From an uncultured Flavobacteriales bacterium (GTDB lineage Bacteria > Bacteroidota > Bacteroidia > Flavobacteriales_D > Crocinitomicaceae): a DNA stretch of 38,069 nucleotides. Below the pieces are notes generated by a model, which saw nothing but the letters and a program-made list of their open reading frames with translations, made no database searches and was not told where the DNA came from. The DNA lies in the NCBI GenBank assembly GCA_903945495.1, contig CAJAVU010000059.1, forward strand, positions 65,091-103,159, written 5' to 3'. This document shows positions 1-38,069 of the stretch, piece after piece (position 1 is the first letter of the stretch; each line of letters opens with the position of its first letter). The position numbers and the translations under genes are program-made.

Positions 1-78
1 TCCTTCAACCACTTGTTTGGCAAGTAGCTCAAGATTTCCAAAATGGGCGAGTTTTAATCGATCGATGTTCTTATTCAC
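1..78 (-). CDS. DUF58 domain protein, N-terminal fragment (runs off the window)
   Basis: Only the first 26 codons are visible, read on the minus strand from a GTG at 78. The peptide begins VNKNIDRLKLAHFGNLELLA and continues KQVVEG. This LxHFGNLELLAKQVVEG stretch resembles the N-terminus of Bacteroidota DUF58 proteins (VWA-like fold), which are usually encoded next to MoxR-type AAA ATPases; no such neighbour is visible here. A TAA lies two codons upstream of the GTG, so the start cannot be far upstream. The gene diverges from the MutS-like gene across about 77 bp. The assignment rests on a short peptide and on family memory. Confidence 0.6.
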   Translation of the reverse strand, partial: MNKNIDRLKLAHFGNLELLAKQVVEG

Positions 79-126
79 GACTTAAAAATAAGGATTAATT
101 TTTAGAACGCACCGCTAAAGAATCAG

Positions 127-134
127 TATGTTTG
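127..134 (+). promoter_or_regulatory. TAnnTTTG promoter element (-7) for the MutS-like gene
   Basis: TATGTTTG matches the Bacteroidota -7 consensus TAnnTTTG. It lies 21 nt before the TTG start at 156 and so supports that start. No clear -33 TTTG is visible at the expected distance; TTTAG near 101 is the closest. Chance matches are common in AT-rich DNA. Confidence 0.45.
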
Positions 135-155
135 TAATTATACAAAATTGTAAAA

Positions 156-1919
156 TTGAAGAATAGAACTTATTATACGCAACGCATTGATGCATGTAAA
201 ATTGAACATGCAAAGGCAAAACGGTCTTATCAATTAATTGGAACCTTTCGATTAATCGCTTTTCTAATCGCCTTTCTTTCGTTGTACTTTTTTTGGGGAA
301 GTTCGTTGTCATTTATTGGATTTGGAATTTTCTTCATTACGTTTTTAATCTTGGTGAATCTTTCTGCTAATGCGAAGTATCAGCGTGACAAATGGAAGAA
401 ACTAATTGAAATAAACGAAGAAGAAATCAACGTTTTGAATGGCGATTGGTTGCATTTTGAGGAAGGGAATGAATTCAAAAACGCACAGCATGCATATGCT
501 TTGGATATGGATTTATTCGGAAAGAAAAGTATTTATCAATTGTTCAACCGTACGGTTTCTCGAAAAGGTTCAAATTTATTAGCGCATCAATTGATGTATG
601 GAACAGAAAATCAAGCTTTGGCAAATGAAGCAATTGAAACGTTCTCAAACGAACAAGATTGGTGTCAAGAATTTTTGTCAGAAGGTTTGGTGTTTGATAA
701 AGCAGAATTAGATCGATCATTCGAGAAGATTACAACAATTGAAAGCCCTGAAACGAAAGAAGCGATTTTTATGCGTTATGCGATTCCTCTTTTTTCAATT
801 GCCGCAACGGTTTTGGTGAGTATGAATGTTATTTCCGGAACTGTTTTCAGTTTTTACATCACCTTTGCTTTGGGACTTATTGGAAAGAATTTCTCAAAAG
901 TGAATGTGATAACGACTCAGGTTACAAGTTATGCAAGCCAAGTGAAAATGCAGCAGCGCCAATTGGAATTGTATCAGAAACTAAAGTTGAATCCTGGTTT
1001 ACTTTCACAAAGTCAAGAGGCCTTATTTAAAGATGAGCTAAATTTATTGCAATCATTGAAGGAACTGGAGAAAATTCAAAATCGTATGGATTTTAGAATG
1101 AATCTACTCGTTGGAACGATTTTGAACTTTTATTTGGCGTGGGATTATCATGTTATTCATCAATGGAATCAATGGAAATCGAAGAATCAACGTAATTTGA
1201 GTCAATGGGAAGAGCAATTAGCGCAATTAGAAGTCTGGATTTCAGGTGCAGTTTATCGCTTTAATTTTCCAGAAACGTGTTATGCTAAATTTTCTGAGCA
1301 AGATGCAATCAAAATAACTGAATTGGGCCATCCGTTCGTTCAGTCGCAAAAACGTGTTTCGAATGATGTTGAAATGAATGAAGAGAACCATTTTTTGATT
1401 ATCACAGGTCCTAATATGGCTGGGAAAAGTACTTATTTGAGAAGTTTAGGTTTAGCTTTTATTTGTGCGAATGCAGGTTTTCCAATCTTAGCGAAAAATT
1501 GTGAAATTCCGCAAATGAGTTTGTATTCCTCCATGCGAACTACTGATGATTTAACGGTTGAAAGTTCCTATTTTCATGCTGAATTAACTCGACTACGATT
1601 TATTATGGACGCAATTGAAAGAGGGGAGAAAGTCTTTATCATTTTGGATGAAATTTTGAAAGGAACAAATTCAAAAGACAAAGAAATTGGTTCAGCTAAA
1701 TTCTTAGAAAAATTAAAATCACTGCATGCAAAAGGAGTGATTGCTACACACGATTTATCTCTTTGTAATCTTGCATCAAATAATGTCGCTTATAAAAATT
1801 GGTATTTCGATTCAACAATTGAAAATAATGAACTGAGTTTCGATTATAAAATTAGAAATGGAGTTTGCCAAAATATGAATGCTTCATTTCTTTTAAAGAA
1901 GATGAAATTGGTGGATTAA
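156..1919 (+). CDS. Membrane-anchored MutS-family ATPase
   Basis: This 587-aa protein carries the C-terminal ATPase domain of the MutS family. Walker A is GPNMAGKS (418-425), Walker B is VFIILDE with D498 and E499, and ATHD at 530-533 is the switch histidine region. The N-terminal half has no mismatch-recognition domain. It has two hydrophobic segments at about 28-48 and 52-70 and a second pair at about 207-247, so it is probably an inner-membrane protein with a cytoplasmic ATPase head. Bacteroidota commonly carry such MutS-related proteins in addition to true MutS; their role is not established. It starts at a TTG, with an in-frame stop at 135 and a promoter-like element at 127. It should not be annotated as MutS or MutS2. 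Confidence 0.85.
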   Translation: MKNRTYYTQRIDACKIEHAKAKRSYQLIGTFRLIAFLIAFLSLYFFWGSSLSFIGFGIFFITFLILVNLSANAKYQRDKWKKLIEINEEEINVLNGDWLHFEEGNEFKNAQHAYALDMDLFGKKSIYQLFNRTVSRKGSNLLAHQLMYGTENQALANEAIETFSNEQDWCQEFLSEGLVFDKAELDRSFEKITTIESPETKEAIFMRYAIPLFSIAATVLVSMNVISGTVFSFYITFALGLIGKNFSKVNVITTQVTSYASQVKMQQRQLELYQKLKLNPGLLSQSQEALFKDELNLLQSLKELEKIQNRMDFRMNLLVGTILNFYLAWDYHVIHQWNQWKSKNQRNLSQWEEQLAQLEVWISGAVYRFNFPETCYAKFSEQDAIKITELGHPFVQSQKRVSNDVEMNEENHFLIITGPNMAGKSTYLRSLGLAFICANAGFPILAKNCEIPQMSLYSSMRTTDDLTVESSYFHAELTRLRFIMDAIERGEKVFIILDEILKGTNSKDKEIGSAKFLEKLKSLHAKGVIATHDLSLCNLASNNVAYKNWYFDSTIENNELSFDYKIRNGVCQNMNASFLLKKMKLVD

Positions 1920-2020
1920 AGTTGTTAATTTTTACTTAGAACATTTGAATTATAAAAATAGTTGCTAAATTAACATTCGATTAATAAAACGATTTACTCA
2001 AGTAAAAACTCCAGTTTACC

Positions 2021-2752
2021 ATGGATGATTTAGGCGCATATTCTAAAGGATTTATTACCAATGTTCCAGCTGACTTAAGTACAGATTTCGCTAATGAATT
2101 TCGTGAAAAAACATATAAGTATCCGTTAGAAGGAATTTACATTTATTCTTTTGAAGAGGGAAAAATGCTCTATGCGGACGGCTGGGAAGAAGTGTGTGGT
2201 GTTCCAGATTCGGAAATCAATATGTTAGCCATTGTAAATTTTACTGCACCTGCATTTTCACCATTTGTAAATGAAATCAATGATAAAGCATTAAAATTTC
2301 TTCATCAGCGCAATCAAAAGTTAACTGAATATAGTTTTACAATTGAATTGAAAATACTGCATCGTAATGGTAAAGAAGTCCCTGTTACAGCGAAAGTAAG
2401 TGTTTTTGAAGCTGCCAAAGATGGACGATTAAAATCTATTATAGGCCGTTTTCAAGTAGATTATGGTTTGAAATTCGGGAAAGTAATGCGTTATGCAGCT
2501 TATGGTCCAGAAAAAGATGCATTTGAAACTGACTTGAATGAAAGTTTGTTTTATCCGTACCATATTTCGCAAAAGGAAATGGAAGCACTTCGCTTACTGG
2601 CGGATGGTTTTGCTTACAAGGAAATGGCAGAGAAATTAGATTTGTCACAATCTGCTGTAGAAAAGAGAATTCGCCCATTGTTCCAACGTTTTAATGTAAA
2701 GAATAATGCACATTTGATTGCTTTTGCATTTCAAAACAATCTTCTTCCTTAG
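2021..2752 (+). CDS. PAS-like sensor with LuxR-type HTH output
   Basis: This 243-aa protein is soluble, with no signal peptide or membrane segment. Residues of about 35-145 look like a PAS-type fold: YIYSFEEGKMLYADGWEEV, then the IELKILHRNGKEVPV strand pattern. Residues of about 180-243 form a LuxR-family helix-turn-helix (SQKEMEALRLLADGFAYKEM, then LSQSAVEKRIRPLFQRFNV). It is probably a transcription regulator that senses a ligand through the PAS-like domain, because no receiver domain is present. The gene stands alone, and its stop overlaps the stop of the convergent P-loop gene. No clear TAnnTTTG promoter is visible. Target genes are unknown. Confidence 0.8.
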   Translation: MDDLGAYSKGFITNVPADLSTDFANEFREKTYKYPLEGIYIYSFEEGKMLYADGWEEVCGVPDSEINMLAIVNFTAPAFSPFVNEINDKALKFLHQRNQKLTEYSFTIELKILHRNGKEVPVTAKVSVFEAAKDGRLKSIIGRFQVDYGLKFGKVMRYAAYGPEKDAFETDLNESLFYPYHISQKEMEALRLLADGFAYKEMAEKLDLSQSAVEKRIRPLFQRFNVKNNAHLIAFAFQNNLLP

Positions 2753-3753
2753 AGTTTGTTTAAATCAATGATAAAAATTGAGTCTTTTGGGATATGTAAT
2801 TTTTGAATCATATTTTTCCAATCGTCAGCCGTTTCGCCATTGCAACATTCACCAACCACCCAAGCAACATTCATATTTCTTAAAGCCGAAACATTTCTTT
2901 CTTTATGCTGTTTCACGATATAATTGTATGTTTCTATGCAACTCGTTTTGTTTGATTCGCACGGATTTCCTGGGTTAATATCATCAATTAGTAAAAATTG
3001 TGAGTTACTCCAATCCCAAAGTGAAAACGACGAATCTTTTAATGTTTGATCATCTTCTTCTAGCATAGCAGCCCATTTCGACATTGTTGTATACGTGCAT
3101 TTTCTATGTCGAATTGAAAATTCATTCGCCATTCCAACCATTAAACGCGTTTTTCCTTTCCCCTTCTGTCCTAATACTATAAAATGCTTTCCATCGGGTT
3201 TCTTTTTAAGGAAGTCAGTAATCAATGTGGTATATTCTTTTTGAATTTCAACATCCCATTGACTTAAACGAAATTGATAGGGGAACAGTGCGTTTTGTTG
3301 GTAAAGTTTTGTTAAAAACCAATAGCGTATTGCAAGAAAAAAGATTGATAAACCAGTTAGGAAAAATGTCATGACTGTTTTGTCATGGACTTGTGATAGA
3401 TAATACAGTGTGCAACCGATCCAAAAAAAGCACAAGTCGGTGAACATATCAAACACAATATTTACCCATTGTACGTTGAATGATTTATTGCCTTTGTATT
3501 CTTTTTTATACAATGGTGATAGAACATTGCCAATTTCAAATGCTGTCCAAAAGATTGCTATAGAAAGTGCAGAATGAGCAAAGGAAATATTTAAACCAAT
3601 ATGTAAAAAATATGAAGGAACAAAACCAAGAGCAAAATGCCCGACTTGATTTGCAAACCATCCATACGTTAGAGTGATGCCTCTATGAGAATCTTTACCG
3701 ATTAAATCTGCGTGCAGGACCTTCCACACATCTTTTAGAGTGATTTTTGACAT
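2749..3753 (-). CDS. Multi-pass membrane protein fused to a P-loop ATPase domain
   Basis: I do not recognise this 334-aa family. The N-terminal half holds three or four hydrophobic segments, at about 34-50, 55-75, 97-120 and 127-147. After a short linker the C-terminal half carries a P-loop: Walker A GQKGKGKT (195-202), preceded by the strand HFIVL, and a Walker B-like strand FLLIDD (253-258) followed by INPGNP. The spacing and the LIDD sequence recall DnaC/IstB-like AAA domains. No sensor-2 arginine or peptidase motif was identified. It converges on the LuxR-type gene with overlapping stops and diverges from the orphan gene at 3987. An inner-membrane NTPase with a cytoplasmic head is the safe reading; its function is unknown. 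Confidence 0.75.
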   Translation of the reverse strand: MSKITLKDVWKVLHADLIGKDSHRGITLTYGWFANQVGHFALGFVPSYFLHIGLNISFAHSALSIAIFWTAFEIGNVLSPLYKKEYKGNKSFNVQWVNIVFDMFTDLCFFWIGCTLYYLSQVHDKTVMTFFLTGLSIFFLAIRYWFLTKLYQQNALFPYQFRLSQWDVEIQKEYTTLITDFLKKKPDGKHFIVLGQKGKGKTRLMVGMANEFSIRHRKCTYTTMSKWAAMLEEDDQTLKDSSFSLWDWSNSQFLLIDDINPGNPCESNKTSCIETYNYIVKQHKERNVSALRNMNVAWVVGECCNGETADDWKNMIQKLHIPKDSIFIIDLNKL

Positions 3754-3838
3754 TATAGTAGCGGGTTTGAGGTTTTATATCTAAATCGTTATACAATTTA
3801 TGAAAAAAAAGAAAATAATTGAAAAAAAAACGTAAAAA

Positions 3839-3854
3839 CTACGGAAAACCGCAG
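3839..3854. repeat. Imperfect inverted repeat in a divergent intergenic region
   Basis: CTACGG-AAAA-CCGCAG has six-base arms with one mismatch and a 4-nt spacer. It lies between the divergent P-loop gene (start 3753) and the orphan gene (start 3987), about 34 bp upstream of a TAGTTTTG promoter element. It is GC-rich compared with the surrounding poly-A DNA. It could be an operator or a short RNA hairpin; no regulator can be named. Confidence 0.4.
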
Positions 3855-3887
3855 GGTACAAAATTTTTATGCTCTGATTTCATTTTG

Positions 3888-3895
3888 TAGTTTTG
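3888..3895 (+). promoter_or_regulatory. TAnnTTTG promoter element for the orphan gene at 3987
   Basis: TAGTTTTG fits the -7 consensus. It predicts a leader of roughly 85 nt before the ATG at 3987. No -33 TTTG is evident. The rest of the 233-bp gap holds A-rich DNA and the inverted repeat at 3839. Confidence 0.4.
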
Positions 3896-3986
3896 AAGGA
3901 CTAAGCAACGCAGAGTTTTTAGTGAAAACCATAGTCGTTTTGTTGGCGTTGTCTTTTTTTTGTTTCAAGTACCTATTTTATAGATT

Positions 3987-4880
3987 ATGAGAGAGAATTC
4001 CTTAACAGAACAGCAAAGTATACCACTTCTAAGAGAATTGGATAGTAAGTTCGTTGATTCTTTCGGGAATAATTTGGAAACAAAAAAGAATGAGCTGAAT
4101 TTGACAATTTTCTATCGTAACAAATTTAGTGATCGAGAAACGTTTACGTGTAAAGTTAAACCAAGACATTTTGTTGGTCCAGACGGACAAGAAATGTTGA
4201 TTGTTTTTGAGCATCAGGGTACAACTAAATCAATCAGTTTACCCCTAAAAACGATGGTTGGAGATTTGTTAGCCTATGTTATCCATAGTGTTACAAAATG
4301 CAATCTACAACCTGATAAATTATGGTCTTCAACAAATCAATTAAGAACTATTCATAAGGGAACTGAAAAATCAGTACGTTCTAGTAAGGATTCAATAGAG
4401 GTCATAGATAGTCAATGCTCAGTTGGCAAAATGTTTTTTAAATCGAAGAAAACAAAAATAATAGCAATTCGAAATTTACAATCTCATTTATGCGCACTCG
4501 TTTCAAATGAAGCGATTGGAGCAAGTTTAGATCGAGAAATCATTACGCTTTTAGACCAAATTACAGAAGAGTTAAATAATTTATTGAAATCAAAAACAAG
4601 TATTGAAGAGCTTGAGAAAGTAATGAATTCAGCTATTCATATTCCAAATTCAAGTGCTGATCGATGGAATGAACTTGTGAAAAGTTTTGAAAAAACGGAA
4701 GTATGGAAATCCTTAAAATTGATAGTTGACCATGCATTGTTTTTAGAAATGTTACATGAAATGAACAGAATAGTAAATGGACTATTCTCAAATCGAAGAG
4801 TGGATTTATCTGAAAACGATAAAGTAAAACTCATGGAAACTGCAATATTTTTTGATAAAATGAGGGAAATGAGAGCTTAA
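3987..4880 (+). CDS. Orphan protein of unknown function, 297 aa
   Basis: I do not recognise this protein. It has no signal peptide and no membrane segment, so it is probably cytoplasmic. Residues of about 35-105 alternate charged and hydrophobic residues in a beta-rich pattern (TIFYRNKFSDRETFTCKVKP). Residues of about 150-297 look helical and partly coiled (EIITLLDQITEELNNLLKSK and onward). Lysine and serine are abundant. The ATG start follows a long AT-rich leader with a promoter-like element and an inverted repeat. It is transcribed alone, divergently from the P-loop membrane gene; the shared intergenic region might couple the two, but nothing proves it. Steady coding character across 894 bases supports a real gene. 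Confidence 0.65.
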   Translation: MRENSLTEQQSIPLLRELDSKFVDSFGNNLETKKNELNLTIFYRNKFSDRETFTCKVKPRHFVGPDGQEMLIVFEHQGTTKSISLPLKTMVGDLLAYVIHSVTKCNLQPDKLWSSTNQLRTIHKGTEKSVRSSKDSIEVIDSQCSVGKMFFKSKKTKIIAIRNLQSHLCALVSNEAIGASLDREIITLLDQITEELNNLLKSKTSIEELEKVMNSAIHIPNSSADRWNELVKSFEKTEVWKSLKLIVDHALFLEMLHEMNRIVNGLFSNRRVDLSENDKVKLMETAIFFDKMREMRA

Positions 4881-4945
4881 CCACTCTTCACTGAAAATCC
4901 TTTTAAAAGCAGGTCCCTACCTTACAACAACCAAAAGATCTTTAG

Positions 4946-4974
4946 CCCTGATAGTTCGACCTAAACTATTAGGG
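4946..4974. repeat. 11-bp hairpin downstream of the orphan gene
   Basis: CCCTGATAGTT, a 7-nt loop (CGACCTA) and AACTATTAGGG form an 11-bp stem with a single G.T pair. No T-tract follows on either strand, so it is not a textbook terminator. It may serve as a 3'-end structure or processing site in the 169-bp gap before 5050. A palindrome AAAGATCTTT sits just upstream. Confidence 0.45.
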
Positions 4975-5049
4975 TCTGGTCTTAAGTTTACGGTTTTAAA
5001 AATCTATTTATTTCAATAAAAATATTTTCAGTAGATTTACGTTTAACAC

Positions 5050-5694
5050 ATGATGACAAAAGGCCTATTCATATCATTTTTTTTATTAATTTTTGTTTCT
5101 GTTAATGCGCAAATTTCAGAACCGAAACACACGTTTAATATAGAATTAGGTTTGCCGAATAGTTTTACAAACAAACCATTCAAGTCAATTATGCAAGGTT
5201 TAGTTTCGCTTGAGCCTTATTATCAATATGCGTTTAAGAATCATTTAATTGTAGGTGGTGGTTTGAAATATAGCTACTTTGCTGTAAATGAATTTAAGGT
5301 TCCTAAAAAAGTATACGGTGGGATGCATTGTGGCGGTGTCTTTGCCAAAGTCGGATGGGAAAAATTTCATAGTGATCACTTTGCAACTGATGTTTCAATT
5401 AAAATGGGTTATACTCAAAACTACTTTGTCACAGACAGAAATGATTCTCTTGCAGGTGGACCAATTCAAATAAATGCTGCGTATTTAGAGCCTTGTGTCG
5501 GTTTAATCTTAACAGCAGACGAATTTTCTTCCTATCGATTAGTTATTGGCTATTCGTTTCAAGGTTTTGCTTTTCGACCAGACATGATTGGTTTAGAATC
5601 TTTTGGTGAATATGAGCCGAAAGAGTTGAATCCCGTTTCTACCGCGCTGATTATTGGATTTGGTTACACGCATTATTTTAAACCAAAGAAATAG
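5050..5694 (+). CDS. Secreted outer-membrane beta-barrel-like protein
   Basis: This 214-aa protein has a Sec signal peptide (MMTKGLFISFFLLIFVSVNA, then Q as the probable first mature residue). The mature part alternates aromatic and glycine-rich strands, as in small outer-membrane barrels (LIVGGGLKYSYFAV, TALIIGFGYTHYF), and ends in a strand with a terminal aromatic region. No specific family was recognised. Either of two adjacent ATG codons could be the start. It is followed by the GNAT gene after only 3 nt, so the two are probably cotranscribed. Confidence 0.7.
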   Translation: MMTKGLFISFFLLIFVSVNAQISEPKHTFNIELGLPNSFTNKPFKSIMQGLVSLEPYYQYAFKNHLIVGGGLKYSYFAVNEFKVPKKVYGGMHCGGVFAKVGWEKFHSDHFATDVSIKMGYTQNYFVTDRNDSLAGGPIQINAAYLEPCVGLILTADEFSSYRLVIGYSFQGFAFRPDMIGLESFGEYEPKELNPVSTALIIGFGYTHYFKPKK

Positions 5695-5697
5695 TTT

Positions 5698-6192
5698 TTG
5701 ACAAATTCTCCTACAGTATTTATTCGACCGATTGAAAAAAAGGATAATGAAGTAATCGCAGCATTAATTCGCTCGGTATTAAAAGAACATGGCGTAGATA
5801 AACCAGGAACGGTGTTTACTGATCCCACAACAGATCAATTATTCGAGCTTTTTCAAACAGAGCAAAGTGCTTATTTTGTTGCTGAATTGAACAATGTAAT
5901 AGTTGGTGCTTGCGGCATTTATCCGACAAAAGGACTTCCTGAAAATTGTGTTGAATTGGTTAAATTGTATGTTTCGAAAGAAGGAAGAAACAAAGGTGTT
6001 GCTACAGAATTAATGAAAATGAGTTTTGAAAAGGCGAAAAATTTTGGTTTTACAAGCGTTTACCTTGAGACTATGCCGGAACTTACCAATGCCATTCATT
6101 TGTATGAACGCGTTGGGTTTGAATTATTAAATCATTCGTTAGGCAATTCTGGGCACTTTGCATGCACTATTTGGATGCTTAAAAACTTATAG
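5698..6192 (+). CDS. GNAT-family N-acetyltransferase
   Basis: This 164-aa protein matches the GNAT fold. VELVKLYVSKEGRNKGVATE is the beta4/alpha3 region with the acetyl-CoA pyrophosphate loop (R/Q-x-x-G-x-G/A, here RNKGVA). It is followed by YLETMPELTNAIHLYERVGF, the usual C-terminal YExxGF signature. It begins at TTG three bases after the previous stop; there is no suitable ATG. The substrate cannot be deduced. Its 3' end overlaps the convergent porin gene by 14 bp. Confidence 0.85.
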   Translation: MTNSPTVFIRPIEKKDNEVIAALIRSVLKEHGVDKPGTVFTDPTTDQLFELFQTEQSAYFVAELNNVIVGACGIYPTKGLPENCVELVKLYVSKEGRNKGVATELMKMSFEKAKNFGFTSVYLETMPELTNAIHLYERVGFELLNHSLGNSGHFACTIWMLKNL

Positions 6193-7255
6193 CGAGTGCA
6201 GTTGTAAAATAATATTGATTCTTTGACGGATGATCAGTAAGGTTGAATAGAGTCGTTTCATTCGTTAATCCTTTTGCTTCGATTCTCAAGACCACATTTT
6301 CCGAATAATTAAAATCATAATTCAACGAATATCCCAAAAGGTTTAATCCAGATGACATACCTGTTGAATAATAGGTATTGTCTTTATCTGAATAAAGTTC
6401 TCCTCGAATTGCAACAATGGATTTTTGGGTAATCGCATATTTTCCAATGATCACAGGCGAAAACCATGTTCCATACGTCTTGCTGTGCTTACTTGTTTGT
6501 TGCATTCCGAAATCAAAACCTGTAATCAAACCAATCTTTTTTGAAAGTTGAAACTGACCATAAAAGTTATGAAAATAGCGCATGCAACGTATATTATCAG
6601 GAGTATCAGAACCAATAAAAGAGCTACTGTTGAATGTAATTTTTGAAGATGGTTTGAACGTTAGTTGATGCCCCAATGCCAGCGCGTTATTTCCATTTTG
6701 ACGCTGTATGCGTTGCCAACCATTTAAAACGAGCCCTGATATATACCATTTTTCATTTTTTGACGTGAATCCAATTTTTGCACCTGTTTCAAAATAAGGA
6801 GAATTATCAGCTAATAAACTGCGGGTTACGTTCCAGCAATCCTTTCCAACAGCCGATTCAAAACCAATGTGTGATGGCATAACTCCAGTATCCAGCCATA
6901 AGTTGTGCTTTTTGGAAAGTTTTAATCCAACGTTTGCTTCATAAATCGCTTTTAATAATCCTGGTTCACTTGCTAAATTTTCATTTGAATAGGTTCCTGC
7001 CATTAATGCGATATTCGCTCTAACAGTTTTCGTTTGGTAGTTTGCTTTGATAAACCCCAGGTTTAAATTCACTTCGTTGGAACGATTGTGCGAAAATACA
7101 AAACCCGGTTTTTTATGATTATCTGGATTCGTTGGGTCATACGAATAATAGACCTCGGCGTATCCAGAAAACGTAATCTTCGCTTTTGCTGTATCTGTTT
7201 GAGCCAAAATCAGCGTAGTAAAACAAATAAAAAAGGGTATGACCAAAATTTTCAT
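6179..7255 (-). CDS. Outer-membrane porin, BBP2/OmpL-like
   Basis: This protein of about 358 aa has a Sec signal peptide (MKILVIPFFICFTTLILAQ). It begins in the mature part with FSGYAEVYYSYD and continues with the repeated barrel strands of the Bacteroidota putative beta-barrel porin-2 family (VMPSHIGFESAVGKDCWN, then RSLLADNSPYFETGAKIGF). It should form a general diffusion pore in the outer membrane. I place the start at the ATG at 7255 rather than the TTG at 7261, since the first residues of the signal peptide fit it. A TAACTTTG promoter element ends only 3 nt upstream, so the transcript may have almost no leader. The substrate is unknown. Confidence 0.75.
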   Translation of the reverse strand: MKILVIPFFICFTTLILAQTDTAKAKITFSGYAEVYYSYDPTNPDNHKKPGFVFSHNRSNEVNLNLGFIKANYQTKTVRANIALMAGTYSNENLASEPGLLKAIYEANVGLKLSKKHNLWLDTGVMPSHIGFESAVGKDCWNVTRSLLADNSPYFETGAKIGFTSKNEKWYISGLVLNGWQRIQRQNGNNALALGHQLTFKPSSKITFNSSSFIGSDTPDNIRCMRYFHNFYGQFQLSKKIGLITGFDFGMQQTSKHSKTYGTWFSPVIIGKYAITQKSIVAIRGELYSDKDNTYYSTGMSSGLNLLGYSLNYDFNYSENVVLRIEAKGLTNETTLFNLTDHPSKNQYYFTTALAISF

Positions 7256-7258
7256 ACC

Positions 7259-7266
7259 CAAAGTTA
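7259..7266 (-). promoter_or_regulatory. TAnnTTTG element directly upstream of the porin start
   Basis: On the minus strand TAACTTTG ends 3 nt before the ATG at 7255. If this is the -7 element, transcription begins at or very near the start codon. It may also be a chance match. Confidence 0.4.
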
Positions 7267-7363
7267 CCTATTTTCTTATTCTATGATAATAATTGTAAAT
7301 GGAATCTTATTAATTTCTTGATTTCAATCGATGAATAGAGAACTCCGCTTAAGCAATTATGCC

Positions 7364-7371
7364 TACCTTTG
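7364..7371 (+). promoter_or_regulatory. TAnnTTTG promoter element for the DUF983 gene
   Basis: TACCTTTG lies 15 nt before the ATG at 7387, predicting a leader of about 10 nt. No -33 TTTG is visible. Confidence 0.5.
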
Positions 7372-7386
7372 AGAAACAATTAGAAT

Positions 7387-7788
7387 ATGGCAAATCTCCT
7401 AGTAAATATGGTAAAAGAAAAATGTCCTTTCTGCAGTGAAGGTGACGTTTTTAGAAAAGGTTCGTTTTTGTCAATTCCTGATATGAATGATCAGTGTCCG
7501 CATTGTAAAAAGGAAATGCTGGGAGAGCCAGGTTACTATTTCGGAGCAATGTATGTGAGTTACGGTTTTGCTGTCGGATTGGGGTTAATCACATTTGCAT
7601 TGTGTCATTATGTTTTTCATATGCAATCAGTTTGGGCGATCATGGGAATAATCGGTTTAATGATTTTAATCGTAGCATTCAAAAATTATAAATGGTCACG
7701 CATTCTGTGGATGAAAATTTTTCCACCAGATGGAGCTACCAATTTTAAAAAGTCTCAAGAAAAGGTTGATTTAAAATCTGAAAAGTAA
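7387..7788 (+). CDS. DUF983 family membrane protein
   Basis: This 133-aa protein has two CxxC pairs near the N-terminus (CPFC at about 14-17, CPHC at about 38-41), which look like a zinc ribbon. They are followed by the EPGYYFGAMYVSYGFAVG motif that defines DUF983. Two membrane helices follow, at about 55-75 and 82-100, and a charged cytoplasmic tail. The family is common in Alphaproteobacteria and Bacteroidota and has no established function. The ATG start sits just behind a good promoter element. It converges on rlmF with one base between the stops. Confidence 0.85.
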   Translation: MANLLVNMVKEKCPFCSEGDVFRKGSFLSIPDMNDQCPHCKKEMLGEPGYYFGAMYVSYGFAVGLGLITFALCHYVFHMQSVWAIMGIIGLMILIVAFKNYKWSRILWMKIFPPDGATNFKKSQEKVDLKSEK

Positions 7789-7789
7789 T

Positions 7790-8740
7790 CTACCAACGCT
7801 CTTTTTTCCATTTTATTTGCTCTTCAGGCGTTAAAAATGTCCAGACAACCACACGACTCGTTTTATTTCCTTGTCCCATTGGTAAAGTAACAACTTCAAT
7901 CGCTTTGAAATGTTTTAATTCGCTATAAACTGCTCTTAGATTTGATTCTTTGGAAACCAACGATGAAAACCAAAAGCAATTGTTCGCATAGTTCTTACTC
8001 TGTTTAATCATCGCTTTCAAGAAGGCGATTTCTCCACCTTCACACCATAATTCATTGCTTTGACCACCGAAGTTCAAAACGATTTCACGCTTATTCTCTG
8101 CTTTAAGATTTTTCAATTTTCGAGCAGTTCCCGATTGTGCTTCGTTTGCAGATGCATGGAACGGTGGATTACAAATGCTTATATCAAACAATTCGTTTTC
8201 CTGAATGATTCCTCTAAAAATGGTACGTTGGAATGTTTGATGACGAATTTCAATCAATTCATCAAACTGTGGATTATTCGCTAAAATTGCTTTTGCTGAA
8301 TTTACGGCTATTTCATCGATATCTGAACCAACGAAATTCCACTTGTATTCTGCAGCACCTATCAATGGATAAACACAATTTGCTCCTACACCAATATCAA
8401 GAACCTTCAAATCTTTCGGAAATTTTCCAAAGTTCTTAGAACGTAAAAAATCAGCTATGTAATGAATGTAATCAGCTCTTCCTGGAATTGGTGGACATAA
8501 ATATCCAGCAGGAATCGACCATTCATTGATGTTGTAATGCAATTTCAATAAAGCTGCATTCAACGATTTTACCGCTTCAGGATTGAAAAAATCAATGGTT
8601 TCACTTCCATATTGATTCACAAAAACGAATGGTTTTAGGGCTGGATAACAAGCAACTAATTCCTTGAAATCATAGCGATCTCTGTGTTTGTTTCTCGGAT
8701 GCAAACGTTCTTTTGTTTGATTTTTTGAATTAGCTTCCAT
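7790..8740 (-). CDS. rlmF: 23S rRNA (adenine-N6)-methyltransferase RlmF
   Basis: This 316-aa protein matches RlmF (YbiN), which methylates A1618 of 23S rRNA with S-adenosylmethionine. The N-terminus carries the family pattern LHPRNKHRDRYDF. The SAM-binding loop is VLDIGVGANCVYPLIG (about 113-128), and the catalytic motif NPPF stands at 191-194, followed by the family stretch HASANEAQSGTARKLKNL. The length fits the family. The start ATG at 8740 has a TAGCTTTG element ending 4 nt upstream, so its mRNA may be nearly leaderless. It is monocistronic, between DUF983 (convergent) and the four-helix-bundle gene (divergent). Confidence 0.92.
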   Translation of the reverse strand: MEANSKNQTKERLHPRNKHRDRYDFKELVACYPALKPFVFVNQYGSETIDFFNPEAVKSLNAALLKLHYNINEWSIPAGYLCPPIPGRADYIHYIADFLRSKNFGKFPKDLKVLDIGVGANCVYPLIGAAEYKWNFVGSDIDEIAVNSAKAILANNPQFDELIEIRHQTFQRTIFRGIIQENELFDISICNPPFHASANEAQSGTARKLKNLKAENKREIVLNFGGQSNELWCEGGEIAFLKAMIKQSKNYANNCFWFSSLVSKESNLRAVYSELKHFKAIEVVTLPMGQGNKTSRVVVWTFLTPEEQIKWKKERW

Positions 8741-8744
8741 ATTA

Positions 8745-8752
8745 CAAAGCTA
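8745..8752 (-). promoter_or_regulatory. TAnnTTTG element directly upstream of rlmF
   Basis: On the minus strand TAGCTTTG ends 4 nt before the ATG at 8740, which would place the transcription start at or next to the start codon. No -33 TTTG is visible. Confidence 0.4.
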
Positions 8753-8771
8753 AATGAATTTAAGAATGATG

Positions 8772-8785
8772 ATTGAAAATTGATA
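8772..8785 (+). repeat. ATTGANN heptamer pair, left of the four-helix-bundle gene
   Basis: Two adjacent heptamers, ATTGAAA and ATTGATA, lie 69 bp before the ATG at 8854. The 13-mer ATTGAAAATTGAT (8772-8784) recurs in inverted orientation on the other side of the gene at 9254-9266. This inverted pair brackets the gene. Confidence 0.6.
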
Positions 8786-8853
8786 ATTTAAAATTTTGTA
8801 AAAAAAATGATTCTTTCTCCTTTGAAAATGATGTTTTTCCTTAACTTAATAAT

Positions 8854-9213
8854 ATGAGTAAAAATATTGTTAAAGAACTAAGCTTTGAATTTGCATTGGA
8901 AATTGTTGCGATTTATAAATCATTGACCACAATCCAAAAGGAATATATTTTATCTAAGCAGTTGTTAAGAAGCGGCACAGCCATAGGAGCATTGGTTAGA
9001 GAATCTGAGCAAGCCCAAAGTAGAGCAGATTTTGTTCATAAACTTTCAATCTCATTAAAAGAGGCAAATGAAACGGATTATTGGATTGAGTTATTATTTC
9101 AATCTGGATATCTGAAAAATGAAAATTATGAAAAATTAAAAAAACAGATTGTGTCTTTAAATAAACTTTTAATTTCCATCATCAAAAAGATGAAAGAAAA
9201 TGGATTGAAATAA
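8854..9213 (+). CDS. Four-helix-bundle protein (23S rRNA intervening-sequence family)
   Basis: This 119-aa, all-helical protein fits the four-helix-bundle family (TIGR02436/S23 type), first seen in insertions of 23S rRNA genes. Recognisable features are the early FxxALEIV helix, LRSGTAIGALVRESEQAQSR in the middle and SLKEANETDYWIELL in the third helix. Members turn up singly in many Bacteroidota genomes, and a related protein (Avd) works with diversity-generating retroelements; no reverse transcriptase or variable repeat is present here. The gene is flanked by inverted ATTGANN repeats, suggesting that it arrived as a small cassette between rlmF and prmC. Confidence 0.88.
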   Translation: MSKNIVKELSFEFALEIVAIYKSLTTIQKEYILSKQLLRSGTAIGALVRESEQAQSRADFVHKLSISLKEANETDYWIELLFQSGYLKNENYEKLKKQIVSLNKLLISIIKKMKENGLK

Positions 9214-9238
9214 ATAGAATATCTCAAGAACTCGAAAC

Positions 9239-9266
9239 CTTCAATCGTCAATCATCAATTTTCAAT
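9239..9266 (-). repeat. Four tandem ATTGANN heptamers, right of the four-helix-bundle gene
   Basis: Read on the minus strand, this is ATTGAAA, ATTGATG, ATTGACG and ATTGAAG, back to back with period 7. The first two contain the 13-mer that is also present at 8772-8784 in the opposite orientation. The array ends 15 bp before the prmC promoter element. Confidence 0.65.
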
Positions 9267-9280
9267 TCCTTAAAGAAACG

Positions 9281-9288
9281 TATCTTTG
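9281..9288 (+). promoter_or_regulatory. TAnnTTTG promoter element for prmC
   Basis: TATCTTTG lies 16 nt before the GTG start at 9305. TTTTC at 9259-9263 sits at about the -33 distance but is not a clean TTTG and falls inside the heptamer repeats. Confidence 0.5.
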
Positions 9289-9304
9289 TCAGAAATTCAA
9301 ATAA

Positions 9305-10183
9305 GTGTTCGTACAAACAAATTCAGTTCAAGCGGTAAAAGCGTATTTCAAAGAACGACTTGAAAATCAATTTTCAGAGAGTGAAATGAAAGCGATGTTG
9401 AAAGTGGCGATTTGTGAACGCTTAAAACTTTCGTCTGCTGACTATTTGTTATGCGATTCGAACTTACTTTCGGAATCTGATTTATTGTATTTCAGAAGTA
9501 TCGTAAAGCGCTTACAGAACAATGAGCCATTTCAATACATTGTTGGACAAACAGAATTTTTTGGTTTGGAGTTGAAATCTGATTCACGCGCATTGATTCC
9601 TCGACCTGAAACAGAAGAACTTGTCGAATGGGTTATGGAAGTTGCAGCGCCTGAAAATGCACTGATTGATTTTTGCACGGGTTCTGGATGTATTGCGTTA
9701 GCATTAAAAAATCAATTACCAAAAGCTACGGTTTACGGAACAGATGTTTCAAAAGAGGCTTTAGAACTAAGTAAAGAGAACGCAAATTCGTTGAATTTAG
9801 ATGTGAGTTTTATCCAACACGATGCGCTTTCTGATCAACTACCAAGCACATTGACTGAACAGTCGCTTGATATCATTGTATCGAATCCGCCGTATATTCC
9901 TGAACTAGATAAACAAGAAATGCAAGCCAATGTTTTAGACTTCGAACCGCATTTAGCTTTGTTTGTTGAGAATGATAACGCGCTGATTTTTTATAAAGCG
10001 ATTGCTTCACAAGCAGCTAGATTGTTGAAGAAAAATGGTTTGTTGTTTTTTGAAATTCATGAACGATTAGCCTTTGAAACGAAGGAGGCAATCGAAGCCC
10101 TTGGATTTGTAGATGTTGAAATCAGAAAAGACCTGCAAGGAAAAGATCGAATGATTAAAGCGCGTTTTGCATCAAGCAACTAG
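9305..10183 (+). CDS. prmC: Release factor glutamine methyltransferase PrmC (HemK)
   Basis: This 292-aa enzyme methylates the glutamine of the GGQ motif in peptide chain release factors, using S-adenosylmethionine. The N-terminal helical domain ends in EPFQYIVGQTEFFGLEL (about 74-90). The family signature ALIPRPETEELVEW follows (about 96-109), then the SAM loop DFCTGSGCIALAL (122-134) and the catalytic NPPY at 194-197. The length is normal. It begins at GTG behind a TATCTTTG promoter element. It usually accompanies prfA in other phyla but stands alone here, downstream of the four-helix-bundle cassette. Confidence 0.93.
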   Translation: MFVQTNSVQAVKAYFKERLENQFSESEMKAMLKVAICERLKLSSADYLLCDSNLLSESDLLYFRSIVKRLQNNEPFQYIVGQTEFFGLELKSDSRALIPRPETEELVEWVMEVAAPENALIDFCTGSGCIALALKNQLPKATVYGTDVSKEALELSKENANSLNLDVSFIQHDALSDQLPSTLTEQSLDIIVSNPPYIPELDKQEMQANVLDFEPHLALFVENDNALIFYKAIASQAARLLKKNGLLFFEIHERLAFETKEAIEALGFVDVEIRKDLQGKDRMIKARFASSN

Positions 10184-10205
10184 AATAGGTTAATTCTATT
10201 GTTGA
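10177..10205 (+). terminator. Weak stem-loop at the end of prmC
   Basis: TAGAAT (containing the stop codon), a 6-nt loop and ATTCTA form a stem, which CAAC and GTTG extend across a bulge. No strong T-run follows, so termination here is uncertain. Confidence 0.3.
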
Positions 10206-10246
10206 AAAATTCTGATTTTTACTTCCAATTGATAACCAACAATTAA

Positions 10247-12280
<2,034 letters not shown>

Positions 12281-12371
12281 ATTTTCACCTCTAAATTTAA
12301 CGATTACTGTTATTCATGTTTGAATGTCAATAAATCTCTGTTGACACTGCATCTTACCATGCTTAAAAGCG

Positions 12372-12379
12372 TATTTTTG
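12372..12379 (+). promoter_or_regulatory. TAnnTTTG promoter element for dapA
   Basis: TATTTTTG lies 36 nt before the ATG at 12416. TTGACA at 12341-12346 is present upstream, but the 25-bp gap is longer than the usual spacing, so the -33 element remains unclear. Confidence 0.45.
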
Positions 12380-12415
12380 TACTGTTAAAAATGTACCAAC
12401 ATTAAAATTGTCAGT

Positions 12416-13297
12416 ATGAACAATCCATTTACAGGTTCTGGAGTAGCTTTGGTCACTCCATTCAATGCAGATTTCTCAATCAATTTTGAGGCAGTTCGAA
12501 AATTAGTGCGTCTTCAAATTGAAGGTGGAACAGATTTTTTAGTCGTTCAAGGAACCACTGGAGAATCACCAACCTTGAGTCAAGAAGAGAAAATGCAATT
12601 GCTTGAAACTGTAATTGACGAGAATAAAGGTCGTTTGAAGATTGTTTATGGCGTTGGCGGAAATAATACGATTGCAGTTGGTGAAACCTTGAAAAAAGTA
12701 CCTGCTGGTGTTGATGGAATTTTATCTGTTTCGCCATATTACAATAAACCAACTCAAAAAGGAATTCTAGAGCATTTTAAATATATTTCAACGTGCACAC
12801 ATTTGCCAATCATCTTGTACAATGTTCCAGGAAGAACAGGTTCAAATATGCTTGCTGAAACAACGTTGGAATTAGCAAAAATCAGCAATGTCGTTGCAAT
12901 GAAAGAAGCTTCTGGAAACATGGAGCAAATCATGGAATTGATTCGTTTACGTCCTGAAGGATTTGGAATTCTGAGTGGTGACGATGCGATTACAATGCCG
13001 TTAATTGCAGCTGGTGCTGATGGAGTTATTTCAGTAGTTGCGAATGCTTTACCAGAGAAATTTAGTAAAATGGTTCATGCTTCTCAATCTGAAGATTTAG
13101 CAACAGCGCGCAAAGAGCATTATGATTTGTTACCAATTACAAAAATGTTCTTCGAAGAAGGAAATCCTGGTGGAGTGAAAGTTGCCTTGGCGGTTCGTGG
13201 AATCATGGATGAAACGATGCGTTTACCTTTAATGCCAGTTTCAGATGGCTTGAGAGCTAGAATTACAGATGAAACAAAGAAATTAACTGCAAATTAA
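12416..13297 (+). CDS. dapA: 4-hydroxy-tetrahydrodipicolinate synthase DapA
   Basis: This 293-aa TIM-barrel enzyme condenses pyruvate with aspartate semialdehyde in lysine and diaminopimelate synthesis. Visible active-site features are GTTGESPTLSQEE (46-58, with the catalytic threonines), the proton-relay tyrosine Y135 with R140 in YNVPGRTGSN, and the Schiff-base lysine K163 in VAMKEASGN. The length is typical. The gene starts at ATG behind a TATTTTTG element and is probably followed by the DHH phosphoesterase in the same transcript, with a gap of about 30 bp. Confidence 0.96.
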   Translation: MNNPFTGSGVALVTPFNADFSINFEAVRKLVRLQIEGGTDFLVVQGTTGESPTLSQEEKMQLLETVIDENKGRLKIVYGVGGNNTIAVGETLKKVPAGVDGILSVSPYYNKPTQKGILEHFKYISTCTHLPIILYNVPGRTGSNMLAETTLELAKISNVVAMKEASGNMEQIMELIRLRPEGFGILSGDDAITMPLIAAGADGVISVVANALPEKFSKMVHASQSEDLATARKEHYDLLPITKMFFEEGNPGGVKVALAVRGIMDETMRLPLMPVSDGLRARITDETKKLTAN

Positions 13298-13327
13298 TAC
13301 AGAGAAAACTTGACTACTGATTCCCAC

Positions 13328-14326
13328 ATGAATACCTATAAAGCAATTGTTGAGGCAATACAAGAAGCGCAAAACATTGTTATTACTTCACATAAATCGC
13401 CCGACGGTGATTCAATTGGAAGCTCCTTGGCTTTGTATCATTTTATTCAGGCGCTTGGGAAATCATCGGTGGTTTGTCATCCCGATAAAGCGCCAAACTT
13501 TTTACTTTGGGTAGAAGGTGCGTTGGATATTTTGTCGATTGAAGAACAACAAGATGAGGTGATTCAAAAAATGCACGATGCTGATTTGATATTCTGTTTG
13601 GATTACAATTCTGCTGATCGCGTTGGGAAAGATATGCAACCCTTGTTGGAACAAGCAAGTGCGAAGAAAATCATGATTGACCATCACATGCATCCAGCAG
13701 ATTTTTGTGCAATCATTGTTTCTGAAACAAGCGTTTGTTCTACATCACAGTTGATTTATGAATTAATTGATCAATCCGGGAATAAAGGATTATTGAATGA
13801 ACACATTGGCGTTCCAATTTATTTAGGAATAATGACAGATACAGGTTCATTCCGTTTCCCGTCAGTTCAAGCGCGCACGCATGAAATCTTGGCTGAATTG
13901 ATTCGAACTGGAATCAAACACTTTGAAATTCATGAAAAAGTGTACGATACAAATACAGTAGATCGTTTGCAATTAAGAGGTTATGCTTTAAGTGAGAAAT
14001 TGGAACTAATTGAAAACTATCCGGTTGCATTAATTTCTGTAACCGAAGATGAATTAAATCGTTTTCACTACCAGAAAGGTGATACGGAAGGATTGGTGAA
14101 TGTTGCTTTATCCGTAGATAGTATCAAGGTAGCAGCGTTTTTTGCTGAAAAAGATGGTGCTGTCAAAATTTCTTTCCGTTCAAAAGGAGATTATTATGTG
14201 AACGAATTGGCGAATGAACACTTCGAAGGTGGCGGACACAAATACGCTGCCGGAGGAATTAGCTTCGATTCACTTGAAAATACAATTAATAAGTTTAAGT
14301 CATTGATACCAACGTATTTTAAATGA
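13328..14326 (+). CDS. DHH-family phosphoesterase (NrnA-like)
   Basis: Counted from the ATG at 13328 this is a 332-aa DHH/DHHA1 protein. Motif I is SHKSPDGDSIGSSLAL (about 21-36), motif II is FCLDYNSADRVG, the DHH triad is D118-H119-H120 and the C-terminal DHHA1 signature is GGGHKYAAGG (about 301-310). The family includes NrnA nanoRNases, pAp phosphatases and c-di-AMP/pApA phosphodiesterases; the sequence alone does not choose among them. A TTG at 13310, preceded by AGAGAAAA, would add six residues and is an alternative start. Its stop overlaps the start of the next gene (ATGA), which indicates translational coupling with the FKBP lipoprotein. Confidence 0.88.
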   Translation: MNTYKAIVEAIQEAQNIVITSHKSPDGDSIGSSLALYHFIQALGKSSVVCHPDKAPNFLLWVEGALDILSIEEQQDEVIQKMHDADLIFCLDYNSADRVGKDMQPLLEQASAKKIMIDHHMHPADFCAIIVSETSVCSTSQLIYELIDQSGNKGLLNEHIGVPIYLGIMTDTGSFRFPSVQARTHEILAELIRTGIKHFEIHEKVYDTNTVDRLQLRGYALSEKLELIENYPVALISVTEDELNRFHYQKGDTEGLVNVALSVDSIKVAAFFAEKDGAVKISFRSKGDYYVNELANEHFEGGGHKYAAGGISFDSLENTINKFKSLIPTYFK

Positions 14327-14844
14327 ATAAATTAAGTGTTTTTGTTTTGCTTTTAATTCTTGCCGCTTGTGGTGAAGAAAAAAAAGAAATGCCGAAAATT
14401 GAATGGGACCAGGAAAAGTCAACTAAGTTCAATAAAGAATTGGCGATTGAAGAAGATATCAATATCAAACTTTTTTTGGAACAACATACTTCTTGGGAAA
14501 TGACCAAAACAGGATCAGGTTTACAGTATTATATTTATAAATCTGGCACTGGTGAAACGACAGCTCAAGTCGGCGATATTGCACAAGTGGAAATGAATAT
14601 CACTTTACTTGATGGTACAGAATGTTACAGCACGAAGTCGGATGAATATGAAGAGTTTGTTATCGATAAAAGCGATATTGAAACTGGAATTCAAGAAGGA
14701 ATAAAAAAATTGAAATTGGGTGATTGTGCCAAATTGATTATCCCAAGTCATTTAGCACATGGACTTATTGGGGATATGGATAAAATTCCACCTCTGTCTA
14801 CCTTGGTTGTGGACATTAAGTTGATTGGATTAATCGTGAAATAA
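14323..14844 (+). CDS. FKBP-type peptidyl-prolyl isomerase lipoprotein
   Basis: This 173-aa lipoprotein has the N-terminus MNKLSVFVLLLILAACGEE; the lipobox LAAC places the lipidated cysteine at about residue 16. The mature part holds one FKBP domain (about 60-173), starting at TGSGLQYYIYKSGTG and including IQEGIKKLKLGDCAKLIIPS, then HLAHGL and LVVDIKLIGL. It should act on folding of envelope proteins in the periplasm. GldI of gliding bacteria is a related FKBP lipoprotein, but orthology cannot be claimed. Several aromatic pocket residues of classical FKBPs are not obvious, so activity is uncertain. It overlaps the DHH gene by 4 bp. Confidence 0.85.
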   Translation: MNKLSVFVLLLILAACGEEKKEMPKIEWDQEKSTKFNKELAIEEDINIKLFLEQHTSWEMTKTGSGLQYYIYKSGTGETTAQVGDIAQVEMNITLLDGTECYSTKSDEYEEFVIDKSDIETGIQEGIKKLKLGDCAKLIIPSHLAHGLIGDMDKIPPLSTLVVDIKLIGLIVK

Positions 14845-14886
14845 AATCAATTGTTTATCATTCAATTAATTAGTATAAAAACGAAT

Positions 14887-15729
14887 ATGAAATATATTTT
14901 AACTTGCTTAGTTCTAGGTTTTTTAATTGCATCATGTGACACATCTGGTGTTAAGAAGAATGATAAAGTTGTCAGTAAAATAGAACCAACGTCGAAGGAT
15001 TCCAATATTTTGGATGGTGAATATACTGTTATCGATCAAAAAAAATTCAGTAATGGAATTAAGATTGAATGGTTTGAAAAAGGAACTGGGGCAAATGTAG
15101 CAACGGGAGATCTTGTGATGATCGATTTCAAGGTGAAGTTAAAAGATGGTAAAGTCGTTGATGGAAATCATCTGATTCATCGAACAGCAATTCCTTTTTT
15201 GGTTGGTTTTGGTATGCAAACGGAAGGGTGGGACATTGCTCTAAAAGAATTAAAGGTTGGTGACTTTGCGAAGATTCTTATTCCAAGTCCATTGGCACGA
15301 GGTGAAAAAGGAATTGAAGGATTGATTCCAAGAAACGCAGATAATTTTTTGATTATTAGAATTATAGAAAACAAAAAACCGTCGCGCGTTGTTGCTGGAA
15401 CAAAAGTGTGGTTACTTGAAGAGAACACTCATAATAAGTTGAAATTCAACGAGAAATGCAAAATGGAGTTTCATGCAATGGCAAGTACTTCAACTACAGC
15501 AATGTTTGTGAATACCTATAGAAATAATCAACCGTTTCAATATAAATTGACGGATCATGGATTGGTCCCAGGGCTTAGGAATGCGTTAATAAATGCTAAA
15601 AAGTCGGACCGTATGTTTATTCTTGTTCCATACTCTGAGGCTTATGGAACGGCGGGTTACCTTGATTTTGTAAAACCGGGAGAGGATGTCTTTTACAACG
15701 TACTTGTAATGGATGTTTCTAAAATTTAG
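14887..15729 (+). CDS. Lipoprotein with two FKBP-like domains
   Basis: Counted from the ATG at 14887 this is a 280-aa lipoprotein (signal sequence MKYILTCLVLGFLIASC, lipobox IASC). The first FKBP domain runs from about 45 to 165, with MIDFKVKLKDGKVVDGN, EGWDIALKELKVGDFAKILI and a closing FLIIRII strand. The second, more divergent FKBP-like domain spans about 170-280 (VPGLRNALINAKKSDRMFIL, then VPYSEAYGT and VFYNVLVMDV). A TTG at 14851 is possible but would put 12 extra residues before a good signal sequence. It follows the single-domain FKBP lipoprotein after a short gap, so the pair is probably one operon with the DHH gene. Confidence 0.82.
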   Translation: MKYILTCLVLGFLIASCDTSGVKKNDKVVSKIEPTSKDSNILDGEYTVIDQKKFSNGIKIEWFEKGTGANVATGDLVMIDFKVKLKDGKVVDGNHLIHRTAIPFLVGFGMQTEGWDIALKELKVGDFAKILIPSPLARGEKGIEGLIPRNADNFLIIRIIENKKPSRVVAGTKVWLLEENTHNKLKFNEKCKMEFHAMASTSTTAMFVNTYRNNQPFQYKLTDHGLVPGLRNALINAKKSDRMFILVPYSEAYGTAGYLDFVKPGEDVFYNVLVMDVSKI

Positions 15730-15739
15730 GGCTTTTTAC

Positions 15740-15747
15740 TATATTTG
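15740..15747 (+). promoter_or_regulatory. TAnnTTTG promoter element for the M23/LysM gene
   Basis: TATATTTG lies 57 nt before the ATG at 15805. GTTTC at 15715-15719 is near the -33 distance but is not a perfect TTTG. Confidence 0.5.
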
Positions 15748-15804
15748 CACAGTAAAATTAGAAAATCGGTAAGCAAATTTGATTTGTTTACTAAACATTG
15801 AATC

Positions 15805-16767
15805 ATGCAAAAAGTAATCTCCATCTTCTTGTTTTTATTGTCTTTCAGTAGTTTACATGCACAGCAGGTGTTGGATACGATTGAAACAGATAACGGTAAA
15901 ATGGTGATTTACGCCAACAGAACATGGGCTTATGTAAAAGACATTGGATTCAATGGAATTCTCAATCCACGCCTTCATAAAATGCTTTCCGAGGATACGA
16001 ACTTCAATTTCGTTCAATCTTGGAACAATAACGTTTGTTATTCATCCGGACGTCAAAATGATTTGACAAAATTGAAAGATACCATTTGGTTGTGCGTTTT
16101 AGAAGAAGTTCATAGTGAATTTGTCTTTCCGGTTGATGGAATTGTAACATCTCGCTACGGTTACAGAAATGGGCGTCATCATAGTGGAATTGATGTTGAT
16201 TTGAATACAGGTGATACTGTTCGATCCGTTTGGTCTGGAAAAATCAGATATGCGAAATACAATGATGGAGGTTTCGGAAATCTTGTGATTGTTCGTCACT
16301 ACAATGGATTAGAAACGTTTTATGCCCATTTGAGTAAAATTTTGGTTGTTCCAAATCAAGACGTAAAAGCAGGTGACGTTATTGGTTTAGGTGGTAATAC
16401 TGGAAGATCATATGGTGCTCATTTGCATTTCGAAGTTCGATTTTATGATGCCTCAATTAATCCAGAAGAGATTATCGATTTCACAAAACGCGAGGTGAAA
16501 GACGAAAATTTGTTCATTCACAAAAGTTTATTCCGTCCCGGAGCAAAACCAACGGATACCTTAGATGAGCCAGGAGAAATTCACAAAGAGGAAGCACCTA
16601 TTACGCAAATTCAACCAGCGCAGCGTAAATATTACAAGGTGAAATCTGGAGATACGTTGTCAGAAATAGCGGCAAGAAACAATACCACAATTTCAAAAAT
16701 TTGTCAATTAAACAATATTCGACCAACAACCACCTTACAAATCGGTAGAAGTTTACGCGTGAAATAA
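15805..16767 (+). CDS. Secreted M23 peptidase with C-terminal LysM domain
   Basis: This 320-aa protein has a Sec signal peptide (MQKVISIFLFLLSFSSLHAQ). The M23 domain (about 105-225) begins at FVFPVDGIVTSRYGYRNGRH and carries the zinc ligands H126 and D130 in HSGID and H208 in HLHF, with H175 and H206 as catalytic histidines, so it should be an active LytM-type endopeptidase. The C-terminus (274-320) is one LysM domain, KYYKVKSGDTLSEIAARNN and onward, which binds peptidoglycan. The likely role is cutting peptide cross-links in the periplasm during growth or division. All metal ligands are present. Confidence 0.93.
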   Translation: MQKVISIFLFLLSFSSLHAQQVLDTIETDNGKMVIYANRTWAYVKDIGFNGILNPRLHKMLSEDTNFNFVQSWNNNVCYSSGRQNDLTKLKDTIWLCVLEEVHSEFVFPVDGIVTSRYGYRNGRHHSGIDVDLNTGDTVRSVWSGKIRYAKYNDGGFGNLVIVRHYNGLETFYAHLSKILVVPNQDVKAGDVIGLGGNTGRSYGAHLHFEVRFYDASINPEEIIDFTKREVKDENLFIHKSLFRPGAKPTDTLDEPGEIHKEEAPITQIQPAQRKYYKVKSGDTLSEIAARNNTTISKICQLNNIRPTTTLQIGRSLRVK

Positions 16768-16810
16768 GTATTTAACAATCTTTCACACACGTTACTTCCG
16801 CTTTTTGTTT

Positions 16811-16818
16811 TACATTTG
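16811..16818 (+). promoter_or_regulatory. TAnnTTTG element directly upstream of bamD
   Basis: TACATTTG ends 6 nt before the ATG at 16825. If it is the -7 element of the bamD operon, transcription would start about at the A of the start codon. No -33 TTTG is visible at the expected distance. Confidence 0.45.
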
Positions 16819-16824
16819 TTACCA

Positions 16825-17640
16825 ATGACAGCAGTAAAAAAAGTTTTTCTAGTTCTAGTTCTTATCGCAGGCGTAACTTCTTGTTCTGATTACAATAAAG
16901 TTGTGAAAGGTGATGATTACGGTAAAAAGTTCGAATCGGCAAATGCCTTATTTGATAAAGGTCAATTCTTGCGATCAATCACGTTGTACGAACAGATTTA
17001 TCAGCGAATGCCTAAAACAGGAGAGGGTGAATTGTCGTATTTCAGAATCGGTAAAGCATATTTCGAAGAAGAAGATTATTATATGGCTGGTTATTATATG
17101 GGAGCATTTACGCAACGCTTTCCATTTAGTCCAAAAGCTCAGGAGGCAATGTTTTTATCTGCAATGTGTTCTGTGAAGAATTCTCCAGAAGAATCATTAG
17201 ATCAAACAGAAACAGAAGTGGCAATTAATAATCTACAACAATTTATTGATACCTATCCAAATTCTGAATTGATTGATTCATGCAATCACATCATGGATAA
17301 ATTGCGCTTTAAATTGGAGTCGAAAGATTATCATGGGGTCAAACAATATGCGAAAACAGAAAATTATCGCGCTGCTGTGATGAGTGCCATGACATTTTTA
17401 GATGATTTTCCACGTTCAACATTTAAAGAGGAAGTATCTTTTATATTGGTTAAAAACTCACAATTATTGACACAGAACAGTGTTGAAGATAAAAAATGTG
17501 AGAGAATTGAACAAACTATTGAAAGATATCGTACTTTTGTAACAGAATTCCCAAATTCGCAATATAAACGTGAAGCAGATAATATTCACGATGAAATGCA
17601 AAAGGATTTCGAAGTTTTATGTACTCAGGTAAAAAAATAA
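16825..17640 (+). CDS. bamD: Outer-membrane assembly lipoprotein BamD
   Basis: From the ATG at 16825 this is a 271-aa lipoprotein with signal MTAVKKVFLVLVLIAGVTSC. The mature part is made of TPR-like helical pairs: FESANALFDKGQFLRSITLY, GELSYFRIGKAYFEEEDYYM, then AGYYMGAFTQRFPFSPKAQE. This fits BamD, the TPR lipoprotein that works with BamA in inserting outer-membrane barrels. A TTG at 16816 would add three residues, but it overlaps the promoter-like TACATTTG, so ATG is preferred. It heads the conserved Bacteroidota block bamD-rpoZ-coaBC-DUF4835-recN; rpoZ follows within 2 bp. Confidence 0.9.
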   Translation: MTAVKKVFLVLVLIAGVTSCSDYNKVVKGDDYGKKFESANALFDKGQFLRSITLYEQIYQRMPKTGEGELSYFRIGKAYFEEEDYYMAGYYMGAFTQRFPFSPKAQEAMFLSAMCSVKNSPEESLDQTETEVAINNLQQFIDTYPNSELIDSCNHIMDKLRFKLESKDYHGVKQYAKTENYRAAVMSAMTFLDDFPRSTFKEEVSFILVKNSQLLTQNSVEDKKCERIEQTIERYRTFVTEFPNSQYKREADNIHDEMQKDFEVLCTQVKK

Positions 17641-17642
17641 CA

Positions 17643-17963
17643 ATGAATTTTAAAAATAGTACTGCAGAGCGTTCAACAATTACACGCGACACAATCAAAA
17701 TGGAAAAAGAGACTAGTAATATTTACGAGTCAATTGTTGCTATGGCGAAAAGATCAAACCAGATCAGTGTTGAATTAAAAGAAGAGTTGACACAAAAATT
17801 GCAAGAATTTGCTTCTTCTACAGATAATTTAGAAGAGATTTTTGAAAATCGTGAGCAGATTGAGATTTCTAAATTCTATGAAAAATTGCCGAAGCCAGTT
17901 GCTATGGCAATGCAAGAATTGTTAGAAGATAAAATCTACGTTAGAATGCCAGAAGAAAAATAA
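17643..17963 (+). CDS. rpoZ: RNA polymerase omega subunit (Bacteroidota type)
   Basis: This 106-aa protein corresponds to the Bacteroidota omega/Rpb6-like subunit that aids assembly of RNA polymerase. The recognisable core is TRDTIKMEKETSNIYESIVA followed by MAKRSNQIS; the C-terminal part is acidic and helical. I start at the ATG at 17643, because the upstream TTG at 17619 lies inside bamD. The gene begins 2 bp after bamD ends and coaBC follows 3 bp after it, so all three are tightly coupled. The identification rests on the NIYESIxxMxKRxNQIS pattern and the gene order. Confidence 0.85.
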   Translation: MNFKNSTAERSTITRDTIKMEKETSNIYESIVAMAKRSNQISVELKEELTQKLQEFASSTDNLEEIFENREQIEISKFYEKLPKPVAMAMQELLEDKIYVRMPEEK

Positions 17964-17966
17964 GTT

Positions 17967-19178
17967 ATGCACGGAAAACGCATCCTTCTTGGAATTACAG
18001 GAGGTATTGCGGCTTACAAAATCGCATTCCTTGTCAGAATATTGAAGAAAAAAGGGGCAGAAGTCAAATGTATAATGACTCCTGCCTCTTCTGATTTTAT
18101 AAGCCCGCTAGTTCTCGCAACCTTGTCCGAAAATCCGGTTGGAATTGAATTCTGGGATAAAAAGACCGGTGTATGGACAAACCATGTAGAATATGGTTTA
18201 TGGGCAGATTTATTTGTTGTTGCTCCGTTAACAGCAAATTCCATAGCTAAAATGGCAACTGGTAGTTGTGATAATCTCTTATTAGCTTCCTATTTTTCGA
18301 TGAAATGTCCGACCTTGATTGCACCAGCAATGGATTTGGACATGTATGCACATCCAAGTACCAAACGAAATTTGGAACAACTTCAAAAAGATGGTGTTGG
18401 AATTATTCCAGCTGAGTCAGGTGAATTAGCAAGTGGTTTGGTGGGAGAAGGACGAATGGCTGAACCTGAAACGATTGCAAGTGCAATTGAAAATTTTTTC
18501 GCCAATCATACAACTTCAATCACTCAATCATTGATTGGTAAAAAGGTTTTGGTAACAGCTGGTCCAACGTATGAAGCAATTGATCCTGTACGTTTTATTG
18601 GAAATCATTCTTCTGGTAAAATGGGCTTCGCTATTGTAGAAGAATTATTAGCACAAGGTGCACAAGTTGAATTGGTTTGTGGTCCAACGAAATTGAGTTT
18701 GAACCATCCGAATCTGAAGTTTACAAGTATTAAAACGGCAGAAGAAATGTTGCATTCTGTTCAAGGCAAATGGGCAAAAATGGATGTCGGTATTTTCTCT
18801 GCAGCAGTTGCAGATTATCGTCCAAAACATTCAGCAATTCAAAAAATTAAGAAGACAGAAGACGATTTAACCATTGAGTTAGTTAAAAATCCTGATATTC
18901 TCGCTTGGGCTGGATCAAATAAAACAGAACAACAGCTGTTGGTTGGATTTGCGCTTGAAACGAACGATGTTTTCGTAAATGCAAAAAGCAAATTAGAGCG
19001 AAAAAATCTGGATCTAATTATTATGAATACTTTGGAAGATAGAGGTGCTGGGTTCGCTGGTGACACGAACAAAATTAGCATCTTGGACAATCACAATAAA
19101 TTCACTAGTTTTGAGTTAAAGTCTAAGTCAGAAGTGGCAAAAGACATTGTAGAATATTTGATAAATTACCGTAAATGA
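17967..19178 (+). CDS. coaBC: Bifunctional CoaBC (Dfp), coenzyme A synthesis
   Basis: This 403-aa fusion joins phosphopantothenoylcysteine decarboxylase (CoaC, about 1-185) to phosphopantothenate-cysteine ligase (CoaB, about 190-403). In CoaC the flavin fold starts with ILLGITGGIAAYK and the catalytic histidine is H73 in TNHVEYG. The substrate motif usually written PxMNxxMW reads PAMDLDMY here, and the ACGxxGxGRM motif reads ASGLVGEGRM, so the usual Asn is Asp123 and the usual Cys is Ser156. I recall the same variant from other Bacteroidota. CoaB carries KKVLVTAGPTYEAIDPVRFI and NHSSGKMG. Its stop overlaps the next start (ATGA). Confidence 0.94.
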   Translation: MHGKRILLGITGGIAAYKIAFLVRILKKKGAEVKCIMTPASSDFISPLVLATLSENPVGIEFWDKKTGVWTNHVEYGLWADLFVVAPLTANSIAKMATGSCDNLLLASYFSMKCPTLIAPAMDLDMYAHPSTKRNLEQLQKDGVGIIPAESGELASGLVGEGRMAEPETIASAIENFFANHTTSITQSLIGKKVLVTAGPTYEAIDPVRFIGNHSSGKMGFAIVEELLAQGAQVELVCGPTKLSLNHPNLKFTSIKTAEEMLHSVQGKWAKMDVGIFSAAVADYRPKHSAIQKIKKTEDDLTIELVKNPDILAWAGSNKTEQQLLVGFALETNDVFVNAKSKLERKNLDLIIMNTLEDRGAGFAGDTNKISILDNHNKFTSFELKSKSEVAKDIVEYLINYRK

Positions 19179-20080
19179 AATCATTAGTAGCTGGTTTGTG
19201 TATTGTATTGTGCTTGTTGAACGCGAAAGCACAGGAATTAAATTGTCAAGTGACTATTATCACGGATGCACGTTTGGAAGTTACTTCAGTTGAAAAAGAA
19301 ATTTTTGACCAATTGAAACAAACGATTTACGACATGATGAACACTACCCAATGGACAAAAGATAAGTTCAAAGTGGAAGAACGAATCAACTGTAATATTC
19401 AATTACAGATTAATTCTATTCCGTCGCCAGGAACGTATTCAGGTTCAATGCAAATTCAATCTTCGCGACCATCATTTAATTCTTCTTACAATACAACTGT
19501 TTTTAATTTTCAAGACGATGATATCACCTTTTCATATTCTCGAAATTCTGTTTTGATTTATGCTCCGAATCAATTTCGTGACAATTTAACTTCAGTATTG
19601 GCATTTTATGCGTATTTCATTATTGGAATGGACTATGATAGTTTTTCGCTGAAAGGAGGAACGCCTTATTTCAATGAAGCACAATCAATCGTATCAAATG
19701 CACAGGGTTCTGGCGCTTCAGGCTGGAAATCAAATGAATCAGGGAAAAGAAATCGTTTTTACTTAGTAGATAATGTGTTACATCAATTGTTTGAGCCTTT
19801 GCGCGAATGCAATTATGAATATCATAGAAACGGGGTTGATAAATTGTACGATGATAAATTGGCTGGTAGAAAAGCGATTTTTGATGCATTGACAAAATTG
19901 AATAAAGTGGTTGCAACACGTCCCAATGCAATTAACCTACTCAATTTTGTTCAAGCGAAACAGGTTGAGTTAAAAAATCTGTATGCTGATGCTGATGTAA
20001 AAGACAAAAATGAAATCGTTAGTTTGTTGAAACGCTTGGATCCTGCAAACGCATCGAAATATCAAGAAATTCTAAATTAA
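19175..20080 (+). CDS. DUF4835 family secreted protein
   Basis: This 301-aa protein has a Sec signal peptide (MKSLVAGLCIVLCLLNAKAQ, then ELNCQV). It matches DUF4835, a Bacteroidota family almost always placed between coaBC and recN. Features include VTIITDARLEVTSVEKEIFD, YAYFIIGMDYDSFSLKGGTP and a basic central loop rich in Ser/Gly. The mature protein is predicted to be periplasmic. Its function is unknown; the fixed position in an operon with bamD suggests an envelope role, but that is inference. It overlaps coaBC by 4 bp, and its last stop base is the first base of the recN start. Confidence 0.88.
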   Translation: MKSLVAGLCIVLCLLNAKAQELNCQVTIITDARLEVTSVEKEIFDQLKQTIYDMMNTTQWTKDKFKVEERINCNIQLQINSIPSPGTYSGSMQIQSSRPSFNSSYNTTVFNFQDDDITFSYSRNSVLIYAPNQFRDNLTSVLAFYAYFIIGMDYDSFSLKGGTPYFNEAQSIVSNAQGSGASGWKSNESGKRNRFYLVDNVLHQLFEPLRECNYEYHRNGVDKLYDDKLAGRKAIFDALTKLNKVVATRPNAINLLNFVQAKQVELKNLYADADVKDKNEIVSLLKRLDPANASKYQEILN

Positions 20081-21729
20081 TGCTCCGCACCTTACGAATT
20101 CAAAACTTTGCTTTAATTGATCAAATTGAATTGAATTTCAATTCTGGATATTCTGTAATTACAGGTGAAACTGGTTCAGGAAAATCAATCTTATTGGCTG
20201 CATTAAATCTAATTCTAGGCGAACGGGCAGACTTTTCTGTAATTGGTCCTTCATCCGATAAAGCGATTGTTGAAGCTGAATTTTCGTTAAACGGATTTCA
20301 ATTGAATGATTACTTTAAGGAGAATGATTTGGATTTTGAAGAGTTGACTGTTATTCGAAGAGAAATAAATACGTCAGGAAAATCACGAGCATTCATTAAC
20401 GATACTCCGGTTTCTTTGAATGTGTTAAAGGAATTAACTGGTTCACTTGTAAATATTCATTCACAATACAATACCTTAGAATTGAAAAGTAGAATCTATC
20501 AATTAGAAATTGTTGATATACTTGGAGATTTAAAAGGAGAAGCTGAATCGTTTGCAAAAAACTATAAATCGCTTTCGACACTTTCGAGTGAATTGAAACG
20601 ATTGAATGAACAATTAAGTACTGCATTACAACAACAAGATTATAACGCATTTCAACTAAAAGAACTCGAAGAATTGAACCTTGAACGAACAGATTTTAAT
20701 TTGTTAGAGGGTGAATTGTTGAAATCTGAAAATAGTGAAGGAATTTTATCTGCCTTACAAGCAATTGAAGGCGTTGTCGAAGGTGAAAACCAAGTGTTGG
20801 ATCGTTTGAGAATTGTGAAGGCTAGCCTCGATAAAATTAAAGGTGTTGACAAAGATGTGGATGAATTGGCTTCGCGTATTCAATCATCAATGATTGAATT
20901 GGCCGATATCGCAGCTGACGCTCAACGTTTTTCTGAGCAAATTGAAATAGATCCAGCGAAACTTGTCGAATTGACTTCCGTTTTAAATCGCTACAATCAT
21001 GCCTTGAAAAAACATAATTTGTTAGATCAAGCGGCTTTGTTGGAATTTAAAAATCAATTGGAATCTTCTGTTGTTGGAACAACTGACTTACAAGCAGAAA
21101 TTGAACGATTGACACAAAACTTTTCGAAAGAGAAAATTGCTGTTGAAACGGCAGCGAAAAAATTACATGCAGCACGTTTAAAAGCGATTGAACCAATTTC
21201 TAAGTCAATTCAAGCTATTTTGGTGGAGTTGAAGCTACCAAATACTAAATTGGATTTCAAACTTACAGAACGCGAAGAATTGAATTCTAGCGGTTGTACA
21301 GATATCGTGTTGAATTTCTCAGCCAATTTAGGAATTGAAACGGTTCCGATTGAAAAAGCAGCGAGTGGGGGAGAATTGGCGCGTGTGATGCTTGCTTTGC
21401 AAAAATTAATTTCAGAAAAACGCCTATTACCAACGGTTTTGTTTGATGAAATCGATACAGGAGTTTCTGGTGATGTGGCACAGAAAATTGGTGCATTATT
21501 GCAAAAAATGGGTGGTCATTTTCAATTGTTTGCCATTTCGCATTTACCTCAGGTTGCAGCGAAAGCAGCGCATCACTTTAGAGTTGAAAAGGAAATTATC
21601 AATAATCGCACAACAACACGTGTTGCTGTGTTGAACGAACAAGAGCGCATTGAAGAGATTGCTCGTTTAATGAGTGGTGAATTAATTACGGATGCGGCAA
21701 TTGAGAATGCAAAAGCATTAATGAATTAG
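20080..21729 (+). CDS. recN: DNA repair protein RecN
   Basis: This 549-aa SMC-like ATPase acts in double-strand-break repair. The N-terminus is MLRTLRIQNFALIDQIELNF; Walker A follows at 29-36 (GETGSGKS), then LGERAD. A long coiled-coil region covers about 155-370. The C-terminal half holds the ABC signature ASGGELARVMLAL and Walker B PTVLFDEIDTGVSG, followed by AISHLPQVAA. The length is normal for the family. It is the last recognised housekeeping gene of the bamD operon; the GSCFA gene begins 2 bp later and is probably read through. Confidence 0.96.
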   Translation: MLRTLRIQNFALIDQIELNFNSGYSVITGETGSGKSILLAALNLILGERADFSVIGPSSDKAIVEAEFSLNGFQLNDYFKENDLDFEELTVIRREINTSGKSRAFINDTPVSLNVLKELTGSLVNIHSQYNTLELKSRIYQLEIVDILGDLKGEAESFAKNYKSLSTLSSELKRLNEQLSTALQQQDYNAFQLKELEELNLERTDFNLLEGELLKSENSEGILSALQAIEGVVEGENQVLDRLRIVKASLDKIKGVDKDVDELASRIQSSMIELADIAADAQRFSEQIEIDPAKLVELTSVLNRYNHALKKHNLLDQAALLEFKNQLESSVVGTTDLQAEIERLTQNFSKEKIAVETAAKKLHAARLKAIEPISKSIQAILVELKLPNTKLDFKLTEREELNSSGCTDIVLNFSANLGIETVPIEKAASGGELARVMLALQKLISEKRLLPTVLFDEIDTGVSGDVAQKIGALLQKMGGHFQLFAISHLPQVAAKAAHHFRVEKEIINNRTTTRVAVLNEQERIEEIARLMSGELITDAAIENAKALMN

Positions 21730-21731
21730 TC

Positions 21732-22679
21732 GTGAGTCAATTTCATCTATCATTTTCAGTTCCAACTCAGGAGCATAAAATAAATCACAAAGAACCTATT
21801 TTGTTTTTAGGAAGCTGTTTCTCGGATGAAATAGCGGCTAAAGCAAAGTTCAATGGTTTTCACGTGGATTCAAATCCTTTTGGTACTGTTTTTCATCCAT
21901 TGGCTTTAGGGCGTTTTTTATTGGATTGTTTGACAGGACAGAAATCTGAAGAGTTCATTTTTAAGCGTGAAGATCTCTTTTTTACCTTGGATGCAAGTAC
22001 TACAGTTTATGCTATTTCGCAAAATGATTTAGTAGATAAATTGACTGATTTACGCAACAATTGGCTTGAACAACTTAAAACTGCATCTCACTTATTTGTA
22101 ACGTTTGGAACTGCTTGGGGATATCAAAATATCGAATCGCAAGTTCTCGTTGCGAATTGCCATAAACTTCCAAGTCAACAATTTGTAAAAACCTTGACTT
22201 CTTCTGATGAAATAACGGAAGTTTGGAATCTAATTCTTGAAAAATTAAACGTCTTGAATCCAAATTTGACAGTTTGTTTTACGGTTAGCCCTGTTCGTCA
22301 TGTGAAAGATGGTTTTGTTGAGAACAATCAAAGCAAAGCCGTTTTAATTGAGTCAGTGCGACGTTTACAAGAAAATTCGAAAGCGATTTATTTTCCTTCC
22401 TATGAAATCGTGATGGATGAATTACGTGATTACCGCTTTTTCAAGCAAGACCGTGTGCATCCAAACGAAGAAGCGATTGATTATGTTTGGAATCGATTTG
22501 TTGAAAGTTTTTGTTCGAAAGAAACACTTGAGCTTTGCAAAAAGGTTAAATCCTTAAAATTGTCGCTTTCACATAAAAGTTTGCATCCCGAAAGTCAAGA
22601 AACATTGACGCATAAAAAAAAGGTAGAACAACTTCGCAATGAATTTAAAGTTGCCTACCCTTTTATTTTTCTAGATTGA
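21732..22679 (+). CDS. GSCFA domain protein
   Basis: This 315-aa protein carries the signature of the GSCFA family (ILFLGSCFSDEIAAKAKFNG, about 23-42), followed by SNPFGTVFHPLAL. The family belongs to the SGNH/GDSL hydrolase fold, and the late DRVHPNEEAIDYVW fits the catalytic Asp-His block. The natural substrate is not known; a lipase or esterase type of reaction is possible. There is no signal peptide. It begins at GTG two bases after recN ends. Its end converges on the PKD-protein gene with a hairpin between them. Confidence 0.88.
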   Translation: MSQFHLSFSVPTQEHKINHKEPILFLGSCFSDEIAAKAKFNGFHVDSNPFGTVFHPLALGRFLLDCLTGQKSEEFIFKREDLFFTLDASTTVYAISQNDLVDKLTDLRNNWLEQLKTASHLFVTFGTAWGYQNIESQVLVANCHKLPSQQFVKTLTSSDEITEVWNLILEKLNVLNPNLTVCFTVSPVRHVKDGFVENNQSKAVLIESVRRLQENSKAIYFPSYEIVMDELRDYRFFKQDRVHPNEEAIDYVWNRFVESFCSKETLELCKKVKSLKLSLSHKSLHPESQETLTHKKKVEQLRNEFKVAYPFIFLD

Positions 22680-22685
22680 TAGAGA

Positions 22686-22715
22686 TACGATTTTAACTAA
22701 TAAGTTATAGTCGTA
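22686..22715. terminator. Hairpin between convergent GSCFA and PKD genes
   Basis: TACGATTTTAACT and AGTTATAGTCGTA form a stem of about 13 bp with one mismatch and one wobble pair around the loop AATA. The right arm includes the stop codon of the minus-strand gene. T-tracts are short, so a bidirectional terminator is plausible but not certain. Confidence 0.4.
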
Positions 22716-23958
22716 CAATTGTACCTTTATATTCAGGATTTTCTCCCTTTAAAGGGTTGTTTAGGGTAACTTTCCAAATGTAAGCCTTGTTCGCACTTAC
22801 CATTTGACCATTTCGTTTATCAAGTCCTCTCCAAGGGTTTGAAACATCCGATGTTTCGAAAATAATTGCACCATCCGTTGGGTCGATAATAATCATTCTG
22901 AAATCAGCTGAACGTTCAACTAATCCTCTTGGAATAAAACTATTGATTCGATTGTCGCTTGACATTGGATCAAATCCATTTACGGCAAGCAAGTTATAAG
23001 TTTCGTCAATTTGAACAGATTTAGTAGCAGTTGTTTTACACGAATTTGAACCTGTAACTGTCAAGGTAATATCGTATTGACCTTTATAGAAGAAGTGTGC
23101 TTTCGTTTCTGTTCCAGAAGTTGTTCCGCTTTGACCTTCAAAAGCCCACGCATGCGCAACACCTTGTGAATTCGTTGAAAGATTCATTGAAGGAACACCA
23201 TTTTCATAGTTATATGTTTCATCAATCGTGAAGTCAGCTTTTGGTAATGGTTTTACAACAAATGACTCTTTGGAATTGAATATGCCATTCACCATGAAAC
23301 CAAGATTGTAAATTCCTTCTGAATCAGTTGTAAATTGAAGCGATGTATTTCCTTTAATAGTTGTAATTCCATTTGGACCTACAACGGTTAATTCTTGTTT
23401 GTTTGTATTGTTAATTGTTGTCGTTTCATTTAAACAGATATTCGCTAAACTTGGAACGCTAGGAGCAACTATTTCAATAATCGGATCGAAAATAGAGTTA
23501 ACTGGCTCGTCTTCCTTCATGAAACTGTTTTCCTTCACTTTAATATAATCGATTGGATTATCAAAAATGTTTGGTGCTGGATCAAATGAAACAGGATTAC
23601 TTGTTCCGTTAGTAGTGTTTTTTACAGGAGCTTCAGTTGTAGAAGCATCTTGAATAGACGATTGTGATGAAGTTCCTTTCGAAGTGTGAACTTGATCTTC
23701 AGTCTCTTTAACTTTTTCAGTTGAAGTAGAAGTGATGTGTTGTGATTTCTCAACATCCGCAGATGGCCATAATAAAACAGTTGTAACGATTACAGCAACA
23801 GTTGCTGCACCGCCCAAATACCATATAAGGTTGGAACCGCCAGAAGTTGGCATTGTCTGATCCAAGCGCTTGCTCATGGCAGACCATGCAGCAGCGTCGT
23901 ACGGCACTTCGAAACCGTTCAGACTTTCCTTGATGTTGTTTTCAAAATTATCTTTCAT
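22705..23958 (-). CDS. Single-pass membrane protein with PKD and CHU_C-like domains (putative sigma partner)
   Basis: This 417-aa protein has a short cytoplasmic N-terminus (about 1-43, including AAAWSAMSKRLDQTM) and one membrane helix (about 44-64). A Thr/Ser/Glu-rich linker follows (about 70-125), then a PKD domain (about 239-317, with AWAFEGQSGTTSG and GQYDITLTVTGSN). The end (about 325-417) resembles the gliding-motility-associated C-terminal (CHU_C) domain: FDPMSSDNRINSFIP, FRMIIIDPTDGAIIFET, then PWRGLDKRNGQMV. The gene follows the ECF sigma gene with one base between them. The topology fits an anti-sigma factor with a periplasmic sensor, but no known anti-sigma motif was identified. 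Confidence 0.75.
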   Translation of the reverse strand: MKDNFENNIKESLNGFEVPYDAAAWSAMSKRLDQTMPTSGGSNLIWYLGGAATVAVIVTTVLLWPSADVEKSQHITSTSTEKVKETEDQVHTSKGTSSQSSIQDASTTEAPVKNTTNGTSNPVSFDPAPNIFDNPIDYIKVKENSFMKEDEPVNSIFDPIIEIVAPSVPSLANICLNETTTINNTNKQELTVVGPNGITTIKGNTSLQFTTDSEGIYNLGFMVNGIFNSKESFVVKPLPKADFTIDETYNYENGVPSMNLSTNSQGVAHAWAFEGQSGTTSGTETKAHFFYKGQYDITLTVTGSNSCKTTATKSVQIDETYNLLAVNGFDPMSSDNRINSFIPRGLVERSADFRMIIIDPTDGAIIFETSDVSNPWRGLDKRNGQMVSANKAYIWKVTLNNPLKGENPEYKGTIVRL

Positions 23959-23959
23959 G

Positions 23960-24553
23960 TTAATCTATGTTCATGAATTTTTCACTCAATATTTTTTGCA
24001 AATTCATTTTTGCTTTGGCTAGGTTTGATTTCGAGGTTCCTTCACTTATTCCGAGAAGCTCCGCAATTTCTTTGTGCGAATAATCTTCTAGAACGAATAA
24101 ATTAAAAACAGCACGATAGGCGGGAGATAACTTTTGAATTGCTTCCATTGCTATTTCAGCTTTCAAATCTGTAAACTCGAGATCTTCACGTTCCACCATT
24201 GGGTCCGAAGCTCCTAGTTTAAAGTCATTATCATTGTCCGTCAAATAAGGATCTTTTTTTGATTTTCGAATGGCGTCAATTGCTGTATTTGCAATAATTC
24301 GACGAATCCAACCTTCAAAAGAACCCTTATAATCAAATGCTCCTAACTTTTCAAAGACCTTAATAAATCCCTCTTGAAGAACCTCTTGGGCGCTGTCTCT
24401 GTCTGGCATGTAACGCATACAGACAGGTAACATTTTCCCGTAAAAAAGTTTAAAAAGTTCTTCTTGCGAACGTCTATTATTACGCAAGCAGCCCTCAATA
24501 ATCTCTTTTAATTTGTCCTTGTTCTCCACATTCTTAACATTCGTTAGACGCAT
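23960..24553 (-). CDS. ECF-type RNA polymerase sigma factor
   Basis: This 197-aa sigma-70 family protein has region 2 (about 30-95: RSQEELFKLFYGKMLPVCMR, DRDSAQEVLQEGFIKVFEKL, EGWIRRIIANTAIDAIRK) and region 4 (about 135-190: KLSPAYRAVFNLFVLEDYSH, then KEIAELLGISEGTSKSNLAKA). No extra C-terminal domain is present. It is the first gene of a two-gene unit with the PKD/CHU_C membrane protein, the usual layout of a sigma factor and its membrane regulator. Related ECF factors in Bacteroidota include ones tied to type IX secretion, but the regulon of this one is unknown. Confidence 0.92.
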   Translation of the reverse strand: MRLTNVKNVENKDKLKEIIEGCLRNNRRSQEELFKLFYGKMLPVCMRYMPDRDSAQEVLQEGFIKVFEKLGAFDYKGSFEGWIRRIIANTAIDAIRKSKKDPYLTDNDNDFKLGASDPMVEREDLEFTDLKAEIAMEAIQKLSPAYRAVFNLFVLEDYSHKEIAELLGISEGTSKSNLAKAKMNLQKILSEKFMNID

Positions 24554-24691
24554 CTTGGTTTTCTCGGTTGCCTTTTAAAAATTATTTATTGACAATCGAC
24601 CAATTTTACGCACAAAATAACAGAAATATTTGGCAATTAGTATTAATTTCGTCGTCGATTAATTTTGATTACAAAAACAAAAAAATAAACA

Positions 24692-25630
24692 ATGAAAGTA
24701 ACAGTAGTCGGAGCTGGAAATGTTGGTGCAACTTGTGCTGATGTATTAGCTCACAGAGAAATTGCCAATGAAATCGTTTTGTTGGATATTAAAGAAGGTT
24801 TTGCTGAAGGTAAAGCATTGGATATTTGGGAATCAGCGCCAATTGGTTTATATGATTCTCGTACAATCGGTTCAACAAACGATTATTCAAAAACAGCTGA
24901 TTCTGATGTAGTTGTTATCACTTCAGGTCTTCCACGTAAACCAGGAATGTCTCGTGACGATTTAATCGCTACGAACGCTGGTATCGTTAAAACTGTTACT
25001 GAAAATGTAATTAAATATTCTCCAAACGCTGTAATCATTATCGTTTCTAATCCATTAGACGTAATGACGTATTGTGCATATTTGAACGCTAAAACAGTTC
25101 CTAATAAAGTATTCGGAATGGCTGGTGTATTAGATACAGCTCGTTACCGTTCTTTCTTAGCATTGGAATTGAATGTTTCTCCAAAAGATATCCAAGCAGT
25201 ATTGATGGGGGGTCACGGTGATACAATGGTTCCACTTCCTCGTTATACAACTGTAGCCGGTATTCCTGTTACGGAATTGATTGCTGAAGATAAATTAAAC
25301 GAAATCATCGAGCGTACGAAGTTTGGTGGTGGAGAAATTGTTCAATTATTGGGTACTTCTGCTTGGTATGCACCAGGTGCTGCAGCTGCTCAAATGGTTG
25401 AAGCAGTTGTTCGTGATCAAAAACGTATCTTCCCAGTTTGTGCTTGGTTACAAGGTGAGTACGGAATGAACGATATTTACTTAGGAGTTCCTGTAGTTCT
25501 TGGTAAAAACGGAATCGAGAAAATTATTGAATTAGATTTAAATGACGCTGAGAAAGCTTTATTAGCTGAATCTGCTGAAGCAGTGAAAGTGGTAATGAAT
25601 GTTTTAGATAACATGAACGCTACAGCTTAA
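24692..25630 (+). CDS. mdh: Malate dehydrogenase
   Basis: This 312-aa enzyme of the LDH-like malate dehydrogenase type interconverts malate and oxaloacetate with NAD in the TCA cycle. The Rossmann loop is VVGAGNVGAT (5-14). D32 (in LLDIKEG) specifies NAD over NADP. The mobile loop ITSGLPRKPGMSRDDL supplies R82 and R88, R151 sits in DTARYRS and the catalytic H175 in GGHGDT. Arg82 marks malate rather than lactate specificity. Codon use is more uniform than in neighbouring genes, as expected for high expression. A strong terminator follows. Confidence 0.97.
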   Translation: MKVTVVGAGNVGATCADVLAHREIANEIVLLDIKEGFAEGKALDIWESAPIGLYDSRTIGSTNDYSKTADSDVVVITSGLPRKPGMSRDDLIATNAGIVKTVTENVIKYSPNAVIIIVSNPLDVMTYCAYLNAKTVPNKVFGMAGVLDTARYRSFLALELNVSPKDIQAVLMGGHGDTMVPLPRYTTVAGIPVTELIAEDKLNEIIERTKFGGGEIVQLLGTSAWYAPGAAAAQMVEAVVRDQKRIFPVCAWLQGEYGMNDIYLGVPVVLGKNGIEKIIELDLNDAEKALLAESAEAVKVVMNVLDNMNATA

Positions 25631-25648
25631 TTCAATCCAATAAATTTG

Positions 25649-25687
25649 AAATCCCCCAGTCTTAAATGATTGGGGGATTTTTTTTGC
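25649..25687 (+). terminator. Strong intrinsic terminator after mdh
   Basis: AAATCCCCCA pairs exactly with TGGGGGATTT, extended inward by three more pairs (one G.T) around a 6-nt loop, and is followed by a T-run of eight. This is the clearest rho-independent terminator in the window. Confidence 0.92.
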
Positions 25688-25753
25688 CATTAACTGTTGT
25701 TTTAGAAGAATAAAATTTCATTCATATTTAATCTGCAATCGCTAGCTTATACG

Positions 25754-25761
25754 TACCTTTG
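25754..25761 (+). promoter_or_regulatory. TAnnTTTG promoter element for ppa
   Basis: TACCTTTG is followed by a leader of roughly 65 nt before the ATG at 25831. The leader ends in AAAGGAAA, which looks more like a Shine-Dalgarno than most starts in this window. No -33 TTTG is evident. Confidence 0.5.
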
Positions 25762-25830
25762 CGCGGTATTATGCAGGCAAAGATGACTCACGTAATGCTA
25801 AATATTTTATTGCTAATAAGTTAAAGGAAA

Positions 25831-26376
25831 ATGGCTCAAAAGTTCAATGCTTGGCATGACGTTTCAAGAGGTGAAAATTTACCAAATGAAGTAAATGGAA
25901 TTATCGAAATTCCAAAAGGAACACGCGCAAAATACGAATTAGACAAAGACAGTGGTTTATTGAAATTAGACCGTGTATTGTATTCTTCAGTTTATTATCC
26001 AGCTAACTATGGATTTATTCCTAAAAGTTATTGTGATGATAAAGATCCGTTGGATATTTTGATTTTGTCGCAAATAGATGTTGTACCAATGTGTATCGTT
26101 CCTGCGAAAGTGATTGGAGTTATGCGAATGTTGGACAATGGTGAAGCAGATGATAAAATTATTGCTGTAGCTGCTGGAGATCCAAGTATGAATCACATCA
26201 ATGATATTTCTGAGTTACCAGCACATTTTATTTCGGAGATGCGTAATTTCTTTGAAGATTATAAAAAGTTGGAAAACAAGACGGTTGTTGTTGAAGAGTT
26301 CTTAAACCGTGAAACAGCGATTGAAATTTTGAAAGACAGTTTTAAAATGTATGAAGAGAAATTTCCAAACGGATAA
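25831..26376 (+). CDS. ppa: Inorganic pyrophosphatase, family I
   Basis: This 181-aa soluble enzyme hydrolyses pyrophosphate to phosphate. The family I signature is complete: [10 protein letters not shown] (55-64) followed by the metal-binding D70-K-D72-P-L-D75. E26 and K29 in [13 protein letters not shown] belong to the active site. The length is typical for the bacterial hexameric form. It has its own promoter element and a terminator just downstream, so it is monocistronic. Confidence 0.96.
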
Positions 26377-26405
26377 TTCTAGTCAGTATTAAAAAATTTA
26401 TGATT

Positions 26406-26438
26406 AGGTTGTCAATTCGTTTTGGCAACCTTTTTTTA
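26406..26438 (+). terminator. Intrinsic terminator after ppa
   Basis: AGGTTGTC pairs with GGCAACCT (one T.G wobble) around a 10-nt loop, followed by a T-run of seven. It separates ppa from the secreted unknown at 26475. Confidence 0.85.
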
Positions 26439-26474
26439 TTTAAATAAAATGCGTAATTTCAACTAAACTCAACT

Positions 26475-27017
26475 ATGCGAATTGGTGTCATTTTTATCTT
26501 TTTATTGATTATTGGTCATGTTTCTTTGGCACAGGAATTAACCTTTCGTCAAAAGCGATGCATACGATCTGAAGTTCGAGAAATGGAAAAAAATGATCAG
26601 TTGTATCGGGCTGAAATTGTAAAACACCCCGAATTAGACAGAGATTCATTGATGCAATTGCAGGAAGCGGTTGATTCAGTTAGTCGAAAGTTGTTTGTTT
26701 CGATAATTGAAAAAAGTGGTTATCCATCGAAAACGAATATTGGTAGAGAAACATCCCTTGCTTTGTTGTTACATTTTACAACTGAAAATGATTTGAAAGA
26801 ATTAAAGGAGTTGCTATTATTGGAACTCAAAGAAGGGCGAATGAAACCAGATTATTATGCCTATTGGTATGACAGGTGTTTACGAAATATGAATCAGCCA
26901 ATTTATTTTGGACAATACACAAATAGCGTTTTTTGTGGCGAGCAATTGAAGCAATACAATGAACATCGATTAGAAATTGGTTTAAAAGAATTAGAAGGTA
27001 AAACGAATTGTGATTAG
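26475..27017 (+). CDS. Secreted protein of unknown function (DUF6624-like)
   Basis: This 180-aa protein has a Sec signal peptide (MRIGVIFIFLLIIGHVSLAQ). The mature part is helical and charged: MEKNDQLYRAEI, IIEKSGYPS, LALLLHFTTENDLKELKELL, then YDRCLRNMNQPIYFGQ. The order DQ-x-YR, GYP, LLxH, DR and a final QPIYFGQ recalls the DUF6624 family, but I rely on memory for that. Function is unknown. Its end overlaps the region of the GNAT start, so the two are probably cotranscribed. Confidence 0.65.
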   Translation: MRIGVIFIFLLIIGHVSLAQELTFRQKRCIRSEVREMEKNDQLYRAEIVKHPELDRDSLMQLQEAVDSVSRKLFVSIIEKSGYPSKTNIGRETSLALLLHFTTENDLKELKELLLLELKEGRMKPDYYAYWYDRCLRNMNQPIYFGQYTNSVFCGEQLKQYNEHRLEIGLKELEGKTNCD

Positions 27018-27018
27018 T

Positions 27019-27486
27019 ATGATTGAAATTTTAGCATATAATGATAATTTCAAACAAGGATGTCTTGCTGCATTTCAAAGTAATATTCCAGTGTATTTTA
27101 CACCAGAGGAAATCAATGACTTTACCAATTTTTTGGAGCAACGTGCAATGCCAAAAGAGAATGAAATTCAAAGTACCTTCTATTATGTTCTATTGAAAAA
27201 TAACGAAGTGATTGGTTGTGGTGGATTTGGTGAACGAGAACGCGATGGAACAGTAACCTTAGCTTGGGGATTGGTTCATTCAGATTTTCATAAACAAGGA
27301 GTTGGTAAACTATTATTGCAGCATCGATTAACTGAAGCAAGAAAAGTATATCCTTCGAAGACTATTTATTTAGATACAACCCAATATTCATATCCGTTTT
27401 TCGAAAAATTTGGATTTAAAACTACTAAAATCACAATTGATTTCTATATGAAAGGAATGCATCGCTACGATATGGAATTGGTATAA
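27019..27486 (+). CDS. GNAT-family N-acetyltransferase
   Basis: From the ATG at 27019 this is a 155-aa protein. The GNAT core is visible: EVIGCGGFGERERDGTVTLA (strands beta2-beta4), then VHSDFHKQGVGKLLLQHRL with the acetyl-CoA loop HKQGVGK, and PFFEKFGFKT near the C-terminus. A GTG at 27010 would add three residues and overlap the previous gene. The substrate is unknown. It is not closely similar to the GNAT protein at 5698. Confidence 0.83.
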   Translation: MIEILAYNDNFKQGCLAAFQSNIPVYFTPEEINDFTNFLEQRAMPKENEIQSTFYYVLLKNNEVIGCGGFGERERDGTVTLAWGLVHSDFHKQGVGKLLLQHRLTEARKVYPSKTIYLDTTQYSYPFFEKFGFKTTKITIDFYMKGMHRYDMELV

Positions 27487-27617
27487 AACTCTTCTTTACT
27501 CTTAAAAAGTCCTTCTCTGGTTTTGAATCAGTGAAATGTGTATGTTTTTACATTTTCTGTGTACGCTACTGCTTCTTAACATTCTTCACCTTTGTTGTGG
27601 TTAAAACGATCAAAACC

Positions 27618-27659
27618 GGAAGTATAGATATAATTTATGGAGGTATAGATATTATATAA
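27618..27659 (+). promoter_or_regulatory. 21-bp tandem repeat upstream of katG (putative operator)
   Basis: Two consecutive 21-base units match at 17 of 21 positions; both contain GTATAGATAT, at 27622 and 27643. Each unit also holds a partial dyad of the form ATAGAT-nnn-AT(T/A)TA. The array ends 22 bp before the TATTTTTG promoter element, so it covers the region just upstream of -33, where an activator would bind. The ATAGnT half-sites recall OxyR sites, which have a 22-bp period, and the 21-bp direct period recalls LytTR sites. The binder is unknown. Confidence 0.55.
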
Positions 27660-27681
27660 TTCGTCTATAAATCATGTTCGG

Positions 27682-27689
27682 TATTTTTG
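27682..27689 (+). promoter_or_regulatory. TAnnTTTG promoter element for katG
   Basis: TATTTTTG lies 28 nt before the ATG at 27718 and gives a leader of about 20 nt. The tandem repeat lies immediately upstream. No -33 TTTG is visible, which would fit an activator-dependent promoter. Confidence 0.55.
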
Positions 27690-27714
27690 AGTTCGTAAAC
27701 CAATAAAACAGTAA

Positions 27715-30009
<2,295 letters not shown>

Positions 30010-30030
30010 TCAAATTATAAATTAGTAGAG

Positions 30031-30058
30031 AAGCCGGTCATTTGATCGGCTTTTTTTG
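30031..30058 (+). terminator. Intrinsic terminator after katG
   Basis: AGCCGGTC pairs with GATCGGCT (one G.T) around the loop ATTT, followed by a T-run of seven. It separates katG from the downstream STM3941-like gene. Confidence 0.88.
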
Positions 30059-30179
30059 TTTGATGTTTAACAATGACGTTGCAATGAGTGTTGTATGATT
30101 AACGGAATTGTTCCTGAAAAAAAAATGCTGGCAACGTAGAAAGAAAAAATAATAAGTATATTCATTCAAATTTTAAATT

Positions 30180-30707
30180 ATGAATTCAATTGAAATTCCA
30201 TTTAGTAAGTGGAAATTATTGTTAGCCGTTGTTGCTTCAGCTTTATTTGTCGTATTGGGTGTGTTTTTAATGTTTGTATGGTCAGAGGAAGCAGGATCGT
30301 CTAGTCCTTTGGCTAAAAAAATAACTGGTGGAATCTTGATTCTGTTTTTTGGAGCAGTGAGTGCTTTTGGTTTTGTGAAAATGTTATCCAAAAAATGTGC
30401 ATTGTTGATTAATGATGAAGGTATTTGCGACAATACAACCGCAAGTAGTTTTGGATTGATTAAATGGGATAATGTTACTGGATTCAAAATTGAAGAAATG
30501 ATGTCTAGAAAGTACTTAGTTATCCAAGTGAACAATGGTGAAGAAATGTTGGAAAAGTCAAAAGGAATGTTGCGAAAAACAATGAAAATGAACTTCAGCA
30601 TGTATTTAACGCCTTATGCAATTCCTTCAACTGTAATTAATTACAAATTAGAAGAACTTGTTGATCTTTTAGAAAAACAGCTAGCGGAAAGACAAAAGGT
30701 AAATTGA
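30180..30707 (+). CDS. STM3941-like membrane protein
   Basis: This 175-aa protein has two membrane helices at about 12-34 and 48-67, then a soluble domain with LLINDEGICDNTTASSFGLI followed by KWDNVTGFKIEEM. That pattern (a D/N-G-I line, then W-x-x-(V/I) and a long strand) fits the STM3941 family, whose function is unknown. The soluble part is probably cytoplasmic. The gene follows the katG terminator by about 120 bp and precedes the serine hydrolase by 19 bp, so those two are probably cotranscribed. Confidence 0.7.
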   Translation: MNSIEIPFSKWKLLLAVVASALFVVLGVFLMFVWSEEAGSSSPLAKKITGGILILFFGAVSAFGFVKMLSKKCALLINDEGICDNTTASSFGLIKWDNVTGFKIEEMMSRKYLVIQVNNGEEMLEKSKGMLRKTMKMNFSMYLTPYAIPSTVINYKLEELVDLLEKQLAERQKVN

Positions 30708-30726
30708 TAAAAGGGATTAAAAACCG

Positions 30727-31731
30727 ATGAAATATACATTACTTTTCATTTTACTCATCTGGAATTGTTTATTATTTGCACAAAATGAAAAGGTAAATAA
30801 TGCAGTTGATTCTTTGCTGAAAAACAAAACTACAACACCTTTTAATGGAATTATTTATTGCGTTTCAGATGAGAATGTTCTTCTAAGCAAAGTGCAAGGT
30901 TTTTCAGATTTCACGGCCAAATCACCTTTGAAATTAACGGATCAATTTGTAATTGGTTCAATCAGCAAGCAATTTACTGCAGCTCTGATCTTAAAAGAAT
31001 ATGAACGAAACAATGTTCAGTTACATGTTCCTATTCGTTGGTACATGCCCGAGTTAAAACAAAAGTGGGCAGATTCAGTAACAATTCATCAATTGCTCAC
31101 ACATACACATGGAATTGTTGACTTAGATAAGCCTTCCATTTTTCCAGCTGGTACACAATTCAATTATTCACAAATTGGTTATGACCTTTTGGCTAAAATT
31201 GCTGAACGTGCGACAGGGAAAAAGTTGGAAATTCTGAGCAAAGAATTATTTGACAAATGCGGAATGATCAACACCTTACATCCTGCAAGTGAAGGAATCA
31301 AAAGTTTAGCAATTGGATATACGGAAAAAAACGAGCAAATAGAAATTGATATAAATTCATTTCAAAATTATCCAGCTGCGGGTTCTTTTATTTCTACCGT
31401 TGAGGATTTGGCACGTTGGAACGCTTGCTTGCATGGGGGAAAAGTGCTGAAAAAGAAAACGCTAAAGTTAATGCAAACTCCGCAGCCAGGTGCTGTTCGA
31501 AATCATCCCTTATTTGGGGAAACATTTTATGGTTATGGAATAACTGTTGCGGGTGAGAATGAGCAATTGCAGTTTGGACAAACGGGTTTTGCACCGGGAT
31601 TTGTGTCCATGAATTACCATTTTCCACAAACGAAAACGAGTTTGATCATGTTGTCAAATGTTGTTTATGGAGGCGATGATTTGAAAAAAGCGTTTGAGTA
31701 TCACTTGAAGGTGCTTGAACTGTATCAATAG
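30727..31731 (+). CDS. Secreted serine hydrolase, beta-lactamase class C-like
   Basis: This 334-aa protein has a signal peptide (MKYTLLFILLIWNCLLFAQ). The class C beta-lactamase/DD-peptidase fold is shown by the nucleophile motif SISK (S78, K81), by YSQ at 147-149 where YSN is usual, and by GQTGFAPG near the C-terminus in place of KTG/HxG. THTHGI (about 125-130) is the typical loop after the nucleophile helix. It should act in the periplasm on peptides, esters or cell-wall fragments; resistance to beta-lactams cannot be claimed. A secreted unknown follows 9 bp later. Confidence 0.88.
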   Translation: MKYTLLFILLIWNCLLFAQNEKVNNAVDSLLKNKTTTPFNGIIYCVSDENVLLSKVQGFSDFTAKSPLKLTDQFVIGSISKQFTAALILKEYERNNVQLHVPIRWYMPELKQKWADSVTIHQLLTHTHGIVDLDKPSIFPAGTQFNYSQIGYDLLAKIAERATGKKLEILSKELFDKCGMINTLHPASEGIKSLAIGYTEKNEQIEIDINSFQNYPAAGSFISTVEDLARWNACLHGGKVLKKKTLKLMQTPQPGAVRNHPLFGETFYGYGITVAGENEQLQFGQTGFAPGFVSMNYHFPQTKTSLIMLSNVVYGGDDLKKAFEYHLKVLELYQ

Positions 31732-31740
31732 CATTGATAA

Positions 31741-32439
31741 ATGAAATACTTCCTTGTTCTTTTGTTTTTTCCTTTCAGTGTGAATGCGCAGATTGAAGCA
31801 TCAAATGATAAAATCGAATACCAAGCGCGTCGTGATAGTATTTTAGTTCAAACTGAATTTGGGAGTATCTATTATACACATGATACGACCGCTGTAAGTT
31901 ATGATTATTTGAATCCATCACAAATCGATTCCACGGTTTTTACAAAGTTTTACAAAGAAATGCAACTTGAATTGCAGAGGAAATTCTACATTAAAACCAA
32001 GCATTTCAAACATCCTTTTATCAATTCACATTGGACAAATCTTTATCAATTCAACAATTCATTCTGTTTGTATGGACCAAGTGATTGGATGGGGCATACT
32101 GAATTGTTTTTCACAGATTCGTTACTTTACAATCTGCGCTCTGATGGTGATTTGGAATTTATCATGTCCGTGTCAACCATTTCTTCTAACGCTTGTGAAT
32201 TTGAGTTGTTAAACTATTGGAATGAATCTTATTTTTTAGCAATTCGAATTGTTGATGAAAATAGGGGAATAGCCACATTTGAATGGTTTGATACTTCTCA
32301 CAAATCTCAAGGTAAAACCTGTATGGTTCAATCTGAAAAAGTCCGAAAATTTCCAATTATCATTTACGATTGTGGGAATCAGAAATGTGCATTTGGAGAC
32401 GTGAATTTCTTTGAACCAATTGAATTCATTGATTATTGA
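31741..32439 (+). CDS. Secreted protein of unknown function
   Basis: This 232-aa protein has a signal peptide (MKYFLVLLFFPFSVNAQ). The mature protein is rich in aromatic and acidic residues (FGSIYYTHDTTAVSYDYL, NLRSDGDLEFIMSVSTIS) and has four late cysteines, at about 152, 194, 210 and 215, which could form disulfides. No family was recognised. It ends about 110 bp before the TetR gene and probably belongs with the serine hydrolase upstream. Confidence 0.65.
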   Translation: MKYFLVLLFFPFSVNAQIEASNDKIEYQARRDSILVQTEFGSIYYTHDTTAVSYDYLNPSQIDSTVFTKFYKEMQLELQRKFYIKTKHFKHPFINSHWTNLYQFNNSFCLYGPSDWMGHTELFFTDSLLYNLRSDGDLEFIMSVSTISSNACEFELLNYWNESYFLAIRIVDENRGIATFEWFDTSHKSQGKTCMVQSEKVRKFPIIIYDCGNQKCAFGDVNFFEPIEFIDY

Positions 32440-32490
32440 TTCATTTTTCAGATAAAATACTGTCAAACCATTTCTTAAAAAATCACAAAA

Positions 32491-32547
32491 AATAGTAAAA
32501 CATATCTAAATAATAGTAATACTATTATATTTGCATGAAATACTATT
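32491..32547. promoter_or_regulatory. Symmetric four-half-site operator at the TetR/efflux promoter
   Basis: AATAGTA at 32491 and 32512, and its complement TACTATT at 32520 and 32541, are arranged about a single centre at 32519. The inner pair forms a 19-bp perfect palindrome (32510-32528) with one central base. The outer half-sites lie exactly 21 bp from the inner ones on both sides. The palindrome touches the TATATTTG promoter element and the right outer half-site overlaps the predicted transcription start. This is the expected place for repression by the TetR protein encoded just downstream. Confidence 0.75.
32526..32533 (+). promoter_or_regulatory. TAnnTTTG promoter element of the efflux operon
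   Basis: TATATTTG lies 17 nt before the ATG at 32551, giving a leader of about 10 nt. Its first three bases are the end of the 19-bp palindrome, so an occupied operator would block the polymerase. Confidence 0.6.
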
Positions 32548-32550
32548 TTT

Positions 32551-33231
32551 ATGCAATCATTTTTTCAGAACATAAAATTACCAATCAACGAAAAGCTTTT
32601 TTTGAAAGATCCCCAGTCTTCCGAGATAGGTAACAAAATTTTAAATGAAAGTATCGAACTCATTAATGAAATGGGATTTGAGAAATTCACGTTTAAAAAA
32701 TTAGCCACAAAGATTTCCACAACAGAGGCATCCATTTATAGATATTTTGAAAGTAAGCACAAACTTCTGTTGTATTTGATCAATTGGTATTGGAGCTGTA
32801 TCGCAACGCGTATGTTGTTTGAGACAAGCAATATTGAGGATCCAATTTTATGTTTAAAGAAAGCGATTCATATTCTTACTGCATTGCCTAATCCACAAGC
32901 TGAACAAGTTTTAGCCAATGAGATTTTCTTGAAAGAAATTGTCATCAACGAAGCTTGGAAGGCGTTTTTAACAAAGGAAATAGATAGTGAAAACAAAGAT
33001 GGAGTTTTTAGTGTTTACAAGTCCGTTGTGAATAATGTTGTTCAAATGATCCAAACAATAAATCCAAATTATCTGTATCCAAATATGTTGGTCACAACAG
33101 TTATTGAAGGAAGCAATCAGCAGCGATTCTTCGGTCAACATCTACCCAAATTAACAAATTCGAGCTCCGAAGTTGATTTCGTAGAGCAATTTTATCAAGA
33201 CATGATTTTTAAAGCAATTCAACATGGTTAA
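32551..33231 (+). CDS. TetR/AcrR-family regulator of the export operon
   Basis: This 226-aa protein has a TetR DNA-binding domain at about residues 22-75: ILNESIELINEMGFEKFTFK, then KLATKISTTEASIYRYFESK with the recognition helix. The C-terminal part (about 80-226) is helical and should bind a ligand and form the dimer. It is the first gene of an operon with the ABC, HlyD and TolC genes and overlaps the ABC start by 8 bp. The palindromic half-sites at its own promoter fit autorepression released by an inducer. The ligand is unknown. Confidence 0.88.
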   Translation: MQSFFQNIKLPINEKLFLKDPQSSEIGNKILNESIELINEMGFEKFTFKKLATKISTTEASIYRYFESKHKLLLYLINWYWSCIATRMLFETSNIEDPILCLKKAIHILTALPNPQAEQVLANEIFLKEIVINEAWKAFLTKEIDSENKDGVFSVYKSVVNNVVQMIQTINPNYLYPNMLVTTVIEGSNQQRFFGQHLPKLTNSSSEVDFVEQFYQDMIFKAIQHG

Positions 33232-34912
33232 TCAAACAACATCAGTTTTTAGTCGCTTCATCGGTTTATTGAAACCCGATTATAAGGAAATCAAGAATAT
33301 TTACATTTTCGCTGTTTTTAGTGGAATACTGTCATTGGGCTTACCACTTGGAATTCAAATGATTATCAACTTTATTCAAGTTGGACAAGTTAGTACGTCT
33401 TGGATTATTTTGGTTCTATTAGTAGTTGGTGCAATCGGTTTCTCTGGTTTATTGAATATTTATCAGATGAAAATTACGGAGAACTTGCAACAACGCGTTT
33501 TTACACGAGCAGCTTTTGAATTTGCAGGTCGAATTCCGCAAATGAAATTGTTGGAAATGTTGAAGTTAAACGCGAATGAATTGACCAATCGCTTTTTTGA
33601 TACCTTGACCATTCAAAAAGGAATTTCGAAATTATTGATTGATTTCACAGCAGCAACATTACAAGTATTGTTCGGACTAATTCTATTGTCGTTTTATCAT
33701 AGCTTTTTCATTTTTATCGGTCTTTTCCTTGTGGTTTTATTGTATGTGATTGTTCGACTAACAGCTAAAAAAGGTTTTCAGTCGAGCTTGAAAGAATCAT
33801 CTTACAAATACAAAATTGCGAATTGGCTGCATGACGTTTCTCGTGCTCGTTTAAGTTTCAAAATGGCGTCAAAAGAACGCTTGCACATGGATACAACAAA
33901 TAAACATTTACATGATTATTTAGGGGCTCGTGACACACATTTCACGGTTTTAATGCAGCAATATTCATTTCTAATTGCATTTAAGATTTTAATTGCTTTG
34001 ACACTACTAATTGTTGGAGGATTTTTGGTCATCAACCAGCAAATGAACATTGGTCAATTCGTTGCTTCTGAAATTATTATTCTACTTGTGCTTTCTTCTG
34101 TTGAGAAATTGATTTTAAGTTTGGATGTTATATACGACGTATTCACGGCAATCGAAAAAATTGGACAAGTAACAGATCTTCCCTTAGAGGTTCATGATGG
34201 CGAAATTTTGGAAAATCAAACTGAAACGGGTATGTGTATTTCGATTAGAGATTTAAGTTTTAAATCACATTACTCACCTAAGAAATTGTTAGATCATTTA
34301 ACAGTTGAAATTCAAGCGAATCAAACGGTTTGTCTTGTGTCAGATTCGAGTTCTTCGAATGCAGCTTTGTTCTATTTATTAACTGGGATTTGTGACAATG
34401 CAAAAGGTTCCATTTCTTTTGATAAAGTGCCTCAAGCGAATTTAAATTCATTTGAGTTGCGCGAACAAATCGGGACCGTTTTCGAACATGATTATTTAAT
34501 AAATGCCACTATTTTTGAAAACATTCAGTTCGGTAGAAAAGATGTCAGCTTGAAGCAGGTTGTAGCACTTGCGGAAGAAATTGGTTTAAGCGAATTCGTT
34601 AATTCTCTGCCAGAAAAGTATTCTACACCAATTGACAGTGAGGGACATTTTATTCCAAGAGATGTTGTCGTGAAAATTCTGTTACTGCGTTCGATTGTAA
34701 AACAGCCGCGTTTATTATTGTTAGATGAACCAACGGCAGGATTAACTAATGTTCAAAAACAGCAAATTCTTGAAAAATTGAATTCTTTAAAAGGTGTAAC
34801 ACGCATTTTCGCGAGTAATGATCCTGAAATACACAAAATTTCGGAGAGTTTAATTTATATCGAAAACGGCAAACCGCGCATAGAAGGAACGAATCAACAA
34901 ACTTTAAACTAG
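33224..34912 (+). CDS. ABC exporter subunit with degenerate nucleotide-binding domain
   Basis: This 562-aa protein has a type I exporter membrane domain (about 20-310, with five or six hydrophobic segments) and a C-terminal ABC domain (about 335-555). Normal motifs are altered. The Walker A position reads SDSSSSNAA (373-381), so K is N379. The Q-loop glutamine is E421. The LSGGQ position reads IPRDV (477-481). The H-loop histidine is N532. Walker B remains intact (LLLLDEPTAGL, D501 and E502). A homodimer is therefore unlikely to hydrolyse ATP in the usual way. The frame is open and flanking strands are conserved, so this is not a frameshift. It overlaps the TetR gene by 8 bp and is followed 8 bp later by the HlyD-like gene. 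Confidence 0.88.
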   Translation: MVNQTTSVFSRFIGLLKPDYKEIKNIYIFAVFSGILSLGLPLGIQMIINFIQVGQVSTSWIILVLLVVGAIGFSGLLNIYQMKITENLQQRVFTRAAFEFAGRIPQMKLLEMLKLNANELTNRFFDTLTIQKGISKLLIDFTAATLQVLFGLILLSFYHSFFIFIGLFLVVLLYVIVRLTAKKGFQSSLKESSYKYKIANWLHDVSRARLSFKMASKERLHMDTTNKHLHDYLGARDTHFTVLMQQYSFLIAFKILIALTLLIVGGFLVINQQMNIGQFVASEIIILLVLSSVEKLILSLDVIYDVFTAIEKIGQVTDLPLEVHDGEILENQTETGMCISIRDLSFKSHYSPKKLLDHLTVEIQANQTVCLVSDSSSSNAALFYLLTGICDNAKGSISFDKVPQANLNSFELREQIGTVFEHDYLINATIFENIQFGRKDVSLKQVVALAEEIGLSEFVNSLPEKYSTPIDSEGHFIPRDVVVKILLLRSIVKQPRLLLLDEPTAGLTNVQKQQILEKLNSLKGVTRIFASNDPEIHKISESLIYIENGKPRIEGTNQQTLN

Positions 34913-34920
34913 TCAATCGG

Positions 34921-36267
34921 ATGTTAAATTTATCGCCAAATAATAAGAGCAGTTTTAGTTTAAAAAACTTGACAGCAATAAATCGAGTAGAAAGTAAAAG
35001 CACTTCAAAAAAGATCAAACGTACAATGTATGCGTTATTGATTATTCTTTTGATTATTCTTTTTCTTCCTTGGACACAGAATATTCAGTCAACGGGAAAG
35101 GTTTCTACTTTACGCCCTGAGCAAAAACCTCAAACAATAAATACAGTTATATCTGGAAAAGTTGAAAAATGGTTCGTAAAAGATGGTGATCGCGTAAAAA
35201 AGGGAGACACAATATTGTACATCTCTGAGATTAAGGATGAATATTTTGATCCGAATTTAATTGGAAGAACCGAGCAACAATTGAAAAACAAGGAACTTTC
35301 TGTGGTGTCGTATTCCGATAAAATTAGAAATTTGGATGTACGCGTTGATGCCTTGATTGATCAAGGTAGATTAAAATTACAACAGGCTAAATTAAAGCTA
35401 ACTCAAACTCAATTGAAATATAAGACGGATAGCATTGAATTTCACACAGCTGAATTGAACTTGAAAATTGCTGATGATCAATACCATCGTTTTGAAAAAT
35501 TGGTCAAAGACGGTTATAAGTCTCAAACAGAATTAGAAACACGTAAACTGACCTTGCAGCGAACACAAGCAAATGTGGTAGCAACACAGCAAAAAATGCT
35601 ACAGAGTCGAAACGATATTTTAGACGCAAGAGTGGAGTTGAGCGCAATAGAATCAAAATTCAGGGATGAAGTCTCTAAAGCTGAATCAGATAAATTCACG
35701 GCACTTTCAAGTATGTATGATGCAGAAGTGGATGTAACAAAGTTGCAAGGAAAAGTGGCAAATTATTCGATTCGAAACGGAATGTATTATGTATTGGCTC
35801 CTCAAGATGGGATTGTGACGAAAGTACTTTCGAGTGGTATTGGTGAAACAATCAAACAAGGTCAACCAATTGCGACAATTATGCCTTCAGTGTATGATCT
35901 TGTGGTAGAAATGTATGTGAAACCGGTTGATTTGCCAATCATCAGTGTTGGAAATAAAGTGCGCATTCAATTTGACGGATGGCCAGCAATTGTCTTTTCG
36001 GGTTGGCCGAATTCGAGCTTTGGAACATTCGAAGGTGAAGTATTTGCAGTGGATAATTTTGCTGATGAACAAGGAAACTTCCGTGTATTAATTTCTCCTG
36101 ATAAAAAAGGAAAACCTTGGCCAGATGCATTGCGTGTTGGCGGTGGCGCAAATGCAATGATTTTGTTAAAAGATGTTCCAATTGGATATGAACTTTGGAG
36201 ACTGATCAACGGTTTTCCACCTCAGTTTTATAAACAAAAAACGTCAACTAAAAAAGCTGAGAAATGA
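34921..36267 (+). CDS. HlyD-family periplasmic adaptor
   Basis: This 448-aa protein has a cytoplasmic N-terminus of about 35 residues and one membrane helix (about 36-52). The first lipoyl half is at about 73-95 (VISGKVEKWFVKDGDRVKKG). A long coiled coil covers about 105-265, and the second lipoyl half follows (VLAPQDGIVTKVLSSGIGET). Beta-barrel and membrane-proximal domains close the protein (IRIQFDGWPAIVFSGWP). This is the adaptor that links an inner-membrane exporter to a TolC channel. It looks intact. It overlaps the TolC-like gene by 4 bp (ATGA). Confidence 0.88.
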   Translation: MLNLSPNNKSSFSLKNLTAINRVESKSTSKKIKRTMYALLIILLIILFLPWTQNIQSTGKVSTLRPEQKPQTINTVISGKVEKWFVKDGDRVKKGDTILYISEIKDEYFDPNLIGRTEQQLKNKELSVVSYSDKIRNLDVRVDALIDQGRLKLQQAKLKLTQTQLKYKTDSIEFHTAELNLKIADDQYHRFEKLVKDGYKSQTELETRKLTLQRTQANVVATQQKMLQSRNDILDARVELSAIESKFRDEVSKAESDKFTALSSMYDAEVDVTKLQGKVANYSIRNGMYYVLAPQDGIVTKVLSSGIGETIKQGQPIATIMPSVYDLVVEMYVKPVDLPIISVGNKVRIQFDGWPAIVFSGWPNSSFGTFEGEVFAVDNFADEQGNFRVLISPDKKGKPWPDALRVGGGANAMILLKDVPIGYELWRLINGFPPQFYKQKTSTKKAEK

Positions 36268-37652
36268 TAAGAATAATTGCACTAGTGTTCTTAAGTTCAT
36301 TCTTGAACTATGCATATGGACAGACTACATTTTCAGATCAGCGATTTTATGAGTTGGTTGTTAACAATCACCCTTTAGCGAAACAAGCGAATTTAAAACC
36401 TGCTTATGGAAAGTACAGTGTTCTAAAAGCAAAAGGAGGATTTGATCCGAAACTTGAGAATCAAATCAACCAGAAGTATTATAATTCTTCAAATTATTAC
36501 AGTTTTTTAAATGCAGGATTAAAAATTCCTACGTGGTACGGAATTGAAGTTAAAACGGGATTTGAATCCAATGATGGAACGTATTTGAGTCCGCAGGACA
36601 AAACGCCGGCAGGTGGTTTATGGTATGGAGGTGTTTCTGTAAATCTTGGTGAAGGCTTGTTTATTGACCAACGAAGAGCTGAATTGTTTAAAGCTAGAAT
36701 TTACCAAAATAGTACCATGTTTGAGCAACGTTTGCAGCTGAATGAATTGCTTTATGAAGCTGGATATGCTTATTGGAATTGGGTTTTAGCATATCATTCG
36801 ATGGAAATCATGCAGGAATCGTATCAATTGGCTAATGAGCGCTATGAAGGTATTCGAAGAACAGCTGAAGTTGGAGATCGCCCAGGAATTGATAGTGTAG
36901 AAGCAATTATTCAAGTGCAAAGCAGAGAGACCTTGTTGCTGAATTATGCAACAGACTTTAAAAACAATGGGTATAATCTTTCAACATTTCTTTGGACGGA
37001 AAATTTAGAGCCCTTGGAATTGGATAACGCGACAGTTCCAGTTTCTCTTGATTCGCTGAATCTTGAATCGGCTTTATTGATTGCTGAAAACACCATGGAT
37101 TCAATTGTTACGAATCATCCATATTTGAAGATGAATGATTTTAAAATTCAAAGTTTGGAAGTCGATAATCGCTTAAAACGTGAACAATTAAAACCTGAAT
37201 TGGCTTTACAATACAATTTTTTGAATGAACCCCTAAATTATAACCCGTTCAATGATTTTTCAATCAATAATTATAAATGGGGTTTAACCTTTGAAATGCC
37301 GATTTTTCTCAGAAAAGAAAGGGGAGACGTGGCGCTTTCGAATCTGAAAATTCAAGACGAGAAGTTTAATTTACAAAACAATCAAGCATATATCGAATAC
37401 AAAATTCGTAAAGCAATGGCCGATTACAGCAACGGTTTAGCGCAGATTTCGATTTATCAAAAAACAGTTGATGACTCTGGGAAATTGTTAGAAGCGGAAA
37501 AGCAAATGTTTGAAGCGGGTGAAAGTTCCCTGTTTTTAATCAATCAACGTGAATTGGCGTTTATCCAAGCACGTTTGAAATTGATTGAAAGTCAGGTGAA
37601 ATTGCAACAGGCAAAATTATCATTGAGTTATGCCGCTGCGGGATTGTATTAA
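36264..37652 (+). CDS. TolC-like outer-membrane efflux channel
   Basis: This 462-aa protein has a signal peptide (MIRIIALVFLSSFLNYAYGQ). It matches the outer-membrane efflux protein family: long helices with the two-fold repeated pattern (LNELLYEAGYAYWNWVLAYH, then YQLANERYEGIRRTAEVGD in the first half and KTVDDSGKLLEAEKQMFEAG, SSLFLINQRELAFIQARLKL in the second) and short barrel strands between. It should be the outer-membrane duct for the ABC/HlyD-like proteins encoded just upstream. It converges on the LysR gene with overlapping stops. Confidence 0.88.
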   Translation: MIRIIALVFLSSFLNYAYGQTTFSDQRFYELVVNNHPLAKQANLKPAYGKYSVLKAKGGFDPKLENQINQKYYNSSNYYSFLNAGLKIPTWYGIEVKTGFESNDGTYLSPQDKTPAGGLWYGGVSVNLGEGLFIDQRRAELFKARIYQNSTMFEQRLQLNELLYEAGYAYWNWVLAYHSMEIMQESYQLANERYEGIRRTAEVGDRPGIDSVEAIIQVQSRETLLLNYATDFKNNGYNLSTFLWTENLEPLELDNATVPVSLDSLNLESALLIAENTMDSIVTNHPYLKMNDFKIQSLEVDNRLKREQLKPELALQYNFLNEPLNYNPFNDFSINNYKWGLTFEMPIFLRKERGDVALSNLKIQDEKFNLQNNQAYIEYKIRKAMADYSNGLAQISIYQKTVDDSGKLLEAEKQMFEAGESSLFLINQRELAFIQARLKLIESQVKLQQAKLSLSYAAAGLY

Positions 37653-38069
37653 AAATCGTTATTCCAAGCAAAATTTGTTTTAATGATTTGATCTTTTTCT
37701 TGTTCCAAGTATTCGATAAATGCTTTAGCTGCGGGGAACATGCGTTTACCCTTCATCCAAACGATGTTCCACTCACTTGTCAAAGGAAGGTTTTTTATGG
37801 GAATAATACATAGTTGCTTATTGATAAGCTCATTTCCAATACCGATGAGGGGCATAATTGAAACACCAAGTTTTGCAATAACAGCTTGTTTTACCGCTTC
37901 GTTTGAAGTTAATACGAGCGTGCGTTTAAAAGCAATTTCTTGTCGATTTAAAAAGCTTTCCATTGCATTGCGTGTAGCAGACCCAGGTTCACGAAAAATA
38001 AACGGAATATCTGAAGGTAGATCATGAATTGTTTTAATGGTTGAATTTGCAAAATCCATATTGCCAACC
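37649..38069 (-). CDS. LysR-family regulator, C-terminal part (runs off the window)
   Basis: The visible 139 or so residues are the C-terminal half of a LysR-type substrate-binding domain. FIFREPGSATRNAMESFL and SNEAVKQAVIAKLGVSIMPL are typical of the CbbR/YeiE-like branch, followed by WMKGKRMFPAAKAFIEYLEQ. The frame is open to the window edge, so the HTH domain and true start lie beyond 38069; the Met at 38059 is internal. The regulated gene is unknown and may be divergent to it outside the window. Confidence 0.85.
   Translation of the reverse strand, partial: VGNMDFANSTIKTIHDLPSDIPFIFREPGSATRNAMESFLNRQEIAFKRTLVLTSNEAVKQAVIAKLGVSIMPLIGIGNELINKQLCIIPIKNLPLTSEWNIVWMKGKRMFPAAKAFIEYLEQEKDQIIKTNFAWNNDF

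Follow-up and report, generated by a model that had tools for sequence, protein, structure and literature searches.

The exporter gene and its operon

The window, that is, the whole analysed stretch of 38,069 nucleotides, contains an operon in which an ABC-exporter-like gene is accompanied by genes for a TetR-family regulator, an HlyD-family adaptor and a TolC-family channel (Table 1). The operon is intact. The TetR, HlyD and TolC products all match their Pfam models above the cut-off, the end of the TetR gene overlaps the start of the exporter gene by 8 nt, the exporter and HlyD genes are separated by 8 nt, and the HlyD and TolC genes overlap by 4 nt. The exporter gene begins with ATG and encodes 562 amino acids, consisting of an ABC exporter membrane domain (TMD) and a degenerate ATPase domain (NBD). 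It is present as a single copy in the genome, in which the next best ABC match reaches only 7e-23, and the genome also encodes five ordinary ABC exporters. One of these five (G000:C57; L006/L252) has LDDC at Walker B, with Asp for the catalytic Glu, and its other motifs are intact. Upstream of the operon, at 27718-30009 of the window, lies a gene whose product has a signal-peptide-like start and which we take to encode a KatG-like catalase-peroxidase.

Table 1. Features of the operon and positions of the motif and candidate residues of the exporter-like protein (positions in the window).
Feature	Position	Strand	Remark
TetR-family regulator, operon gene 1	32551..33231	+	Pfam TetR_N 39.2 bits
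ABC-exporter-like protein	33224..34912	+	TMD ~residues 8-325; degenerate NBD ~336-562
E283 codon, TM6, family-specific carboxylate, candidate for ion coupling	34070..34072	+	Glu in 182/183
Former Walker A loop, SDSSSSNAA, residues 373-381	34340..34366	+	N379 codon at 34358
Former Q-loop position, E421	34484..34486	+	Gln in 8/168 NBD-bearing family members
Former LSGGQ signature, IPRDV, residues 477-481	34652..34666	+	Ser 69/168, second Gly 37/168
Walker B pair D501-E502 (Asp, catalytic Glu), still intact	34724..34729	+	Asp 40/168, Glu 35/168; replaced in most relatives
Former H-loop His, N532	34817..34819	+	His in 19/168
HlyD-family periplasmic adaptor	34921..36267	+	Pfam HlyD_3 44.8 bits
TolC-family outer-membrane channel	36264..37652	+	Pfam OEP 122 bits

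The NBD of the window protein is still matched by the Pfam model ABC_tran (38.4 bits, cut-off 25), and its TMD scores 25.2 bits with ABC_membrane, under the cut-off of 28. Ten relatives were scanned with the latter model; seven scored above the cut-off (30.2-50.3), two below it (22.1 and 21.9), and one gave no match. The NCBIfam models of type 1 secretion exporters span residues 12-561, the closest being type_I_sec_LssB with 133.8 bits against a cut-off of 693, and the operon supplies the HlyD adaptor and TolC channel expected of a type I secretion ABC exporter. Among solved structures, the best E-values were those of P-glycoproteins (~1e-48, in two stretches), and matches over nearly the whole protein were obtained with PCAT1 (residues 5-524), ComA (12-557) and TM287 (57-561); HlyB matched residues 222-560.

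In order to locate the ATPase motifs, we aligned the window protein to the ordinary ABC exporters of the same genome. Among Walker A, Q-loop, LSGGQ, Walker B and H-loop, only the Asp-Glu pair of Walker B is kept. The original prediction, made from the letters alone, had listed these substitutions with their codons, and every one of them proved exact when the codons were verified. It had also held that such a domain would not be expected to hydrolyze ATP in the conventional way, a view with which the lost motifs agree. The nearest relative (L042/L013, 89% identity) has the same SDSSSSNAA, E-H-D and N532, and P-K-D-V takes the place of P-R-D-V. At Walker B, the window protein shares Asp with its five closest relatives, in contrast to the Glu of the neighbouring clades. 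Judged from the tree, the Asp would appear to be a reversion, one unaccompanied by the other ATPase motifs.

Loss of the ATPase motifs and of the NBD in the family

Of 399 genomes sampled from the order, 184 contained a relative of the window protein at E <= 1e-60. When a less derived member was used as the query (E <= 1e-50), matches came from 195 of the 395 genomes sampled for the class and from 76 of the 296 sampled for the phylum, the samples overlapping. Among the named relatives are Persicobacter, Aureibacter, Riemerella and a Crocinitomicaceae MAG (89% identity). We collected 102 neighbourhoods, of which 89 were of at least 9 kb and the shortest was 3.4 kb, and clustered a filtered set of 845 ORFs. 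The merged ABC/TMD-HlyD cluster was present in 101 of the neighbourhoods, a TolC homologue in 98, and a TetR homologue in at least 50. Within this filtered set, no gene cluster outside the operon occurred in more than 4 of the 102 neighbourhoods, and no recurring substrate gene was found beside the operon. At two loci (L086:2564-2950 and L053:1729-2130), a thioesterase-superfamily gene stands between the HlyD and TolC genes (Pfam 4HBT, 49.1 and 57.3 bits); its cluster occurs in 3 of the 102 neighbourhoods, and its position may hint at a fatty-acid-like substrate.

Then 183 family members, 168 of them NBD-bearing, were aligned with 13 ordinary ABC exporters as controls, and seven motif features were scored. 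The window protein itself (L001), L042 (identical to L013) and four genes cut by contig ends (L147, L191, L193 and L212) were dropped before counting. The rows consist of best matches and hand-picked places, and the numbers of NBD-bearing (168), TMD-only (9) and fused (6) members are not population frequencies. None of the 168 NBD-bearing members had all seven canonical features, compared with 12 of the 13 controls. Walker A was kept in 122 of the 168. In the clade of the window protein, none of the 31 members had the Walker A pattern or the Lys belonging to it, and a moderately conserved S-D-S-S-type stretch occupied the site instead. The best-preserved members were 13 sequences from other classes of the phylum (L157-L169), which kept 4 to 6 of the 7 features; the Q-loop Gln was absent from all 13. 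Homologues in the same synteny with a full set of normal motifs, a kind of counter-evidence named beforehand, did not appear among the 168 NBD-bearing members.

We initially read L157-L169 as early branches, a placement that the trees did not support. The direction of change therefore rests on homology to ordinary ABC exporters, and the trees give no resolved sequence of the motif and NBD losses. These results indicate that the NBD motifs were lost repeatedly, to differing degrees, across the family. The motif loss is thus a recurrent, family-wide state rather than an error or a peculiarity of the window protein alone.

We next compared the rates of evolution of the two domains. Between the window gene and its 89% relative (L042/L013), the dN value was 0.128 for the NBD and 0.033 for the TMD, with synonymous sites near saturation, and the dN/dS value of the NBD was 0.067. 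In further close pairs, the NBD dN/dS was ~0.02-0.14 where it was computable. These values indicate selection that keeps the NBD despite its lost motifs, so the domain still has some use. The original prediction had regarded the gene as maintained, and had proposed that homologues be examined for the same substitutions and for a dN/dS well below 1; the low ratio, the substitutions common to the 89% relative and the family-wide pattern all bear it out. The ratio of NBD dN to TMD dN was 3.9 for the window gene against L042, and 0.33-3.2 for the five ordinary exporters of this genome against G342, in which the copy of the window protein (L013) is identical to that of L042. The contrast in this single pair is not exceptional compared with ordinary exporters, and the argument therefore rests on the family-wide comparison of identities. 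Of 14,028 family pairs, 13,787 were more similar (by identity) in the TMD than in the NBD, as against 1 of 78 control pairs, which are mixed paralogues and not orthologues. Within the clade of the window protein this held for all 465 pairs (69% vs 38.5%), and among the 13 motif-rich members for 50 of 78 pairs.

In nine genomes the family gene encodes a TMD only (L148-L151, L221-L224 and L231), with stop-to-stop frames of 334-361 codons, and stands directly before the HlyD and TolC genes. One of these genomes (G680) is a single contig of 7.0 Mb. A further apparent gene of this kind, in G637 (L147), was rejected, being cut by a contig end. In two of the NBD-less matches (G772 and G562), stops within the match lie where the match overruns the end or the start of the open frame, and the open frames were counted. 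In six other genomes the TMD is fused to HlyD in a single frame of 749-784 amino acids, which is followed by TolC. The HlyD parts of the six fusions are 44-50% identical to the HlyD of the window or to its L051 homologue. Two fusions were scanned with Pfam; HlyD_3 was above the cut-off in both, and ABC_membrane gave 30.2 and 22.1 bits (cut-off 28). A TetR gene is the divergent neighbour of five of the six fusion genes and lies beside two of the nine TMD-only genes. In the tree, the TMD-only forms make up a single clade, next to which stands L179 with its dead NBD (support 99), and the six fusions make up another (support 100), whose placement among its neighbours lacks resolution. Thus, one clade consists of proteins without an NBD, and in a second the TMD and HlyD form a single protein.

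Five of the six fusions have shortened loops, namely 36 residues against 40 after TM2 and 30-33 against 38 after TM4. Judging from the topology of ABC exporters, these are the places where the helices that dock the NBD would lie. The TMD-only forms have loops of full length (40 residues after TM2 and 38-41 after TM4), and the argument from the coupling loops is therefore limited to the fusions. Long members (L160, L161, L152, L155 and L190) carry an N-terminal extension of ~130-260 residues in their stop-to-stop frames, which the clade of the window protein lacks. No Pfam domain was found in the extensions of these five scanned members, and a C39-like domain at this place is a conjecture.

Conserved membrane residues and the proposed energy source

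The TMD carries several charged residues that distinguish the family from ordinary exporters. Glu at position 283 is replaced in a single one of the aligned members (L165, Gln); it is absent from all 13 canonical exporters and present in 3 of 3 further named Bacteroidota sequences. Lys at 132, 195 and 312 was found each time in 183 of 183 members and in none of the 13 controls. Four acidic residues (E86, E283, E294 and D305) are conserved in at least 95% of the 183 members and would be candidates for a glutamate ladder; the two AlphaFold models examined (mean pLDDT 55.6 and 49.9) were too poor to place E283. Among the 13 members with the most ATPase motifs, 12 have E283. The exception, L165, has six of the seven ATPase features, and the four other members with six features all have E283. 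It follows that E283 did not arise with the loss of the NBD. That members with nearly complete ATPases have it points to an ancestor that may already have been ion-coupled, the ATPase becoming dispensable afterwards.

Family genes were also found on plasmids of Croceicoccus, Novosphingobium and Sphingobium, where they precede HlyD-like and TolC genes. K132, K195 and E283 are present in all five sphingomonad sequences, and K312 is replaced by Glu. Four of the five are NBD-bearing, and in none of these four were Walker A, the Asp of Walker B or the His of the H-loop present. In a mixture-model tree of the TMD, four sphingomonad sequences grouped with the motif-rich members (support 99), in a quick search with SH-aLRT values only and with a composition warning raised for three of them. 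Because of this grouping, the motor seems to have died independently in the sphingomonads. On two of the plasmids (L264 and L266), the family gene has no annotation and is followed downstream by a gene annotated as an IS3 transposase. L266 is the one sequence of the five outside the NBD-bearing four, and its open frame has 478 amino acids only. On the Sphingobium plasmid pHAL16, a DUF2309 gene, presumably DabA-like, lies immediately upstream of the operon with the dead-NBD exporter (L263:1362-3914).

There are precedents for a membrane domain of this fold working without its motor. According to PMC13316013, SbmA has no NBD, is driven by protons through a ladder of glutamates, and is regarded as a descendant of an ABC transporter whose NBDs and coupling helices were lost. 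MsbA deprived of its NBD can still transport drugs with a pH gradient as the driving force, less effectively than whole MsbA, whose efflux needed ATP hydrolysis (PMC4979069). As for the partner protein, PMC11026475 gives three HlyB dimers to six HlyD, a ratio that makes a 1:1 fusion of TMD and HlyD sterically sensible. It places the main contacts between HlyB and HlyD in the N-terminal CLD of HlyB, and the absence of a CLD from the window protein counts against the analogy.

Taken comprehensively, it is most likely that the TMD, HlyD and TolC carry out export without ATP hydrolysis by an NBD of their own, and the export probably runs on the proton gradient, by analogy with the above precedents; we infer both the energy source and the substrate. 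We suggest that a dimer of the TMD alternates its access and passes the substrate to the conduit of HlyD and TolC. The cycle would be powered by the proton gradient through the conserved membrane carboxylates, E283 being the first candidate, and in the window protein the dead NBD may be retained as a structural clamp on the TMD. On balance, we lean towards this reading, namely that these are tripartite exporters of ABC descent with a proton-driven TMD dimer and no remaining reliance on ATP hydrolysis by their own NBD. The frequent retention of Walker A in the family counts against an ATP-free reading, since many members may still bind ATP, and so does the low dN/dS of the NBD, by which the domain is still of some use.

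The strongest rival is a gated or passive conduit, in which the TMD serves as the assembly platform and selective gate for HlyD and TolC, no primary energy is spent because the substrate follows its own gradient out, and any NBD that is present acts as a brace or as a sensor of nucleotides. A sensor would need just the Walker A that so many members keep, every ATPase feature and then the entire domain could be lost, and the shortened loops of the fusions suggest a relaxed coupling to the cytoplasm. Such a conduit is, however, unlikely in our view, given that the strong conservation of the TMD and the invariant charges (K132, K195, K312 and E283) look like those of an active cycle, and that the precedents of SbmA and truncated MsbA are proton-driven. 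Gene decay or an error of sequencing or assembly would also produce lost motifs, and the gene of G637 did prove to be a contig end. This explanation can practically be dismissed, because a diverged relative has the same substitutions, the dN/dS is far below 1, the frame of 562 amino acids is open, and the pattern extends over the family.

Two further explanations would supply the ATPase from elsewhere in the genome. A separate soluble ATPase docking on the TMD in trans recalls the split TMD and NBD genes reported for YddA relatives in PMC13316013, and the TMD-only forms do retain loops of full length. We consider it improbable, however, given that no gene cluster outside the operon recurs in more than 4 of the 102 neighbourhoods. 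Proteins with an NBD other than the family member were seen at 4 of the 102 loci, namely L076 (Opp-like, with two NBDs), L163 (UvrA by Pfam), L183 and L221; those of L183 and L221 have no TMD in the available stretch, and that of L221 is cut by the locus end. Only L221, with its NBD protein ~1.3 kb past TolC, belongs to the 15 NBD-less loci. Moreover, in the loop that follows TM4, just 1 of the 9 TMD-only forms and none of the 6 fusions keep F212, and K213 is replaced by Arg in all 9 TMD-only forms. Slightly more doubtful still is a heterodimer of the degenerate protein with a catalytic ABC half-exporter encoded elsewhere. Heterodimers with one degenerate site are known from TmrAB and TM287/288 (PMC8277102), and the five ordinary ABC exporters of this genome could be regarded as candidates. 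Against it, no second ABC exporter gene was found beside the operon in a local search of the 102 neighbourhoods, and a composite site could not be completed by the NBD-less and fused forms, which bring no NBD of their own. Among the roles listed in the original prediction, another energy source or a scaffold fits the data, whereas the family-wide motif loss, the NBD-less and fused relatives and the local search of the 102 loci made the heterodimer unlikely.

Extending the proton-driven reading to the whole family, we tentatively propose a widespread class in which an ABC exporter turned into a secondary, proton-driven transporter. Its motor would have decayed in several lineages and been deleted in two clades, in one of them with a fusion to HlyD that would make a two-protein, ATP-free conduit from the cytoplasm or inner membrane to the outside. 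We give this wider proposal slightly less than an even chance.

Relation to known systems

Type 1 secretion exporters (HlyB-HlyD-TolC, PCAT1 and ComA) have the same architecture of TMD and NBD, with HlyD and TolC in one operon. In contrast to them, the present family has lost ATPase motifs, includes relatives that are NBD-less or fused to HlyD, and has no recurring substrate gene by the operon. In heterodimeric ABC exporters (TmrAB, TM287/288 and BmrCD), which share non-canonical ATPase motifs with the window protein, the gene of the catalytic partner is usually adjacent. Here no adjacent partner gene was found at the 102 loci, and nearly all motifs of the window protein are lost, not those of one composite site.

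The proton-driven peptide importers SbmA/BacA (SLiPT) consist of an ABC-exporter TMD without NBD and coupling helices and have conserved membrane glutamates, as described in PMC13316013. The window protein differs from them in having a degenerate NBD, and the family in having a tripartite operon with HlyD and TolC and in the survival of dead-NBD members beside the TMD-only relatives and the fusions, which have none. With HlyD and TolC in the operon, export is expected, unlike the import by SbmA/BacA. The Pfam model SbmA_BacA matched neither the window protein (at E <= 0.001) nor any of 10 relatives (at E <= 0.01). We infer an origin separate from that of SbmA/BacA. Secondary SecA_DEAD/HlyD modules (PMC4452313) have type 1 secretion-like HlyD and OEP components without a normal ABC motor, as here. 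Unlike the present family, those loci are described there as lacking an ABC homologue, and the loci of the family have no recurring extra gene.

The fold, the tripartite plan and the loss of the NBD, for which SbmA is the precedent, are known. In a literature search that did not extend to preprints or to the majority of subscription journals, no description of this family was found. An exporter family in which states of motor loss survive together with a fusion of TMD and HlyD thus appears to be undescribed.

ABC exporters are taught as ATP machines. SbmA and truncated MsbA show that protons can drive the membrane domain. In the present family, living genomes contain forms with a nearly complete ATPase, a dead one, none at all, and a TMD fused to HlyD, so that the transition is open to direct study. 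Furthermore, two of the three annotated family records examined, from Bacteroidota and sphingomonads, bear the name 'ABC transporter ATP-binding protein', and our findings suggest that many Bacteroidota genes of this name do not encode ATPases.
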